64,000 bases of DNA from Phycisphaerales bacterium. GTDB taxonomy: Bacteria; Planctomycetota; Phycisphaerae; Phycisphaerales; UBA1924. Made by a program: the position numbers and the translations under genes. The stretch lies in assembly GCA_040221175.1 (NCBI GenBank), contig JAVJVK010000004.1:852268-916267 (forward strand). The letters are read 5' to 3'. This document shows positions 1 to 64,000 of this stretch, piece after piece (position 1 is the first letter of the stretch; every line of letters starts with the position of its first letter). Below the pieces are notes generated by a model. The model worked only from the letters and a program-made list of their open reading frames with translations. It was not told the origin of the DNA and ran no database searches.

Positions 1-1
1 G

Positions 2-58
2 CCGGCGATGGATGAGGCGGCGGCCAGGGCGGCGATCGAGGAGGTGCTGGGTGGGTGA
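2..58 (+). CDS. C-terminal tail of an upstream gene (partial)
   Basis: An open frame enters from the left edge and ends at a TGA at 56-58. It encodes about 18 residues ending in EEVLGG. The composition (alanine- and glutamate-rich helix) fits a protein C terminus, and the stop overlaps the GTG at 51 that could start the next gene, as expected for a coupled pair. Too little is visible to name the product. Confidence 0.35.
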   Translation, partial: PAMDEAAARAAIEEVLGG

Positions 59-1292
59 GCGGCCGGTGAGGATGCGGGAAGCGCACGCGCACGTGTTGGC
101 GCACGGTCGAGCCATGGACATGGTGCAACTGGACGCCTGCGCCACCGCACAGGACATGCTCGACGCCATCGCCGATGCGGCCATCGGGCGCGACGTGGTG
201 CTCGCGCACGGAGCTCGGCCTGAATCATGGGTCGAGCCGGGTTGGCCGACGCTCGATGAGCTCGACCACGCCAGCCCGGAAGCAAGCGTTGCGGCGTGGT
301 GCTTCGACTACCACGCCATCATGGTGAATTCCAACGCGATGTCGACCATCGGCATCGATGTCAGTAGTCCGGATCCGCAGGGAGGCCAGATCGGGAGGAA
401 GCCCGACGGAACCCTCTCGGGCGTGCTTTATGAGGCCGCTGCCGGCCTGGCGTGGAAGCAACTCGAACCGAAGGGCGTCGACCCAACGGCACTGCTCCGG
501 GCCATCGAGCACCTCACGACGCATGGCTTCACCCATGTGCATGACTTGAAGTCCCAGCCCGACCTCGGCCCTGCGCTCGCGGGGCTGCAACGACCGCACG
601 CCTTCGAACTCTCGCTGTACCCCCTGGTCCAGGACCTCCCCGAAGCCCTCAAGACTCGGCACGACTGGCAGTCCGACCAGATCCGCCTCGCGGGTGGCAA
701 GATCTTCGTCGACGGCACGCTCAACAGCCGCACGGCATGGATGCTCCACCCCTTCGCCGATGGCCGGGCCGAACATCCGTCGGGCATGCAGCTCATGAGC
801 GACAAGCAGATCGAGGACGCCATCCGGCTGTGCATGAGCGAGGGACTGCAACTGGCCGCCCACGCCATCGGCGATGCCGCCGTGCGGGCGGTGCTCGACG
901 CCACCGAGCGGGCGCGGGCGCCGAGGGGCACCGTGCGCATCGAGCACGCCGAGGTGATCGACGAGGCCGACGTACCACGGTTCGCCGAGCTTGGCGTCAT
1001 CGCCAGCGTGCAGCCGTGCCACCTTCTGTATGACATCGAGGCATTGCGGCGGGCCTGCCCAGATCGGCTAGACCGCGTGCTGCCGCTGCGGGAGTTGATC
1101 GACAGCGGCCTGAAGCCCGGCCGCGACATCCTCTTCGGCAGCGATACGCCCATCGTGCGGCCCGACCCCGAAGACTCGATCCTCGCGGCGACCAATCGCG
1201 GGCGGGCGAATATGCGTCTTGAGGACGGCATCGCACCGGGGCAAGCGATCTCGCAGGCCGAGGCGTGGGCGTGCTTTGACGCGGATGCGTAG
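51..1292 (+). CDS. Amidohydrolase family protein (YtcJ-like barrel, lacking the flanking beta-sandwich)
   Basis: This is a metal-dependent hydrolase of the amidohydrolase superfamily, probably YtcJ-like (Amidohydro_3). The N-terminal HxH metal motif is in EAHAHVLAHG, a further metal-site histidine lies in LAAHAIGDAAV, another in RIEHAEV, and the late aspartate in LFGSDTPIV. The family normally runs to 530-580 residues, with a beta-sandwich built from both termini. Here the HxH motif is only about 10 residues from the start, and the protein stops at the point where the family continues into its C-terminal half-sandwich, so the barrel stands almost alone at about 413 residues. GTG at 51 overlaps the upstream stop. 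ATG at 72 is the alternative, and an ATG at 12 is possible but reads through Arg-rich sequence. The substrate is unknown. Confidence 0.75.
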   Translation: MGERPVRMREAHAHVLAHGRAMDMVQLDACATAQDMLDAIADAAIGRDVVLAHGARPESWVEPGWPTLDELDHASPEASVAAWCFDYHAIMVNSNAMSTIGIDVSSPDPQGGQIGRKPDGTLSGVLYEAAAGLAWKQLEPKGVDPTALLRAIEHLTTHGFTHVHDLKSQPDLGPALAGLQRPHAFELSLYPLVQDLPEALKTRHDWQSDQIRLAGGKIFVDGTLNSRTAWMLHPFADGRAEHPSGMQLMSDKQIEDAIRLCMSEGLQLAAHAIGDAAVRAVLDATERARAPRGTVRIEHAEVIDEADVPRFAELGVIASVQPCHLLYDIEALRRACPDRLDRVLPLRELIDSGLKPGRDILFGSDTPIVRPDPEDSILAATNRGRANMRLEDGIAPGQAISQAEAWACFDADA

Positions 1293-1420
1293 AACCACGC
1301 ATTTTGCTAGGTGCTTTCCCGGAGCAAATCAGAATCGTTCCAAACTATTGCGTTCTATTTACACATAAGCGTGCCGCCCCAGACGTACGTCGGCTCGGCG
1401 CCTCAACCCTCGCTCTCTCG

Positions 1421-1455
1421 GGCGGGCTCAGACCTTCGGGTCGGGCCCGCCTTTC
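1421..1455 (+). terminator. Hairpin terminator, possibly bidirectional
   Basis: GGCGGGCTC at 1421-1429 pairs with GGGCCCGCC at 1443-1451 (one G-U pair), with an inner ACC/GGT stem closed by a TTCG loop, followed by TTTCT. It sits 128 bases after the amidohydrolase and directly after the minus-strand dockerin remnant, so it may serve either strand. Confidence 0.55.
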
Positions 1456-1459
1456 TGGT

Positions 1460-1721
1460 TCACGGGCAGCCTGCAACGAGAGCACTCTGGGAGGCGAAGA
1501 AGTGGAAGACGGTCAACTCGCCGTCGTCGTCGAGGACGGCGGGGCAGTCATCAGCGCGTGCCGTCGTCGTAGACCTCCAGCGTCTGAACGCTCAGGCCGA
1601 AGCCGCCGCTGGCGCCGCCGTCCAGGCCAGACCAGGTGCAGACCTGCCCGGCCGCGACGCCGCCCATCGCTGCCAACGAAAGAGCGCCCAGGAACACTCG
1701 ACATTGATTCAGTGGCCGCAT
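1460..1721 (-). pseudogene. Collapsed remnant of a secreted dockerin-tailed protein
   Basis: Only the two ends of a secreted protein remain. The frame from ATG at 1721 to TGA at 1551 gives 56 residues: a good signal peptide (MRPLNQCRVFLGALSLAAMG, cleavage near AAGQ), then VCTWSGLDGG and EVYDDGTR, the usual opening of planctomycete proteins of the 'DDGTGPALYAGG' type. One frame over, the next codons run straight into DDDGELTVFHFF and end in ALVAGCP before TGA at 1460-1462. This matches the second half of the tails at 10488 and 27695. The body of the protein and the first calcium loop are gone, and the joint is out of frame, so this is an internal deletion plus frameshift. Point changes (FHFFASQ for FDFLAFQ) show further decay. 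Confidence 0.7.
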
Positions 1722-1832
1722 TTCTCAGCCCTGCTTCTCCATGAGTACGGCGATCCACCGAGTTCTGTCGCGGAACCCGGCACATCCGCCCGTGAGCGGC
1801 TCGATCGGGCTCGGCGGTGGGAGTCGGTTTCC

Positions 1833-1838
1833 TAGACT
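1833..1838 (+). promoter_or_regulatory. -10-like TAGACT for uvrB
   Basis: TAGACT ends 6 bases before the ATG of uvrB, and no Shine-Dalgarno lies between. No clear -35 is seen. Confidence 0.45.
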
Positions 1839-1844
1839 CTGTTG

Positions 1845-4061
<2,217 letters not shown>

Positions 4062-4076
4062 GGACCCTCACGAGCA

Positions 4077-4217
4077 ATGGACCGACGCGAAAAGCTAAAG
4101 ACCTACTTCATCGGCTTCGGCATCGGGCTGATCCTGTGCGGCCTGATGCTGTACACGCGGTGGAAGTGGCACCAGGCCAACCCGCCGCCCCCGCCACAGC
4201 AGCAACAGGCCCCCTAG
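4077..4217 (+). CDS. Small single-pass membrane protein, 46 residues
   Basis: A short frame begins 15 bases after uvrB. It has a charged N terminus (MDRREKLKTYF), one hydrophobic helix (about residues 11-26, with FGIGLILCGLML), a basic/aromatic flank (TRWKWHQ) and a proline-then-glutamine tail. This is the layout of a small inner-membrane protein with its C terminus in the cytoplasm or periplasm. Its TAG stop lies in the palindrome CTAG, which is also the stop codon of the convergent nnrD on the other strand. Function unknown. It may be co-transcribed with uvrB. Confidence 0.65.
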   Translation: MDRREKLKTYFIGFGIGLILCGLMLYTRWKWHQANPPPPPQQQQAP

Positions 4218-5179
4218 CCGCGCAGCGCCGTAACCGCTTCGGGCAGTGCTTCGGCAAGTTCCATCGGCGTCAGCCCGGCGTCGGCGTGATGGCTCTCTCG
4301 CCAGAGGCGGGCCGCGTGGGCGTGGGCCACGACGGCGCAGCGGGCGATCTCGAAGAGCGTGAGCTTGCCGTCGTCGCCCATGTGCTTCACACGCTCGCCA
4401 AGCTTCGCTCGGGCCAGTTCGTGCATCACGGGCCGTGCATGCTGGGCGATGAGTCCGCCAAGGAGGCCCGCGAGCACGTCGCCCGTGCCACCGGTCGCAA
4501 GAGCCGAGTCGGCAGTCTCGTCGCTCCAGGTCTGGATGCCGTCGCTGACGACGGTGCGGGCGCCCTTCAGCACCACGACGCAGCCCAGGCGTTGTGCGAG
4601 CGCCTCGGCGGCAGCGGGACGCCGGGTGTCGTCGGTGGCGTTGGCGTCCATGCCCAGGGCGTCGGCCAGGCGGGCGAATTCGCCTGGGTGCGGCGTGACG
4701 ACCGCCGGCGCGTGGAAGTCCAGGGCGAGTTGGGGCGTCTGGGCCAGTTCGTTGATCGCGTCGGCATCGATCACCACGGGCATGGCCTTCTGTTGGATGG
4801 CTCGTAGCGCCAGCGCCGCGGGCCCTGAACCACGGCCCAGCCCCGGCCCGATGACCAGCGCATCGGCTTCTTCGAGCACGGTGTCGAGCACGGCAACCGC
4901 CTCGCTGGCGAGCAAGGCGCCGCGCGCATCGGTCGGCAGCGATCGACCGGTGGCATGGGCCGAGATCCCCAGCGCTTCGTTCAGCACGCCCTCGGGGCAC
5001 ACCAGTTGCACCAGCCCGGCGCCCGACCGCGTCGCCGCGTGGGCCGCCAGGGCCGGAGCCCCGAGCATGCGTGTGTGCGCCAGCGCGCACCCGCCGACCA
5101 CGGCGACGCGTCCGAAGTCGCCCTTGTGGCCCGCATTCGGGCGCGCGGGGAGCCGGGGACGGGGCAGCTTTCCGGTCAT
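4214..5179 (-). CDS. nnrD: ADP-dependent NAD(P)H-hydrate dehydratase
   Basis: This repair enzyme dehydrates damaged NAD(P)H hydrates back to NAD(P)H using ADP. The ribokinase-like fold is shown by the HPGEFARL motif, VVVLKGARTVV, and GTGDVLAGLLGG with the catalytic aspartate and anion hole. The length of 321 residues fits a stand-alone dehydratase; the epimerase half (NnrE) seen in many bacteria is absent. ATG at 5179 overlaps the stop of the upstream transglutaminase-like gene as ATGA, so the two are translationally coupled. An open frame continues upstream, but it lies inside that gene. Confidence 0.9.
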   Translation of the reverse strand: MTGKLPRPRLPARPNAGHKGDFGRVAVVGGCALAHTRMLGAPALAAHAATRSGAGLVQLVCPEGVLNEALGISAHATGRSLPTDARGALLASEAVAVLDTVLEEADALVIGPGLGRGSGPAALALRAIQQKAMPVVIDADAINELAQTPQLALDFHAPAVVTPHPGEFARLADALGMDANATDDTRRPAAAEALAQRLGCVVVLKGARTVVSDGIQTWSDETADSALATGGTGDVLAGLLGGLIAQHARPVMHELARAKLGERVKHMGDDGKLTLFEIARCAVVAHAHAARLWRESHHADAGLTPMELAEALPEAVTALRG

Positions 5180-6615
5180 CGCGTCGCCTCCACGTCGATC
5201 GTCAGCGCGCCGAGCGTGGGCACCAGTTCTCTCCACAAGTCGTTCGCGTCGGCGCCGTCGGAAACCGAGAGGGCGATCTGCGCCGCGTGCCTGGGGCGAA
5301 GCCGCTGGGTAGCGTCCAGGTCGAGCCATCGCGCGTCATCGTCGTGCTCGACCAGCGCCTGCACCCACACATGATACACGAACGCCGGCGGCGCCCCGGG
5401 GGCGGCCGTTTCGTAGCTCAGCCCCGCCACGAGCCTCGAGGGAATACCGCGAGCACGAAGCATGGCCGCCAGCAGCGTCGCGTGCTCGGTGCAGTCGCCC
5501 GAACGGTCACGCGCCACCGTCGCGGCGCTGGCCAGCGCTACGTCGAGGTTCTTGCTGGTGATGTAGCGGTGCACGAACGAACGCAACGCCTCGCCCTGCG
5601 CCCGGGCGGTCGCGGCGGGCGGCAACTGACGGGTTGCCCGCTCGGCCAGCTCACGTACGAGCGCGTCGTCGATCTCCAGCAGCGGCGTGGCCGCGAGATA
5701 TCGCTGTCGGGCCTGCTCGTCGATTTGCGCCGCCGGTCCCGAGTCGTTCAGATCGATCGTTACGCGGACGGCGCCGCCTTCGAGTCGCTGGGCTTCTTGC
5801 GGGCCGGTGGTCAATGCGGGGACGTCTTCGCCGCGGAGGACGAAGATAGCCGAACGCACGCGCTGGTGCCCACGAATGGCTCTCGAAGCCGTCACGCGCG
5901 TGGCGTCGATGAGGTCGGGCGGGCTGGCCAGCGCCCGCCGGGCCGTCGCCTCGTCGCTCAGCACGATTTCCTGGGAAACCGCGCCGATCGACGTCACGGC
6001 ACGCACGAGGTGGCCCTGGGCGTCGAGCCACTCGTGCACCACCCGCTCCTCATCGCCGCGCCGGGTCTCGAAGCGCACGGCCTTGATCGGCTCGCCCAGC
6101 ACGTCGATGGACTCTTCGCCCGTGCGTGTGCGCCGCGTCGGCACCGGGTCGAGCCCGCTGAGCGGGTCGGCCACCTGCGTGCTGATGGTCGCATCGCCCG
6201 CGGCGATGCGCTCGGCCAGGTATCGGCGCTCGGCATCCGGCCCGACGTAGACGCCCTCGGGCGCCGGCTCGGTCGTGGCCTGTCCGTCGTCCTCGACCCG
6301 CACGGTGCGGCCGTCGAAGCGCCACGCCGTGACCTCGTCGCGGTCGCCCTCGATGCGGCGGCGCATGCCGTGGAGGTTGCCGTGGGTGGACTCGACGACC
6401 TCGCTCTCGAATGCCGTGACGACGATCGCCCCCTGCCGCCCCACCGCCACGCGCATCGCCGTGGTCGTGGTGATCAGGTCCCCGGCCTGGCTGCGCTCGA
6501 TGGTCATCCATCCGGCGGGCTCGCCGCGGAGCTTGACGACGTACCACCGAGTCTGGGCGGCGGCGCTGGCCGCCAACGCAAGTACAACGCCCACCATGGC
6601 CACCACGCGGAGCAT
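5176..6615 (-). CDS. Secreted transglutaminase-like protein
   Basis: The 479-residue product starts with a signal peptide (MLRVVAMVGVVLALAASAAA). A transglutaminase-core domain lies in the C-terminal half: the catalytic Cys is in SGDCTEHATLLAAMLRARG, the His in VYHVWVQALV, and the Asp in WLDLDAT. In bacteria this fold is mostly a papain-like protease or cross-linking enzyme of the periplasm or cell surface; the substrate here is unknown. The N-terminal 300 residues look like the beta-rich region that often precedes such domains in planctomycetes. It is the first gene of a pair with nnrD. A TAGGAT hexamer sits 6 bases upstream of ATG. It is divergent from tatD, with only about 40 bases between the two starts. 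Confidence 0.8.
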   Translation of the reverse strand: MLRVVAMVGVVLALAASAAAQTRWYVVKLRGEPAGWMTIERSQAGDLITTTTAMRVAVGRQGAIVVTAFESEVVESTHGNLHGMRRRIEGDRDEVTAWRFDGRTVRVEDDGQATTEPAPEGVYVGPDAERRYLAERIAAGDATISTQVADPLSGLDPVPTRRTRTGEESIDVLGEPIKAVRFETRRGDEERVVHEWLDAQGHLVRAVTSIGAVSQEIVLSDEATARRALASPPDLIDATRVTASRAIRGHQRVRSAIFVLRGEDVPALTTGPQEAQRLEGGAVRVTIDLNDSGPAAQIDEQARQRYLAATPLLEIDDALVRELAERATRQLPPAATARAQGEALRSFVHRYITSKNLDVALASAATVARDRSGDCTEHATLLAAMLRARGIPSRLVAGLSYETAAPGAPPAFVYHVWVQALVEHDDDARWLDLDATQRLRPRHAAQIALSVSDGADANDLWRELVPTLGALTIDVEATR

Positions 6616-6621
6616 GCCGGG

Positions 6622-6627
6622 ATCCTA
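6622..6627 (-). promoter_or_regulatory. -10-like TAGGAT for the transglutaminase-like gene
   Basis: On the minus strand TAGGAT ends 6 bases before the ATG, with no Shine-Dalgarno in between. Confidence 0.45.
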
Positions 6628-6643
6628 GAGAGCCCGGCTTGTG

Positions 6644-6649
6644 TAGGGT
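6644..6649 (+). promoter_or_regulatory. -10-like TAGGGT for tatD
   Basis: TAGGGT ends 5 bases before the GTG of tatD. It lies back to back with the minus-strand hexamer at 6622-6627. Confidence 0.4.
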
Positions 6650-6654
6650 TGGGC

Positions 6655-7455
6655 GTGATCGATACGCATTGCCACCTGACGTTTCCGCAGTTCGAGGGCC
6701 GCGTGCCCGAGGAATTGGCCGAGGCCGCACGCCACGGCGTGGCCGGCTGCATCACCATCAGCACCACGCCCTCGAATGCCCTGGCCTGCCTGGACCTGGC
6801 CCAGCGCCATCCGAACGTCTGGTGCAGCGCGGGCATCCATCCCCTGTACGCCGCCGAAGGCCCCTTCGATTTCACCCCCTTGCGGCACTGCATCGCCCAG
6901 GACCGATGCGTGGCCTGGGGCGAGTTGGGCATGGACAACCACTACAGCGACCCGCCGCGTTCGCTGCAGGAGCCCGTGCTCATGGAGCAGCTCGCGCTCA
7001 TCCGCGAGATCGATCAGGAGGGCACGGCCGGCGCCGGCAAGCCCGTCGTGCTGCACTGCCGCGAGGCCTTCGACGACCTGATCCCGATCCTCAAGGACAG
7101 CGGCATCGCGGGCGAGCGTTTCGTCTTCCATTGCTTTACGGCCGGACCGAGCGAAGCCAGGCAGGTGCTCGATCTTGGCGCCATGATCAGCTTCACCGGC
7201 GTGGCGACGTACAAGAACGCCCCCGAGGTCATGGAAGCCGCGGTGCTCACGCCCGCCGACCGCATCATGGTCGAAACCGATGCGCCCTATCTGAGCCCCC
7301 AGCCGGTCCGCGGCGAGCGGCCCTGCCGGCCGTGGATGGTCTCGCTGACGGCCAAGCTCATCGCGAAGGCGCGGGGCGAATCGCTCGAAGACTTCGCACG
7401 CGCGACCGATGCGAATGCCGAACGGTTCTTCGGCGTGCGCACGCGTTTCGAATGA
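6655..7455 (+). CDS. tatD: TatD family DNase
   Basis: TatD proteins are metal-dependent exonucleases implicated in DNA repair and turnover. The 266-residue product has the N-terminal IDTHCH metal motif, the GIHPLY loop, the GELGMDNHY segment, VVLHCREAFDD, FHCFTAG, and the late VETDAPYLSP with the metal-binding aspartate, in the right order and at usual length. GTG at 6655 places the HxH motif at residues 5-7, as in the family; TTG at 6649 is the only close alternative. Convergent with the small membrane protein downstream. Confidence 0.9.
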   Translation: MIDTHCHLTFPQFEGRVPEELAEAARHGVAGCITISTTPSNALACLDLAQRHPNVWCSAGIHPLYAAEGPFDFTPLRHCIAQDRCVAWGELGMDNHYSDPPRSLQEPVLMEQLALIREIDQEGTAGAGKPVVLHCREAFDDLIPILKDSGIAGERFVFHCFTAGPSEARQVLDLGAMISFTGVATYKNAPEVMEAAVLTPADRIMVETDAPYLSPQPVRGERPCRPWMVSLTAKLIAKARGESLEDFARATDANAERFFGVRTRFE

Positions 7456-7476
7456 CATGCACCCGTGCGTCGGCGG

Positions 7477-7782
7477 TCAGGGCGCATTCGTCGCCGAGGG
7501 CAACGACTGGGAGGTCAACGCCGGCGGCGATTGCGTTGCCGGCTCTGACTCATCGGCGAGGGCTCGGTCCGGACCGCCGGTGAACACCCACGCCAACCCA
7601 ACAAACGAGAAGGCGACCGCCACCAGGCATACGGCGAAGTGCCACAGCGGGGTGCGGGCGCGCCGGATGCCCGGGATGGTCATGTATCGCTGCCGGCTGC
7701 TGTGAGACGCCGCCGCATGGGTGCGCCGCGATGCGGAATGTCGGGCTCGACGTCGGCCTCCGCCACGAGTCTTGCGGTTCAT
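7477..7782 (-). CDS. Small basic membrane protein, 101 residues
   Basis: The start is fixed by AAAGGAG about 8 bases before ATG at 7782. The first 45 residues are strongly basic (MNRKTRGGGRRRARHS and on). One transmembrane helix follows (about 47-67, WHFAVCLVAVAFSFVGLAWVF), then a short alanine/serine/threonine/proline tail. The positive-inside rule puts the long N-terminal arm in the cytoplasm, where it could bind nucleic acid or phospholipid. I do not recognise the family. No partner gene is obvious, as tatD faces it and the next gene upstream is 227 bases away. Confidence 0.6.
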   Translation of the reverse strand: MNRKTRGGGRRRARHSASRRTHAAASHSSRQRYMTIPGIRRARTPLWHFAVCLVAVAFSFVGLAWVFTGGPDRALADESEPATQSPPALTSQSLPSATNAP

Positions 7783-8009
7783 GCCCGAACTCCTTTGACG
7801 CTTCACCTGCGCCGCCGCTTTGTGCTCTCCCGCCTTGATTTCTCTCATCCACCTGACGCCTTCTTGCTTGCAGCGTACCAAGACCACCCCCTCGTCACCC
7901 GTGTGATCTCCCACACGTGCGGAAAACCAAAATGCGCATGGGGCTGTGGCCAGGGGCTTTATCAGGGCTCGGTGTCGCATCTGCGACAACTGCTCGCCCG
8001 CGTTTTCGT

Positions 8010-8504
8010 TCAGCTCGTGCGGGCGGCGAAGTTGATGCGCTGCTCGGCCAGGTTGGTGAGCGTGCGATCGGCCGCGCCCTCTTCCTCGAGCGTGGTCGTC
8101 AGCACCTCGGCGTCGTCGTGGCGGCCCAGCTTGCTGGCGAAGGCGCGGGCCACGCCGTAGGCGGCCATCTCATAGTGCTCGACGCGCTGGCAGCTGGCGA
8201 TGATGGCGGCGTTGCGCACGTCCTCGTCCTCGGTCTCGGCGAGGGTCTCCTGGCCTTCCTTGAGCAGGCCTTCGATGCCCTTGCACTTGTGCCCGCCCGG
8301 CTCGTAGTCGAGGTTGACGAACAGCCTGTCCACGCGGGCCAGGTGCTCCTCGGTCTCCTTGCGGTGGGCCTCCAGCGCCTTCTTGAGCTCCACGTCGGTG
8401 GCTTCTTTGATCATCGTGGGCAGCGCGTCGAGGATCTGCGTCTCGGCGCTGTGCAGGTCCTTGAGTTCGTGGACGTAGAGCTTCTCGAGGCTGTCGATCT
8501 TCAT
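8010..8504 (-). CDS. YciE/YciF-like ferritin-like protein (DUF892)
   Basis: This is a four-helix ferritin-like protein of the DUF892 family, small stress-induced proteins thought to bind a di-iron site. Visible features are the opening LEKLYVHELKDLHSAETQIL, the EAHRKETEEHLARVDRLF helix and CQRVEHYEMAAYG, with glutamates and histidines placed as in the family. It has 164 residues, the usual length. The start is fixed by AGGAGG a few bases before ATG at 8504. Three heptamer repeats lie in the upstream gap and may control it. Confidence 0.88.
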   Translation of the reverse strand: MKIDSLEKLYVHELKDLHSAETQILDALPTMIKEATDVELKKALEAHRKETEEHLARVDRLFVNLDYEPGGHKCKGIEGLLKEGQETLAETEDEDVRNAAIIASCQRVEHYEMAAYGVARAFASKLGRHDDAEVLTTTLEEEGAADRTLTNLAEQRINFAARTS

Positions 8505-8523
8505 GGTGGTTCCTCCTGCTGTA

Positions 8524-8572
8524 CGACTCGTGCTTCGCAACTTGGGCTTTGCGACTCGGGCCGGGCGACTCG
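8524..8572. promoter_or_regulatory. Three CGACTCG heptamers upstream of the DUF892 gene
   Basis: Identical CGACTCG copies start at 8524, 8552 and 8566, spaced 28 and 14 bases, so all are in phase with a 14-base step. They lie just upstream of the DUF892 start on the minus strand and could bind a regulator; this is inference. The rest of the 345-base gap (8505-8849) shows a GCGGGC/GCCCGC hairpin near 8660 and nothing that looks like a gene. Confidence 0.3.
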
Positions 8573-8849
8573 GTTTCACTTCCAGCGCCGCGGAGAACGC
8601 TACGAGCGATGGAATTCGGCCTTCAAGGGCCGGTGCGAACCATGAGGGCGATTTCACGGCGCGCGGGCGCACGCCCGCGTTGCAAGGCCGTGCGCACGCG
8701 TTGGCATGAGTCAGCGTTCATGCCGCGTTCGCCGTTCGATCGTCAAGGATTCTCGTACGCGTCCGGCGCGCGGCAACACGCCCGTCCAGGGCTTCCCGTC
8801 CCTGCGCGGGCGTGCACGCACCACGTGGTTGCGTCGGGGGCCGCGTGCC

Positions 8850-9191
8850 CTATCGCGAACGCACTCGCCGGTGGTACGCGTAGGAGCCGCCCGAGTAGTT
8901 GTAGCCGGTGGGTCGGTAGTACGACCGCCCGAACGCGGCGTTGGAGTTGTACGTGTACGTACCCGTGTTGCGGTTCATCGTGTATGGCGACGGCGCGCGG
9001 TACGCGTAGGTCGAGGGCCGGTAGGTGTTGCGGCGACCAAAGTACCCCGTGCTGTAGCGGTTGCTGCCCACGCCCATGTTCACTCGCGTGTTGAAGTCCA
9101 GCGCGTACTGCGCGACGGCTACCGTGGCGCCGAAGGCCAGCGCCACGCACGCACCGGCGAGCAGCCACGTCTTCACGTCTCGACCACGCAT
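8850..9191 (-). CDS. Secreted tyrosine/asparagine/arginine-rich protein, 113 residues
   Basis: An N-terminal signal peptide (TWLLAGACVALAFGATVAVA, cleavage near AVAQ) is followed by about 85 residues rich in Tyr, Asn, Arg, Ser and Thr with a loose SxYxY character (RPSTYAYRAPSPY, TGTYTYN, PTGYNYSGGSYAY). The mature part is low-complexity and probably disordered or surface-associated. ATG shares its A with the TGA of the upstream FKBP gene (TGATG), so the two are coupled. Family not recognised. Confidence 0.65.
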   Translation of the reverse strand: MRGRDVKTWLLAGACVALAFGATVAVAQYALDFNTRVNMGVGSNRYSTGYFGRRNTYRPSTYAYRAPSPYTMNRNTGTYTYNSNAAFGRSYYRPTGYNYSGGSYAYHRRVRSR

Positions 9192-9970
9192 CAGCGCACC
9201 TCCAGCAGCTTGACGTCGCCGATCAGGGTCTCGTTGGGCCCCACGCCCATCTCGGGCTTGCCGAAGGCCCCGTAGGCCAGCGCGGGGGGCACGGCCAGTT
9301 GCCACCAGTCGCCGGCGGACATCGAGCGGATCAGCTCGCGCACGCCGGGGGTCAGGTCGGCCAGTTCGATCTCGACGGCTTCTCCCTCGGTGAACACGCG
9401 GCCGTCAAGAAGGGCGCCGCGGAACGTCACGACGACCCTGGCCGCATCGCCCACCGCCGGGCCGTCGCCCGATTCGATCACCCGATACTGGGCCCCGCTG
9501 GGCAGCGTGACGGCGCCGGGCTGGCTCTTGAACCTGGCGTGGAAGGCCTCGCTGCGCTCCAGGTTGCGGTCGTGCAGGGCCTTGAAGTCGGCGTCGTTCT
9601 GCAGGCGACGCTCGACGATGCGCTCTTCGACGACCTGGTGGGCTGCCGCCAGGGCGTCGTCCATCGCCTGGGCGTCGACCTCGGGCGCCCGACTCGTGAC
9701 CCCCGTCGAGAAGCCCTCGACGATGCGGGCGTTGTCGAGCGTGATGCCGTCGCTCTCGAGCCCGGCGCGCACCTCGTCGCCCAGGAAGTAGCCGATGGCG
9801 TAGGCGACCGCGTCGGCATCGGCCTGGCCGACGCGCTGGGGGTTCTGGGCCTGGTCCTGCTGCAACGGACGGGCGTCGGCCTTGGGCGCCGCGTGCACGA
9901 CGGCCACGCCGACGAGCGCCGCGGCCAGGCCGATGCCCAGCACCGCCGCGGAAGTTCGAGCGTTCTTCAT
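9191..9970 (-). CDS. Exported FKBP-type peptidyl-prolyl cis-trans isomerase
   Basis: A 259-residue protein with a signal peptide (AAVLGIGLAAALVGVAVVHA), an N-terminal helical FKBP_N (Mip-like dimerisation) region with AYAIGYFLGDEV and many charged helices, and a C-terminal FKBP domain: GDAARVVVTFRG, LLDGRVF, PGVRELI, GDWWQLAVPPALAYG. It would help fold proteins in the periplasm. ATG at 9970 is preceded by GGAG at about 8 bases; ATG at 9982 is possible. Coupled to the Tyr-rich secreted protein downstream, which may be a client. Confidence 0.9.
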   Translation of the reverse strand: MKNARTSAAVLGIGLAAALVGVAVVHAAPKADARPLQQDQAQNPQRVGQADADAVAYAIGYFLGDEVRAGLESDGITLDNARIVEGFSTGVTSRAPEVDAQAMDDALAAAHQVVEERIVERRLQNDADFKALHDRNLERSEAFHARFKSQPGAVTLPSGAQYRVIESGDGPAVGDAARVVVTFRGALLDGRVFTEGEAVEIELADLTPGVRELIRSMSAGDWWQLAVPPALAYGAFGKPEMGVGPNETLIGDVKLLEVR

Positions 9971-10487
9971 GGTCTTCTCCATTGCTGTTGCTGCGCTGCG
10001 AGCGCTTCGCCATGCCGCCGGCGACGCACTCTCGATCGCTGCGTTGTTCGGGGCGGCCCATCGCCCCCCGCGTGGTCCACCGGCAACCGCGAGTCCCGGC
10101 AACGTGGAACTGCGCATGCGGCCGCACGCCGTACCGCTCAACGTTAGCTCGATCCCGACGGTATCGCCCGAGGAAGGAGGCCGTCACGCGGCGCCGGGGG
10201 CAACGCAGCGCTGAAGGCGGGAAGGACCATGTAAGTTGGTCGTTGTGTGGGCGTTCATCGTCCCCCATCGACGGGAGAAGCCCGTAGAAGGCTCCGCCGT
10301 GACACGGCAATGCCACCCCGCCAGCAGGGCGACAAAGCAGGGCGACAAGGCGATCCCGTCACCCGGCCGGATCGGCCAGCATGGCCTCGGGGCGCTCACC
10401 GAGCCCGGCCCGCCACTGGGCGGCGGCCTCACGGGCCGGTTTTTCGCGCGTGCTCCACCCGAGCTTCTTCCTGGATCCCGCCCCGAT
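9971..10487. other. 517-base gap with no recognised gene
   Basis: Between the FKBP start and the end of the dockerin-tailed gene at 10488 no frame shows a recognisable protein or a start with a Shine-Dalgarno. Apart from the hairpin at 10405-10444 and the unassigned FKBP promoter, I see nothing specific. Confidence 0.5.
10405..10444 (+). terminator. Hairpin with T-run
   Basis: CCGGCCCG (10405-10412) pairs with CGGGCCGG (10432-10439), followed by five T. The T-run orients it on the plus strand, yet no plus-strand gene precedes it, so it may stop antisense transcription or mark a lost gene. Confidence 0.35.
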
Positions 10488-11879
10488 TCATGGGCAGCCG
10501 GCCTGGAAGGCGTTCTGAAAGGCCAGAAAGTCGAAGATCGTCAGCTCGCCGTCGCCGTCGAAGTCGGCCTCGCTCCTCCCGTCCTGGAAGAGGTTGGCGA
10601 AGACGAGGAAGTCGAAGATCGTGAGCGAGCCGTCGAGGTCGAGGTCTGCCTCGCAGATGAGGCAGCCGAGGTCGTAGGCGTGGACGAGGCCGACGGAGAA
10701 GCCGCCGAAGACTGCGTCGCCGGCTCCGATTGCAACATGGGATCCATTGGTCACCGTATCGATGCCGAAGCCGCCCGTACGGCCGGCGGCATCGATGCGT
10801 GCGGCCTGACTCCACGTGCCATCCGGGTCGCGACTGAATATGTATGAAGCGCCGTTGACGGAGCCAGATGTCTCGTCAACTGTGGCTGCGGTTAGCAGGC
10901 CGCCACTCATGTCAAGAGGAGAAAACCGATGGCCCTGGCCAGCCGGTTCATGCGTGATCTCTTGCGACAATATCCATTCCGTCCCATCGTGCTCGTAGAG
11001 ATACACGACACCCTGATCGACAAACGATCGATCGGCGAGCCCCCCCCCGATTGCGAGAGTGTGGCCGTTGTAGAGGATGCCGCCGCCGAACAACGGCCCA
11101 GAATCGATGGGCTCCGAAACATCGGGCGGCACGATTCGCTGGTCGAATTCAAACTCATCTTCGGCCGAGCGCCGGTACACAAAGAGTGATCCGCCAAGGA
11201 ACATTTCAGTCTCGTCAGCTGGCGCTCCAACAAACAGCCACTCGCCACTCAGCAGGAAATCGAGACCAAATTCTGCTGATCGAGGGAGGGGCGATGGAAT
11301 CGTCTGCGCCAGATGCCAGCCATCGGTGGACTTCTCATAAATAAGCAGTTGCTGTAACGGGCGATACTGGCGCAGGATCGCTGTGTCGTTCTCCAGCGCC
11401 ACCACGCCCCCAAAGCCCTGTCGTAACGTTGGTTCGCTCGGGCGAAACTGAAAGACTTCTCGCCATTGCTCCCCGTCGTGCTCATAGAGATACGACTTGC
11501 CAGCCGGCTCACCATTGACAACGGCCCCGCCAGCACCCACGAGCAACCGATCGCCATCGCGGCTGAACGATCCACCGAACCCCGAGCCAACCGTGATGTC
11601 CGGCGGCACGATGTGCTGCGTGCGTTGCCACAAGCCGTCGCCATCGAGCTCAAACACGTGCAGCGCGCCGGTACCGCAGTCGAACGGATCCGGGCAGAGT
11701 GTGGGCTCGCCAGGGTTGCCGATGAAGAGGAACCGGTCGTCCATCAACATCCTGGAACCGAAGCTCCCGCCCTCGGGCATGCCCAGTGGCTCGAGCGTCT
11801 GCGGCTCGCATTGCGAGAAAGCGGCCGCTGCGGGGCCAAGAAGGGCCATGATGCCAACGGCGCTGTTGGGGATGCGCAT
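10488..11879 (-). CDS. Secreted beta-propeller-like protein with duplicated dockerin-like tail
   Basis: A 463-residue secreted protein. A signal peptide (VGIMALLGPAAAAFSQ) is followed by repeated blades of the type 'LLVGAGGAVVNGEPAGKSYLYEHDG' in short form: GALHVFELDGDG, SYLYEHDGEQW, LFVYRRSAEDEF, VVYLYEHDGTEW. This resembles FG-GAP/integrin-like propeller repeats that record a quantity and a display string. The C terminus has two calcium-loop halves, DLDGSLTIFDFLVFANLF and DFDGDGELTIFDFLAFQN, ending AGCP, the tail shared by five proteins in this window. It should be exported and anchored outside. Start at ATG 11879, with GAAGG upstream; a longer open frame upstream lacks a signal peptide. 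Confidence 0.8.
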   Translation of the reverse strand: MRIPNSAVGIMALLGPAAAAFSQCEPQTLEPLGMPEGGSFGSRMLMDDRFLFIGNPGEPTLCPDPFDCGTGALHVFELDGDGLWQRTQHIVPPDITVGSGFGGSFSRDGDRLLVGAGGAVVNGEPAGKSYLYEHDGEQWREVFQFRPSEPTLRQGFGGVVALENDTAILRQYRPLQQLLIYEKSTDGWHLAQTIPSPLPRSAEFGLDFLLSGEWLFVGAPADETEMFLGGSLFVYRRSAEDEFEFDQRIVPPDVSEPIDSGPLFGGGILYNGHTLAIGGGLADRSFVDQGVVYLYEHDGTEWILSQEITHEPAGQGHRFSPLDMSGGLLTAATVDETSGSVNGASYIFSRDPDGTWSQAARIDAAGRTGGFGIDTVTNGSHVAIGAGDAVFGGFSVGLVHAYDLGCLICEADLDLDGSLTIFDFLVFANLFQDGRSEADFDGDGELTIFDFLAFQNAFQAGCP

Positions 11880-11974
11880 GCCTTCATTGTGACGCAAACG
11901 GGGAACGATTGCAAGGCCATTCCACGCCGCGCCCGTCTCCGATAATGGTCCATCGCTCCCGCTGCGAAAGGATC

Positions 11975-12174
11975 GATGCACGCGACACCTGGCTCATCGA
12001 GAACGACGTCGCCTGCAACAACGCCAACCTCAACGGCGACGGGAACGTCGATACGTTCGACATGGCCATGTTCAACGACCTGTTCTCGCTGGGCGCCCGC
12101 CGGGTGGACATGGACATGGCGATACCGACGCAGCGATCTATCAGAACGCCTCCGACGCGGCGACGGGGCCGTAG
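11975..12174 (+). pseudogene. Frameshifted fragment of a type I dockerin domain
   Basis: The plus strand reads ACNNANLNGDGNVDTFDMAM then FNDLFSLGA, a typical first dockerin half with the calcium ligands D/N-G-D-G-x-V-D. After VDMDM the frame must slip to give GDTDAAIYQNASDAATGP and a TAG at 12172-12174, which is a second dockerin half. No protein body or credible start lies upstream; the fragment begins abruptly next to the divergent gene start at 11879. This is a broken C terminus left by deletion or rearrangement. The motif type (VDTFDMAMF) differs from the FDFLAFQ type of the intact genes. Confidence 0.6.
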
Positions 12175-12201
12175 GCCTGCCGCCCCAGAGCGTCCCTCGC
12201 C

Positions 12202-12226
12202 ACGGCCCGCCCGCGCGGGCCGTTTC
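12202..12226 (+). terminator. Strong hairpin terminator after the dockerin fragment
   Basis: ACGGCCCGC (12202-12210) pairs perfectly with GCGGGCCGT (12215-12223) around a CCGC loop, followed by TTTCT. It lies 28 bases after the dockerin fragment's stop and is probably its surviving terminator. Confidence 0.65.
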
Positions 12227-12368
12227 TCGTGGCCGTGGGGGCACGCCCACCCCTCCGCGTCCGCGGCCGGAGCTGGTGGGGGCGTTCGGGGGCGGGCCGC
12301 GGACGCCCGGGGGACACGCCCGGACGCCGAGGGACCGCCCGCCAAAGCTCGCACGCCATCTTTCAACA

Positions 12369-12536
12369 CTCGGACCTCGTCCCCCAACGCTCGGAGCCCA
12401 CCCCCGGACGCTCGGCCGTGGAGTCCGAACGCTCGGAGCCCGTCCCCGAACGCTTGGACCTCTCCCCTGAACGCTCGGACCTCGTCCCCGAACGCTCGGA
12501 GTTCGTCCCCGAGCGTTCGGAGTTCGAGTCCGAGCG
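12369..12536. repeat. 21-bp tandem repeat (minisatellite), eight units
   Basis: Eight imperfect 21-base units follow the pattern CTCGGACCTCGTCCCCGAACG. The starts CTCGGAG and CTCGGAC alternate and the ends are mostly GAACG or GAGCG. Because 21 is divisible by 3, both strands stay open: plus reads a 7-residue unit like SEFVPER, minus one like LRAFGDE. It lies 227 bases before the start of the helix-turn-helix/AP2 gene, and the plus frame is continuous with that gene. Whether it is translated is unclear; I treat it as a non-coding repeat. Confidence 0.75.
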
Positions 12537-12762
12537 GATTGCCGGCGGGGCCCGACCGCCCCCACGACGCGCCAGGGCGGTTTTTCAGGGTTTTCACGGT
12601 TGGGTTCTGGATGGAAAGGGCCATGTTCGGGTTTTTGGGTTTGGGTGGGCCTTGACGGCACGCTTCGTGGCCGCGACGCGCAGCATCTGCCGAGCCCGCG
12701 ACCAGAGCCCCGGCGGCCGGGATCGGCCAAAGCCGGCCCCATCGAACGCCGATAAGCCCGGC

Positions 12763-15390
12763 ATGACCCAGAAGCAGACCGATCGATGCGCCCCCGCCCA
12801 GCCCGCCACGGACCCGGCCAACGACCCGGCCAATGACCCGGCCAGCGAACCGACCAACTCGCCCACCGGCGAGCCGGCGACCTACACGCTCAAGCAGGCC
12901 GCGGCGATGGTCGGCCTGACGCCCGACGCGTGGGCGAGCTGGCAGAAGCGCGGGCTGCTGCCCAGGGGCACGATCGGCCGAGGCGGCGAGCACAACCGCC
13001 CGGTCCGGCTCTTTACGCAGGCCGAGGTCGACGCCGCCCGCGCGGCCGTGGAGCGAACGGAGCCGGCCACGCCCGAGCACACGATCTCGTACAACGAGGT
13101 CGTCGACATGCTGGGCATCTCCAAGTCGCGCATGTACGAGATGATCAAGAGCGGCCGCTTCCCCCCCGGCCGCTGGACGGCGCCCGACAAGGCCACCGGC
13201 ACGGGCGGGCGCCGCAAGATGTTCAGCCCTGCCGAGGTCGACCAGGCCCGCGCGGCGCTGGCCGCGTTCATGAACCAGGGGCCCACGATCGATGGCGAGC
13301 CGGCCGTGACGCTGCAAGAGGCCGCCCAGCGCATCGGCCTCTCGCGCACGCAGTGGTACGCCTGGCAGAAGAAGGGCTGGGTTCCCATGGGCACGCCCCG
13401 CACGTGGCCGGGCTCCATGGGCAAGGAGCAGGTGTACACCCGGGCCCAGATCGACGCCCTGGAGGCGTCGCTGCAACGCGGCGAGCACCCGGGCGCCGGC
13501 CACGTCGCGACCGAGCGGCACACGATCACCCACCAGGAGGCGGCGCGCCTGGCGGGCGTGGGCGTCCACGCGTGGCACGAGCTGAGCCAGCGCGGGCAGC
13601 TGCCCGAGGGGCGCTGGACGCCCAACCCCAAGGGAACCGGCAAGGGCGGCCTGCGCAAGCTGTACACGCCCGAGGACGTCGAGGCCCTCAAGCGGGCCAT
13701 GGCAAGGCTCGAGGCCGAGCGGCGGCCGACCATCGACGGCAGGCCGGCCCTGACCGTGCTGGAGGCCTGCGAGAAGATCAACATCTCACGCCCGCTGTGG
13801 TACCTGTGGGATCGCAAGGGCTGGCTGCCCGAGGCCCACAAGGCCGCCCGCGACGCCAGCGGCAAGAGCATCAACCTCTACACGCCCGAGCAGATCGACG
13901 AGCTCAAGGCCTCGATCGACCGGGGCGAGCACCCGGGCGCGCAGGGGCGCGGCACGGCCGAGCACACCATCACCCGCGCCAAGGCGGCGAAGATGCTGGG
14001 CATCACCGTGTCGATGTGGTCGACCTGGGAGAAGGAGGGGCTGGTGCCTAGGGGCGTGCAGCCGCCGCTGTCTCCCACGCTGGGCACCGGCGGCAGCAGG
14101 CACGTGTGGACGCCCGCGCAGGTCGAAGAAGTGCGCGCGAAGGCGACCGAGCTCGGCATCCTCGAGCCCCCCGCCACGCCCGAGCACACGCTGACGCGCG
14201 CCGACGCCGCCGCGCTCGTGGGCATCTCCGAGGCCACGTGGACGTACTGGTGCCGGCGGGGCGTGGTCCCGCGCGGGTGCTGGCGCACGAACCCCAAGGG
14301 CTCGGGCCACGGCGGGCTGCGGCGGATGCATTCGCACGAGGAAGTACGACAGGCCCGGGCGGCGCTGGACGCCATCGGCTTCGGCCACGCCGAGGACGCC
14401 ACCGACGCGCACACCGTGAGTCAGGCCGAGGCGGCCAGGCTGCTGGGCATCGAGACCGGATCGGTGCCCAAGTGGGAGAAGCGGGGCCTCTTGCCCAGGG
14501 GCGCATGGGGCCGGCGCGGCAAGCGCGGCTCGCTGCAGAAGCTCTACACGCCCCAGCAGGTCGAGGAGGCCCGCAGGGCGGCGATCGCGCAGGGCGTCCG
14601 CTGCTTCGCCAAGGCGACGAGCGAGCACACCCACACCCGCCAGCAGGCGGCGCGGTTCATCGGCGTGCCGTTTTCCACGTGGTCGCACTGGGAGCACCAG
14701 GGCCGCACGCCGGTGGGCGCGTGGGGACGTGCCCCCGACGGCAAGAGCCGCTGCAAGATGTACACGCTCGCCGAGCTCGAGGCGTTCGCCGAGGAACTGG
14801 AGAAGCTGCACAAGCCCTACGCCGACCCGGATCGACCGGGCGTGGTCCGCGTGCCGATCCGCACCGGCAAGGGACGGATGGAGGCGCTCATCGATTCGGG
14901 CGACCTGCATCTGGTCGAGGGCAAGAACTGGAACCTCTCCGAGCGGGCCGACGGGTCTCCAACCGCGGGCGCGGTCGTCCTGTCGACCATGACCGGGCGG
15001 ATGAAGCCGCTCAAGCAGTTCATCACTGGCGTCAGCGGCCGGAGTTGCTGCGTCCGCCACGCCAACGGCGACTTCCTGGACTGCCGGCGCGAGAACCTGG
15101 TCGTGCTGGACCTCGCCCAGAGGTCGCACGGGAACCGGAAGATCAAGGTGCGGGCCGGCTACGAGACGACGTCAAGGTACAAGGGCGTGTGTTGGGACGA
15201 AGATCGCGGAAAGTGGCTGGCCCAGATCAGCAAGGAGGGCGTGCACCGGCACCTGGGCCGCTTCGACGACGAGATCGACGCCGCCGACGCCTACGACAAC
15301 GCCGCGCGCGAGCTCTTCGGCGAGCACGCGTTCCTGAACTTCGACGGCATCGTGGACCGGACCGAGGAGGAGCCCAAGTCCGCCGCGTAG
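12763..15390 (+). CDS. Mosaic DNA-binding protein: nine tandem helix-turn-helix units, degenerate HNH, AP2 domain
   Basis: After a Thr/Pro/Asp-rich arm (residues 1-39), nine units of 66-77 residues run from about 40 to 690, starting near 40, 106, 182, 253, 330, 401, 475, 550 and 622. Each has a MerR/excisionase-like helix-turn-helix (HTITRAKAAKMLGIT, then a W..W and a KRGLLPRG wing) and a short helix after YTP or FTP. Units 3 and 5 share the spacer IDG(E/R)PA and the end RGEHPGA, so units 2-3 and 4-5 look like a duplicated pair. Residues about 691-800 resemble an HNH homing-endonuclease domain (RHANGDFLDCRRENL) in which the usual DH is RH and LDN is LDC, so nuclease activity is doubtful. The end is a good AP2 domain (RYKGVCWDEDRGKWLAQI, then LGRFDDEIDAADAYD). 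I know of no named family with this layout. ATG at 12763 lacks a strong Shine-Dalgarno, and the frame is open for 500 bases upstream. Confidence 0.85.
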   Translation: MTQKQTDRCAPAQPATDPANDPANDPASEPTNSPTGEPATYTLKQAAAMVGLTPDAWASWQKRGLLPRGTIGRGGEHNRPVRLFTQAEVDAARAAVERTEPATPEHTISYNEVVDMLGISKSRMYEMIKSGRFPPGRWTAPDKATGTGGRRKMFSPAEVDQARAALAAFMNQGPTIDGEPAVTLQEAAQRIGLSRTQWYAWQKKGWVPMGTPRTWPGSMGKEQVYTRAQIDALEASLQRGEHPGAGHVATERHTITHQEAARLAGVGVHAWHELSQRGQLPEGRWTPNPKGTGKGGLRKLYTPEDVEALKRAMARLEAERRPTIDGRPALTVLEACEKINISRPLWYLWDRKGWLPEAHKAARDASGKSINLYTPEQIDELKASIDRGEHPGAQGRGTAEHTITRAKAAKMLGITVSMWSTWEKEGLVPRGVQPPLSPTLGTGGSRHVWTPAQVEEVRAKATELGILEPPATPEHTLTRADAAALVGISEATWTYWCRRGVVPRGCWRTNPKGSGHGGLRRMHSHEEVRQARAALDAIGFGHAEDATDAHTVSQAEAARLLGIETGSVPKWEKRGLLPRGAWGRRGKRGSLQKLYTPQQVEEARRAAIAQGVRCFAKATSEHTHTRQQAARFIGVPFSTWSHWEHQGRTPVGAWGRAPDGKSRCKMYTLAELEAFAEELEKLHKPYADPDRPGVVRVPIRTGKGRMEALIDSGDLHLVEGKNWNLSERADGSPTAGAVVLSTMTGRMKPLKQFITGVSGRSCCVRHANGDFLDCRRENLVVLDLAQRSHGNRKIKVRAGYETTSRYKGVCWDEDRGKWLAQISKEGVHRHLGRFDDEIDAADAYDNAARELFGEHAFLNFDGIVDRTEEEPKSAA

Positions 15391-15441
15391 CACGCGGGCG
15401 ACCGCCCTCGGTCTCCCCTTCGTCTCTCCGTCTCTTCCCAA

Positions 15442-17331
15442 CTACCTCCGCCCGAACATCTTCTCCAGGTCGCGCATCGTCAGCCGCACCGAGGTCGGCC
15501 GGCCGTGCGGGCAGCTCGCGCTGCGTTCGACCTTCTCGCGGAGTTCCAATAAAGCGCTGAGCTCCTGGTCGCTCAGGGCGTCGCCCGCCTTGACGGCGGC
15601 CTTGCAGGCCATCATGTCCAGGACCTCGCGCAGCGCGTCCTCCTGGTCGCGGGGCAGGTCGTCCTTTTCCAACAGATCGCCCATGAAGTCGGCCGGGTCG
15701 ACGCCTCGGCTGAACAAGAGGCTCGGGAAGGCGTGCACCGCCACGCGCGTGGGGCCGGCGCTCGTGGCGTCGATGCCCAGCGTTGCCAGGATGGGCGCCA
15801 GGGCTTCGAGCTTCTCGGGCGCGTCGGCGACGCCGATCATGGCGGGGGTCAGGAGCCGCTGGCTCTCCAGGGTTCCCTGGCTGGCGACGCGGCTGCGCAA
15901 CGCCTCGAACATGACGCGCTCGTGCAGCGCGTGCTGGTCGATGATGACCACGCCGTCCTCGTCGTGGGCAACGAGGTAGCTGTCGCGGATCTGCATGGCC
16001 TGGATCGAATGGGCCCGGCGCATCCACGGGCCGTCGGGGGCGCGGTCGATGCCGGCGGGCGCCGCGTCCTTCGTTTCGACCTGCGCTCCGGGCGTCCTCG
16101 CCTCGGGGGGCTCGGGTCGGTTCAGGACCGCGTGCACCTCGGCCTCGGTGAATCGGTTCGCCTGTTCACGCGCGGCCTGGGTCAGGTCGCCGGCCTGCGG
16201 TCCCCGGAAGATGGCGCCGTCGGCGGGCACGAAGGGCTGCCAGGGTCGCGCGATGCCGCCACCGAAGGACCCGACGTCGTCGAGCGAGGCCGTCAGGTCC
16301 GCGCCCGCCAGCGCCTCGCGCACCGAGCCGTGCACCGCCGCGTGGATGGCCGACGAATCGCGGAAGCGGACTTCCGCTTTCGCCGGGTGCACGTTCACGT
16401 CGACCATCGAGGGGTCCACGTCGATCAGCAGCACGGCGACGGGGTGGCGGCCCGGCTCGATGAGCCCGCGGTAGGCCTCTCGCAATGCGTGCGCAATGCT
16501 CGCGTCGCGGATCACGCGCCCGTTCAGCACGATCCACTGGCCCTTGGCGTTGCCGCGCGCCGCGTGCGGGCGGCCGACCAGGCCCCAGAGGTTCACGTTG
16601 TACGTCTCGGCGGCCAGGCCCTTCGCCTCGATCATCGCCTCGGCCAGGTCCTGGCCCAGGATCGACCGCACGCGCTGCGGGGCGCTCTGATCCGCCGGCA
16701 GGTCGAGGGTGGCGTGCCCGTCGCACACGAGCGTGAAGCCGATGGCCGGGCGGGCGAGGGCGAGTCCCTTGACGGCGTCGACGCAGCGCTGCTTCTCGGT
16801 CTGGGCGGTGCGCAGGAACTTCCGCCGCGCGGGCGTGTTGAAGAACAGGTTGCGCACCTCGATGACCGTGCCCGGAGCGCCGCCGGCGGGACGAGGCCCG
16901 TCGACGTCCTTGCCCTCGACGCGCAGCTCGCAGGCCTCCCGCGCCCCCCGCGTGCGCGAGCGGATGCGCAGCCGGCTGACGCTCGCGATGCTCGCCAGCG
17001 CCTCGCCGCGGAAGCCCATCGTCGCCACGGCGTCCAGGTCGTCGGGCGAAGTGATCTTGCTGGTCGCGTGCGGGGCAACGGCCATCGGAAGCTGGTCGGG
17101 GCTCATGCCGCAGCCGTCGTCGGCCACGCGGACCAGCTCGATGCCGCCGGCCTCCAGCTCGATGCGCACCTTCGTGGCCCCGGCGTCCAGCGCGTTCTCG
17201 ACGAGTTCCTTGACCACCGAGGCCGGCCGCTCGACGACCTCGCCCGCGGCGATCTGGTTGATGACCAGGGGGTCGAGCGCGCGGATCTCGGGCAGCGTAT
17301 CGATGGCCTGGTGCGTGGAAGGAGCGGGCAT
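15442..17331 (-). CDS. mutL: DNA mismatch repair protein MutL
   Basis: MutL couples mismatch recognition by MutS to strand removal. The N-terminal GHKL ATPase shows the AAGEVVERP motif with ENALDAGA, DDGCGM, and TMGFRGEALASI. The C-terminal domain carries DQHALHERVMFE, matching the DQHA-x2-E-x4-E endonuclease motif, plus ACKAAVKAGD and CPHGRP, so this is the nicking type found in bacteria without MutH. Two ATGs compete: 17340 and 17331. A TACGAT hexamer overlaps the first, so I place the start at 17331 (leaderless), giving 629 residues. Divergent from the CysQ-like gene, convergent with the AP2 gene. Confidence 0.95.
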   Translation of the reverse strand: MPAPSTHQAIDTLPEIRALDPLVINQIAAGEVVERPASVVKELVENALDAGATKVRIELEAGGIELVRVADDGCGMSPDQLPMAVAPHATSKITSPDDLDAVATMGFRGEALASIASVSRLRIRSRTRGAREACELRVEGKDVDGPRPAGGAPGTVIEVRNLFFNTPARRKFLRTAQTEKQRCVDAVKGLALARPAIGFTLVCDGHATLDLPADQSAPQRVRSILGQDLAEAMIEAKGLAAETYNVNLWGLVGRPHAARGNAKGQWIVLNGRVIRDASIAHALREAYRGLIEPGRHPVAVLLIDVDPSMVDVNVHPAKAEVRFRDSSAIHAAVHGSVREALAGADLTASLDDVGSFGGGIARPWQPFVPADGAIFRGPQAGDLTQAAREQANRFTEAEVHAVLNRPEPPEARTPGAQVETKDAAPAGIDRAPDGPWMRRAHSIQAMQIRDSYLVAHDEDGVVIIDQHALHERVMFEALRSRVASQGTLESQRLLTPAMIGVADAPEKLEALAPILATLGIDATSAGPTRVAVHAFPSLLFSRGVDPADFMGDLLEKDDLPRDQEDALREVLDMMACKAAVKAGDALSDQELSALLELREKVERSASCPHGRPTSVRLTMRDLEKMFGRR

Positions 17332-17338
17332 CCGCGGC

Positions 17339-17344
17339 ATCGTA
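17339..17344 (-). promoter_or_regulatory. -10-like TACGAT for mutL
   Basis: TACGAT on the minus strand lies 7 bases before ATG 17331 and covers the alternative ATG at 17340. Confidence 0.4.
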
Positions 17345-17359
17345 GGAGCGGCCCGGGGC

Positions 17360-17365
17360 TACGCT
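17360..17365 (+). promoter_or_regulatory. -10-like TACGCT for the CysQ-like gene
   Basis: TACGCT ends 5 bases before ATG 17371, no Shine-Dalgarno. It lies 15 bases from the divergent mutL hexamer. Confidence 0.45.
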
Positions 17366-17370
17366 GGTCG

Positions 17371-18402
17371 ATGCCGACCAACGCCAACACCATCGACACC
17401 GCCGCCGCCGCGCGGGCCGCCCGCGAGGCGGTCTTCCAGGCCGCCGCCGTCTGCCGGGCCGTGCAGGCCCGCCTGGACGACCTGCGGGCCATCACCAAGG
17501 ACGACAAGAGCCCGGTGACCATCGCCGACTTTGCCAGCCAGGCGGTCGTGGCCAAGGTCCTCCAGCAGCACCTGGGCGCCTCGATCGTGCTTGTGGGCGA
17601 AGAGGGCAGCGAATACCTCCGCCAGCCCGAGCACGCGGCCCACCTGAGGGCCGCCCTCGAGGCTGCCCACGAGGCCTGGCCCGAGGCGACCGAGGAGGAG
17701 TTCCTCGATGCCATCGACGCGGGCGATGCCGAGCCCACGGGCGACCACTGCTACTGGACGCTGGACCCCATCGACGGCACGAAGGGCTTCCTGCGCGGCC
17801 AGCAGTACGCGGTGGCCCTCGCATGGCTGGACCACGGCGTGCCAAGCGTGGGCGCCATGGCCTGCCCCAACCTGCCTACCTCCCACGATGCGCCCCTGGA
17901 CGCGGTCGACCCGCACGGCAGCATCTACCTGAGCGTCGCCGGCGAGGGCACGCTCGAGGCGCCGCTGCACGACTCCAAGGCCGACGCCACACGCATCCTG
18001 CGCAAGGACCTGGCGCCCGACGAGCCCGTGAGCGCGTGCATGTCGGTCGAGAAGGCCCACAGCAGCACCGACGACACGGCGCGCGTCATGGCGCTCGTCG
18101 GCCCCGAGCGCGAGCCGGCCAGGCTCGACAGCCAGTGCAAGTACGCCGTCGTCGCCCGCGGCCAGGCCGACGCCTACCTGCGCCTGCCCACCAGGAAGGG
18201 CTACGTCGAGCGCATCTGGGACCACGCCGCCGGCTCGCTGGTGGCCACCGAGGCCGGCTGCGTCGTCAGCGACGTGGCGGGCATGCCCCTGGACTTCAAG
18301 CACGGCAAGGGCCTGGAGCGCAACCGCGGCATCGTCTGCGCCCCGCCCAGCGTGCACGAGCGGGTGATCCGGGCGATCAAGGAACTGGGGCTGCTGGGCT
18401 GA
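17371..18402 (+). CDS. 3'(2'),5'-bisphosphate nucleotidase / inositol monophosphatase family (CysQ/HAL2-like)
   Basis: A 343-residue lithium-sensitive phosphatase. Metal and substrate motifs are visible: VGEEGSE (about 75-81), DPIDGTKGF (132-140) and WDHAAGSLVATEAGC near the end. The insert between the first two motifs and the KSPVTIADF opening resemble HAL2/CysQ enzymes, which remove the by-product 3'-phosphoadenosine 5'-phosphate during sulfate assimilation. Other inositol-phosphatase substrates cannot be excluded. No sulfate-assimilation gene is adjacent. Preceded by TACGCT 5 bases before ATG. Confidence 0.85.
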   Translation: MPTNANTIDTAAAARAAREAVFQAAAVCRAVQARLDDLRAITKDDKSPVTIADFASQAVVAKVLQQHLGASIVLVGEEGSEYLRQPEHAAHLRAALEAAHEAWPEATEEEFLDAIDAGDAEPTGDHCYWTLDPIDGTKGFLRGQQYAVALAWLDHGVPSVGAMACPNLPTSHDAPLDAVDPHGSIYLSVAGEGTLEAPLHDSKADATRILRKDLAPDEPVSACMSVEKAHSSTDDTARVMALVGPEREPARLDSQCKYAVVARGQADAYLRLPTRKGYVERIWDHAAGSLVATEAGCVVSDVAGMPLDFKHGKGLERNRGIVCAPPSVHERVIRAIKELGLLG

Positions 18403-18411
18403 GCGGGCAGT

Positions 18412-19707
18412 TCAGCCCTCGCGCACCACCACCAGCACGCACCGATCATCGACCACGCGTTCCTCGCTGAAGGCCCCCACCGCGACGCGGATGGCCTCGG
18501 CGATGGCGTCGGGGTCGGGCTCGGCGTGCTTGATGGCCTCGTCGAGGCGCTCGACGCCGAACTGCTCGCCGTGCTCGTCGAAGGCCTCGATGATGCCGTC
18601 GGTGTAGAGCACCATGCACTCGCCGGGGTGCAGCATGCCCGCGGCGCCAACCGTGTCGAGGTGCTCGAGGATGCCCAGCGGCGGGCTGGCGTCGCCGGTG
18701 ATGGCCTCGACCGAGCCATCGCGCCGGCGCACCCGCGGCACGTGATGGCCGGCATTGGCATACACGAACTGGCCCGTCTGCGGATAGAAGCCCACGAAGA
18801 TCGCCGTCACGAAGCGTTCGCCCTGGAAGCTCTCGAACAGCACGCGGTTGACGTCGGTCACCACCGTGCTGGCGGGCCTGCCAAATGCGCGATACGCCAG
18901 CAGCACGCTTCGCAGCATGCCCATCGCCACCGACGCGGGCGGGCCGTGGCCCGAGACGTCGGCCACCACGGCGCCGAACTGCCCGTCGCCGAAGTCGCGG
19001 AAGTCGTAGTAGTCTCCGCCCACTTCCTCGCTGGGCTCGTACCACACGGCGAATCGCAAACCATCGACCCGCGGCGGGGCCGGCGGAATGATCGATCGCT
19101 GGGCGTCCAGGATCGACTCGAGCGAATGGCTGAGACGGGTGTTCAATGCCGAGACGCGCTCGACGAGTTCCTCACGCTCGCCGGCGAGGGCCATCATGTT
19201 CGAGAGCTGGGTCAGTGTCAGCAGTTGATGGTCTTGAAGGTCCCACGGTGAAGAGCGAAGGAACAAGGCCCATTCGGTGGCGCGCCCGCCTCGGTAGATC
19301 GGCAGGACCACCGCGTGCTCTGGCAACTGCCGATCGCCCAGCACGGTCGGCAGGCGACGCTCGCCGGACAGGTCGAGCGTGGCCGGACGCTGGTGGCGGG
19401 CAAACTCGTCCAGCAAGGGCGCCTTGTGGAGCGCGGGCTCGTCCGCCAGTCCCCATCGTCCACCGGGGATGACCGTGGCGGGATCCAGCTCACCCTCGGG
19501 TAGATCTACCGCGGTGCAAACGCGATACCAGCCGGGCCGATCCGGCTCCTCGAGGAAATTCATGAATACTTCGGCGCCGAACATCGAACGCATGCGCCGC
19601 AGCAGGCGATAGCCCTGCTCGGCCAGCGAACTGGCCTCGCTGGCCTCGCGCAAGAGCTCCACGTGATCGATGGAACTCTGTTCGGCGGTCGGAAGCGGCG
19701 GGCTCAC
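18412..19707 (-). CDS. PP2C-type (SpoIIE/RsbU) phosphatase with N-terminal GAF-like sensor
   Basis: The C-terminal half (about 220-430) is a PPM phosphatase: EEVGGDYYDF, AVVADVSGHGPPASVAMGM, YANAGHHVPRV and LYTDGIIEA supply the metal aspartates. The first 200 residues look like a GAF-type sensor joined by a coiled linker. Such proteins dephosphorylate a STAS-domain antagonist in partner-switching cascades; a STAS protein and an RsbW-like kinase lie 5-7 kb away. The start is taken as GTG at 19707, because TACCCT lies 5 bases upstream and there is no Shine-Dalgarno; a TTG two codons earlier is the alternative. 431 residues. Confidence 0.88.
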   Translation of the reverse strand: MSPPLPTAEQSSIDHVELLREASEASSLAEQGYRLLRRMRSMFGAEVFMNFLEEPDRPGWYRVCTAVDLPEGELDPATVIPGGRWGLADEPALHKAPLLDEFARHQRPATLDLSGERRLPTVLGDRQLPEHAVVLPIYRGGRATEWALFLRSSPWDLQDHQLLTLTQLSNMMALAGEREELVERVSALNTRLSHSLESILDAQRSIIPPAPPRVDGLRFAVWYEPSEEVGGDYYDFRDFGDGQFGAVVADVSGHGPPASVAMGMLRSVLLAYRAFGRPASTVVTDVNRVLFESFQGERFVTAIFVGFYPQTGQFVYANAGHHVPRVRRRDGSVEAITGDASPPLGILEHLDTVGAAGMLHPGECMVLYTDGIIEAFDEHGEQFGVERLDEAIKHAEPDPDAIAEAIRVAVGAFSEERVVDDRCVLVVVREG

Positions 19708-19712
19708 CCGCA

Positions 19713-19718
19713 AGGGTA
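19713..19718 (-). promoter_or_regulatory. -10-like TACCCT for the PP2C gene
   Basis: On the minus strand TACCCT ends 5 bases before the GTG at 19707. Confidence 0.4.
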
Positions 19719-19743
19719 CACAGACCCCATTGCGCCCGTCGAC

Positions 19744-20631
19744 TCAGCCCAGTAGATCCAGCACCCGCTCCTGGTTCGATAACCCCACGCTGATCGCCGC
19801 CAGCGTCGCCTCGGTCCGGATGTTCCCGCGGATCAGCCGTGCCGATTCCTCGGCGAAGTCCGCGTCACGGATCAACGAACGGGCCGAGGAGAGCGATTCG
19901 ATCTGTGCGCCGATCGCGCCCAGCTTTGGCGCGATGACGTGCCGACCCAGCGCGCCCAGTGCCCCGAGTTGCGCGGTCACCTGCTCGCGGGCACGGCCCA
20001 GGATGCGCTGGGCCAGCCCGGGATTCTCCAGCAACGACCCCGATCCGCCCGAGGCCAGCGCCGACATGGTCACCTTCACCGCGTCGGGGTCGACGATGAC
20101 GTCGCCCGTCTCGGTCACCTCGGGCTCGATGTCGTATACCTCGCCCAGCTTTGACGGATCGAGGCTCGCGATCTGTTCGGAAGAACCATCCCCGAGCGGC
20201 ACACTGAACGTGCCGTCCAACAGCTTCTGTCCGTTGAACTCGGCTCCGCTCGACAGGCGATCGATCGTTTGCAGAATCGAGTCCATCTCCAGTTGCAGCG
20301 CATTTCGCTCGCCTTCGGACAGGCCGGCGGTGTTGGCCGCCGTCACCGCCAGGCCCTCGGCCTCGATGAGCAAGCCGGAGATCTCGGCGATGGCGCCCTC
20401 AGCGGTATTGATTACCGCCTGGCTTCGATCGAGCGCTCTGGATTCGGCTTCGAGCGACGAGAGTGCGGCGCTGATGGCCTCGCTCGAGATCAACCCCGCC
20501 GGGTCGTCCGAGCCGCGATTGATCCGCAGGCCGGTCGACAGACGCTCCAGCGCGGTGTTGCGATCCGCCTGGTTCTGTCCCAGGATCCGCAGGCCCATAT
20601 TGACCGACGAGCCAAATCCGATCGGTTGCAT
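19744..20631 (-). CDS. Flagellin
   Basis: A 295-residue flagellin. The N-terminal D0/D1 helices are clear (GLRILGQNQADRN, ALERLSTGLRINRGSDDPAG), and so is the C-terminal partner (RDADFAEESARL and ISVGLSNQERVLDLLG). The central D2/D3 region is very short, so the filament would be thin and smooth. A Shine-Dalgarno-like GGGAGGG precedes ATG 20631. No other flagellar genes are in the window. It follows ftsY by about 200 bases on the same strand, with a hairpin between them. Confidence 0.92.
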   Translation of the reverse strand: MQPIGFGSSVNMGLRILGQNQADRNTALERLSTGLRINRGSDDPAGLISSEAISAALSSLEAESRALDRSQAVINTAEGAIAEISGLLIEAEGLAVTAANTAGLSEGERNALQLEMDSILQTIDRLSSGAEFNGQKLLDGTFSVPLGDGSSEQIASLDPSKLGEVYDIEPEVTETGDVIVDPDAVKVTMSALASGGSGSLLENPGLAQRILGRAREQVTAQLGALGALGRHVIAPKLGAIGAQIESLSSARSLIRDADFAEESARLIRGNIRTEATLAAISVGLSNQERVLDLLG

Positions 20632-20772
20632 GGCCGCACCCTCCCTTGGCGCTCGTGCCCGCGGGCCGCTCGCCCCCACCCGCGAACAACCCACACCAGA
20701 CCAGTCGCTTTCGCAGAGCAATTCGCCCACGCGAAAACGTCGTAGCGCGATCCATCGCGCCGGCATCATCGA

Positions 20773-20791
20773 TCCGACCCATCGGGTCGGA
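20773..20791. terminator. Perfect 8-bp hairpin between ftsY and the flagellin gene
   Basis: TCCGACCC (20773-20780) pairs with GGGTCGGA (20784-20791) around a 3-base loop. No T-run follows on the minus strand, so it may be a leader structure of the flagellin message or a factor-dependent end of ftsY. Confidence 0.35.
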
Positions 20792-20828
20792 CCGTCACTC
20801 TTGCTATCGGGCTGTCGTGGGTCCGACT

Positions 20829-21761
20829 TCAGGCCGGTTCAGCGGCTGGGCCAAAAAGGCCTTCGACGAATGCGCTGGGGTCGAAGGGCTGGAGGTCCTC
20901 GGCGGTCTCGCCCACGCCGATGAACTTCACGGGCACGCCACAGGCCTCGCGCACGGCGATGACCACGCCGCCCTTGGCCGTCCCATCGAGCTTGGTGATC
21001 ACCAGTCCCGATAACGGCACCGCTTCAGCAAAGTGCTCGGCCTGGGCGACGGCATTCTGGCCGCTAGTGGCGTCGAGCACCAGCAGCGTCTCGTGCGGCG
21101 CACCCTCGATGCTCTTGCCGGCGACCTTGGCGATCTTGCCGAGCTGCCGCATGAGCGATTCCTGGGTCTGCAAGCGTCCGGCGGTGTCGAGGATGACGAC
21201 GTCGACCCCCCGCGACGCCCCGGCTGCGCACGCGTCGAACGCGACGGCCGCCGGGTCGCCGCCCTGCTGGCCGCGCACCACGTCCACGCCGATGCGTTCG
21301 GCCCAGACTTCGAGCTGCCGCACGGCCCCGGCCCGGAACGTATCGCATGCGCCCAGCAGCACGGTCTTGCCATCTTCACGCAACGCGTGGCACAGCTTGG
21401 CGATGGTGGTCGTCTTGCCCACGCCGTTGACGCCCGTGACCAGCAGCACGGTGGGCCCCTGGTCGGCGTACGCGATGCTCAGGTCTTCCGGCGGCCACAT
21501 CGCCGAGACGCTCTTCTTGAGAAAACCGATGGCGTCCTCGCCCTTCTCGAGCTTGCCGGCCTTGACGTCGGCGCGGAGTCCATCGATGAGGCGACGCGTG
21601 GCCTTCACGCCCACGTCGGCACGCAGCAGGACGGCCTCGATCTCCTTGATCAGCGACTCGTCGAGCTTGCGGCCGCGCACCAGGTCGCGCAGGGGGTCGA
21701 TGAGCACCGACCGCGTGCGCTTGAGCGAGTCCTTGATCTTGCGGCCCAGCGACTTCAGCAC
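20829..21761 (-). CDS. ftsY: Signal recognition particle receptor FtsY
   Basis: FtsY docks SRP-ribosome complexes at the membrane. The NG domain is complete: the four-helix N domain at about 20-90, then G1 TGVNGVGKTTTIAKL, DTFRAGAVRQL, the DTAGRLQ motif and ITKLDGTAKGG. The acidic A domain of enteric FtsY is missing, as in many bacteria; the start is basic (KSLGRKIKDSLKRTR). The start is GTG at 21761, inside the end of nusB (7-base overlap), so the pair is coupled. 310 residues. Confidence 0.95.
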   Translation of the reverse strand: MLKSLGRKIKDSLKRTRSVLIDPLRDLVRGRKLDESLIKEIEAVLLRADVGVKATRRLIDGLRADVKAGKLEKGEDAIGFLKKSVSAMWPPEDLSIAYADQGPTVLLVTGVNGVGKTTTIAKLCHALREDGKTVLLGACDTFRAGAVRQLEVWAERIGVDVVRGQQGGDPAAVAFDACAAGASRGVDVVILDTAGRLQTQESLMRQLGKIAKVAGKSIEGAPHETLLVLDATSGQNAVAQAEHFAEAVPLSGLVITKLDGTAKGGVVIAVREACGVPVKFIGVGETAEDLQPFDPSAFVEGLFGPAAEPA

Positions 21762-22216
21762 GCGTTGGGCTCCACCGTATCGGTCGGCTGACCGGCAAGG
21801 CGACGCATGGCCGCGTCGAGGAGCGCATTGACGAAGCTCGGGCTCTTCTCGGTGCTGAACTGGCGGGCCATGTCGACCGCTTCGTCGATGGCCACCTTCG
21901 GCGGCGTCTTCTGAGACACCATTTCGTGGTACGCCAATCGCAGGATGGCTCGATCCACCGCCGGCTGACGCGAGGCGGGCCAGCCCGGGCTGAGCTCTTC
22001 GAACAAGGCGTCGGCGCCGCGTCGCCCGGCAAAGGCGGCGAGCGCCAGCTTCTCAGCTTGCCGCAGTTCGCGGGGCTCGAGTTCCTCGCTCTCCTCACTC
22101 ACCGAATCTCGCAGCGACGAAAGCACTGACTCTTCGGGCTCATCGGGCGCCCCGACGGCGTCGAGCCCGTACAACAACTGGAACGCGGCGATGCGGACTC
22201 GCTGGGTCGACGTCAT
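21755..22216 (-). CDS. nusB: Transcription antitermination factor NusB
   Basis: NusB binds boxA RNA with NusE and promotes antitermination in rRNA operons. The all-helical product (153 residues) begins RVRIAAFQLLYGLD and ends with VAIDEAVDMARQFSTEKS and FVNALLDAAMRRLA, the conserved C-terminal signature. It overlaps ribH by ATGA and ftsY by seven bases, so ribH-nusB-ftsY form one operon. The ribH-nusB order is widely conserved. Confidence 0.93.
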   Translation of the reverse strand: MTSTQRVRIAAFQLLYGLDAVGAPDEPEESVLSSLRDSVSEESEELEPRELRQAEKLALAAFAGRRGADALFEELSPGWPASRQPAVDRAILRLAYHEMVSQKTPPKVAIDEAVDMARQFSTEKSPSFVNALLDAAMRRLAGQPTDTVEPNAC

Positions 22217-22770
22217 GGAGACCCCTTGCCGTTCAGGCCCGAAGCGGCCACCTTGTCGGTTCCGCCGGCCAGGGGCGGCATCGCCTCGGGCGCCAGCATT
22301 TCCGGCTGATTGCGCACGGCGGCGGTCCGCAGGCGCCGCAATTCGTCGATCGCCTCGAGCGCGGCGCCCATCGCCTCGGCGCCCTTGTTGCCCTTGGATC
22401 CGCCCGCACGATCGCGGGCCTGCTCGTCGGTGCCGGCGGTAATCACCCCGAAGCACACGGGCACCCCGCTCTCGGCGGCCAGGTGGGCCAGCCCCTGGGC
22501 GACGGCATCGTTGATGTGCTGATCGTGGCTGGTCTGGCCCTTGATCACGCAGCCCAGGGCGACCACCGCCTCGAACGCGCCCGTCCGCAGGGCCGCCGAA
22601 CTGAGGGCCACCAGTTCGAACGTGCCGGGAGCCCGCAGCACGGCCGGCCTGGCACCGGGCCAGCGCCTGCTGAGCGTCTCGACCGCACCCCGCAGCAGAG
22701 GGCCGGTGATGGAGTGGTTATACCGACTGACCACGATGGCCACCGGGGGAGGTTGCTCGGTGCTTTGCAT
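22213..22770 (-). CDS. ribH: 6,7-dimethyl-8-ribityllumazine synthase
   Basis: RibH performs the penultimate step of riboflavin synthesis. The product shows AIVVSRYNHSIT, APGTFELVAL, LGCVIKGQTSHD and FGVITAGTDEQA, in family order. At 185 residues it is about 25 longer than usual because of a C-terminal tail after the AIDELRRL helix. ATG 22770 is preferred, with TACGAT 6 bases upstream; an ATG at 22797 is the alternative. First gene of the operon with nusB and ftsY, divergent from the UbiA-family gene. Confidence 0.95.
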   Translation of the reverse strand: MQSTEQPPPVAIVVSRYNHSITGPLLRGAVETLSRRWPGARPAVLRAPGTFELVALSSAALRTGAFEAVVALGCVIKGQTSHDQHINDAVAQGLAHLAAESGVPVCFGVITAGTDEQARDRAGGSKGNKGAEAMGAALEAIDELRRLRTAAVRNQPEMLAPEAMPPLAGGTDKVAASGLNGKGSP

Positions 22771-22776
22771 CGCTGC

Positions 22777-22782
22777 ATCGTA
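22777..22782 (-). promoter_or_regulatory. -10-like TACGAT for ribH
   Basis: TACGAT ends 6 bases before the ribH ATG on the minus strand, with no Shine-Dalgarno. Confidence 0.45.
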
Positions 22783-22830
22783 GGGGCACTCGATCATGGG
22801 CCACCGGCGGCCCGGCCCTCGCTGGGGCAG

Positions 22831-22836
22831 TACCAT
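22831..22836 (+). promoter_or_regulatory. -10-like TACCAT for the UbiA-family gene
   Basis: TACCAT ends 6 bases before the GTG at 22843. Confidence 0.4.
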
Positions 22837-22842
22837 CGCCCC

Positions 22843-23835
22843 GTGCGGCAGCGCCTGGTCAAACTCACCGACGTCCTCCAGCTCACCCGCTTTGCCACCG
22901 CCTTCGCCGCGGTGGGCAACGTGTGGCTGGTCATCCTGTGGACGCGGGCGACCCCCTCCGAACTCACCGCCCTGCCCGTGACCGCCCCAATGCGGACGGC
23001 CCCACTTCCGCTGCTGCTGCTGGGCGGGGCCGTGGCCGCCATCGGGCTCTATGCGTTCACGCTGGGGCTCAACGACATCGTCGATCGGCGGCGAGATCGA
23101 GCCCTGGGGGCCGACCGCCCCCTGCCCGCCGGCCGGATCGGGCTGGATCTGGCGACGATCATCGTGGCCGGCTCGGTGTTCGCCGCCGTCCTGGGGGCGT
23201 CATTCTTCGGCACCGGCGCTGTCCGCCTGACGGTGCTCGTGGCCGCGGCGGCGCTGGCATTCAACGTGGTGGGCAAGTTCGTGCCCGGCGCGGGCCCGCT
23301 GCTGCTGGGGCTCATCTTCGCCGGCCACATGGTGATCCCCAATATTCAGCTCCATTTCGTCTGGCCCGTGGTCGTCGTCATGACCCACGCCCTTGCGGTC
23401 GAGTGGGCGGCGTGGGTCATCGGCCGGCGCAGCCCGGCCATCAGCCGTCGGGCCGTCGCCGCCATCACGCTGGGCTGGTTGTTCTGGGCGTCGGTCATCC
23501 TGCTCATCGGTTCGTACAACACCAGCGGGCTTGAGACCTGGCCGCGCTGGCCCAGCCGCCTGAGCGCCTTGCTCATCGCGGCGCTGGCCATCACCTTCAT
23601 CATCTACATGACCCACAAGGTGCGCAAGACCGGGCCCGGCCCGCGCGCCGCCGAGAAGCTCCGCCGCTACGGCGCCATCTGGCTGGTGCTTTATGGCGTG
23701 GTGTGGGTCGTGACCGAGGGCTACTGGCTGGCGTCGGCGATCCTGGCCGGCCTGGGCATCGTCGGGCTCATCGTCATGACCATCGCCCGCGAGGCCTACC
23801 ACCTGGCGCACCAGCCGATGGGGTATCGGCGGTAG
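22843..23835 (+). CDS. UbiA-family prenyltransferase-like membrane protein
   Basis: A 330-residue polytopic membrane protein with eight or so hydrophobic helices. The motif GLNDIVDRRRD (about 75-85) matches the first Asp-rich prenyl-diphosphate site of UbiA enzymes (NDxxDxxxD); DRPLPAGRI follows, as in that family. The second Asp-rich site is not clear, so activity is unproven. Such enzymes attach prenyl chains to quinones, haem or other acceptors. Its GTG start is supported by TACCAT 6 bases upstream and the hydrophobic start that follows. Confidence 0.7.
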   Translation: MRQRLVKLTDVLQLTRFATAFAAVGNVWLVILWTRATPSELTALPVTAPMRTAPLPLLLLGGAVAAIGLYAFTLGLNDIVDRRRDRALGADRPLPAGRIGLDLATIIVAGSVFAAVLGASFFGTGAVRLTVLVAAAALAFNVVGKFVPGAGPLLLGLIFAGHMVIPNIQLHFVWPVVVVMTHALAVEWAAWVIGRRSPAISRRAVAAITLGWLFWASVILLIGSYNTSGLETWPRWPSRLSALLIAALAITFIIYMTHKVRKTGPGPRAAEKLRRYGAIWLVLYGVVWVVTEGYWLASAILAGLGIVGLIVMTIAREAYHLAHQPMGYRR

Positions 23836-23847
23836 ATTCGACGCCGG

Positions 23848-24651
23848 CTAGAACAGTCCCAGCGCGTAGAACATCGCCGTGAACACTAGGTCGGCGATGA
23901 CCACCGCGACGACGCTCTCGACCACCGTCCGCGTCGTCGCCGCGCCCACGCCCGCGGCCCCGCCGGTGACCCGCAGCCCGTTCAGGCAGGCGATCACGCC
24001 GATGAGCAGGCCGAACACCAGGCTCTTGGCCACGCCGGTCAAGAAGTCGACCAGCTTGACCTGAAAGAGCAGGTTCTCCCAGTACACCACGAACGGCAGG
24101 TCGATGACCAGGATCGACACGCCGATCGACGCGCCGATGGAGACCAGGCTTGCAAACACGCCCAGTGCTCCCATGCACGTGCAGGTGGCGAACACGCGGG
24201 GGACGACCAGGAACCGCACCGGGTTGAGCGCGTGCGCTTCAAGAGCCTCGATTTCTTCGCCTACGACCATCGTGCCGATCTCGGCGGTGATGGCCGCGCC
24301 GGCATACCCGGTGAGCACGATGGCGCTGATGAGCGGACCAAGTTCGCGAAGCACCGCCACGCCGATGATGTTGGCCAGCTTGTCCTTCTGCCCCAGTTCG
24401 TCAAGGGGCGGCGCCATCTGAAGGCTCAGGATGAGTCCCACCGCTGCCGACACCAGGCAGATGATGGCGATCGAACGGACGCCCACCCGGATAATCTGCG
24501 TGTTGATTGCCGAGGAACCCATGCGGATGCGCGGGTCGAGGACCGATCGCACAAGCCACATGAATGCCTGCGCAAGCAGCGCGAGCATGTCTCCGAGGTG
24601 GTCGAGGGTGTCCACCACGAGGCCGCCCACGAATCCGAGCAATCGCGTCAT
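23848..24651 (-). CDS. mlaE: MlaE-type ABC transporter permease
   Basis: MlaE is the permease of the Mla phospholipid-trafficking ABC system in Gram-negative bacteria. The 267-residue product has the family motif region RELGPLISAIVLTGYAGAA with AEIGTMVVGEEIEAL and LVVPRVFA, and five to six transmembrane segments. It begins 2 bases after the stop of a STAS gene, itself 2 bases after an RsbW-like gene, so the three are an operon. The matching ATPase and MCE proteins are at 59-62 kb, on the same strand. Confidence 0.92.
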   Translation of the reverse strand: MTRLLGFVGGLVVDTLDHLGDMLALLAQAFMWLVRSVLDPRIRMGSSAINTQIIRVGVRSIAIICLVSAAVGLILSLQMAPPLDELGQKDKLANIIGVAVLRELGPLISAIVLTGYAGAAITAEIGTMVVGEEIEALEAHALNPVRFLVVPRVFATCTCMGALGVFASLVSIGASIGVSILVIDLPFVVYWENLLFQVKLVDFLTGVAKSLVFGLLIGVIACLNGLRVTGGAAGVGAATTRTVVESVVAVVIADLVFTAMFYALGLF

Positions 24652-24653
24652 GC

Positions 24654-25034
24654 CTACACCGCCGAGGCAGACTGGACCGCCTCGTCGAGCGAGCCGGCGA
24701 TCGGAAAGACGGTATCAAGCCGGGCAATCTCGAAGATGGACCGAACGCGGTCCTGCAGGCCGCAGAGCACGAGCCCGGCGCCCTTCTTGCGGCTGAGTTG
24801 CAGCCCGCGGACCAGCGTCGCCACGCCCGAACTGTCCATGTACGTCACGCCCGAGAGGTCGACCACCACGCCGCCACCCTTGGGTAAGCGGCCGATGGCG
24901 TCCTGGAGCGCCGTCTGCAGATCGGGCGAGCGGACGATGTCGACCTCGCCCGACAGGCTGACCACGACGGCCTTGGAGCCCTCGGCGCGGATGCCGATCT
25001 CGTTACTGGTGTTCTCGGCCTGATCTCGTGCCAC
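24654..25034 (-). CDS. STAS-domain protein (anti-sigma antagonist or MlaB-like)
   Basis: A 126-residue STAS domain: VVVSLSGEVDIVRSPDL, then VVVDLSGVTYMDSSGVATLV with the Ser pair at 68-69 that is phosphorylated in RsbV/SpoIIAA proteins, and a final DTVFPIAGSLDEA. Start taken as GTG 25034, with GGAG 7 bases upstream inside the end of the RsbW gene. Its neighbours point two ways: RsbW suggests partner switching, and MlaE suggests the MlaB subunit of the lipid transporter, also a STAS protein. Both roles are possible. Confidence 0.85.
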   Translation of the reverse strand: MARDQAENTSNEIGIRAEGSKAVVVSLSGEVDIVRSPDLQTALQDAIGRLPKGGGVVVDLSGVTYMDSSGVATLVRGLQLSRKKGAGLVLCGLQDRVRSIFEIARLDTVFPIAGSLDEAVQSASAV

Positions 25035-25036
25035 GG

Positions 25037-25615
25037 TCAGTCTCCCGCCGGTCGCTTGGTGTTGAATTTCTCCCCGACCGGTCGGGAAGGCCCGTCGCAT
25101 CCGCAGGACTGCTCGTCGCACCCACCGGTAAGCGCCCTGGTGCGCTGGGCACTCGGGCCGTCGGTCCGCTTCACGAGCGTCAGGCTCATGCCTGCTTCCT
25201 GCCGCGGAGCGTACTCAGCCCGATCGACCACCTGGCGGATGATGTGCACGCCAAGACCACCCGGCCGGACATCGTCCAGATCACGGCCCTGGATCTTGCT
25301 GGGGTCGATCTGCTGGGCTTCGTCCTCGATGACGATGCAGATACCCGGGCCTTGCTCGCCGTCGTCGTTGAGCGGCCAGATCTTGACCCAAATGGGCCGG
25401 CCCAGGTCTTGCTTGTAGCCGTGCCGAATGACGTTGCACAGGGCTTCGTCGACCGCGAGAGCCAAGTGAGAACTCGAGTCGTGGCTGAAGCCCAATCGCT
25501 TCGCAACGCCGGCGACCATCTCCCTCGCGCCGGCCAGGTATCGCACGTCGCTAACCACCCGGAGCAGGATGTCCGGGGGCGAATGCTGAACCTCTTGTGG
25601 CAGGGTGTCGCTCAT
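25037..25615 (-). CDS. RsbW-like serine kinase / anti-sigma factor (HATPase) with Cys-rich tail
   Basis: A 192-residue GHKL ATPase. The N box is DEALCNVIRHGY (56-67), the G1 box IEDEAQQID (96-104), and the G2 box PGGLGVHII (118-126). This is the RsbW/SpoIIAB type that phosphorylates a STAS partner and holds a sigma factor. A C-terminal extension after residue 150 has Cys166-x4-Cys171-x-Cys173, which is unusual for the family and could bind a metal or sense redox state. ATG 25615 is the natural start. It is followed 2 bases later by the STAS gene. Confidence 0.88.
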   Translation of the reverse strand: MSDTLPQEVQHSPPDILLRVVSDVRYLAGAREMVAGVAKRLGFSHDSSSHLALAVDEALCNVIRHGYKQDLGRPIWVKIWPLNDDGEQGPGICIVIEDEAQQIDPSKIQGRDLDDVRPGGLGVHIIRQVVDRAEYAPRQEAGMSLTLVKRTDGPSAQRTRALTGGCDEQSCGCDGPSRPVGEKFNTKRPAGD

Positions 25616-25649
25616 CGAACGGTGTGTACTCCGCGGCCAATCTGGGGCA

Positions 25650-25991
25650 TCACGGGCGGGCCGACCTCGAAGGCTGGCGATCGTCCAGCCACTGCTTCCA
25701 TCGGTCAATCGCAGCCCTGCGCTGATCTTCCGGAGCCCAGGCATCGTAGCCGAAGCGGTCCTGAGCGGTCCGCTCCAGGGCGGCGATGGCCAGCGAACGC
25801 AGCGCGGGATCATCCGACCCGAGGGCCACCACCATCTGGGACAGGTCCTCGTGGGTCGGCTGCCGGGCCGTCGCGATTACCGCACGGATGCGCGAACCGG
25901 CATCGGGAGCCTCGAAGTCGGCCGGCAGCGGCGCCCGACAGCCCGCCTGGGCGAGCCCCACCAGCACCGTTCCCATGCACCACCGACGCAT
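25650..25991 (-). CDS. Putative lipoprotein with HEAT-like helices, 113 residues
   Basis: The N terminus ([18 protein letters not shown]) looks like a lipoprotein signal with Cys18, though Gln at -3 is not ideal for the lipobox. The rest is helical, with [20 protein letters not shown] and [11 protein letters not shown] resembling one HEAT-type repeat, then a Trp-rich end (DRWKQWLDD). It is upstream of the RsbW gene by 34 bases, so it may be part of that operon. TACGGT lies 5 bases before ATG. Function unknown. Confidence 0.55.
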
Positions 25992-25996
25992 GGCCA

Positions 25997-26002
25997 ACCG
26001 TA
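25997..26002 (-). promoter_or_regulatory. -10-like TACGGT for the lipoprotein gene
   Basis: TACGGT on the minus strand ends 5 bases before the ATG at 25991. Confidence 0.35.
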
Positions 26003-26070
26003 GTCCGGGGCGGGACGGCAGCCCGCTGGCATATGCTTCGCGCTTCCCCTTCGCGTGGAGGCAGCCCCTG

Positions 26071-27633
26071 ATGATCCCGACCCCCCATGACGAAGTCGTT
26101 CTCATCGTCGACTTCGGTTCGCAGACGGCCCAACTGATCGCCCGCCGCTGCCGAGAACTCGGCGTGTGCGCCATGATGGTCTCACCCAAGGCCACGGCCG
26201 CCGAACTGGCCAAGGCAACTCCCAAGGCCATCATCCTGTCGGGCGGACCGGCCAGCATCGAAGACCAGGGCGCCCCCGCCCTGGCCGACGGCATCCTCGA
26301 GTTGGGCTTGCCGGTGCTTGGTATCTGCTACGGCATGCAGATCGCCTGCCACAAGCTCGGCGCCCACGTCGAGAAGGCCGACCACCGCGAATTCGGCCGG
26401 GCCGCCCTGGAGGTGTCCGACGCCGCCGGCCTGCTGAGCGCCATCCCCAGCAAGACCACGGTCTGGATGTCCCACGGCGATCAGATCAGCGAGCTCAAGA
26501 GCCACGGGTTCAAGATCCTCGCGCGCACGCCCACCTGCCCGGCCGCCGCCGTGGGTTACCAGCATGACGGGGTACGTTTCTTCGGCGTGCAGTTTCACCC
26601 AGAGGTCACCCACACGCCGCACGGCATCGACATCCTGCGAAACTTCCTCTTCGAGATCGCCGGCTGCAAGGGCACGTGGCGAATGGCCGACTTCGCCCAG
26701 ACGCAGCAGGAGCGAATCGCCGAAGCCGTGGGCGACCAGCGCGTCATCTGCGGGCTCTCGGGAGGCGTCGACTCGGCCGTCTGCGCGGCGCTGCTGCACA
26801 AGTCCATCGGCGATCGCCTGACCTGCGTGTTCGTCGACACGGGCCTGCTGCGCAAGAACGAGCGTGAACTGGTCGAAACGACCTTTCGCGACCACTTCGA
26901 CGCCGACTTGCGTGTTATCGATGCGGCCGACGACTTCCTGGGGGATCTCGAGGGCATCACCGACCCGCAGGAGAAGCGTCGCCTCATCGGCCACCGCTTC
27001 ATCGAGGTCTTCAAGGACACCGCCAAGGACATCCCGGGCGCCACCGTGCTGGCCCAGGGCACGCTCTATCCCGACGTGATCGAGAGCGGGCAGGGCCACG
27101 GGGGCGTGTCGGCCACCATCAAGCTGCACCACAACGTGGGCGGGCTGCCCGCCGAGCTGGGCTTCGCTCTGGTCGAACCCTTGCGCGACCTGTTCAAGGA
27201 CGAGGTCCGCACGCTCGGTGAGGTGCTGGGCCTGCCGAGCCAGATGGTCTGGCGGCACCCCTTCCCCGGACCGGGCCTGGCAGTCCGCGTGCTGGGCGAG
27301 GTGACGCGCGACAAGTTGGCCGTGCTGCGCGAATGCGACGAGATCCTGCTGGAGGAGATCATCTCGGCCCAGCTCTACCGCCAGACCAGCCAGGTGTTCG
27401 CCGTGCTGCTGCCGGTGCAGAGCGTGGGCGTGATGGGCGACGGCCGAACGTACGAGAACGCCGTGGCCATCCGCGCCGTCGAGAGCGAAGACTTCATGAC
27501 CGCCGACTGGGCCCGCCTGCCCTACGACGTGCTGGGCCGGATCAGCAACCGCATCATCAACGAGGTCCGCGGTGTCAACCGTGTGGTCTACGACATTTCG
27601 AGTAAGCCGCCGGCGACCATCGAGTGGGAGTAA
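26071..27633 (+). CDS. guaA: GMP synthase (glutamine-hydrolysing)
   Basis: GuaA converts XMP to GMP using ATP and glutamine. The 520-residue product has an N-terminal class I amidotransferase (GICYGMQ with catalytic Cys86, and the HPEV histidine near 175), then an ATP-pyrophosphatase domain with the SGGVDS loop near 229, and a C-terminal dimerisation domain ending KPPATIEWE, the strict family signature. A GGAGG Shine-Dalgarno sits about 10 bases before ATG 26071. Single gene, followed by a terminator-like hairpin. Confidence 0.98.
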
Positions 27634-27641
27634 ACAACACC

Positions 27642-27675
27642 GCCCCGAGTCCGCGAGGACCCGGGACGGGCTTTG
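27642..27675. terminator. Terminator-like inverted repeat between guaA and a dockerin gene
   Basis: GTCC-GCGA-GGAC at the tip, flanked by imperfectly matching CCCC and GGG arms and a short T stretch, lies in the 61-base convergent gap. Probably shared by both genes. Confidence 0.4.
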
Positions 27676-27694
27676 TCTCATCCAACGGCGATCT

Positions 27695-28624
27695 CTAGTC
27701 GCAGACGAACGCGTTCTGGAAGCACAGGAAGTCGAACAGAGTCAACTCGCCGTCTCCATCGCAGTCCGCGTACGGATCGCCCTGATCGAAGGCGTTCTGG
27801 AAGCACAGGAAGTCGAACAGGTCACGCTCATCGTCGCCGTTGCAATCGACGTAGCAGGTGAAGGTGAAGTTGTCGAAGGCCACGCCGTTGCCTTGGGCGG
27901 TGCCACCGCCGAAGAACCGGAAGGCTTCGGGAAGCAACGTGGTGCCAAGGGCCCCGCCGTTGACGTACCAGTCGGCCGGTGCGTCAGAGGTGGTGACGGC
28001 AGAGCCGAGCTCGGTGAGTTCCACGCGGCGAATCCGGCGTTCGCGCCACTCGGCGACGATCTCGGCACGATACCACGTGTCGGGCTGCAGCACCTCCCAC
28101 TCCGGGCCGGCCACGGCGCCGGGAAGCGGAACCTGCGTCCCGCCCTCATCGAAGACAACGAAGCTCAGACGAATCGCGTCCGCGACGGCCAGGTCGGTCC
28201 AGCTCAGCAACGCGATGAACTGCGCCGAGGTCGCTGGCTGGAACGAGAAGCTCCCGATGTAGTCCGAGGCGGGCAGGGTTCCATCAAACGAAGGAACCGC
28301 AAAATCGAAGCTGATGCGCTTGAGCAGCCCCGTAAAGGCGAAGTCCTGCTGCGCGCGTGCGAAGGTCCCGCCACCGGGGCCCGAGCCGGCAACGAAGGTC
28401 TCGCCGCCCTCTGGGTTCGCGGGCAGCCCCAGGATGTTGTCGAGGTACGTGAACGCGAGGAAGTCGACGCTGGTCGTCGAGGGCGGCACGTAAAAGCCGT
28501 CCTGTCCCGTCAGGATCGTCCCGGCCGCGGAAGAATCCAGGTCTTCGAAGTCGCTGATGTACTGCGCGTTTGCCATGCCGGCGGTCAGCACGACTGCCAG
28601 GCCCGATGCGATGATTGCATGCAT
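27695..28624 (-). CDS. Secreted protein with duplicated dockerin-like tail
   Basis: A 309-residue protein: a signal peptide (IIASGLAVVLTAGMANA), a 200-residue beta-rich body with no clear family (it reads like the PEP-CTERM/laminin-G-like extracellular folds: SDFEDLDSSAAGTILTGQ), and the tail CNGDDERDLFDFLCFQNAF plus CDGDGELTLFDFLCFQNAF. In both halves a Cys replaces the Ala of FDFLAFQ, which may allow a disulfide. The start at 28624 has GGGGGAA upstream. The protein should lie outside the cell. The enzymatic role is unknown. Confidence 0.75.
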   Translation of the reverse strand: MHAIIASGLAVVLTAGMANAQYISDFEDLDSSAAGTILTGQDGFYVPPSTTSVDFLAFTYLDNILGLPANPEGGETFVAGSGPGGGTFARAQQDFAFTGLLKRISFDFAVPSFDGTLPASDYIGSFSFQPATSAQFIALLSWTDLAVADAIRLSFVVFDEGGTQVPLPGAVAGPEWEVLQPDTWYRAEIVAEWRERRIRRVELTELGSAVTTSDAPADWYVNGGALGTTLLPEAFRFFGGGTAQGNGVAFDNFTFTCYVDCNGDDERDLFDFLCFQNAFDQGDPYADCDGDGELTLFDFLCFQNAFVCD

Positions 28625-28716
28625 GATGTTCCCCCAATGCCCTTTCGAGATCGCACCATCACGACCTCCAGTTGCATTGGAACAAGAACCGCATCGCAAT
28701 TCAAGAGGATTCACCC

Positions 28717-28751
28717 AAAAACACGAAGCCGGGTGGCTTGCACCACCCGGC
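28717..28751 (-). terminator. Terminator of the FG-rich gene
   Basis: A perfect 9-bp stem (GCCGGGTGG at 28728-28736 with CCACCCGGC at 28743-28751) is followed on the minus strand by TTCGTGTTTTT. It lies 38 bases past the stop of the FG-rich gene. Confidence 0.8.
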
Positions 28752-28789
28752 CCCGCGACTCGAAGAACGTAAGTTGTGCGTGTTTCTTG

Positions 28790-30046
28790 TTACGCGGCCT
28801 CGCGCTGGCTCACGTTGATCGTGGTGCCAGCGGCGCTGCGGAGTTCGCTCGGCGTGCCGTGCGAGCCCTGGGCGTGGAAGCCGGCGAAGCTGGTGGGGTA
28901 GCTGGTCTGGAAGATCGGCTGGCCGTAGCCACCGGTCACCAGTTGCGTGCCGAAGCCCACGGGCTGGCCCGTGAACTGGTTGGGGGTGCTGCCGGTGATC
29001 GGCCCGTTCCAGCCCTGCACGCCGATCGGACCGCCGAACTGGCCGGCCACGAGCTGGGTGGGAATGGTGCCGTAGCTGCCGATGCCAAAGCCCGGCTGGC
29101 CGAAGCCGCCGGTGGTGTTCAGGGCGGGGTTCAACGTGCCCGTGCCAAAGCCGTTGGTGGTCTGGCCGGTCGAGCCGGTGCTGCCGGTCGAGACCGGCGC
29201 GCCCTGCGAGTAGGCGCCGACGGGCTGACCCTGGCCGGCGACGCTGCTGTTCGTGGTGCTTCCGCCGAAGCCGCCGAAGCCGTTGAACGTGGTGTTCGGC
29301 ACGCCGCCGAAGCTGGTCTGGCCAAAGCCGTTGGTGATCGGCGTGAAACCACCCGAGACGGGCTGGCCCCAGAAGCCGCCGATGGGCGTGGTGAAGCTGC
29401 CGGTGATGGGCGAGATGCCGCTCACGTTGCCGCCCCAGCCACCCTGGAAGCCGATCGGCGCGCTGAACTGCGAACCGAACGATCCCGAGAAGGGCGTCGA
29501 GAATGAGCCCGGGAAGCCACCGAAGCGACCGCCGAAAATCGACCAGTCACCCTGGGGCACGCCGCCGAAGCCCGTGCCGAAGCCACTGGCGAAGGGCGTA
29601 CCGAAGGTGTTGAAGCCGCCGAAGGGCTGCGAGCCAAAGCCGGTGAAGCCGAAGGGGCTCTGGACAGCACCGAACTGGCCGCCCCCAAAGCCGAACTGGC
29701 TCGAGATGGGGCTGCCAAACGAGCCGAAGCCCGAACCGAAACCCTGGCTCCAGACCGGCTGGCCGAAGCCGAAGCCACTCACCGGCGTGAACTGACCGTT
29801 GAACGAGCCGGGGAACTGGCCAGGGAACTGACCGGGGAATTGGCCGCCGAAGCCCGTGGCGTAGGGGCCGAAGCTGCCGCTAAACGAGTTGCCGAAACCG
29901 TTGCCGAAGCTGCTGTTGAAGCTGCTGTTAAACATGGGGGTCCCAATCTGGCCGAAGCCGCTGAACGGAGAGGTGAACGACGAAACGAATGGGGTGCCGA
30001 ACGCGAAGGGGGTGGCGACCGGCGAGTTGTTGATCAAGCTGTTCAT
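28790..30046 (-). CDS. Phenylalanine-glycine-rich low-complexity protein, nucleoporin-like composition
   Basis: A 418-residue protein made almost wholly of Phe, Gly, Ser, Thr, Gln, Asn and Pro, with about thirty FG dipeptides spread through the chain (SGFGFGQ, SQFGFGGGQFG, GGFGQPGFG) and a triple GQFP repeat. I see no lysine or cysteine, few charges, and no signal peptide or membrane helix. A conserved-looking end (SELRSAAGTTINVSQREAA) is more normal protein sequence. This is the composition of FG-nucleoporins and of phase-separating prion-like domains, although shared ancestry is unlikely. ATG 30046 is preceded by GGAG about 11 bases upstream. It has its own terminator, so it is probably a monocistronic, well-expressed gene. 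Function unknown. Confidence 0.75.
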   Translation of the reverse strand: MNSLINNSPVATPFAFGTPFVSSFTSPFSGFGQIGTPMFNSSFNSSFGNGFGNSFSGSFGPYATGFGGQFPGQFPGQFPGSFNGQFTPVSGFGFGQPVWSQGFGSGFGSFGSPISSQFGFGGGQFGAVQSPFGFTGFGSQPFGGFNTFGTPFASGFGTGFGGVPQGDWSIFGGRFGGFPGSFSTPFSGSFGSQFSAPIGFQGGWGGNVSGISPITGSFTTPIGGFWGQPVSGGFTPITNGFGQTSFGGVPNTTFNGFGGFGGSTTNSSVAGQGQPVGAYSQGAPVSTGSTGSTGQTTNGFGTGTLNPALNTTGGFGQPGFGIGSYGTIPTQLVAGQFGGPIGVQGWNGPITGSTPNQFTGQPVGFGTQLVTGGYGQPIFQTSYPTSFAGFHAQGSHGTPSELRSAAGTTINVSQREAA

Positions 30047-30596
30047 GAGGGAGACGCTCCTACTTTCTGGATGGCCGGGCAATCAACGCGATGCCCGGTC
30101 GAGCCCTCCGTCGAGCGCGCGACCATCGCGCACCCCCACACCGGGGCTCATACCTCGAATCTCAAACCAAACTCGTGTGCACGCGGGCCGGCATCCGTGC
30201 CATTGGCTCGCACTCCTTGTTTCGGCAGCACGACCAGCCGACTTTGCCCGATCCACCCAATCCGGACAAATTTGTTGAAACGCGCAGTTTTCGCCGTCGC
30301 TCGGACGACGCATATCGCCTGAGCGACCTTCCGGCGGGAACAAACCGGCGGGCCCGGGCGTCAAACCTCCCGGCGGACCCGCCATCGCCCGCCCCCCGCA
30401 ACCGCTGCCCCGCCCGCGTGGTAGAGAGATGGCGCCCACAACCGGTGGCCCGGAGCCGCCGATAGGATGGAGTCGGCCTTCCAAAAAGGCCGGCAGGCAT
30501 CCGGGCACAGAAGCCGGGCCCAGCACGGGCCCACCCGGCCGGCACGCGGACGCCCCGCATCGATCCCGTCCGGCCGTCCGATAAAAGGAGGCACCC
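30047..30596. other. 550-base divergent gap with hairpins, no recognised gene
   Basis: This gap lies between the divergent FG-rich gene and the STN-like gene. A 7-bp hairpin at 30474-30492 (CGGCCTT / AAGGCCG) and other GC-rich repeats are visible. No promoter matches a strong -35/-10 pair, and I see no gene. Confidence 0.5.
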
Positions 30597-31550
30597 ATGC
30601 GTCGCCCCAATCCGTTCCGCACCGTCTCGGCCGTCGGCCTGGCATCGCTGCTCGCGACGCCGTCCCTGGCCCAGCAGAGCCCAGTCAGCGCCCCACCTTC
30701 GACGGGCGAGGCCGGTGCGCCAGCGCAGTCAACCGCCGGCGTTCGACCCGAGCGCGTGACGCTCGCCCGCATGATGACGCCTCTGACGGCCAGCTTCGAA
30801 GCCCAGCCGCTGCGCGACGTCATGAACTACATCGTGCAGCAGACGGGCGCGAACCTGGAGATCTTCTGGCTCGACCAGCGCACCGGCACCGGGCTGGATC
30901 CCGAGCAGACCATCACCTTGAAGTTCGAGAACCTGCCGGCCATCACCGTGCTCGAGCGCGTGCTGGCCAAGGCCGAGGATGCCTTCGGAAGCGGCAATAA
31001 CTGGCAGATGACCGAGTGGGGCGAAGTGCAGGTCGGCCCCACCACGCGTCTGAACCGCTACAACCGCACCGAGATCTACGACATCAACGACCTGCTGCTC
31101 GTGCTGCCCGAGTATCCCGACGTGCCGACCATCGACCTCCAGCAAGCACTGCAGAGCAGCCAGGGCGGCGGCGGGCAGAGCCCGTTCCAGGATCAAGGCG
31201 ACAACGAACTCGAGGAACAGCCCCTCGAAGAGCGAGCCGAGGAAATCATCAGCCTGATCGAAGACCTCGTCGAGCCCGACCACTGGATCGAGAACTCGCG
31301 GGCCTCCATCCGCTTCTTCAAGGGCACGCTCATCGTTCGGGCGCCCGACTACGTGCATCGCGGCATCGTTGGCTACACCTACTGGCCCACGCGCCGCATC
31401 AGCGCCGTCGTTGAAGGCCGTCGCTACGTCACCATGGGCGTGGATACCGGCATCTCGACCATCGACGGCTTCGGCCAGCAGCCCGTGAGCGCGGTCGTCG
31501 GAGGCCGCATCATCTCCAGCGATCCGAGCGATCCTGGTGGCGGCGGCTGA
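30597..31550 (+). CDS. Secreted protein with STN/secretin-N0-like domain
   Basis: A 317-residue protein with a signal peptide (AVGLASLLATPSLA). Residues about 60-115 resemble the STN/N0 domain of secretins and TonB receptors: FEAQPLRDVMNYIVQQTG, then ITLKFENLPAITVLERVL. A charged central part (ELEEQPLEERAEEIISLIEDL) and a beta-rich end (IRFFKGTLIVRAP) follow. Planctomycetes encode many such short secretin-like proteins. A very clear AAAAGGAGG lies just upstream of ATG. Function unknown. Confidence 0.65.
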   Translation: MRRPNPFRTVSAVGLASLLATPSLAQQSPVSAPPSTGEAGAPAQSTAGVRPERVTLARMMTPLTASFEAQPLRDVMNYIVQQTGANLEIFWLDQRTGTGLDPEQTITLKFENLPAITVLERVLAKAEDAFGSGNNWQMTEWGEVQVGPTTRLNRYNRTEIYDINDLLLVLPEYPDVPTIDLQQALQSSQGGGGQSPFQDQGDNELEEQPLEERAEEIISLIEDLVEPDHWIENSRASIRFFKGTLIVRAPDYVHRGIVGYTYWPTRRISAVVEGRRYVTMGVDTGISTIDGFGQQPVSAVVGGRIISSDPSDPGGGG

Positions 31551-31609
31551 CCACCACGCGGAATACCGACACGCACTCGAGCGATAGGCTCTGCCAAGGA
31601 GATCCAACC

Positions 31610-32044
31610 ATGGCAGAGCCTCGCGTCGTTCGTGTCAGCATCGGCAAGGACCACTACCACACCGACATCGCCGCCGGTGACCACACCCTGGTGGCCGATG
31701 AACCCGAGAGCGTGGGCGGCTCGGACAACGGGCCGGATCCCTACGCGCTGCTGCTTTCGGCGCTGGGCGCGTGCAAGGCCATCACCATGCGCATGTACGC
31801 GGATCGAAAGGAATGGCCGCTGGATCGGCTGGAGATCGATCTTTCGCACCGGCGTGTACATGCCGACGACTGCGAGGACTGCGGTCAGGAAGACGGCATG
31901 ATCAGCGTGATCGAATGTACGCTGCGAGCCCAGGGAGACCTGACCGACGAGCAGCGCGCTCGTCTGGCCGAGATCGCCGACAAGTGCCCGGTGCACAAGA
32001 CGATCACCGGACCAAACCACATTCGAACCACGCTGGCAAGCTAG
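31610..32044 (+). CDS. OsmC family protein
   Basis: A 144-residue OsmC/Ohr-fold protein, probably a thiol peroxidase acting on organic or hydrogen peroxides. The two redox cysteines are in GACKAITMRMYADR and KCPVHKTI, and the catalytic Arg is present. An extra pair, DDCEDCG, lies in a loop between them and is not usual. AAGGAG precedes ATG 31610. Convergent with the acidic membrane protein downstream. Confidence 0.88.
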   Translation: MAEPRVVRVSIGKDHYHTDIAAGDHTLVADEPESVGGSDNGPDPYALLLSALGACKAITMRMYADRKEWPLDRLEIDLSHRRVHADDCEDCGQEDGMISVIECTLRAQGDLTDEQRARLAEIADKCPVHKTITGPNHIRTTLAS

Positions 32045-32062
32045 CGAGCTGTCCTTGCCGCC

Positions 32063-33256
32063 TTAGCCATCGGCAGGACGCTCGAGCGTCGGCTGGGGCG
32101 TGCTCTTCGGCTCGGGCGGATTGTGCCACAACGCCAGATACACCCAAACGCACGTTGCAAGGAAGGCCTGCACCAGCGCAACCCAGCCAACGATTTGCTT
32201 GATCTGCGGCTTGTTGTCAAGGGGCGCACTCATGCGCTTGGCGCCGGCCACCATGGCGTGACCCGTACGTTCGGCCACGCGCGCTGCGATGGGCGCTACG
32301 GTGGCAATCACACGCTCGCCGATCGCCCGCCAGCGGGGCTTTGCGGTTGGCGCCGGAGCCGTCGGTGCCGTCACCACTTCGGCAACTGGTTCGGGCTGCT
32401 CGGCCGGGGCTTGCGCCGGTGCAGGTTCGGCCTGCTCGGGCTCGTCCAGCGCTTCGTCTTCAACTCCGGGCGACTCGAACGAAGGCTCGGGTTCGGGCGC
32501 GGGGTCTTCATCTGCCGTGAGTTGGGCATCGGCCAGGGCTGCCAACTGCTCGTCCAACTCGCCGATGAGTTCGGCTTCGTCCGTGGGCAGGTTGGGCTTG
32601 CGTCGCTCATCGGCAACTGCCGGTGCGAGCGTTTCGGAATCTGCACTCGCCTCGGCGTCGTCTTCGGGCAACTCGACCGGATCGGCCGACTCGTCGATGC
32701 CCATCTCGCCCACAGGATCTTCGAACACGCCCGAGGCCAGGAGCGAGGCAAGTTCTTCGTCCAGTTCGCTTTCGAGGTCGACCGGGCCAACGGGGGCGCC
32801 GTCGATGTCGTCGCTCGCGGGCGGCGCCTGGCCTTCCGGTTCGATCAACAGGCCGTCGTCGACGACGGATTCGGGCTCCATCTCAGGTTCGGCCTCGGGC
32901 TCGACGTCGGCCGACACCACCTCGTCTTCCGAATCGCTCCCAGCTTCGGGCTCGGGCTCGTCGATCGAATCGACCACCGCGGCGTCTTCGGGCTCGGGTT
33001 CTGCTAGTGAGTCGGGTTGGGCGACGGACTCGGCGCCGGGGTCCACGTCAGAGTCCTCGGAATCGAGTTCCGCCTCGGCCGAAGGGGAATCGGCACTCGG
33101 CAGCGTCGAGGGCCTCGGCTTGGGCGGAGACGTCGAATCCCCGGTCCCGCTCGCGCGCGCAACCTCTTCCGAACTCTCTTCAAGAGCGTCGAGCAGGGCA
33201 TCGAGGCGCTCGCCGATATCCTCGATCTTCGAAATGTCCTCGGCTTGGTGTGCCAT
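32063..33256 (-). CDS. Acidic, disordered protein with a C-terminal membrane anchor
   Basis: A 397-residue protein. Residues 1-270 are dominated by Glu, Asp, Ser, Pro and Ala in irregular runs (SDSEDEVVS, EPEAEPEMEPES), so likely disordered. Short helical segments of the type DLESELDEELASLLASG and EAELIGELDEQLAALADAQL recur. A basic amphipathic stretch near 300-340 precedes one transmembrane helix (about 358-378, VGWVALVQAFLATCVWVYLAL) and a short proline-rich tail. This suggests a tail-anchored cytoplasmic scaffold. I do not recognise a family. Divergent from rsmE, with about 100 bases between. Confidence 0.65.
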   Translation of the reverse strand: MAHQAEDISKIEDIGERLDALLDALEESSEEVARASGTGDSTSPPKPRPSTLPSADSPSAEAELDSEDSDVDPGAESVAQPDSLAEPEPEDAAVVDSIDEPEPEAGSDSEDEVVSADVEPEAEPEMEPESVVDDGLLIEPEGQAPPASDDIDGAPVGPVDLESELDEELASLLASGVFEDPVGEMGIDESADPVELPEDDAEASADSETLAPAVADERRKPNLPTDEAELIGELDEQLAALADAQLTADEDPAPEPEPSFESPGVEDEALDEPEQAEPAPAQAPAEQPEPVAEVVTAPTAPAPTAKPRWRAIGERVIATVAPIAARVAERTGHAMVAGAKRMSAPLDNKPQIKQIVGWVALVQAFLATCVWVYLALWHNPPEPKSTPQPTLERPADG

Positions 33257-33355
33257 GGGCCGCTGGGTTCATCGACCGAATCGGATCGCCACTGAAGATC
33301 TCGGACCTACAGAATCATGCGTCCGAGAACCTCTGGCCAACCATAGAGCCTGCAC

Positions 33356-34087
33356 ATGCACCATCTCATCGTCGAATCGCTCGATCCGGATCAACCCAGC
33401 CTGGCTATCGAGGGCGAGCAAGCAAGGCACGCCGTCCGCGTCCGTCGGATGGAGCCGGGCGAGTCGCTGGTGCTGCTGGATGGAGCCGGGGGCGTGGCCC
33501 AAGCCGTGGTGGAAGGTTCCGATAAGCAAGGTCCCCAGTCCTCGTGGCGGCTGCTGGTCAGGATCACCGAGCATCGCATCCAACCCAGGCCCAGGCCGGC
33601 CGTGCACGTGGTGTGCCCGGCCCCCAAGGGCGATCTGCTCGAGACGATGATCGATCAACTCAGCCAGGTCGGCGCGGCCAGCTGGCGGCCGCTGGATTGC
33701 GAACGGAGCGAGCGGGAGCCGCGCCCGGGCAAGTTCGATCGCCTGACGCGCATCACGCACGAGTCGGCCAAGCAGTGCGGCAGGGCGTGGTTCATGGAGC
33801 TTGAATCGGGAATTCCCTTTGCAAAGGCCGTCCAGCTTCCCAACGCTGTTCTCGCAAGTGCGGACGGCGAGCTGGCTGGGGAAGTCCTGGAGCGGATCGG
33901 GGCGGGCTCGGCAGCCGAGAGCATCCACGTGCTGGTCGGACCGGAAGGCGGTTTTTCCGATGCCGAGCGAAGGCTGACGCTCAAAGCTGGGTTGTCATGC
34001 GTGAGGCTCGGCCCCCACGTGTTGCGGATCGGTACGGCGGCGGTCGTCGCGGCCAGCGCCTTCGTTCGAGCGGCGGACGGGTCGTGA
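33356..34087 (+). CDS. rsmE: 16S rRNA (uracil-1498-N3)-methyltransferase
   Basis: RsmE methylates U1498 of 16S rRNA. The SPOUT-fold protein has an N-terminal PUA-like part (EGEQARHAVRVRRMEPGE), and the SAM-binding knot with VLVGPEGGFSDAE and LGPHVLRIGTAAV at the end; length 243 matches. ATG 33356 gives the standard MHHLIVESL start. TAGAGC sits 6 bases upstream, close to the leaderless pattern but not a full match. Confidence 0.92.
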   Translation: MHHLIVESLDPDQPSLAIEGEQARHAVRVRRMEPGESLVLLDGAGGVAQAVVEGSDKQGPQSSWRLLVRITEHRIQPRPRPAVHVVCPAPKGDLLETMIDQLSQVGAASWRPLDCERSEREPRPGKFDRLTRITHESAKQCGRAWFMELESGIPFAKAVQLPNAVLASADGELAGEVLERIGAGSAAESIHVLVGPEGGFSDAERRLTLKAGLSCVRLGPHVLRIGTAAVVAASAFVRAADGS

Positions 34088-34240
34088 CCAGCCCGTGACT
34101 TGGGGTGGAGGAACGGATGCACGGGCTGGACGTATCCCTGATGCGGAGCCAGCCTGTCAGGAAGGTGCGAATTGAACCGATAGCCTGAGAGACCGCACTC
34201 GATTCGTTTCGTCCGCGTTCCATTTGCCGGAGCCCGAGCC

Positions 34241-37200
34241 ATGGCCAGCACCCAATCCGGACAAGCCAGCGCCAAGCGGTTGCTCGCCCGCCTCTCGCGT
34301 ATCCGGCGAGAGGCGAAGGTGCTGCTGGTTTCCCGCCGCGTGGGCTGGACGCTGGCGGCGATCGTCGGTGGCCTGGCGATGGTGGCCCTCCTGGACTACG
34401 CCATCCGGTTGCCGAGTTGGGTGCGGTATGCCGGGCTCTTCGGCGCGATCGCCGCGGCCGGATGGGCGTTCGTGCGGCTGGTCTGGCCGGCGCTACGGAT
34501 GCACCCGAGCCTGACGGACCTGGCACTGCGGCTGGAGCATGGCCGGCCCGAACTCAAGGGCCGCTTGGCAAGCGCCACCGACCTTGCCCGGTCCGGCGCG
34601 TTCCATGCGCGATATGAGCCCCTGCTCGACACGCTGTCGCGCGATGCCTTGCCCGACATGATGAAGCGACGGCCCACGCTCCAGGCCGTGGGCGTGTGCC
34701 TGCTGGTCATCGGTGCGATGGTGGCGTTTTCTGCCGCCCGGCCGGGCATGGCCGCCTTGGGCGCCGCACGCGTGCTGACGCCATGGAGTGGGGCGCAGTG
34801 GCCGTCGCGCACGGCGATCGAACTCGCAGAGTCGCCCCGCTTTCATCCATTGGGTGAACCGATCGCCATCCGGGGCGAGTTGACGCGGACCGATCGCCCC
34901 GTAGGCCGGACGCGCGTGGAGGCCTGGTACCGGCTCGATGGCGGCGTGCCCCAGAAGCTTGCGTTGACCAGCCAGGGCCAGCCCGGCCACGAAGACGCAC
35001 CGGAGATCTTCGAGCGGCTGGTGAATCCTGCCGCCGATGCCCTTCGGCAGACCCAGCGCGTGACGATGGAGCTGTGGCTGGAAACACGCGACGACCAGAC
35101 CGATTCGACGATCATCGAACTTGTTCGCCCGCCGCGCGTCGTCCGCGCCAGCGCACTGGTGGTGCCCCCGGCATATGCGCAGCAGGCCTCGGGCGCGAGG
35201 GTGCTGGGCCTGGGCGAGCAGCGCGAGCGCGTGCCGCTTGCGCTGGGCGGAGAAGACACCGCCGTGCTCGGCCCGGTCCTGGCTGGCTCGAGCGTGGAGT
35301 TTGATCTGCGATTCAGCACCGCGGCAACGCCGGACCTGTCTGTGAATGTCTCCGATGGCAGGGGCGAGGCGATCGATGCGCGCATCGAGCCGATGACCGA
35401 TGGCTTGGGAGCACTCGTGCGCGTGGACGCCGGAGTGCCCGCATCGCTGTCGATCGAGCTTCGTGACGAGCTGGGCATTGCCTCGACCCGACCGCTCGTG
35501 ATCGCCCTGGACGTGCTCGACGATGCCGATCCGACGGCTGCCGTGCTTGAGCCCCCGCAGGACGAATCGGTCTTGCCCACGGCGACGCTGTCGATGGTGG
35601 GCGAGGGTCGCGACGACTTCGGGCTTCGAGCCGTCCAATTGCGAGCCCTGCGGGCGACGCCACCGGCCGGTAGCCAGGGCGCCCCGCCAGAACCCGCTGG
35701 CGAACCAGTCACGATTGCGCAGTGGCGCGACGACACGGCACCGCTGGAAGCGCGCGCCGCGGCCACGGTGGCGCTCGACGGCTTCGATCTGCATCCCGGA
35801 GAGGAATTGTGGATCCAGGCCCTGGCGACGGATCTTCGTGGAGGCGAGCCAAGCGAGTCGACGATCCGGCGGCTCCGCGTCATCGGCGAAAGCGAACTGA
35901 TCGAGCAATTGCGGGCCGAGATGTCCGCCGTGCGTGAGAGCGCCAAGCGGCTCGATCGCACGCAACGCGACGTGCTCGACGAGGCGGCGCAGCTCGGCGA
36001 GGCACGCTCGACCGAAGACGACGCGGGCCTCTCACGCGCCCAGACCGATCTCACGGGCCAGCTCTCGCGGCAGGCCGAGGCGGTCCGAGACGTGGCCGAG
36101 CGCATGGATCGCAACGCGTTGGACGACCCGGCGCTGGGCGAATTGCTCCGGCTGGCGCAGGAGCACCTGAACGCGGCAGCCGATCAATCGGACCGGGCGC
36201 AGGCGGCCCTGGAAGACGCCGCCGAAGCGCAGGAAGCGAACGAACAGCAACGGGCCCGCGATGGCGCCCAGCGAGCGCAGGAACGCGTGCGCGACGAACT
36301 CGGCGGCCTGGTGGGCTTGCTGAGCCGGGACGAGGATGAGTGGCTCGCGCGGCGAGACCTGGATCGCCTCATCGAGCAGCAGCGCGAATTGCAGGAGCAG
36401 ACCGCGCAAGCCGAAACGCAGGCCGCCGGCCGCACACTGGAGGAACTCTCGCAGGAAGAGCGTTCGCGCGTCGAGCAGATTGCCCAGCGGCAGGCCGAAC
36501 TTGCCCGACGAGCTCAGGAAGCGATCGATCAACTGGCAGACCGAGCCGAGGCGATCGCCGAGAGCGATCCTGCGCGTGCCCAGACGCTGCGCGAGGCCGC
36601 CCAACGCGGTCGCGAGGGTGAAGCGCCGCGGGAGATGCAGCAGGCTGCCGACCAGGCACAGCAGAACCAGATGTCGTCGGCCCAACAGAGCCAGCAGCGA
36701 GCACTAGATGCCCTCGAAGAGGTTACCGAGCGACTGGACGAGGCCGGTGAGGATCGCGACGCGCAATTGCGACGCGTACTCGCGGAACTTTCGGCTGCGA
36801 TCGAGGGGTTGATCGCCCGGCAGGCGGCGGAGATCGATCGGCTCGAGGCCGCCACGGCGACGCGTGCGTTCGATGGGCTGGACGCAGCGATGATCGGGCT
36901 CTCTCGCGACACGGGGGCGCTGGTCGAGGACCAGGCCGCCGGCGATGAGGCGCTGGCCGGCATCGCACGCAAGCTGCTGGATGCCGCGGAAGCAATGGAC
37001 GGGGCGATCGTGGCACTCCGCGAGTCTCCGGTGAACGACGAGCAGGCGTTGTTGCAGGAGCGTGCGAGCCTGGAGCGGCTCGAATCGGCGCTCGAAGAGG
37101 CGCAAATGCTGGACCAGCAGGCCCAGCAGCGCGAATTGGAGCGGCAGCGTCGCGAGCTACGCAAGGCCTACGCCGAAGCCCTGGCCGCCCAGACCACGCT

Positions 37201-38494
37201 TCGCGACGAGACGGCGACCTATGCCGACCAGGAACTCACGCGGCGGCAGAAGATCCTGGTTCGTCGCCTGGGCGGACGCCAACGCAAGCTCATGGCCGAG
37301 CTCGACGAGGTTCGCAGACAGACCGAGGGTCTCGACGAGGCCACCGCGTTCAAGCTGGCGCACGATCGCATCGAGCGGGCCGCCGGCCGTGCGGGCGACC
37401 TGCTCGAAGCAAGCACGGTGTCCGGCGATACGCTGTATTCTCAGGACACCGTGGCCACGGTGCTCCGCGGCCTGATCGAAGCGCTCGACAGCAGCACGCA
37501 GCGGGGCGAGCAGGACTTCGCGCAGGGCAACCAGGGCGGCCAGGGCTCGGGCCAGCCGGGGCAGCAGGGCGAAGAGGAGGGCGTCGTGCCCCCCATGGCC
37601 GAGTTGCTGCTGCTGCGGACCATGCAGGTGGAAGCCGCCCAGATGACGCGCGCCATCGACGACGGCGTGCTCGGGCCCGAGCGCTTGGCCGATGCCGGTC
37701 GCCTGCAGCGCGAGCTGAGCGAAGCGGCGCAGGAGCTGGTCCAGCGACTGAGCGATCAGCAGGGACAACAGCAACCCCAGCCCGCGGGCGTGCAGCCGCA
37801 GCCGTTCGGCATGCATGTGCAGGAAGCCCAGCCACAGGAAACCAAGCCGAAGGAAACCGAGCCGAAGGAAACCGAGCCGCAGCAAGCCCAGAGCGATGAG
37901 CCCGCGTCCCCGTCTCAATCCGACGAACCCACGCTGGATGAGCTCCTGGGCATTACCAACCCCGGCAACGTCAGCGAAGCACCGACCAACGAGGATCTCG
38001 ATCGCGAACTCGAGGGCGGCCTGGCGGGCGCGTTCATTCGAGCCGTGGACCTGATGCAGCGTGCTTCGACGCGGCTCAACAGCGACGGTGGGACCGGCTT
38101 GGGCACGCAACGAGTTCAGGAAGAGGCCATTGCCGCGCTCGATCAGCTCATCGAGGCTGCTCGCAATGAGCAGAACCAACAACAGCAGCAACAGCAGAAC
38201 CAGCAGCAGCAACAAGACCAGCAGCAACAGCAGCAGGCTCCCCAGCAGCAGCAACAGCAGCAGGGGCAGAACCAGCAGCAACAGCAAACGAGCGACCCGC
38301 AGGGCGTCCGCGGACAGGCTCAGCAGGATGGCGCCCTGGGCGATGAGGCCGCGGTGGGCGCCACGTGGGGCGCCCTACCACCGCGCGTGCGCGAAGCGCT
38401 GCAACAGGGTTCTTCGGATGCCTACAGCGCCGTGTACCGTGCCATCACCGAGGCGTACTACCGCCGGCTGGCCGAGGAGGCAAACAACCAATGA
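34241..38494 (+). CDS. Large coiled-coil membrane protein with poly-Gln C terminus (DUF4175-like)
   Basis: A 1417-residue protein with two N-terminal transmembrane helices (about 37-55 and 65-83), a third near 150, a beta-rich domain around 180-560, and then a very long Ala/Glu/Gln/Arg coiled coil (about 560-1170; LIEQQRELQEQTAQAETQAA is typical). The last 200 residues contain a QPQETKPKETEPKET-type repeat and then a tract of nearly pure Gln and Asn (about 1308-1352). Proteins of this kind occur widely in planctomycetes, often with MoxR/DUF58 genes; those are not next to it here. It overlaps the following prenyltransferase-repeat gene by ATGA. A role in envelope organisation is a guess. Confidence 0.75.
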   Translation: MASTQSGQASAKRLLARLSRIRREAKVLLVSRRVGWTLAAIVGGLAMVALLDYAIRLPSWVRYAGLFGAIAAAGWAFVRLVWPALRMHPSLTDLALRLEHGRPELKGRLASATDLARSGAFHARYEPLLDTLSRDALPDMMKRRPTLQAVGVCLLVIGAMVAFSAARPGMAALGAARVLTPWSGAQWPSRTAIELAESPRFHPLGEPIAIRGELTRTDRPVGRTRVEAWYRLDGGVPQKLALTSQGQPGHEDAPEIFERLVNPAADALRQTQRVTMELWLETRDDQTDSTIIELVRPPRVVRASALVVPPAYAQQASGARVLGLGEQRERVPLALGGEDTAVLGPVLAGSSVEFDLRFSTAATPDLSVNVSDGRGEAIDARIEPMTDGLGALVRVDAGVPASLSIELRDELGIASTRPLVIALDVLDDADPTAAVLEPPQDESVLPTATLSMVGEGRDDFGLRAVQLRALRATPPAGSQGAPPEPAGEPVTIAQWRDDTAPLEARAAATVALDGFDLHPGEELWIQALATDLRGGEPSESTIRRLRVIGESELIEQLRAEMSAVRESAKRLDRTQRDVLDEAAQLGEARSTEDDAGLSRAQTDLTGQLSRQAEAVRDVAERMDRNALDDPALGELLRLAQEHLNAAADQSDRAQAALEDAAEAQEANEQQRARDGAQRAQERVRDELGGLVGLLSRDEDEWLARRDLDRLIEQQRELQEQTAQAETQAAGRTLEELSQEERSRVEQIAQRQAELARRAQEAIDQLADRAEAIAESDPARAQTLREAAQRGREGEAPREMQQAADQAQQNQMSSAQQSQQRALDALEEVTERLDEAGEDRDAQLRRVLAELSAAIEGLIARQAAEIDRLEAATATRAFDGLDAAMIGLSRDTGALVEDQAAGDEALAGIARKLLDAAEAMDGAIVALRESPVNDEQALLQERASLERLESALEEAQMLDQQAQQRELERQRRELRKAYAEALAAQTTLRDETATYADQELTRRQKILVRRLGGRQRKLMAELDEVRRQTEGLDEATAFKLAHDRIERAAGRAGDLLEASTVSGDTLYSQDTVATVLRGLIEALDSSTQRGEQDFAQGNQGGQGSGQPGQQGEEEGVVPPMAELLLLRTMQVEAAQMTRAIDDGVLGPERLADAGRLQRELSEAAQELVQRLSDQQGQQQPQPAGVQPQPFGMHVQEAQPQETKPKETEPKETEPQQAQSDEPASPSQSDEPTLDELLGITNPGNVSEAPTNEDLDRELEGGLAGAFIRAVDLMQRASTRLNSDGGTGLGTQRVQEEAIAALDQLIEAARNEQNQQQQQQQNQQQQQDQQQQQQAPQQQQQQQGQNQQQQQTSDPQGVRGQAQQDGALGDEAAVGATWGALPPRVREALQQGSSDAYSAVYRAITEAYYRRLAEEANNQ

Positions 38495-39528
38495 GGCGTG
38501 CGGCAATGACCATCCTGCTGGCAACCATCGGCGTGGGACCCGTAGCGGCCCAGGACGCGGGCGGACCGGCCGGCCAACCCATGGTGGAGATCACGCCCCA
38601 GCTCGATGAGTCGATTGCCGAGGGGCTGGCGTTCCTGGCTTCGCAGCAGAACGCCGATGGCTCCTTCGGCGATGGCGCCTGGGGTCGCGGCGTGGCGGTG
38701 ACCTCGCTGGCGGGACTGGCCTTCATGGCTGATGGACAGATGCCCGGTCGCGGGCAGTACGGCGAGGTGGTCCGGCGGGCGCTCGACTACGTGCTGGAGC
38801 GATCAGGCGAGAGCGGACTGCTGGCCGACGATCAGGCCCCCAGCCCGATGTACGGCCACGGATTCGCGGCGTTGTTCCTGGGCGAGGTCTACGGCATGAG
38901 CCAGGGCAGCGAAGCGTTGCAGGAGCGACTGCACGAGGCGCTCGTCAAGGCCGTGCGGCTGATCGAACGCTCCCAGAACGACGAGGGTGGCTGGCGGTAT
39001 AACCCGGTGCCAAACGATGCCGACGTCAGCGTGACGATCTGCCAGGTCATGGCCTTGCGTTCGGCCCGGAATGCGGGCATCGAGGTCAGCAGCGAGGTCA
39101 TCGACAAAGCGGTCGAGTACGTCAAACGCTGCCAGAACCCCGACGGCGGCTTCCGGTACCAGGCACGCAACGGCACGAGCGCCTGGCCTCGCTCGGCGGC
39201 GGGCGTGGCGACGCTCTACTACGCCGGCGAGTTTGGCGACGAGGCGATCGACCCGGGCGTGCAATACCTCATCCGCGAGGCGCTGCCCGGCCAGGGCCTG
39301 CGTCGCGGGTACTTCTACTATGGACACTACTACGCCGTGCAGGCCATGTACCTTGCCGGCGGCGAAGCTTGGACCACGTGGTGGCCGGCCGCACGCCGAG
39401 AGTTGATCGATCTGCAACAGCCCAACGGCGCCTGGCCCGATCGCACGGTGGGCACGGCTTATGGGACGGCGATGGCACTGATCGTGCTGCAAATGCCCAA
39501 GCGTTACCTGCCGATCTACCAGAAATGA
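38491..39528 (+). CDS. Secreted prenyltransferase/squalene-oxidase-repeat protein
   Basis: A 345-residue protein with a signal peptide (RRAAMTILLATIGVGPVAA), then alpha/alpha-barrel repeats of the terpene-cyclase/prenyltransferase type: QNADGSFGDGAWG, NDEGGWRYNP, NPDGGFRYQARNGTSAW and QPNGAWPD. The catalytic Asp motif of squalene-hopene cyclases is absent, as in the large planctomycete group of such exported repeat proteins. It may bind rather than cyclise. Start overlaps the previous stop (ATGA), and the next start overlaps its stop in the same way, so three genes are coupled. Confidence 0.8.
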   Translation: MRRAAMTILLATIGVGPVAAQDAGGPAGQPMVEITPQLDESIAEGLAFLASQQNADGSFGDGAWGRGVAVTSLAGLAFMADGQMPGRGQYGEVVRRALDYVLERSGESGLLADDQAPSPMYGHGFAALFLGEVYGMSQGSEALQERLHEALVKAVRLIERSQNDEGGWRYNPVPNDADVSVTICQVMALRSARNAGIEVSSEVIDKAVEYVKRCQNPDGGFRYQARNGTSAWPRSAAGVATLYYAGEFGDEAIDPGVQYLIREALPGQGLRRGYFYYGHYYAVQAMYLAGGEAWTTWWPAARRELIDLQQPNGAWPDRTVGTAYGTAMALIVLQMPKRYLPIYQK

Positions 39529-40757
39529 ACCTGCCCAGCGAGTACCGACCGATCATGAACACACGATTCCGAGCATTGTGCACGAGCGTGGTCCTGCTGG
39601 GCTCCGGGGCCGCCGCGCTCGGGCAGGCGTCGCCCGATCGCGTGGTCATCGATGCCGAGCTTGAACGCACGCTGGTGACAGACGTCCGCTTCGAGCCCGG
39701 CCGACTGGTCTACTCGACCGCGGGCAGGCAGGTCAGCACGCCGCTGGACGGCTCGGTGGTGGCGCTCATGGAGCCAAGCGGTATCGCGCCGCGCCCGCGA
39801 GACAGCTGGATCGAGTTGATCGACGGTCAGCGATTCGTGGGCATGCCGGTCTTCCTCTCCACCGCGCAGGCAGAGGAATTCGCGCTCGCCAGCGGCGAGG
39901 TGGGCATGGCATGGAGCACGCCGCTGCTGGGCAACCTCCGCGTACCACTGGATGCGCTCCGCCGTGTGGTGCTGAGGGAGGCAGCCACGCCCGCCGAGTT
40001 CGACGAACTCAACGACGTGCTCGTTCTCTCCAATGGCGATCGCACGCGCGGGCTGCTCGAGCGTGTGTGGCCCGACGTGGTGCTCGACGTCGATGGGCAA
40101 TCACGCTCGTTCGAGCTCAACGAAGTGGCATCTATCACGCTGGCAAACCCTGGTGAGGAGCCCGTCGGCTCGCGGGTCTGGCTCAGCGACGGGTCGATCG
40201 TGGCGGTCGATGCGCTCGAGACGGTCCCAGACGGCGTGGCGATCGATCTGGCGGCGCCGGTGGGCACCCCGGACCAGACCCTGGCGCCCTTGACCATGAA
40301 CGAAGTGCTCGCCGTGGCGTTCGAGAGCGGCGGCGTGGTTCCCTTGGCTGCCCTGGGCCCGCCCCGCTGGGATCCAAGCGCGTCGTGGACGCTGCCGCCG
40401 GTCATGGGCGACCCGGATCGGCAGTTGCTCGGCTCGGCGGCCATCGAATTGATCGGGCCCGTGACGGCGTCTTGGAGCATTCCCTCGGACGTTCGGCGCG
40501 TGGCCATCCGCGCCCGGCTGCGGGAGGATTGCCAGGTCTGGGGCGACTGTGAAGTCACCGTGAGCGTGGGTGGCGCGGTGGCCTTCACCGAGCGGCTGCA
40601 CGGCGAGTCTCCCCAAGCCAGATTCATGATCGATCTGCCTTCTGGCGAAGCACCTATCGGCGTGCTGGAAATCCGCGTGGCCGAGGGGCTGGGCGGGTCG
40701 ATCCAGGACCGAGTCATGCTGGACGGGTTCCTGCTGCTGTCCAGCGATTCGAACTGA
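39525..40757 (+). CDS. Secreted protein with NPCBM-like C-terminal domain
   Basis: A 410-residue protein with a signal peptide (about residues 11-34, ending GSGAAALGQ). The body is beta-rich and carries short DGxRxxGxxxxxxPDVV repeats, which resemble the 'operon-linked' DUF families of planctomycetes. The last 140 residues look like an NPCBM/NEW2 carbohydrate-binding module (QLLGSAAIELIGPVTASW to DRVMLDGFLLL). Start at 39525 overlaps the previous stop; ATG 39555 would put the signal peptide at the very N terminus and is the alternative. Third gene of the coupled operon. Confidence 0.65.
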   Translation: MNLPSEYRPIMNTRFRALCTSVVLLGSGAAALGQASPDRVVIDAELERTLVTDVRFEPGRLVYSTAGRQVSTPLDGSVVALMEPSGIAPRPRDSWIELIDGQRFVGMPVFLSTAQAEEFALASGEVGMAWSTPLLGNLRVPLDALRRVVLREAATPAEFDELNDVLVLSNGDRTRGLLERVWPDVVLDVDGQSRSFELNEVASITLANPGEEPVGSRVWLSDGSIVAVDALETVPDGVAIDLAAPVGTPDQTLAPLTMNEVLAVAFESGGVVPLAALGPPRWDPSASWTLPPVMGDPDRQLLGSAAIELIGPVTASWSIPSDVRRVAIRARLREDCQVWGDCEVTVSVGGAVAFTERLHGESPQARFMIDLPSGEAPIGVLEIRVAEGLGGSIQDRVMLDGFLLLSSDSN

Positions 40758-40964
40758 ATTCGTGACTTGGCGGTCCGATGGTGCGGTCTGGCGCGTATTT
40801 TGCGCCGGTTACTGGCCAAACCTCGATCCTGGTGTACCTTGCACATAGAGGAGTGACTGGCGGGTGTGTGCGCCCCGCCGCGTTGGCGCGTTCTGCGAGC
40901 GCTCGCCGTCGCATGGGTTCGCCGTGCGATCTCCGGCAAGTCTGACGCGCATCGGGAGGTAGGA

Positions 40965-41645
40965 ATGGCTCGCCCATTGGCAACAACGGTGTTCGGTGCG
41001 GTTGCATTGGCGGCCACCGCCGCGCACGGCCAGGTCGACCCTGGCGACGTAGGCATCCGGACCATCGCCGCCGACGAGACGGCCAGCGTCGCGCTGAAGG
41101 CGTTTTCGCGCCGGGGAGAAGAGATCATCCATCGCGATGAGCGCTCCATCCTGGTCGATCAGGCGTTCCAGAGCATCGGTCCGCTGCTCGGCGGTCCGGA
41201 TATCGTCGAAGCCAAGTGGAGCGAGATCCGCGGCGACGGCTTGAACGTCCTCCAGTTCGAGTTTCGTTCACGCGACGGCAGCCCGCTCGTCCCGGCCGAC
41301 CACCTGATCGGCGGCGAAGAAGCTGAGTTCATCGGCTGGGAGATCGGCCGGAGCGATCCGATCGAGTTCCTCGACTTCACCGGCGACATCACCGTGACCG
41401 AGTACAAGGTTTTCGTGAGCGAGAACGGCGGCATCGACTTCACGGTGTACGACCTGACCAGTTCGTTCCTGAACCCGTGGGACGGCGTCGATTTCGGTCG
41501 CACCATTCCGCTGCGGACGCCCGGCGGCCCGGTCGAGTACAACCTGATGATCGTGGAATACGAGTACACCTACACGGTGCCGGCGCCTGCCTCGATGGCG
41601 TTGCTCGGCGGCTTCGGCCTGATGGGCATGCGCCGCCGGCGATAG
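40965..41645 (+). CDS. PEP-CTERM-type secreted protein
   Basis: A 226-residue protein with a signal peptide (TVFGAVALAATAAHG), a beta-rich body, and a C-terminal sorting tail: VPAPASMALLGGFGLMGMRRRR has the P-A-P stretch, a short hydrophobic helix and a final Arg cluster, as in PEP-CTERM proteins processed by exosortase. The Glu of PEP is replaced by Ala. GGGAGGTAGGA precedes ATG 40965. No exosortase is in the window. Confidence 0.75.
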   Translation: MARPLATTVFGAVALAATAAHGQVDPGDVGIRTIAADETASVALKAFSRRGEEIIHRDERSILVDQAFQSIGPLLGGPDIVEAKWSEIRGDGLNVLQFEFRSRDGSPLVPADHLIGGEEAEFIGWEIGRSDPIEFLDFTGDITVTEYKVFVSENGGIDFTVYDLTSSFLNPWDGVDFGRTIPLRTPGGPVEYNLMIVEYEYTYTVPAPASMALLGGFGLMGMRRRR

Positions 41646-41671
41646 GGCGATCCGCCAAGCCGACGGAGATC

Positions 41672-41677
41672 TATACT
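41672..41677 (+). promoter_or_regulatory. -10-like TATACT for the BamD-like gene
   Basis: TATACT ends 5 bases before ATG 41683, the best -10 match of this group. No -35 or Shine-Dalgarno is seen. Confidence 0.5.
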
Positions 41678-41682
41678 GGGCC

Positions 41683-42660
41683 ATGTGCTTGAAGCGCGTG
41701 GCCCTTTTCTTGTTCGTTTCGCTCCTGATGGCCGGCAGCGTCCTGGCGCAGCGCGCCGAACTCGAGCTCTCCCAGGAGGGCTGGCAGGCCGCCCAGGCGA
41801 GCGAGCCGATCGACGCCGACGAGGCATACATCCGCGAGGCATGGGCGACCCTGCTCGAGGGGCGACCGGGCCGGGCCAAGAAGCTGCTCAACGAATGGCT
41901 GCGAGAAAATCGTGGGACGGGAAACCAGTGGATTCCACTGGCGTTGCTGGTCCGCGGCGACGCCAAGGTGGCCCTCGACGACGAGTACGATGCGCTTTAT
42001 GACTACGAGGAGATCGCCCGCAACTATGCGGGCAGCCCCGAGTTCGTGAAGGCTGCCGAACGCGAGATGGCCATCGCGATCGACTACATCGAAGGTAAGC
42101 GGCGAAAGTTCCTGGGCCTGCGCATCAGTGGCGCTCGGCGCGACGGCGAGGAGTTGCTGGTGCGCATCGCCGAACGCCTGCCGGGCAGCCAGCTGGCCGA
42201 GCGGGCGATGCTCGAGCTGGGCGCCCACTACCGGCGCACCGGCGAGTTCGAGCTCGCTCGGGAGGTCTACGGCATCTTCCTGGAGGCGTTCCCGACCTCG
42301 ACGTTCTATCGCGCCGCATTGCTGGCACGCATCGAAGCCACTTTTGCGCAGTACAACGGCCCGCAGTACGACGGCTCGGGGCTCATCGAGACCGAAGAGT
42401 TGCTGGACGTCTACGAGGCGAAGTATCCCGGCGACTTGGAAGTGCAGGCCGAACTCGATGCCCTGCGCGTGCGGATCGACGAGAGCCAGGGGCAGCAACT
42501 GTTGCAGATGGCCGAGGTATACCTGCTGCGAGGCGAGAAGGCGTCGGCCCGCTACGTGCTGCGGCGGCTCTTGCGTGACCATCCACGGACCACCGCTGCA
42601 CAAGATGCGTTGGAAGTGCTTCGCCAGCGGGGATGGCTGCGAGAAGGAGACCGACCGTGA
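41683..42660 (+). CDS. BamD-like TPR protein
   Basis: A 325-residue exported protein with a signal peptide (VALFLFVSLLMAGSVLA) and five TPR-like helical pairs: RPGRAKKLLNEWL, ALYDYEEIARNYAGSPE, RTGEFELAREVYGIF and YLLRGEKASARYVLRRLL. This is the fold of BamD, the outer-membrane beta-barrel assembly factor, though BamD is normally a lipoprotein and no lipobox Cys is present here. It is coupled to an LptE-like lipoprotein gene by a GTGA overlap. An outer-membrane assembly role is likely. Confidence 0.7.
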   Translation: MCLKRVALFLFVSLLMAGSVLAQRAELELSQEGWQAAQASEPIDADEAYIREAWATLLEGRPGRAKKLLNEWLRENRGTGNQWIPLALLVRGDAKVALDDEYDALYDYEEIARNYAGSPEFVKAAEREMAIAIDYIEGKRRKFLGLRISGARRDGEELLVRIAERLPGSQLAERAMLELGAHYRRTGEFELAREVYGIFLEAFPTSTFYRAALLARIEATFAQYNGPQYDGSGLIETEELLDVYEAKYPGDLEVQAELDALRVRIDESQGQQLLQMAEVYLLRGEKASARYVLRRLLRDHPRTTAAQDALEVLRQRGWLREGDRP

Positions 42661-43181
42661 GGATGCGCCGGGCATGGCGGCTTGGCACCCTGATCGCAGC
42701 GGCAGCCGGAGCGCTCGCCGGATGTGCGAGCGATCCGACGAGCGGGTACAGCTTCTCGTCCAGCTACGACGCTCGCGTGCGCAGCGTCGCGGTCGAGGTG
42801 TTCCAGAACCAGACGTTCCATCCCGGGCTCGAATCGGACCTGACCACCGCCGTCATCCGTCGCGTGCAATCGGACACGCCGTGGGACGTCACGGGTGGCG
42901 ACACGGCCCAGACGACGCTGACCGGCGTGATCCGCGACGTCCAGATCGGGAGGCTGACCCAGGACACCCAGGGCGGCATCACCCAGCAGGCATCCGTGCG
43001 GCTCACAGTCGATTTCACCTGGCGCAGCAACGTCACCGGCCGTGAGCTGGCCAGGCGATCGGGGCTGGCGGTGACCGAGTCGTTCATTCCCGCGGCGGGC
43101 GAACCCCTGGAAGTTGGTCTCTCGGCCGCGGCCGACGAGATGGCGGGCGCCATCCTGGAAGCCATGCGTTCGGTGTGGTAG
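42657..43181 (+). CDS. LptE-like outer-membrane lipoprotein
   Basis: A 174-residue lipoprotein with a clean lipobox (AGALAGC, Cys near residue 23). The mature part opens GYSFSSSYDARVRSVAVEVF and FQNQTFHPGLESDLTTAVI, matching the LptE family (LPS-assembly lipoprotein) signature. In E. coli LptE partners LptD in the LPS translocon; whether this organism has LPS is not shown. GTG 42657 is chosen because AAGGAG lies 7 bases upstream, better spaced than for ATG 42663. The start overlaps the stop of the BamD-like gene. Confidence 0.75.
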   Translation: MRMRRAWRLGTLIAAAAGALAGCASDPTSGYSFSSSYDARVRSVAVEVFQNQTFHPGLESDLTTAVIRRVQSDTPWDVTGGDTAQTTLTGVIRDVQIGRLTQDTQGGITQQASVRLTVDFTWRSNVTGRELARRSGLAVTESFIPAAGEPLEVGLSAAADEMAGAILEAMRSVW

Positions 43182-43384
43182 CGATCCCGAGGCCGGTTCG
43201 CGGCGTATCAGCCTGATGGAATGCACCGCTGGCGGCCGCGGTTTGATACCCCGGAAACCCCAATAACCGGCGGCGCCGGCAGGTCGGTCTCTAGGATGGG
43301 TGCCACGCGGGCCGATGCTCGTGAGAGCGATCGTCCAACGACGGCCGCTGGAATGCCTCGATGCCGACCCTTCGCGGAGAATGC

Positions 43385-45427
<2,043 letters not shown>

Positions 45428-45446
45428 GGCTGTTCTTTCAACGTGG

Positions 45447-45469
45447 CCCGGGCGCGAGCCCGGGTTTTT
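45447..45469 (+). terminator. Intrinsic terminator of ftsH
   Basis: A perfect 7-bp stem CCCGGGC/GCCCGGG (45447-45464) around a GCGA loop, followed by TTTTT. It starts 20 bases past the ftsH stop. Confidence 0.9.
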
Positions 45470-45661
45470 CGTGCGCTGACGAGGCTTGGAAGAGAGCCCA
45501 CGCTTGCACCAGGGCCTCGTCCCCACGGAGGTCTGGCTGCCAAGATGACACCTCGTTCACGCGGGGCCGGGCGGCTGGCACCGCACCACCCCCGCTACCG
45601 AGGCCCTGGCGGGGGTCTCGCGGATCTCGCCTCCGGGCACGCGGCTTGTAAGCAGCAGGGC

Positions 45662-46171
45662 GTGAAGCCCTCGGCTCCCATCCCGAACACGCCCGGCAAC
45701 GGCTCGGCCCAGGGCCCGGCCCGGCTGAACCTGCTGCTGAGCGACGCCAGCCGGCCCGACCAGTCGTGGGCCGATCGGCTGCCGCCGCTGCTGGCGCCCA
45801 TGGGCGTCCGAACCGTGCGGGCCCACAGCGGGCGGGAGGCCTCGGAGGTCATCCGGGCCACGCCCATCCACATGGCCGTGGTCGACCTGGCCCTGCCGCT
45901 GGATACGGGATCGGCCGAGGACGGCGGGCTGCGGCTGCTGGAGCTCTTGAGTCGCAGCGAGCACCGGCCGCCGACGATCGTGATCCGCCGGGCGAGGACG
46001 GCCCGGGAAGCCAGCCGCGAGTCGATGCGGGCGCTGCTCGCCGACGCGTTCGCGGTGGTCGATCGTCCGAGCCACCACCGAGACGTCGAACTGCTGTTGG
46101 AGGTGCTGCGCCGCGTCCTGGCGCGTCACTATCGGGGGCAATGGCCCGGAGCGTCGCCCGACGCAACATGA
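45662..46171 (+). CDS. Receiver-like domain protein (degenerate response regulator)
   Basis: A 169-residue protein resembling a CheY-type receiver without an output domain: LLLSDASRPD (acidic pocket), MAVVDLALPL with the phospho-acceptor Asp, then GLRLLELL and the FAVVDRP strand, where Arg takes the place of the invariant Lys. It may act as a pseudo-receiver. GTG 45662 is taken because the frame upstream is Arg/Pro-rich and unlike a protein; evidence for the start is weak. No kinase is adjacent. Confidence 0.55.
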   Translation: MKPSAPIPNTPGNGSAQGPARLNLLLSDASRPDQSWADRLPPLLAPMGVRTVRAHSGREASEVIRATPIHMAVVDLALPLDTGSAEDGGLRLLELLSRSEHRPPTIVIRRARTAREASRESMRALLADAFAVVDRPSHHRDVELLLEVLRRVLARHYRGQWPGASPDAT

Positions 46172-46177
46172 GAACCA

Positions 46178-46191
46178 CCGGCACGTGCCGG
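46178..46191. promoter_or_regulatory. Perfect 14-bp palindrome upstream of groES
   Basis: CCGGCACGTGCCGG is fully self-complementary and lies 120 bases upstream of groES, just after the receiver-like gene. It could be an operator. The classical heat-shock CIRCE element is not present in this gap. Confidence 0.3.
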
Positions 46192-46310
46192 GAGCCGAAC
46201 GCCGTGGAGGGCGGGGCGGCTTCCGGGGCGGGGCCCGTTTCAGGATCGATTCGCAAGACCCAACCCAGTGCCCGTTGCGATCGGGCCTTTCGCAGAGGAG
46301 CGTTTGAACG

Positions 46311-46631
46311 ATGGCCGCCACGAAAACACGCAAGAAGCTGAACATCCGCCCGCTGCACGACAAGATCATCGTCCGCCGCGACGAGGCCGAGAGCGTCACC
46401 GCCTCGGGCATCTTCCTGCCCGAGAGCAGCAAGGACCGCCCCAAGACCGGCGTGATCGAGGCCGTCGGCGACGGCGCGCTCAACACCGAGACCGGCGAGC
46501 GCGTGCCGCTGGAGCTCAAGAAGGGCGACCGCATCATCTTCAGCAGCTACTCGGGTACCGAGGTCAAGCTCGACGGCGACGAGTTGCTGATCATGACCGA
46601 GAGCGACGTGCTGGCGGTGCTCGAGGGCTGA
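46311..46631 (+). CDS. groES: Co-chaperonin GroES
   Basis: The 106-residue product shows LNIRPLHDKIIVRRD, the mobile loop region (SVTASGIFLPESSKD), and the KKGDRIIFSSYSG and LLIMTESDVLAVL ends, all as in GroES. GAGGAG sits just upstream of ATG 46311. It caps GroEL to fold cytosolic proteins. groEL follows after two small genes. Confidence 0.97.
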   Translation: MAATKTRKKLNIRPLHDKIIVRRDEAESVTASGIFLPESSKDRPKTGVIEAVGDGALNTETGERVPLELKKGDRIIFSSYSGTEVKLDGDELLIMTESDVLAVLEG

Positions 46632-46654
46632 GTCGCCTCAAGGCTGGAGCGCGC

Positions 46655-46900
46655 ATGACTGCCTACGAGATGGCTGCATACCTGGATAGCCTGCCAAACA
46701 GCGGGATCGTCGAGTTCGACCTCGATGCGGACACCTATTACGTTGCCGCATCCGACGCCAGCTATGAGGCCGTCAGTGACAACACGCTTCGCGTCAATGG
46801 TCGCACGGGATACGGCACGCTCGCACTCTCACGATCGAGCATGCTGATCGACGCTGACGAAGTCCGGTATATCCGGCATATCGAGGAGATCCCGTCTTGA
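46655..46900 (+). CDS. Small protein between groES and groEL (first of a pair), 81 residues
   Basis: A short protein with a helix ([13 protein letters not shown]) followed by beta-strand-like segments, ending [20 protein letters not shown] lies 8 bases before ATG 46655. It overlaps the next gene's TTG by four bases. Both have an N-terminal MTxxE helix, then strands, then a DA(D/Q)xV-x-(Y/W)-(I/V)R end, so they look like tandem paralogues. No known family is recognised. Position in the groES-groEL unit suggests heat-shock co-expression. Confidence 0.65.
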
Positions 46901-47130
46901 CCACCGACGAGCTGCGCGCAGCGCTCAAGGAACTCACCGGCGGGCGTGACGCCACGTTCGCCTTCCACCATACCGGCGAGCAGGGCGCCCTGCTGCTGGT
47001 GCCAAACGCGATGCTCGTGCCCGAGGAGGGCGACCACATGGTCAAGGTCACCGACGGCCAGAGCATCGCCATCATCGACGCACAGAGCGTGGCATGGGTG
47101 CGGATCGGTCCGCCCCAGTTGAATAAGTAG
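46897..47130 (+). CDS. Small protein between groES and groEL (second of a pair), 77 residues
   Basis: The partner starts at TTG 46897, giving TTGA overlap with the previous stop. It reads [20 protein letters not shown], then beta-rich segments ([26 protein letters not shown]) and a final [13 protein letters not shown]. The order of helix, strands and the terminal V-x-W-V-R motif matches the previous gene. Its C terminus is followed 91 bases later by groEL, with a GC-rich inverted repeat in that gap. Function unknown. Confidence 0.65.
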
Positions 47131-47221
47131 TACGAATCGCAACGCCCGGGCCGACGCCCGCGGGCACGACGAGCACACAACCGGCCCACACGGCCGCGAA
47201 CGAACTTTGGGAGTGTGAACC

Positions 47222-48853
<1,632 letters not shown>

Positions 48854-48876
48854 TTGAGACGCAGTACTTGTGTTCA

Positions 48877-48905
48877 CAAGGGCAGCTTCGGCTGCCCTTG
48901 TTTTT
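48877..48905 (+). terminator. Intrinsic terminator of groEL
   Basis: A perfect 10-bp stem CAAGGGCAGC / GCTGCCCTTG with a TTCG loop, followed by TTTTT. Very strong; 24 bases past the groEL stop. Confidence 0.95.
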
Positions 48906-48940
48906 GCGCTACAGTCGCCCCTGCGCGTGGGGAGAAGCCT

Positions 48941-49771
48941 TTGAGCCGCGAATACATCATCTACACGGATGAGTCCAGCAGCGATGGTTCATTGTTCAGC
49001 AACTTCTATGGCGGCGTGCTCTGTCGCTCGCATGATCTCGAGCGCGTCACCGCCATGCTCGATGCGAAACGGTCCGAACTCAACCTCCTGGGCGAGATCA
49101 AATGGACGAAGGTTTCGGCGGCGTACCGCGAACGGTACATCGAGTTCGCCAACTGCTTCATGGACCTGGTCTCTCAGGACTTTCTGAAGGTCCGGATCAT
49201 GTTCACGCAGAACCTCTATCGCGCGACCGGCCTGACCAAAGAGCACCAGATGAACCGGTACTGGATCCTGTATTACCAGTTTCTCAAGCACGCGTTCGGT
49301 TTGCAGTATTCCAACCTTGCATCGGATCCCATCCGGCTCCGCCTGCTGATCGATCAGATGCCAGGCACCATCCAACAGAAACGCACGTTCAAGAACTACA
49401 TCACTCGCCTGTCCGATCAGCCCGAGTTCCGCCGAGCCGGGATCCACTTCGCCAATGAACAGATCGGCGAAGTCCGTTCCCACGACCACGTCATCCTTCA
49501 GGGGCTCGACGTCATCCTGGGGAGCATGCACTTCCGGCTCAACAAGTTGCACCTAGCCAAGCCCGAGGGCCAGCTACGCAGGGGGAACCGAACCCTGGCC
49601 AAGGAGGCCGTCTACAAGTCGATCAATACGCGGATCCAGCAGATCCGCCCACACTTCAATGTCGGGATCACGACCGGAACGGATGGAGATGTCCGCAATC
49701 GATGGCACCAGCCATACCGCCATTGGAGGTTCTTGTCCAAGCAGCGTGAACGCGAAGAGGGCTTGAAATGA
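48941..49771 (+). CDS. DUF3800 domain protein
   Basis: A 276-residue protein: the opening YIIYTDESSSDGS matches the DUF3800 signature (Y-x-DES, a putative RNase H-like active site), with a later LLIDQMPG and DVILGSMHFRLN at the family's second and third acidic positions. DUF3800 genes are often found in mobile or defence-related regions; their function is unproven. It starts with TTG at 48941, supported by GGGGAG about 8 bases upstream. GC content is visibly lower than in its neighbours, which suggests transfer. It follows the groEL terminator directly and ends at a hairpin. Confidence 0.75.
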   Translation: MSREYIIYTDESSSDGSLFSNFYGGVLCRSHDLERVTAMLDAKRSELNLLGEIKWTKVSAAYRERYIEFANCFMDLVSQDFLKVRIMFTQNLYRATGLTKEHQMNRYWILYYQFLKHAFGLQYSNLASDPIRLRLLIDQMPGTIQQKRTFKNYITRLSDQPEFRRAGIHFANEQIGEVRSHDHVILQGLDVILGSMHFRLNKLHLAKPEGQLRRGNRTLAKEAVYKSINTRIQQIRPHFNVGITTGTDGDVRNRWHQPYRHWRFLSKQREREEGLK

Positions 49772-49796
49772 GAGAACCCCACGGTCGCTACTAATG

Positions 49797-49818
49797 CCTC
49801 TCGCAATACGAGAGGTTT
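49797..49818 (+). terminator. Hairpin after the DUF3800 gene
   Basis: CCTCTCG (49797-49803) pairs with CGAGAGG (49809-49815) followed by TTT. It lies 26 bases past the stop. Confidence 0.5.
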
Positions 49819-49913
49819 CGCAACGCGCAGGGCTCCTCAAGTATGATATCGTCAGAAGTCGAAAGCGTCAAGAGAAAATCACGCTCAAACTACGGATGAT
49901 CCCCAATCCATCA

Positions 49914-50012
49914 TCAAGGCCCGGACGGCGGCAGGATTGCCGCGGCGTAGCTGGCCCCGATCGCACAACAGGTGTTGAGTGACGCGAGTCCAGTCAAACG
50001 GTTTGCCTTCAT
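49914..50012 (-). CDS. Possible 32-residue small protein
   Basis: The ATG at 50012 has one of the best Shine-Dalgarno sequences in the window, AAAGGAGG with 6 bases to the start. The frame gives MKANRLTGLASLNTCCAIGA and a short hydrophobic end (YAAAILPPSGP). The frame upstream is also open and contains a hydrophobic stretch (WFGLIAFSVICLQ), so a longer membrane protein with an unusual start, or a decayed gene, is possible. The rest of the 49772-50169 gap shows nothing else. Confidence 0.4.
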   Translation of the reverse strand: MKANRLTGLASLNTCCAIGASYAAAILPPSGP

Positions 50013-50169
50013 AAGCGCCTCCTTTCCGGCATCAAAATGATGCCTGACGATCTCGCAGACGTACTGCAGACAGATCACAGAGAACGCGATCAGGCCAAAC
50101 CACACCGTGGGTCCTACCGACGACGACAGTTCTGCCGCCGCTCGGGTCCTGTACGAAACTCTACACCCC

Positions 50170-50415
50170 TCACGCCACCCCACCCCCCTCGAACACCCGT
50201 CCCAGCCCCACACCCCCCACCACGCACGCCGCGGCCAGGGCGAGTTGGGCCAGCACGCCGTGCGCGAGCATGGGCAGCACGCACATCGCCAGGCCGGCGA
50301 CGAGGATGGCCGGGCGCTCGGCCTTCTTGCCGTAGATGAATAGGGCCATGCCCACCAGGCCGACCAGGAGGGCGACGGTGATTTCGAGGGGCGACGGCGC
50401 GTCGAAGAGGGGCAT
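50170..50415 (-). CDS. Small membrane protein, 81 residues
   Basis: Two to three transmembrane helices: ITVALLVGLVGMALFIYG, then PAILVAGLAMCVLPML, then AQLALAAACVVGGVGLG. The start MPLFDAPSPLEI and YGKKAER turn resemble a group of small, conserved membrane proteins sometimes annotated as 'amino acid transport'; no transport evidence exists here. ATG 50415 is natural. Monocistronic, with the hairpin region on its upstream side. Confidence 0.65.
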   Translation of the reverse strand: MPLFDAPSPLEITVALLVGLVGMALFIYGKKAERPAILVAGLAMCVLPMLAHGVLAQLALAAACVVGGVGLGRVFEGGGVA

Positions 50416-50469
50416 GCCTTAGGTATCGGCAACCGGAGGGCCCGGGATCGGCGGGTTGTCCCTAATGCA

Positions 50470-50502
50470 CAAGCCGCTCTGGTCCCGTGGCAGAGCGGCT
50501 TG
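50470..50502. terminator. 12-bp hairpin (first of three)
   Basis: CAAGCCGCTCTG pairs perfectly with CAGAGCGGCTTG around a 9-base loop. No T-run follows on either strand. It opens a row of three hairpins in the 320-base gap 50416-50735, which has no gene. Confidence 0.5.
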
Positions 50503-50610
50503 CGACTGTGGAATAGGAACTGTGGCGCTGAGTACGGACGCCTGCCCGGGGTATCGGGCCGTTGAGGCCGCGGCTTGAAAGCGAATTGTCCACCCCGATG
50601 AAATGGACAA

Positions 50611-50644
50611 GGGCCGCTTCCCCATCTGGAAAAAGAAGCGGCCC
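50611..50644 (-). terminator. 10-bp hairpin (second of three)
   Basis: GGGCCGCTTC (50611-50620) pairs with GAAGCGGCCC (50635-50644). On the minus strand a T-run sits in the loop and TTGTCC follows. It may terminate the TPR-YggX gene, whose stop is about 90 bases before it. Confidence 0.45.
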
Positions 50645-50683
50645 CGCCATTCGGGAAATGTACTTGGGCGCTATGCCAACGAA

Positions 50684-50713
50684 GAACGCCCGTGCACCTG
50701 CTATCGGGCGTTC
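50684..50713. terminator. 9-bp hairpin (third of three)
   Basis: GAACGCCCG (50684-50692) pairs with CGGGCGTTC (50705-50713) across a 12-base loop. It lies 23 bases past the stop of the TPR-YggX gene on the minus strand. Confidence 0.45.
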
Positions 50714-50735
50714 CGGTCGGCCCCTTGAACGGAAT

Positions 50736-51371
50736 TCAGCTCGCCGAGCCGGCGCGGAGCTGGTCGAGGGTTGCCTCGTCGAGCCCCAGGTACTCGTACA
50801 TGTGCTGGTCGTACATCTGGGCGTCCTTGTCCTGGCTGAGGTCCAGGCGGAGCTCGTTAATGACCTTCGTCCCCTGGCCGATCCAGGCGTCCCAGGTCTC
50901 CTTGCTGATGTTCTCGTAGATCCACTGGCCGATGGGGCCCTTGAAGGGGGGCCGCGGGAGCTGGTGGCCCCGCTTGCCGGTGCGCTGGCAGAGGAAGTCG
51001 CCCTCTTCGAGCTCTTCGGCGGTTGGCTTCTTCTCCTGCACCTCGGGCACGGGCGCGCCGAGCTTCTCGAGCATGCCCTTCATGGCGGTGGCGGGCATGC
51101 GGTCGCCGCGCTCGGTGGCGCTCTTGTAACCGGTGGTCAGGAGCTCGGTGGCTTCCTCGGTCTGCCCTGCCTCGATGAGCTGCTCGCCGGCGAGTTGGTA
51201 CGCCTTGCTCATGGCGGGGTTGAGCTCGATGCAGCGCATGTAGCTGGCGGCGGCGTCTTCGTGCCTGCCGGCCTGGGCGTAGGCGTTGGCCAGCGAGAAG
51301 TGGGCCATGTCGTTGTCGGGGTCCTCCCGCGACATGTTCTCGAACTGGGCGATGCGGGTTTCAAGATCCAT
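50736..51371 (-). CDS. TPR protein fused to a YggX-like Fe(II)-trafficking domain
   Basis: A 211-residue protein. Residues 20-100 are TPR-like helices (AHFSLANAYAQAGRHEDAA, SKAYQLAGEQLIEAGQTEEA). Residues about 125-196 match the YggX family: a Cys near the start (FLCQRTGKRG), GPIGQWIYENISKETWDAW, and KVINELRLDL. YggX protects Fe-S clusters from oxidative damage in enteric bacteria and is normally a stand-alone protein of about 90 residues. The fusion to TPR is unusual. AGGAGG lies a few bases before ATG 51371. Confidence 0.8.
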   Translation of the reverse strand: MDLETRIAQFENMSREDPDNDMAHFSLANAYAQAGRHEDAAASYMRCIELNPAMSKAYQLAGEQLIEAGQTEEATELLTTGYKSATERGDRMPATAMKGMLEKLGAPVPEVQEKKPTAEELEEGDFLCQRTGKRGHQLPRPPFKGPIGQWIYENISKETWDAWIGQGTKVINELRLDLSQDKDAQMYDQHMYEYLGLDEATLDQLRAGSAS

Positions 51372-51651
51372 GATGCCTCCTGCGGTTACGCGGGCCCGCA
51401 GGCCCGAGGGGCATCGTACGGGTTGGGGCAGGGAGAGGCATCGGGCAATGGGCACAGTCGCGGGCACACTTGCGGAACCTTCCGCGTCGACCGAGGCTTC
51501 AACCTACCCCATCTTCTCCCGCTTCTCCCTCGCCGCAGGAGGGCTCGGCCCGACGAGGCGAAGCTCCCACGGGCTCGCCACCGAGGCGTCAAGACGGGTC
51601 ACGCCGAGCCCCGCGAGGCGGAAGGCCCCGCTGGCGAAGCGATAGATAAGA

Positions 51652-51692
51652 CAGCGGCGGCCAGGCTCTCCCTAAGTACCCGACCGCCGCTG
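51652..51692 (-). terminator. Hairpin downstream of a small hydrophilic gene
   Basis: CAGCGGCGG (51652-51660) pairs with CCGCCGCTG (51684-51692); on the minus strand TCTTATC follows. It lies 30 bases past the stop of the 51723 gene. The rest of the gap 51372-51722 holds no gene I can support. Confidence 0.5.
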
Positions 51693-51722
51693 GTTATAGT
51701 GAAATCTGGAGCGTCCGGGCGG

Positions 51723-51938
51723 TCACGTCCGCGCGTTGGAAGCCGAGCCCGCGCTCGACGCGGGCGGGGTGTCGCCGGCCGACCGGTTGTTGCCCGTGTG
51801 CGTGCCGCTCTTGCCGGCGCGCTGCTCGTCCTCGGCCGGCAGGGTGTCCGGATCGGTCCAGGTCCCCTGCTCGAGATCGGGCGTGCGGTCTGGTTTGCGG
51901 TCCGGTTTGCGGTCTGGCGTGTCGTTGCGGTCGGCCAT
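51723..51938 (-). CDS. Small hydrophilic disordered protein, 71 residues
   Basis: Made of Asp, Lys, Pro, Thr, Arg, Glu, Ser and Ala, with a short DRKPDRKPDRTPD repeat at residues 9-21. No hydrophobic core is visible, so it is likely disordered. A clear GGGGAGG lies a few bases before ATG 51938. Function unknown; it could be a small stress protein of the hydrophilin kind, but that is a guess from composition only. Confidence 0.5.
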   Translation of the reverse strand: MADRNDTPDRKPDRKPDRTPDLEQGTWTDPDTLPAEDEQRAGKSGTHTGNNRSAGDTPPASSAGSASNART

Positions 51939-52168
51939 GGCGGTCCTCCCCTCGGTTGCGGCTGCCAAAGCTGGTCTTGTCAACTTCAGAATGATGCGTG
52001 GCGTGCGCGCAGGGGCGATGAACCCCCGCTGAATCTCGTCTCATAATGAGATTTCCCATCCCCAACGCCGGAAACCCGCGTCCAACGGCGTTCGTGGCGG
52101 CGGGCTTTTGTGGTATGCTGTGCGAGTCCGGGCCTTGTTCGAGGCCCGAATCCGAAGGGAGATGAACT

Positions 52169-54493
52169 ATGGCCCGCACCCCCACCGCCCTGGCCGCCGC
52201 CGCCCTGCTCGCCTGCGCGGGTTCGGCCCACGCCACCTGGTCCATCCTGCTGGTCGACACGCGGACGGGCGAGATCGCACTGGGCAGCGCCACCTGCCTG
52301 ACGGGCTTCGACCTGCGGGCCAACACGCCGGTGATCATCACGGGCGTGGGCGCCGCGACGGCCCAGAGCTTCGTCGACAGCACGGGCCGCAACCGCGTGC
52401 GCATTCGCGACGGGCTTGCCCTGGGCCTGACGCCCGCAGAGATCCTGGCCGACCTGTCGACTTTCGACCCCGGGCACCAGACGCGTCAGTACGGCATCGT
52501 CGACATCACCGGCGGCACGGGCACGTTCAGCGGCACCGGCGCGGGCGCCTGGGCGGGCGGGCTGACTGGCGAGCTCACTGGCATGGACGATGGCATCTTC
52601 TACGCCGTGCAGGGCAACCTGCTGACCGGGCCTGCCGTCGTCGACGACGCGGTGCAGGCGATCATCAGTACACCCGGCGACCTGGCTGAGAAGCTGATGG
52701 CCGGCATGGAAGCAGCGCAAGCGGTCGGCGGTGACGCGCGGTGCTCGTGTCCGCCGCTGCCGATTCCCTGCGGCACGCCCCCGGTGGGCTTCCTCAAGAG
52801 CGCCGACATCGGCTACATGATGATCGCGCGCACGGGCGACGTGGACGCATGCAACGGCGTGTACCTCACCGACCCGCCGGTGCGCGACCTCGCCGTGGCC
52901 GACGTGGACGGCGACGGGCTGGCCGACGTGCTGGTGGCCGACCAACTGGGCGATCGGATCGCCACGCGCGCCAACGCCGGCGACGTGCTGGGCGACATGC
53001 CGGTGCTGCTGGATCCGAGCTTCGACGCGCGGTTTGGCCGGGCCGAGCGCCTGCTGCTGGCCGACGTAACGGGCGACGGCGTCGATGACCTGATTGCGCA
53101 CGACACGAACGCCGGGGCGATTGCCGTGGGCGCGGGCGATGGCACGGGTGGCTTTGCCGATCCGGTGCGTACGAGCATCGCGGCGGGCGAGGGCGCGCTG
53201 CTGGCGATCGACCTTGGCGGCGACGGCGGGGCGAGCGACCTGTTCGTGGGCGCGGCCAGCGGCGGGCAGGCGGCGCTGCTGCGCAACGACGGGGCCGGCG
53301 GCTTCACGGTCGAGCCGCTCTCGTTCGCGGGCGACCCGCGTCGGTGGGCGGTGGGCGACCTGAACGGCGATGGGCTGGACGACGTGGGCTACGTCACCAG
53401 CGCGGGGCTGATCGTGGCCGTGCTCAACGACGGCGCCGGTGGCATCGCGCTCGGCCCGGTGGGCTCGAGCAGCATCGACAGCACGGCCCTGGCGGCCGCC
53501 GACATGGACGGCGATGGACGCGACGAACTCGTCGGCGTCAATCGCTCGAACCGCCTGGCCGTGGTCGTGAGCCTCGACGGCGCCGCGTTCACCGAGCTGG
53601 CCGCGCCCTTGCCGCGCACGCCCAACTGGGCGGCCGTGGGTAGCGTGACCAGCCCGGACGCCACGGAGCTAGCCGTGGCCGTCAGCGATCTGGCGGCGGA
53701 CCTGATGACGTTCCGCGTCGAGGGCGGTGCGCTGGAACTGGTCGACACGACCGGGACCGGGCTGCTGCCGCGCAGCTTCACGCTGACGGACCTGACCGGC
53801 GACGGGTTCGATGAACTGGTGGGCACCAGCGGCAGCAACATCGCGGTAGTTGGGAATCAAGCTGGCACCTTCGCCCCCGGCCCGGGCTGCGGGGCTGGCG
53901 AGTACTTCATGAACTTCAACATCGCCAATGCAAGACGGAGCGACCCGGATCCGGTGTTCCAGCTTCGCGACTTGTTCGATGATTGGCGGAGCGACCTGGT
54001 TGGATTGGCCGACGCGGTGCGGAGCGAGGCGGAACTCGACCCGCCGGTGATCGCGGCGGGCGAGACCTCGACGCTGCGCATCGAGCTGCGCGACTGGCAG
54101 GGGCTTGCGGCGGACATGAGCATGGCCGAGCCGCAGATCACGATCGCCGGCGCGCCGAGCATCGACGTCGGCACGCCCGTGTCGCTCGGCGGCGGCGTGT
54201 GGGAGGTCGAGCTCACCGCGTCAACCGCGAGCGAGGCGGGATTGGCCGAGATCACGATCACCATCGCCGACGCGGGCGCACGCCCCGTGACGCTGATGCC
54301 CCCGCCCGTGCTCGAGGTCACCGGCGGCTGCTACGCCGACCTCGACGGCGACGGCTCGCTGACGATCTTCGACTTCCTGGCGTTCCAGAACCTGTTCGAC
54401 GCGAGTGACCCGATCGCGGATTGCGATGGGTCGGGGTCGCTGGATATCTTTGATTTTCTGTGTTTTCAGAATGCGTTTGATGCGGGGTGCTGA
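52169..54493 (+). CDS. Secreted DUF1028 / FG-GAP protein with duplicated dockerin-like tail
   Basis: A 774-residue protein with a signal peptide (ALAAAALLACAGSAHA). Residues about 23-190 match DUF1028, an Ntn-hydrolase-like family: the mature N terminus TWSILLVD would place Thr23 as a nucleophile after cleavage. Next come FG-GAP/VCBS-like propeller repeats with calcium loops (DVDGDGLADVLVA, DVTGDGVDDLI, DLNGDGLDDVGYV, DMDGDGRDELVGV). The tail DLDGDGSLTIFDFLAFQNLF plus DCDGSGSLDIFDFLCFQ is the dockerin-like anchor. GGGAG precedes ATG 52169. Confidence 0.82.
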   Translation: MARTPTALAAAALLACAGSAHATWSILLVDTRTGEIALGSATCLTGFDLRANTPVIITGVGAATAQSFVDSTGRNRVRIRDGLALGLTPAEILADLSTFDPGHQTRQYGIVDITGGTGTFSGTGAGAWAGGLTGELTGMDDGIFYAVQGNLLTGPAVVDDAVQAIISTPGDLAEKLMAGMEAAQAVGGDARCSCPPLPIPCGTPPVGFLKSADIGYMMIARTGDVDACNGVYLTDPPVRDLAVADVDGDGLADVLVADQLGDRIATRANAGDVLGDMPVLLDPSFDARFGRAERLLLADVTGDGVDDLIAHDTNAGAIAVGAGDGTGGFADPVRTSIAAGEGALLAIDLGGDGGASDLFVGAASGGQAALLRNDGAGGFTVEPLSFAGDPRRWAVGDLNGDGLDDVGYVTSAGLIVAVLNDGAGGIALGPVGSSSIDSTALAAADMDGDGRDELVGVNRSNRLAVVVSLDGAAFTELAAPLPRTPNWAAVGSVTSPDATELAVAVSDLAADLMTFRVEGGALELVDTTGTGLLPRSFTLTDLTGDGFDELVGTSGSNIAVVGNQAGTFAPGPGCGAGEYFMNFNIANARRSDPDPVFQLRDLFDDWRSDLVGLADAVRSEAELDPPVIAAGETSTLRIELRDWQGLAADMSMAEPQITIAGAPSIDVGTPVSLGGGVWEVELTASTASEAGLAEITITIADAGARPVTLMPPPVLEVTGGCYADLDGDGSLTIFDFLAFQNLFDASDPIADCDGSGSLDIFDFLCFQNAFDAGC

Positions 54494-54512
54494 GCAGTAT
54501 CGAGAAGCAATT

Positions 54513-55211
54513 CTACTTTCGATCCAGCAGGCCCACAGCCCCGCAAAAATAGAGTCCGAGCCTAGATAGTCTTACGGTATCAACACCACCCAAGCCCAAG
54601 CCATGCTTCTCCTGAATCGTGATCTTGTTTTGCTGTTGCTTTGAAGGGTCGACCCCGGGATAGACAGTTCGACTTTCTTTCGCTTCGTACTGGGGATTCG
54701 GGTGCTCAAGAATTCCCAACGCTACCAGTCTGTATACCACCGGCTGAAAGGCGCCCTCCAGCGTCATTATGGCATGCATGCCTCGCCGAACTTCGCCCAC
54801 GTTATCGCTTAGCCACAACGCCTCTGCGCCGCCCATCTGCCTGAGGATTGAGACATACATGGGGGACTGATCGTCCGAATTCTCAATAGCGCTGTGTAGC
54901 AAGTTCGCCCAAAGATCCTGAAGACCCTCGTGATCCGTGTTTCCTGCAGCTTCCAATGCCGGAACTAGGAACCCTGGAGGAAGGGCTTCAACTGGAGTAT
55001 TGGACTCCCTCACCTTTGCACTTAGCTTGTCGAGTATCTTGATGCGGTTCACGCACTGCCAGCAATAGATCTGGTCGCCAAGCATTTCGCCGGCAACCTC
55101 GAACGGCCGACCCAGCAATCGCCGCGCAAGGTCAGATGCGGCTTCGGCCATGGGCTTCATAACGCCGAAACCTGCGCCCGCCGCGCCAGCAACGATTGCC
55201 AGATCGCTCAC
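54513..55211 (-). CDS. Abi-alpha / DUF4393-like protein
   Basis: A 232-residue protein whose centre, LPPGFLVPALEAAGNTDHEG to DLWANLLHSAIE, matches the Abi-alpha (DUF4393) family, which was linked to abortive phage infection. N-terminal hydrophobic helix (AIVAGAAGAGFGVM) and a beta-rich C terminus follow the family layout. Its GTG start at 55211 overlaps the stop of the thiolase gene as GTGA, so it appears translationally coupled to a metabolic gene. GC content is lower than in its neighbours, pointing to recent acquisition. A defence role is inferred from the family only. Confidence 0.7.
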   Translation of the reverse strand: MSDLAIVAGAAGAGFGVMKPMAEAASDLARRLLGRPFEVAGEMLGDQIYCWQCVNRIKILDKLSAKVRESNTPVEALPPGFLVPALEAAGNTDHEGLQDLWANLLHSAIENSDDQSPMYVSILRQMGGAEALWLSDNVGEVRRGMHAIMTLEGAFQPVVYRLVALGILEHPNPQYEAKESRTVYPGVDPSKQQQNKITIQEKHGLGLGGVDTVRLSRLGLYFCGAVGLLDRK

Positions 55212-56410
55212 ACCGCCTCCACCACCATCGCCACGCTGTTCCCCCCGCCCAGGCACAGGCCAGCCAGCCCGCGCTTCGCGCCGGTGCGCTGCATCTGGTG
55301 CAGCAGCGTCGTCAGCACGCGGGTGCCCGAGGCGCCGATGGGGTGGCCCAGGGCGATGCCGCCGCCGGCGACGTTGAGCTTGTCCTCGCTGATGCCCAGT
55401 TCCTTGATGTTGCTGAGCACCTGCGCGGCGAAGGCCTCGTTGAGCTCGAACAGGTCGATGTCGTCGACGCTCAGGCCGGCCTTCTTCAGCACGTTCTGCA
55501 CGCCGGTGATCGGGGCGGCGAAGATGTCCTTGGGCGACACGCCGCTGGTGGCGTAGGCGATGACCTTGGCCATGGGCTTGATGCCCAGCTCGCTCGCCTT
55601 ACTCTCGCTCATCACGATGGTGGCCGCGGCGCCGTCGTTGATCTGGCTGGCGTTGCCGGCGGTCACGGTGCCCTCCTTGGGGTTGAAGGCCGGGCGCAGC
55701 TTGGCCAGGCCCTCGGCGGTGCTGCCCGGGCGGATGCCCTCGTCGGTGCTGCAGCCGCCCTCGGGGCCGGGGACCTTGCGGTTGCCCAGCTGCTCGCCGG
55801 TGAGGGCGACCATCTCGTCCTTGAACCAGCCCTCGTTCGTTGCCTTCTCGGCGCGCTGGTGGCTCTGGGCGGCGAAGCGGTCCTGCTCTTCGCGGCTGAC
55901 GTCGAACTTGCGCGCGATGTGGTCGGCCGCGTCGCCCATCATCCAGCACTCGAAGGCGCAGCGCAGGCCGTCGTGGGCCATGACGTCGACGAGCTTGGTG
56001 TCGCCGAACTTGACGCCCATGCGCACGTGGCTGAAGTGGGGCGAGCCAGTCATGTTTTCCATACCGCCGGCGACGACGACGTCGTTGTCGCCAGCCTTGA
56101 TCGACTGAGCAGCCATCATGACGGCCTCGAGGCCCGAGCCGCAGACCTTGTTGATAGTCTTGGCGGAAAGCGTGTCGGGCAAGCCGGCCTTGAGCCCGGC
56201 CTGGCGGGCGGGATTCTGGCCAAGCCCGGCTTGCAGCACGCAGCCCATGACGCACTCGTCGACCATGTCGCCCTTGAGCGCCGGCACCTGCTCCATCGCG
56301 GCCTTGATGGCGTAGGCGCCAAGTTGGGGCGAGGGCGTGCTGGCGAGGCTGCCGAAGAACTTGCCGATGGGGGTGCGCTTGGCGGCGACAATAACAGGCT
56401 GGTTGCTCAT
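55208..56410 (-). CDS. Acetyl-CoA acetyltransferase (thiolase)
   Basis: A 400-residue thiolase: the nucleophile Cys90 is in NKVCGSGLEAV, the base His in GGGIALGHPIGASG, and the second Cys in GLCLGGGNSVAM. It condenses two acetyl-CoA or cleaves acetoacetyl-CoA, as in ketone or polyhydroxybutyrate metabolism; no partner gene sets the direction. CGGAG precedes ATG 56410. Its stop codon overlaps the Abi-alpha start. Confidence 0.94.
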   Translation of the reverse strand: MSNQPVIVAAKRTPIGKFFGSLASTPSPQLGAYAIKAAMEQVPALKGDMVDECVMGCVLQAGLGQNPARQAGLKAGLPDTLSAKTINKVCGSGLEAVMMAAQSIKAGDNDVVVAGGMENMTGSPHFSHVRMGVKFGDTKLVDVMAHDGLRCAFECWMMGDAADHIARKFDVSREEQDRFAAQSHQRAEKATNEGWFKDEMVALTGEQLGNRKVPGPEGGCSTDEGIRPGSTAEGLAKLRPAFNPKEGTVTAGNASQINDGAAATIVMSESKASELGIKPMAKVIAYATSGVSPKDIFAAPITGVQNVLKKAGLSVDDIDLFELNEAFAAQVLSNIKELGISEDKLNVAGGGIALGHPIGASGTRVLTTLLHQMQRTGAKRGLAGLCLGGGNSVAMVVEAV

Positions 56411-56524
56411 GCGGGCTTTCTCCGAGGAAAAGGCACGCCACAGGCGATCGGACCTCTGGCGGCGGTGTTTGGGTATCGGCCGGATGCGGCAGGGCCGGGG
56501 GGCAGTATAGAGCCGAAGGACGCG

Positions 56525-56530
56525 TACGCT
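56525..56530 (+). promoter_or_regulatory. -10-like TACGCT for a dockerin gene
   Basis: TACGCT ends 6 bases before ATG 56537, without a Shine-Dalgarno. Confidence 0.4.
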
Positions 56531-56536
56531 GGGCCC

Positions 56537-57277
56537 ATGAAAGCACCAACCTCCCTCGCCGCCGTGATGTTCTCCGCCGTTTCCGCGTTCGCCCAGTGCC
56601 CCGACTACGCCCTCGACGATGGCTCGGGTGGGTTCACCATCGGACCCAGCGAGTTCGATGCGGTGGTCACCTGGGGCAATTACTTCCTAGCCGACGCGGG
56701 GTGCCCGTGGCTGAATGAGGTGAGCGTGTCGTTCCCCGGCAGCTTGCCCGTGGGCACGCCGATTACGGTGTTGGTGTACGGCGACCCGGACGGCGACGGA
56801 GACCCAACGAACGCCACCCTGCTCTCGGCGGCCTCGCACGCGTCGCGAGCGACGTCAACGAGCACCTTTGCGACGTACGCCATTCGCCCGACGCACGTGG
56901 GCGAGGGGGGGTTCTTCGTCGCGGTTGCCGCGTTCGTGCCGCAGCGGCAGGCCGTGGCGCGGATGGATCAGGACACCCTCGGCGCCCATAGCTGGCTGTT
57001 CTACGACGGGGAATTGCTGACCGACCTCGGCGCGGCCCCTTTCATCCTGCGGATGAGCGACAGCCCGTTCAACGGCACATGGATGGTGCGGACCCGGGCC
57101 GAGGCCGCCGGCTGCCCGATCGACCTGGACGGCGATGGATCGGCCACGGTGTTCGACTTCCTGGCCTTCCAGACGGCCTTCGACGCCGGGGACCTGACGG
57201 CCGACTTCGATGGCGATCTGAGCCTGACGCTCTTCGATTTTCTGGCGTTCCAGACCGCCTTCAATGCCGAATGCTGA
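56537..57277 (+). CDS. Small secreted protein with duplicated dockerin-like tail
   Basis: A 246-residue protein: signal peptide (SLAAVMFSAVSAFA), a compact beta-rich body (GSGGFTIGPSEFDAVVTWGN, YGDPDGDGDPTNATLL), then DLDGDGSATVFDFLAFQTAF and DFDGDLSLTLFDFLAFQTAF ending NAEC. It is divergent from the thiolase and close to the haem peroxidase, which has the same kind of tail. No family is recognised for the body. Preceded by TACGCT 6 bases upstream. Confidence 0.75.
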   Translation: MKAPTSLAAVMFSAVSAFAQCPDYALDDGSGGFTIGPSEFDAVVTWGNYFLADAGCPWLNEVSVSFPGSLPVGTPITVLVYGDPDGDGDPTNATLLSAASHASRATSTSTFATYAIRPTHVGEGGFFVAVAAFVPQRQAVARMDQDTLGAHSWLFYDGELLTDLGAAPFILRMSDSPFNGTWMVRTRAEAAGCPIDLDGDGSATVFDFLAFQTAFDAGDLTADFDGDLSLTLFDFLAFQTAFNAEC

Positions 57278-57360
57278 ATGTTATCGGACAAAAACTGCAT
57301 CTTTCTTCCATTCGTAGCGTTTGTGCTCCATGAGCCGGACGCCCGGCCCGCGCTCTGGTC

Positions 57361-57389
57361 TTGAGCGCCCCCAACGATTCGGGTATATT
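57361..57389 (+). promoter_or_regulatory. Sigma-70-like promoter of the haem peroxidase gene
   Basis: TTGAGC (57361-57366) and TATATT (57384-57389) are separated by 17 bases, the best -35/-10 pair seen in the window. The start is 51 bases downstream, leaving room for a leader with a Shine-Dalgarno, unlike the leaderless group. Confidence 0.7.
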
Positions 57390-57440
57390 GGAGAACACCG
57401 ACGCCGATGGGGTTGGTCGAACGTGGGAGAGGAAGCTGCG

Positions 57441-59384
57441 ATGGATGCGAAGAGCGTGATGACCGCGGGCGGGCTGCTCCTGGCGGCAGGGCTGTGCGGA
57501 CCGGCATGGGCACAGGACGCGCCGGCCGACGATCCCTCGGTCCAGCGTGATCCGGCGGATCCGGTGCTGCAGAACCGCCCCGAAATGCCGGGCCGGCGCA
57601 GTTCGCTCGTGCAGCGGGGCTACGTCTCGCGCTGGATGCCGGCGCTGCCCCTTGGCAACCCGAACGGCCCGGGCGTTGACGATCCCGCAACGTATCCCGA
57701 TGAATTCCGCACCATCCACGGCCGATTCAACAACCCGGTGGTGCCGTGGTTGGGTTCGACGGGCCAGCCGTTCTTGCGCAAGGCTCCCGCGGCGTATGGC
57801 GACGGCGCAGGTCGAATCCCTGCGCGCGCCGACGGCTCGAGCGCCCGCGCCATCAGCCAGGCCATTGCCGATCAGGCGGGAGAAGACATGCCCAGCAACG
57901 TGGGCAACTCGAACATGTTCTGGCTCTGGGGCCAGTTCCTCGATCACGACATGGACGAGACGCCCATCGCCGTGCCGATCGAACGCTTCGACATCGTCGT
58001 ACCGACCGGTGATCCGTGGTTCGATCCCGATCATTCGGGGTCGCAGCTTATCGAGATGGACCGCTCGGGCTACCAGTTGAGCGCCGGCCCACGTGAGCAG
58101 ATTAACGGTCTGACCGCGTTCATCGACGCCTCGAACGTCTACGGCGCCGACAACCAGCGGGCAGACGAGCTCCGCGCGCTGGACGGCACGGGCCGGATGA
58201 AGACCAGCGACGGCGATCTGCTGCCGTACAACGTCAACCAGTTCCCCAACGCCCCCACCCACCTCGATCGCACGCTCTTCCTTGCCGGCGACGTGCGATG
58301 CAACGAGCAGGTCTCGCTGACGGCCATCCATACGCTGTTCGTACGCGAGCACAACTACTGGGCCGACCAGATCCGTGCGGCCAACCCGACGCTCTCCGGC
58401 GACGAGGTCTACGAGCGCGCCCGCGGAATCGTGGGCGGCATCATGCAGGCGATCACCTACAACGAGTTCCTCCCGTTGCTGCTTGGGCCCGATGCCCTGC
58501 CCCCGTACGCCGGGTACGACTCAAGTGTGGACCCGAGCATCTCGAACATGTTCGCCGCGGCCGCGTTCCGCATGGGGCACTCGATGCTGCCCGCCTTCCT
58601 GCCGCGCATGAACAGCGACGGCACCGAGGCCGACGAGGGACACCTGTCGCTCGCCCAGGCGTTCTTCCAGCCCACGCACATTGGTCGCTACGGGATCGAC
58701 AGCATCCTGCGCGGTATGGCCATGAAGCCTGCCCAGCAGCTCGACGCCCACATCATCTCCGACGTGCGCAACTTCCTCTTTGGCATCCCGGGCGACGGCG
58801 GGTTCGACCTGGCAGCCCTGAACATCCAGCGTGGCCGCGATCACGGCCTGCCCGACTTCAACTCCGTCCGCGAGGCCTACGGCCTGGAGCGCATCTCGAA
58901 CTTCGCGGGGGTCACCAGCGACAGCGAGATGCAGGCCAAGCTCGCATCGGTCTATGCGGACTGCGACCAGATCGATCCCTGGGTCGGATTCCTCGTTGAG
59001 GACACCGCGCCCGGCGCCATGGTGGGCGAGACGCTCAAGGCGGTGCTGGCCGACCAGTTCACCCGTTTGCGCGATGGCGATCGGTTCTGGTACGAGGCAT
59101 ACCTGCCCACCGATCTCGTGGACACGGTCAATCAGCAAACCCTCTCAACCATCATCCGTCGGCATACCAGCATCGGCGACGAAATCCTCGACAACGCGTT
59201 CATGGCGCCGGTGGGATGCCCGGCCGACCTCGACGAGGACGGCACGCTGACCATCTTCGACTTCCTGGCGTTCCAGACGTTCTTCGACGCGGGAGACCTG
59301 AAGGCCGACTTCAACGACGATGGCGTGCTGGACATCTTCGACTTCCTGGTGTTCCAGAACGCCTTCGATGCCGGCTGCGACTGA
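57441..59384 (+). CDS. Secreted animal-type haem peroxidase with duplicated dockerin-like tail
   Basis: A 647-residue peroxidase-cyclooxygenase superfamily member. Distal His169 is in GQFLDHDMDETP, the calcium site follows (VYGADNQRADELR region), and proximal His near 380 is in FRMGHSMLP; REHNYWADQI and NIQRGRDHGLPDFNS are family hallmarks. A signal peptide (GGLLLAAGLCGPAWA) exports it. The C-terminal pair DLDEDGTLTIFDFLAFQTFF and DFNDDGVLDIFDFLVFQNAF is the dockerin-like anchor, ending AGCD. It could make hypohalites or cross-link surface material. GAGGAAG precedes ATG 57441, and a good promoter sits just before it. Confidence 0.92.
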   Translation: MDAKSVMTAGGLLLAAGLCGPAWAQDAPADDPSVQRDPADPVLQNRPEMPGRRSSLVQRGYVSRWMPALPLGNPNGPGVDDPATYPDEFRTIHGRFNNPVVPWLGSTGQPFLRKAPAAYGDGAGRIPARADGSSARAISQAIADQAGEDMPSNVGNSNMFWLWGQFLDHDMDETPIAVPIERFDIVVPTGDPWFDPDHSGSQLIEMDRSGYQLSAGPREQINGLTAFIDASNVYGADNQRADELRALDGTGRMKTSDGDLLPYNVNQFPNAPTHLDRTLFLAGDVRCNEQVSLTAIHTLFVREHNYWADQIRAANPTLSGDEVYERARGIVGGIMQAITYNEFLPLLLGPDALPPYAGYDSSVDPSISNMFAAAAFRMGHSMLPAFLPRMNSDGTEADEGHLSLAQAFFQPTHIGRYGIDSILRGMAMKPAQQLDAHIISDVRNFLFGIPGDGGFDLAALNIQRGRDHGLPDFNSVREAYGLERISNFAGVTSDSEMQAKLASVYADCDQIDPWVGFLVEDTAPGAMVGETLKAVLADQFTRLRDGDRFWYEAYLPTDLVDTVNQQTLSTIIRRHTSIGDEILDNAFMAPVGCPADLDEDGTLTIFDFLAFQTFFDAGDLKADFNDDGVLDIFDFLVFQNAFDAGCD

Positions 59385-59397
59385 TGCCTGATATCGC

Positions 59398-60711
59398 TTA
59401 GCCGCCGCGGTTGCTTGGCCCGGCGGCTTCGCCCGCGCCGAGTTCCAGGGCGCGGTCGAGCAATTCCTGCTCGGCCTTGCGGTATCGCGTGAAGCTGCTC
59501 ATCAACTGCTCGTGGAGTTCCTCGATCGCCCGCTGGCGGCCGGGAAGATCGACCGGTCCGCGATCGTCGGTGCTGAGCGAGATCAGGCTCTCGCTGGCGG
59601 CGCGGAGATCGCTGGCGGCCTGAGCGAACGAGCGCGTGGCGTCGTAGATCAGTTCGCCTTCGAGTTCGCGCGTCGTGGGACGCTGCAACAGCCGCCACGG
59701 GCTGCGACGCACTTCGAGCATCGTCAGCTTGGCCTGATCGCTGGCCAGACGCAGGTTGGCCAGCGCGCGACGGATGCCCGGCGTCTCGGTTTCCAGCAAC
59801 ATCGCCGCGTCGGCCGCCAGCGCGCGGCCATCGGCGCTGGCGGCTCGCGCGTTCTCGACGGTGTCCATGGCGGCGGGCAGCAGTTCTTCATTCGTTCGCG
59901 CGGTGATGTCGGCCAGGTCGGCCAGCACGCGATCGATGTTCGGGCGGTTGTCATCGATCGTGCCGCGAACGCTCTGGATGACCTCGCCCAGTTCGACGGT
60001 GCGCTCGTCGAGCCTGGAGGCGAGCGCGGTCCACACATCGATGCTCTCGCGGATCTCGCTCAGCGTACCGTCGACCTGGTCGCCCAGGCCCGGCAGCCTT
60101 TCGCGAAGATCGCCGGTGATCGAGCGTGCGTCGTCGAGCGCGAGAGTCAACTGGTCCATCGCCTGCCCGACGTCGGGCTCGATATCGGTCAGGATCCTGC
60201 TGACGCGCTCGCTGGTCTGGGCCAGCGATTCGATCGATCGACGGATGTTCTCCATGTCCTGGTCGTTCAAGCCCGTCTGGGCGAGCAGCCCCGGCGAGGG
60301 GCGGCCACGCACCATGCCACCTTCGGCCAGCGGCTGGCCTGCACCGACGCTGATGAAGTTCACGACCGTCCCCGTGCCAAGCAGCGGCACTTCAAGACGG
60401 ACGATCGCGTCCTCGTGCAGCATCAAGTCATTGTCGATGTCGATGGATACGTCCAGCGCGCGGGCCGCGCCGCCTTCATCGGCCAGTTCGACTTCACTCA
60501 CACTGCCCACCTTCATGCCGCCGACGCGCACCTCGGCGCCCGGGGCCAGCAGTCCGGCGTTATCCGAAAGCTCGAACCGCACGACGTAGGACTTCGTCGG
60601 CGTCAGCGCCGCCGACAGGTCGCTCAGGATGGCCGTCACCAGCACCGCCAGGGCCACGGCAGCGATAAAGAACGCCCCCACGATCGCGTTTCGTCCACGT
60701 GCCGGCGGCAT
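59398..60711 (-). CDS. mlaD: MlaD-type MCE protein
   Basis: A 437-residue protein with one N-terminal helix (IVGAFFIAAVALAVLVTAIL) and an MCE domain at about 40-125 (YVVRFELSDNAGLLAPGAEV, VGGMKVGSVSEVEL, LLGTGTVVNFI). A long helical region follows (130-420), longer than E. coli MlaD and more like the MCE proteins of other phyla. MlaD hexamers form a periplasmic channel for lipids. It follows the ATPase by 27 bases. The permease MlaE is 36 kb away. Confidence 0.9.
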   Translation of the reverse strand: MPPARGRNAIVGAFFIAAVALAVLVTAILSDLSAALTPTKSYVVRFELSDNAGLLAPGAEVRVGGMKVGSVSEVELADEGGAARALDVSIDIDNDLMLHEDAIVRLEVPLLGTGTVVNFISVGAGQPLAEGGMVRGRPSPGLLAQTGLNDQDMENIRRSIESLAQTSERVSRILTDIEPDVGQAMDQLTLALDDARSITGDLRERLPGLGDQVDGTLSEIRESIDVWTALASRLDERTVELGEVIQSVRGTIDDNRPNIDRVLADLADITARTNEELLPAAMDTVENARAASADGRALAADAAMLLETETPGIRRALANLRLASDQAKLTMLEVRRSPWRLLQRPTTRELEGELIYDATRSFAQAASDLRAASESLISLSTDDRGPVDLPGRQRAIEELHEQLMSSFTRYRKAEQELLDRALELGAGEAAGPSNRGG

Positions 60712-60738
60712 TGGCGTCCCCGTCCCTTCGAGCGTGCA

Positions 60739-61692
60739 TCAGGCCTGCAGGATCCGCCGAAGCCGTTGCAGCACGCTTTCGTCTTCGGTCCTGGGAACGA
60801 TACGCGACGGCTCCACGCTGCGCATGCCGGGCACTCCCGGTCGCACGCCCAGGATGTCCTGCTCCCAATCGCTGTCACTCTGGCGGTCACTCAAGGGGCC
60901 TTCGGCCGAGCCTTTCAGGAACTGGTGAATGATCTGTTCATCCTGGCTGAGCGATTCGACTTGGTCTTCGGCAACATCCCGCACCCGCTCGAACCAGGCC
61001 TTGGACTCGACCGCGAGCATCCGCCCCTTGTCGAGCATGGCCATGCGGTCGGCAATGGCGAAGGCCGAGTCCATCTCGTGCGTCACCACGACGCAGGCAA
61101 TGCCCAGCTTCTTAGTGAGATCGAGCAGCAGGCGATCGATCTGGGCGCTGGTGATCGGGTCGAGCCCCGCGCTGGGCTCGTCGCAGAACAACAGTTGGGG
61201 ATCCAGGGCCATCGCACGCGCCAACCCGGCCCGCTTCTTCATGCCGCCGGAGATCTGCGCTGGGAACAGGTCCGCCGCATCACGCAGTTGCACCTGCTCG
61301 AGCTTGATCTTGACCTGGATGTCGATGATCTCCTGGCTCAGCCGCGTGTGCTCCTGCAAGGGAAGGGCCACGTTCTCGGCCACGGTCATGCTGTTGAACA
61401 GCGCCCCGCTCTGGAAGAGGATGCCGAACTTCAAGCGGACCTTGTTCAGTTCGTCCTCGCCCAGCCCGCAGATGTTCTGGCCGAACAAGGTAATGGAGCC
61501 CGCATCGCTCCTGAGCGAGCCGATCATGAGGCGCAGAAGCGTGCTCTTGCCCGAACCCGAGCCGCCCATGATGACCATGGTTTCGCCCGGCTGCACGTCC
61601 AGGTCGATGCCACGGAGGATCTCGCGCCCGTCGAAGCTCTTTCGCAGGCCTCGAACACGCAGCACCGGGCCATCCTGTTTGCCCGGCGGCAC
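60739..61692 (-). CDS. mlaF: MlaF-type ABC transporter ATPase
   Basis: Walker A GGSGSGKST (43-51), signature ISGGMKKR (147-154), Walker B LLFCDEPSAGLDP (167-179) and the switch His in THEMDSAFAIADR are all present, with the ISGGMKKRAGLARA form typical of MlaF. A C-terminal extension of about 60 residues after the nucleotide-binding domain contains a QDILGVRPGV segment. Starts with GTG at 61692, 3 bases after the upstream DUF4190 gene, so DUF4190-mlaF-mlaD are one operon. 317 residues. Confidence 0.92.
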   Translation of the reverse strand: MPPGKQDGPVLRVRGLRKSFDGREILRGIDLDVQPGETMVIMGGSGSGKSTLLRLMIGSLRSDAGSITLFGQNICGLGEDELNKVRLKFGILFQSGALFNSMTVAENVALPLQEHTRLSQEIIDIQVKIKLEQVQLRDAADLFPAQISGGMKKRAGLARAMALDPQLLFCDEPSAGLDPITSAQIDRLLLDLTKKLGIACVVVTHEMDSAFAIADRMAMLDKGRMLAVESKAWFERVRDVAEDQVESLSQDEQIIHQFLKGSAEGPLSDRQSDSDWEQDILGVRPGVPGMRSVEPSRIVPRTEDESVLQRLRRILQA

Positions 61693-61695
61693 TGC

Positions 61696-62529
61696 TCAGC
61701 CCTCGCCCGAGCCTTCGCCGGTCTCGTCCTCGCCAGCTTCGCCGGCTGAGTCGTCCGGATCGCCTGGGTCCGTCGGGGGAAGCGACCCACCAGGCAACGA
61801 GGGCGCGCTTTGCGGTGCGACGGGGATGAGCCAGACCAGCGAATCGTCGGGAGCCTGGAAGGCGATGTTGTACACCACCGCGCCCCCGCTGCTGCCCTGG
61901 TTGGGAATGATCACCATGAACAGCACGGTGCCTTGATCGAACGGCAGGGCCAGCGGGGCCGCCGCGTAGGTCGCGGGCGAATACACCTGTCCGGCATCGG
62001 CCTGGGCCGTCTCGATGCTCGGCCCAACTTCGATGGCCAGTTGGATGAGCTCCCACATGCCTTCGGGGCGGCTCTGCATCGAGCCGTACTCGGCGTTCAG
62101 GGCATCGCCCCAGTCATCCATCATCGCTTCGTCGAGCACCTGGGCCTGGGAGCTGACCATGTAGCTCTGGGCTTCCTGCAGATCCCGGGCTTCCACCGCC
62201 TCGACCAGGCGTCCAAGACCGCTCCATTCCCGGCCCGCGGCGGCGGCGCCGAACACGATGGCGATGTTGATCGCACCAGCGATCAAGCCGATGACGATGG
62301 CCGCGATGGCCAGGCCGCCGCCCTTCTTGCGCCCGCCCGAGGTCGAAATCAGCACCAGCGCCAGCACGCCCAGCAGCAATCCCAACGGGCCAACGCCGGG
62401 GATGCAGCAGGCGATCAGGCCGACCAGCGAGATGACGAACGCGAAGACCGCGAGGATGCTGGTCTTGGGCTCGAGGTATTCGGGGCCGCCGGCAAAGTCG
62501 TTGGGCTGGGCGTAGGGATTGTCGCTCAT
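61696..62529 (-). CDS. DUF4190 domain membrane protein
   Basis: A 277-residue protein with a proline/aspartate-rich start, two hydrophobic helices (SILAVFAFVISLVGLIACC and GGLAIAAIVIGLIAGAINIAI) of the DUF4190 kind, and an exported C-terminal domain ending in an acidic Gly/Glu/Asp tail. It begins the operon that continues with the lipid-transport ATPase and MCE protein, so it may regulate or assist that system. TACCCT lies 5 bases before ATG. Confidence 0.75.
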   Translation of the reverse strand: MSDNPYAQPNDFAGGPEYLEPKTSILAVFAFVISLVGLIACCIPGVGPLGLLLGVLALVLISTSGGRKKGGGLAIAAIVIGLIAGAINIAIVFGAAAAGREWSGLGRLVEAVEARDLQEAQSYMVSSQAQVLDEAMMDDWGDALNAEYGSMQSRPEGMWELIQLAIEVGPSIETAQADAGQVYSPATYAAAPLALPFDQGTVLFMVIIPNQGSSGGAVVYNIAFQAPDDSLVWLIPVAPQSAPSLPGGSLPPTDPGDPDDSAGEAGEDETGEGSGEG

Positions 62530-62534
62530 GCCGC

Positions 62535-62540
62535 AGGGTA
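62535..62540 (-). promoter_or_regulatory. -10-like TACCCT for the DUF4190-mlaF-mlaD operon
   Basis: TACCCT on the minus strand ends 5 bases before ATG 62529. Confidence 0.4.
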
Positions 62541-62589
62541 GCCCGCCCAGAAGCCGGTCAGCGGCGGCACACGCGACACGTGGGGCTCC

Positions 62590-63750
62590 CTATACGGTTG
62601 CGGTGACGACCTGGTGGGCCTCGACGATCGACTCGACGGCGAAGCGGACCTCGTCTTGCGTCGTATACCGGGACAGGCTTATCCGTAGCGAGCCGGCGGC
62701 CTTCTTCTTATCCAGGCCCATGGCGCACAGCACCGGGCTGGGCTCGAGCGAGCCGCTGCTGCACGCCGACCCGGCCGACACGCACACGCCCATCTCGGCC
62801 AGCGTGAGCAGCATGATCTCGGCGTCGGCGCCGGGAATGGCCAGGTTGGTCGTGTTCCAGAGCCGCTGGTTCGGGTCGCGCGGGCCGTTGACGCAGGCGC
62901 CCTCGATGCGCTCCAGCACGCCCCGCTCCAGCTCGTCGCGCAGGGCCGCGATGCGCTCCCGGTGTGCCGGGTCGGCCAGCCACTGCTTGGCGCCCCGGGC
63001 CGCCTCGCCCAGGCCCACGATGCCCGGCACGTTCTCGGTGCCCCCCCGCCGGCCGAGCTCCTGAGAGCCGGGGGCCTGGCGGCACAGCTTTACGCCCCGG
63101 CGAATCCAGAGCGCCCCGATGCCCTTGGGCCCGTGGAACTTGTGGGCGCTGAAGGTCAGCATGTCGAACGGGCACTCGCGTACGTCGGTGTCCATGCGCC
63201 CCACCCACTGCGTGCCATCGACGTGCACGATCGCGCCGGCGTCGCGCGCGAGCTGCGCAAGCTCCATCACGGGCTGGATGGCGCCCGTCTCGTTGTTGGC
63301 CCACTGCACGCTGAGCACGGCGACCTGGTCATCGATGAGCGTGCGCGCGCCGTCGAGATCGATCGCCCCGCCCGGCCCGATGGGCAGCCAGCGGGTCTCG
63401 GCCTTGCCGCACTCGTGCAGGCCCCTGGCCAGTTCGCGGACGGCCGGGTGTTCGACGCCGCTGGTGACCAGCACCCTGCGACCGTTGGTCTTCTCGCACT
63501 GCTCGAGCGCTCCGCGGATGCCCATCTGGCAGCTCTCGGTGCCGCCCGAGCAGAAGACGATCTCGCGCTGGCCGGCGCCGATGAGGTCGGCCACGCTCCG
63601 GCGGGCCTGCTCGATGCGGGCCCGGGCCGACTGCCCGGGTCGGTGCACGCTGGAAGGATTGGCCCAGCAGTTCTCCAGGCACTCGCACACGGCCGACACC
63701 ACTTCGGGCAGCGGTCGCGTGGTCGCGTTGTTGTCCAGGTAGGCGTGCAC
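62590..63750 (-). CDS. Cysteine desulfurase (NifS/IscS family)
   Basis: A 386-residue PLP enzyme that takes sulfur from cysteine for Fe-S clusters and thio-cofactors. YLDNNATTRP opens it; the PLP Lys204 is in SAHKFHGPKG, and the catalytic Cys330 lies in the SAGSACSSGS loop, which is of the short IscS/NifS type. The start is GTG at 63750. No iscU or suf gene is visible nearby. It is downstream of the acidic-tailed gene at the window edge. Confidence 0.94.
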   Translation of the reverse strand: MHAYLDNNATTRPLPEVVSAVCECLENCWANPSSVHRPGQSARARIEQARRSVADLIGAGQREIVFCSGGTESCQMGIRGALEQCEKTNGRRVLVTSGVEHPAVRELARGLHECGKAETRWLPIGPGGAIDLDGARTLIDDQVAVLSVQWANNETGAIQPVMELAQLARDAGAIVHVDGTQWVGRMDTDVRECPFDMLTFSAHKFHGPKGIGALWIRRGVKLCRQAPGSQELGRRGGTENVPGIVGLGEAARGAKQWLADPAHRERIAALRDELERGVLERIEGACVNGPRDPNQRLWNTTNLAIPGADAEIMLLTLAEMGVCVSAGSACSSGSLEPSPVLCAMGLDKKKAAGSLRISLSRYTTQDEVRFAVESIVEAHQVVTATV

Positions 63751-63786
63751 CGGGGCGGGGTTCCTCAGGAGGCGCCGGCGACCGGA

Positions 63787-64000
63787 TCAGCGGTCGTCTT
63801 CGTCTTCGTCCTCTTCTTCGTCTTCTTCATCCTCTTCGTCGTCGTCTTCGTACTCGTCGTCGTCTTCCTCGTCTTCGTACTCGTCCTCATCCTCGTACTC
63901 GTCGTCCTCGTACTCCTCTTCTTCCTGGGCCTTCTGCCGCTCCTCGAGCAGCTCCTTGAGCTGGTCGGGGTTCAAGACGCGGACCAGGCCGTCCTTGAGG
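63787..64000 (-). CDS. C-terminal part of a protein with a long acidic tail (partial)
   Basis: The frame enters from the right edge on the minus strand and ends at TGA 63787-63789. It reads LKDGLVRVLNPDQLKELLEE and then about 45 residues of almost only Glu, Asp and Tyr, ending DEDEDDR. The gene continues beyond the window, so its main domain is not visible. Such acidic tails are found on nucleic-acid or histone-like binding partners and many other proteins. Confidence 0.55.
   Translation of the reverse strand, partial: LKDGLVRVLNPDQLKELLEERQKAQEEEEYEDDEYEDEDEYEDEEDDDEYEDDDEEDEEDEEEDEDEDDR

Follow-up and report, generated by a model that had tools for sequence, protein, structure and literature searches.

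The transcription factor WhiA consists of a degenerate homing endonuclease with a helix-turn-helix (HTH) domain fused to it (PMC3781837), and a homing-endonuclease origin has been proposed for the plant AP2 factors as well (PMC3794426). BldC, Xis and RdfS are small winged helix-turn-helix (wHTH) proteins that assemble head-to-tail along DNA (PMC5859096, PMC11963761): in hydroxyl-radical footprints BldC protects tracts spaced by one helical turn (PMC5859096), and RdfS forms head-to-tail oligomers (PMC11963761).

The gene examined here lies in a window of 64,000 nucleotides from a Phycisphaerales bacterium (the whole stretch of DNA analysed) and combines features of these systems in one protein (Table 1). 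Its nuclease-derived part aligns with HNH-AP2 proteins, and the HNH-like region and the AP2 domain share 29–47% identity with the homing endonucleases of the best 80 of 149 viral loci and 30–44% with those of 20 of 55 phage records, none of the 55 covering 80% of the protein. Unlike these homing endonucleases, however, the family has lost the catalytic Asp-His pair in all 20 HNH domains compared and the protein bears a wHTH array in front, while no wHTH unit of the HTH_17 type was detected at E 0.01 in 79 viral HNH-AP2 frames (from the best 80 of 149 loci). The likeness to WhiA resides in the joining of a degenerate homing endonuclease to HTH domains and in a predicted DNA-binding role, but WhiA is composed of a LAGLIDADG part and one HTH whereas HNH-AP2 and up to nine wHTH units are found here; no WhiA or LAGLIDADG model occurs among the 25 of 28 Pfam families shown. 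The AP2 domain is common to the plant AP2/ERF transcription factors, as the family AP2 profile finds plant AP2 structures (WRI1 at 6.5e-21) and the AP2 model matches TEM1 with Z 9.4. Here a disarmed HNH has been retained and wHTH units have been added, whereas the plant AP2 factors are not known to have an HNH. The protein is assigned neither to WhiA nor to the plant AP2 factors, and by ancestry belongs with the HNH-AP2 proteins. Finally, its units are of the same wHTH type as BldC, Xis and RdfS by profile and by structure, but these are small separate proteins whereas nine units are held here in one covalent chain of 875 residues with an HNH-AP2 tail.

An earlier reading of the DNA made from its letters alone (the sequence-only reading) had made a prior description of this architecture a point against it. 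The wHTH-array-HNH-AP2 architecture was not found in searches of the open-access literature, outside which most subscription papers lie; PMC2904766 deals with apicomplexan AP2 domains.

Architecture of the protein and fold of the wHTH units

Table 1. Features of the nine-wHTH gene and of the region upstream (positions in the window)
Feature	Position	Strand	Basis or remark
Small dyad CGGC-CAAA-GCCG upstream of ATG	12724..12736	+	kept in four orthologues
GCCGATAA box, 7 bp before ATG	12748..12755	+	compared among 12 family members
Whole gene: nine wHTH units, HNH-like region and AP2	12763..15390	+	875 aa; Pfam/profile matches, AlphaFold2, orthologues
N-terminal tail (aa 1-39)	12763..12879	+	very variable
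wHTH unit 1 (aa 40-96)	12880..13050	+	unit profile, AlphaFold2
wHTH unit 2 (aa 106-166), first half of duplicated pair	13078..13260	+	profile, AlphaFold2, unit tree
wHTH unit 3 (aa 181-237), second half of duplicated pair	13303..13473	+	profile, AlphaFold2, unit tree
wHTH unit 4 (aa 253-313), sister to unit 2	13519..13701	+	profile, AlphaFold2, unit tree
wHTH unit 5 (aa 329-385), sister to unit 3	13747..13917	+	profile, AlphaFold2, unit tree
wHTH unit 6 (aa 401-461)	13963..14145	+	profile, AlphaFold2
wHTH unit 7 (aa 475-535)	14185..14367	+	profile, AlphaFold2
wHTH unit 8 (aa 550-607)	14410..14583	+	two strongly different versions among four orthologues
wHTH unit 9 (aa 622-679), adjoins HNH-like region	14626..14799	+	profile, structural match
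HNH-like region (aa 691-803)	14833..15171	+	sequence homology
HNH active-site stretch RHANGDFLDCRRENL	15055-15099	+	within HNH-like region
AP2 domain (aa 804-860), protein's most conserved part	15172..15342	+	Pfam, profile, structure

The ATG of the gene aligns with the starts of its orthologues. The wHTH units are 57–61 residues long, start at intervals of 66–76 residues and are connected by linkers of 9–15 residues. Pfam HTH_17 matches the protein at 3.7e-30, six stretches passing individually, and MerR_1 at 3.1e-19 with three stretches passing; the NCBIfam excisionase domain TIGR01764 reaches 6.7e-11 over the whole protein, with no single stretch passing, and the 60-residue PADLOC profile mad1 matches nine stretches (1.8e-50). 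Because these outside profiles match the units, the count of nine is no artefact of the self-built profile. In the AlphaFold2 model each of the nine units has three helices, always in one order and mostly at pLDDT 70–86; the two-strand wing has strands of at least 3 residues in seven units and is incomplete in units 2 and 6. The full model, of pTM 0.29, is uninformative on the packing between units. When compared by VIA-align, unit 9 matches the MerR-type HiNmlR (Z 8.2), the RdfS excisionase (Z 7.5), BldC (6.3) and Xis (6.0). Since a Z below 8 may reflect merely a common arrangement, the likeness to the last three rests also on the HTH_17 sequence match, and Foldseek gave no match to the PDB at E ≤ 0.001 with either structure model. 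By both fold and profile, the units belong to the HTH_17 or excisionase-type wHTH domains, and the nine MerR/excisionase-like units announced by the sequence-only reading are borne out by sequence profiles and structure prediction alike. The AP2 domain that it had called clean likewise holds, with a Pfam score equal to the cut-off (33.3 bits) beside the plant structures matched; the HNH-AP2 part has pLDDT below 50 in a run with 4 sequences and a mean pLDDT of 82 in a run with 20.

The N-terminal tail differs at 25 of its 39 positions among the four orthologues, and residues 1–37 have pLDDT below 50 in the AlphaFold2 model. The protein as a whole has a net charge of +18, while unit 5 has 0, unit 9 has +1 and AP2 has −4; some of the units may not bind DNA. 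Upstream of the gene, the GCCGATAA box is exact in 5 of the 12 family members examined and near-exact in 2 further ones, and is possibly a −10 element. The dyad, preserved in G005 by changes in both of its halves and one base shorter in G001, may be an operator.

An HNH-like region deprived of its Asp-His pair

The Pfam HNH model matches the nine-wHTH protein weakly (0.014) and two relatives clearly (4.8e-11 and 1.6e-11), in a run on the relatives that set aside the G016b protein (L021) and the G275 protein. Among the VIA-align rows shown, a wHTH unit and the AP2 domain were matched and no HNH structure was, so that the HNH-like nature of this region rests on its sequence. Typical relatives read D-H-x-N-G at the HNH motif and the nine-wHTH protein reads R-H-A-N-G. 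In the 20 family HNH domains, which include the four close orthologues, Asp and His never occur together: the Asp position is occupied by R (5), T (5), G (4), I (2) and by A, V, C and D once each, the Asp thus being absent in 19 of 20, and the His is kept in 14. Among the 79 viral relatives (frames from the best 80 of 149 loci, some near-identical), 77 have the Asp and 78 the His; the last Asn is found in all 20 family domains and all 79 viral relatives. In HNH enzymes of the I-HmuI type, metal binding and the role of general base fall to these residues.

The degenerate HNH of the sequence-only reading, with RH in place of DH, is therefore real. The second alteration that it had named, LDC in place of LDN, exists as well and yet is not diagnostic: the Asn is replaced by Cys in 17 of 20 family domains, and 8 of 79 viral relatives that retain Asp-His share this change, so that LDC is no sign of lost activity. 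As judged from the residues of its active site, the nine-wHTH protein is not a working HNH endonuclease of a known type, although the altered site could still nick DNA.

Distribution of the family and growth of the array

The gene occurs in four of seven same-genus genomes, the orthologues of the other three carriers being 75–83% identical; an 'uncultured Phycisphaeraceae bacterium' and a 'Phycisphaerae bacterium' metagenome assembly are among the four. A scan with the unit alignment, in which 150 candidates were scored in each of the seven genomes, recovered nine units in each carrier and none in the other three genomes, with one weak isolated match each in G001 and G003. Of 400 genomes drawn from the order Phycisphaerales, at least 18 match the HNH-AP2 part at 1e-10; 13 of these 18 belong to the wHTH-HNH-AP2 family, four others that were read (G007, G034, G250 and G258) encode short HNH-AP2 proteins with Asp-His intact, and the 18th match, in G029, has one stop. 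In the phylum, at least 6 of the 392 genomes drawn match at 1e-20, G754 being additionally listed with partial matches and one stop. As six candidates were scored per genome in both searches, these counts are lower bounds. The wHTH-HNH-AP2 family is small and patchy within Phycisphaerales.

Family members carry 1, 2, 3, 6 or 9 wHTH units. Nine units precede HNH-AP2 in four genomes; G016 has one protein with six units and another with three, G390 has two units and G057 one. Six further genomes (G035, G240, G072, G065, G387 and G275) encode a doubled wHTH-HNH-AP2 chain with one unit per module. These counts disregard a 17-residue match in G072; the weakest unit that they include belongs to the six-unit protein and has E 0.057.

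A tree of 58 units, from which two short ones were omitted (one G016 unit and the G057 unit) and in which several inner nodes are weak, informs on how the array grew. Units 3 and 5 are sisters (0.91), as are units 2 and 4 (0.66, weak), and the linkers alternate in matching types along units 2-3 and 4-5, which agrees with the duplicated pair noticed by the sequence-only reading. Each unit position clusters with its counterpart across the four species, implying that the nine-unit layout is older than these species. Furthermore, all nine positions fall in one group (0.81), while the G016 six-unit protein has five units in the tree, of which four form a separate group (0.86); this suggests that arrays grew at least twice. 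These groupings, drawn from unit sequences, suggest internal duplication in two lineages separately.

Selection and divergence

The nine-wHTH gene is under purifying selection, looser than that on mutL, with dN/dS of 0.29–0.46 in six orthologue pairs versus 0.10–0.16 in three mutL pairs. Within the gene, pN/pS is 0.18 for AP2, 0.38 for the HNH-like region and 0.47 for the units. Variable positions amount to 9 of 57 in AP2, 181 of 486 among the other unit positions and 27 of 45 among the exposed recognition-helix positions. The latter excess (P 0.004) could be taken for retargeting or diversifying selection, a reading that was rejected since exposed helix-1 positions are as variable (29 of 45) and the drift is therefore that of any surface. 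That the DNA-facing residues of the recognition helices drift like other surface argues against a fixed long sequence code.

Divergence at four-fold sites is 0.27–0.40 for the gene and 0.33–0.45 for mutL, slightly lower for the gene in all six pairs, and the informative sites favor in both the grouping of G000 with G001 and of G003 with G005 (165 of 232 sites, and 57 of 112 for mutL). This mutL-like divergence and shared majority grouping indicate that the gene was probably already present in the ancestor of the four carriers and has stayed in the genus since; a recent horizontal arrival is unsupported. The site patterns are clustered along the gene (66 runs versus 105 ± 5 in 10,000 shuffles), and those of unit 8 split 46 to 1. 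This might suggest mixing between alleles, but conflicting sites are numerous in mutL too (57:31:24), and the clustering may partly reflect uneven rates.

Genomic setting

In G000 and G005 the gene stands tail-to-tail with mutL, at a gap of 51 and about 70 bp, respectively. In G003 it lies about 4 kb from mutL, with formylglycine-enzyme-like, phosphatase-like and sulfatase-like genes in between (named by their reading frames), and a second mutL 3' end of about 60 bp, in the same direction as mutL, is found just upstream of it. In G001 the gene is located between an AraC-type (HTH_18) gene and a DUF1254 gene, and the mutL site is without it. These differing locations indicate that the gene or its surroundings have been rearranged. 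The DUF1254 neighbor was sought in the six other genomes and not found, and consequently no precise empty site could be drawn. Rfam includes intron families, and no Rfam match was obtained in 9000-18000.

The Pfam names in the neighborhood are amidohydrolase, UvrB, TatD, FKBP, FG-GAP, MutL and SpoIIE. Ten neighboring frames were searched for defence genes, UvrB being excluded and at least one of them, the frame at 6625-7458, being probably antisense to TatD. Eight of them have no match at 0.001; mutL has a weak restriction-enzyme match (8.1e-04), and the frame at 20829-21761 matches a 45-residue piece of mad8 (8.7e-05) and a piece of RecD (9.9e-04).

Proposed function and rival explanations

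On balance, we favor the reading of the gene as a non-cutting DNA-binding protein of the HNH-AP2 homing-endonuclease lineage, likely a regulator or a local chromosome-architecture protein with an AP2 anchor and a wHTH chain. The sequence-only reading had proposed that a homing-endonuclease relic was turned into a protein with multivalent DNA binding, and this part of it is the best supported, by the loss of the Asp-His pair, by purifying selection and by the nine wHTH units; the chromosome-organising role that it attached to the protein is possible.

A mechanism can be envisaged on these grounds. The AP2 domain, being the least-changed part, would serve as the anchor that finds or fixes a GC-rich site, and the HNH-like part would clamp nearby DNA with no cutting. 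The nine tethered wHTH units could then occupy consecutive turns of the DNA next to it in head-to-tail order, covering about 95 bp at one turn per unit, the arrangement that BldC and related proteins adopt as separate molecules, and the chain would bend or coat the DNA; the linkers look long enough to span one turn. As the DNA-facing residues of the units drift between species and AP2 does not, the units would probably add grip and shape reading more than a fixed long code. A bolder and less likely form of this proposal is a single-chain nucleoprotein filament in which nine tethered units, anchored by AP2, would wrap about nine turns of DNA without oligomerising, the length being set by unit duplication (1–9), so that the family would constitute a set of natural rulers in one order.

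An ordinary sequence-specific transcription factor of the WhiA kind, in which promoter recognition falls to AP2 with one or a few wHTH units and the others are spare, has WhiA itself as a precedent (PMC3781837), and the conserved upstream dyad and promoter-like box might form an autoregulatory site. The preservation of nine units position by position in all four orthologues speaks against most of them being spare, and the recognition-helix surfaces are unconserved, which makes this explanation unlikely. We regard as more doubtful still a selfish mobile gene, whose product would be a homing-type endonuclease of unusual active site that reads a very long target through the wHTH array. The patchy and shifting distribution fits such a gene, which occurs at different places in the four same-genus carriers, as do the HNH-AP2 ancestry and the retention of the His in most family domains and of the last Asn in all of them. 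Against it stand the Asp and His that no family domain has together, the mutL-like divergence and majority grouping that point to residence since a common ancestor, and the lack of a precise empty site or an Rfam match around the gene. A component of the MADS anti-phage system, as the match of all nine units to mad1 might evoke, is highly improbable, since this short profile looks like a generic excisionase-type wHTH, the neighborhood bears the Pfam names listed above, most neighboring frames have no defence match and the only other mad gene signal among the ten is the weak mad8 piece.

If it is a non-cutting DNA-binding protein, as we favor, the nine-wHTH protein joins WhiA and the plant AP2 factors as an example of a homing endonuclease converted to DNA binding, and in its family stages bearing 1, 2, 3, 6 and 9 readers and doubled modules coexist. 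Should the units line up on DNA, these stages would form a series of graded length in which the bending and coating of DNA by wHTH filaments could be studied free of the complication of oligomerisation.

Tandem arrays of 21 bp

The sequence-only reading had also considered a mobile-element recognition factor reading a long repeated target. This idea fares poorly, as the DNA-facing residues drift and the 21-bp tandem array located at 12344-12553, upstream of the gene, is not specific to it. Indeed, this array was rejected as the specific target of the protein because arrays with unrelated units are frequent both here and where the gene is absent.

Samples of ten genomes were surveyed for tandem arrays; a period of 21 bp or a multiple of it characterises 26 of the 29 intergenic ones and 9 of the 39 inside predicted genes. 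The genes were predicted by a simple codon-usage caller, which extended a gene over part of the window's own array, counted as genic accordingly; the survey includes one G035 array of period 168 and counts one genic G003 array twice, as two loci overlap. No 21-bp intergenic array was seen in 99 kb of G002, which is without the gene, and such arrays are present in the gene-less G004 (4 in 216 kb) and G006 (1 in 14 kb). The 21-bp units differ between arrays.

The upstream region of the wHTH gene

The gene for the nine-unit wHTH protein is preceded by a GCCGATAA box, which is also found ahead of distant members of the family (Phycisphaerales proteins with one to nine wHTH units before HNH-AP2, or with this arrangement doubled) and is exact in 5 of the 12 looked at. 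At the scale of the genome, the box-plus-ATG pattern gave 8 matches versus 4 in the reversed control, and GATA[AC] lies at most 21 bp upstream of the start in 12 of 350 predicted genes. The box may represent the -10 element of a type of leaderless promoter used by this clade.

In G003, a same-genus genome with a nine-unit gene, the 3' end of mutL occurs a second time directly upstream of the wHTH gene. This copy spans about 60 bp at about 80% identity and has the same orientation as the intact mutL some 6.8 kb away. The layout gives the impression of a DNA insertion at the 3' end of mutL.

Feature coordinates and loci
Feature	Location	Remarks
GCCGATAA box + ATG	window 12748-12765	box 7 bp ahead of ATG
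Second mutL 3' end	L017 7212-7272	G003
Intact mutL region	L017 14033 onward	G003
21-bp-type tandem array	window 12344-12553	intergenic
Further loci with such arrays	L045, L046, L047, L051, L052, L053, L060, L061, L062, L064, L039, L018, L027, L028, L022, L019, L020	intergenic
Tandem repeat in coding sequence	L053 18897-19901	period 147 bp, ~7 copies
Doubled [wHTH-HNH-AP2] proteins with fibronectin type III-like tail	L112, L111, L113, L114, L019	

Related proteins

Five of the doubled proteins carry a C-terminal tail that, by reading, resembles a fibronectin type III domain; this domain was not shown by Pfam in the two of the five searched (L112 and L019). The HNH-AP2 protein of the viral contig L163 has an altered HNH motif of its own (IFVNKDDLDF) and, as read from its sequence, apparently two AP2 domains. 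It is possibly a second, independent disarmed nuclease.

Tandem repeats

Intergenic tandem arrays with a period of 21 bp (or 42/63) are common in the genomes examined. They comprise about 3 to 14 copies of a unit whose sequence is particular to each array, and 21 bp corresponds to two helical turns. A literature search on 21-bp tandem arrays found no paper. One locus with such an array, L053, also contains the 147-bp coding repeat.
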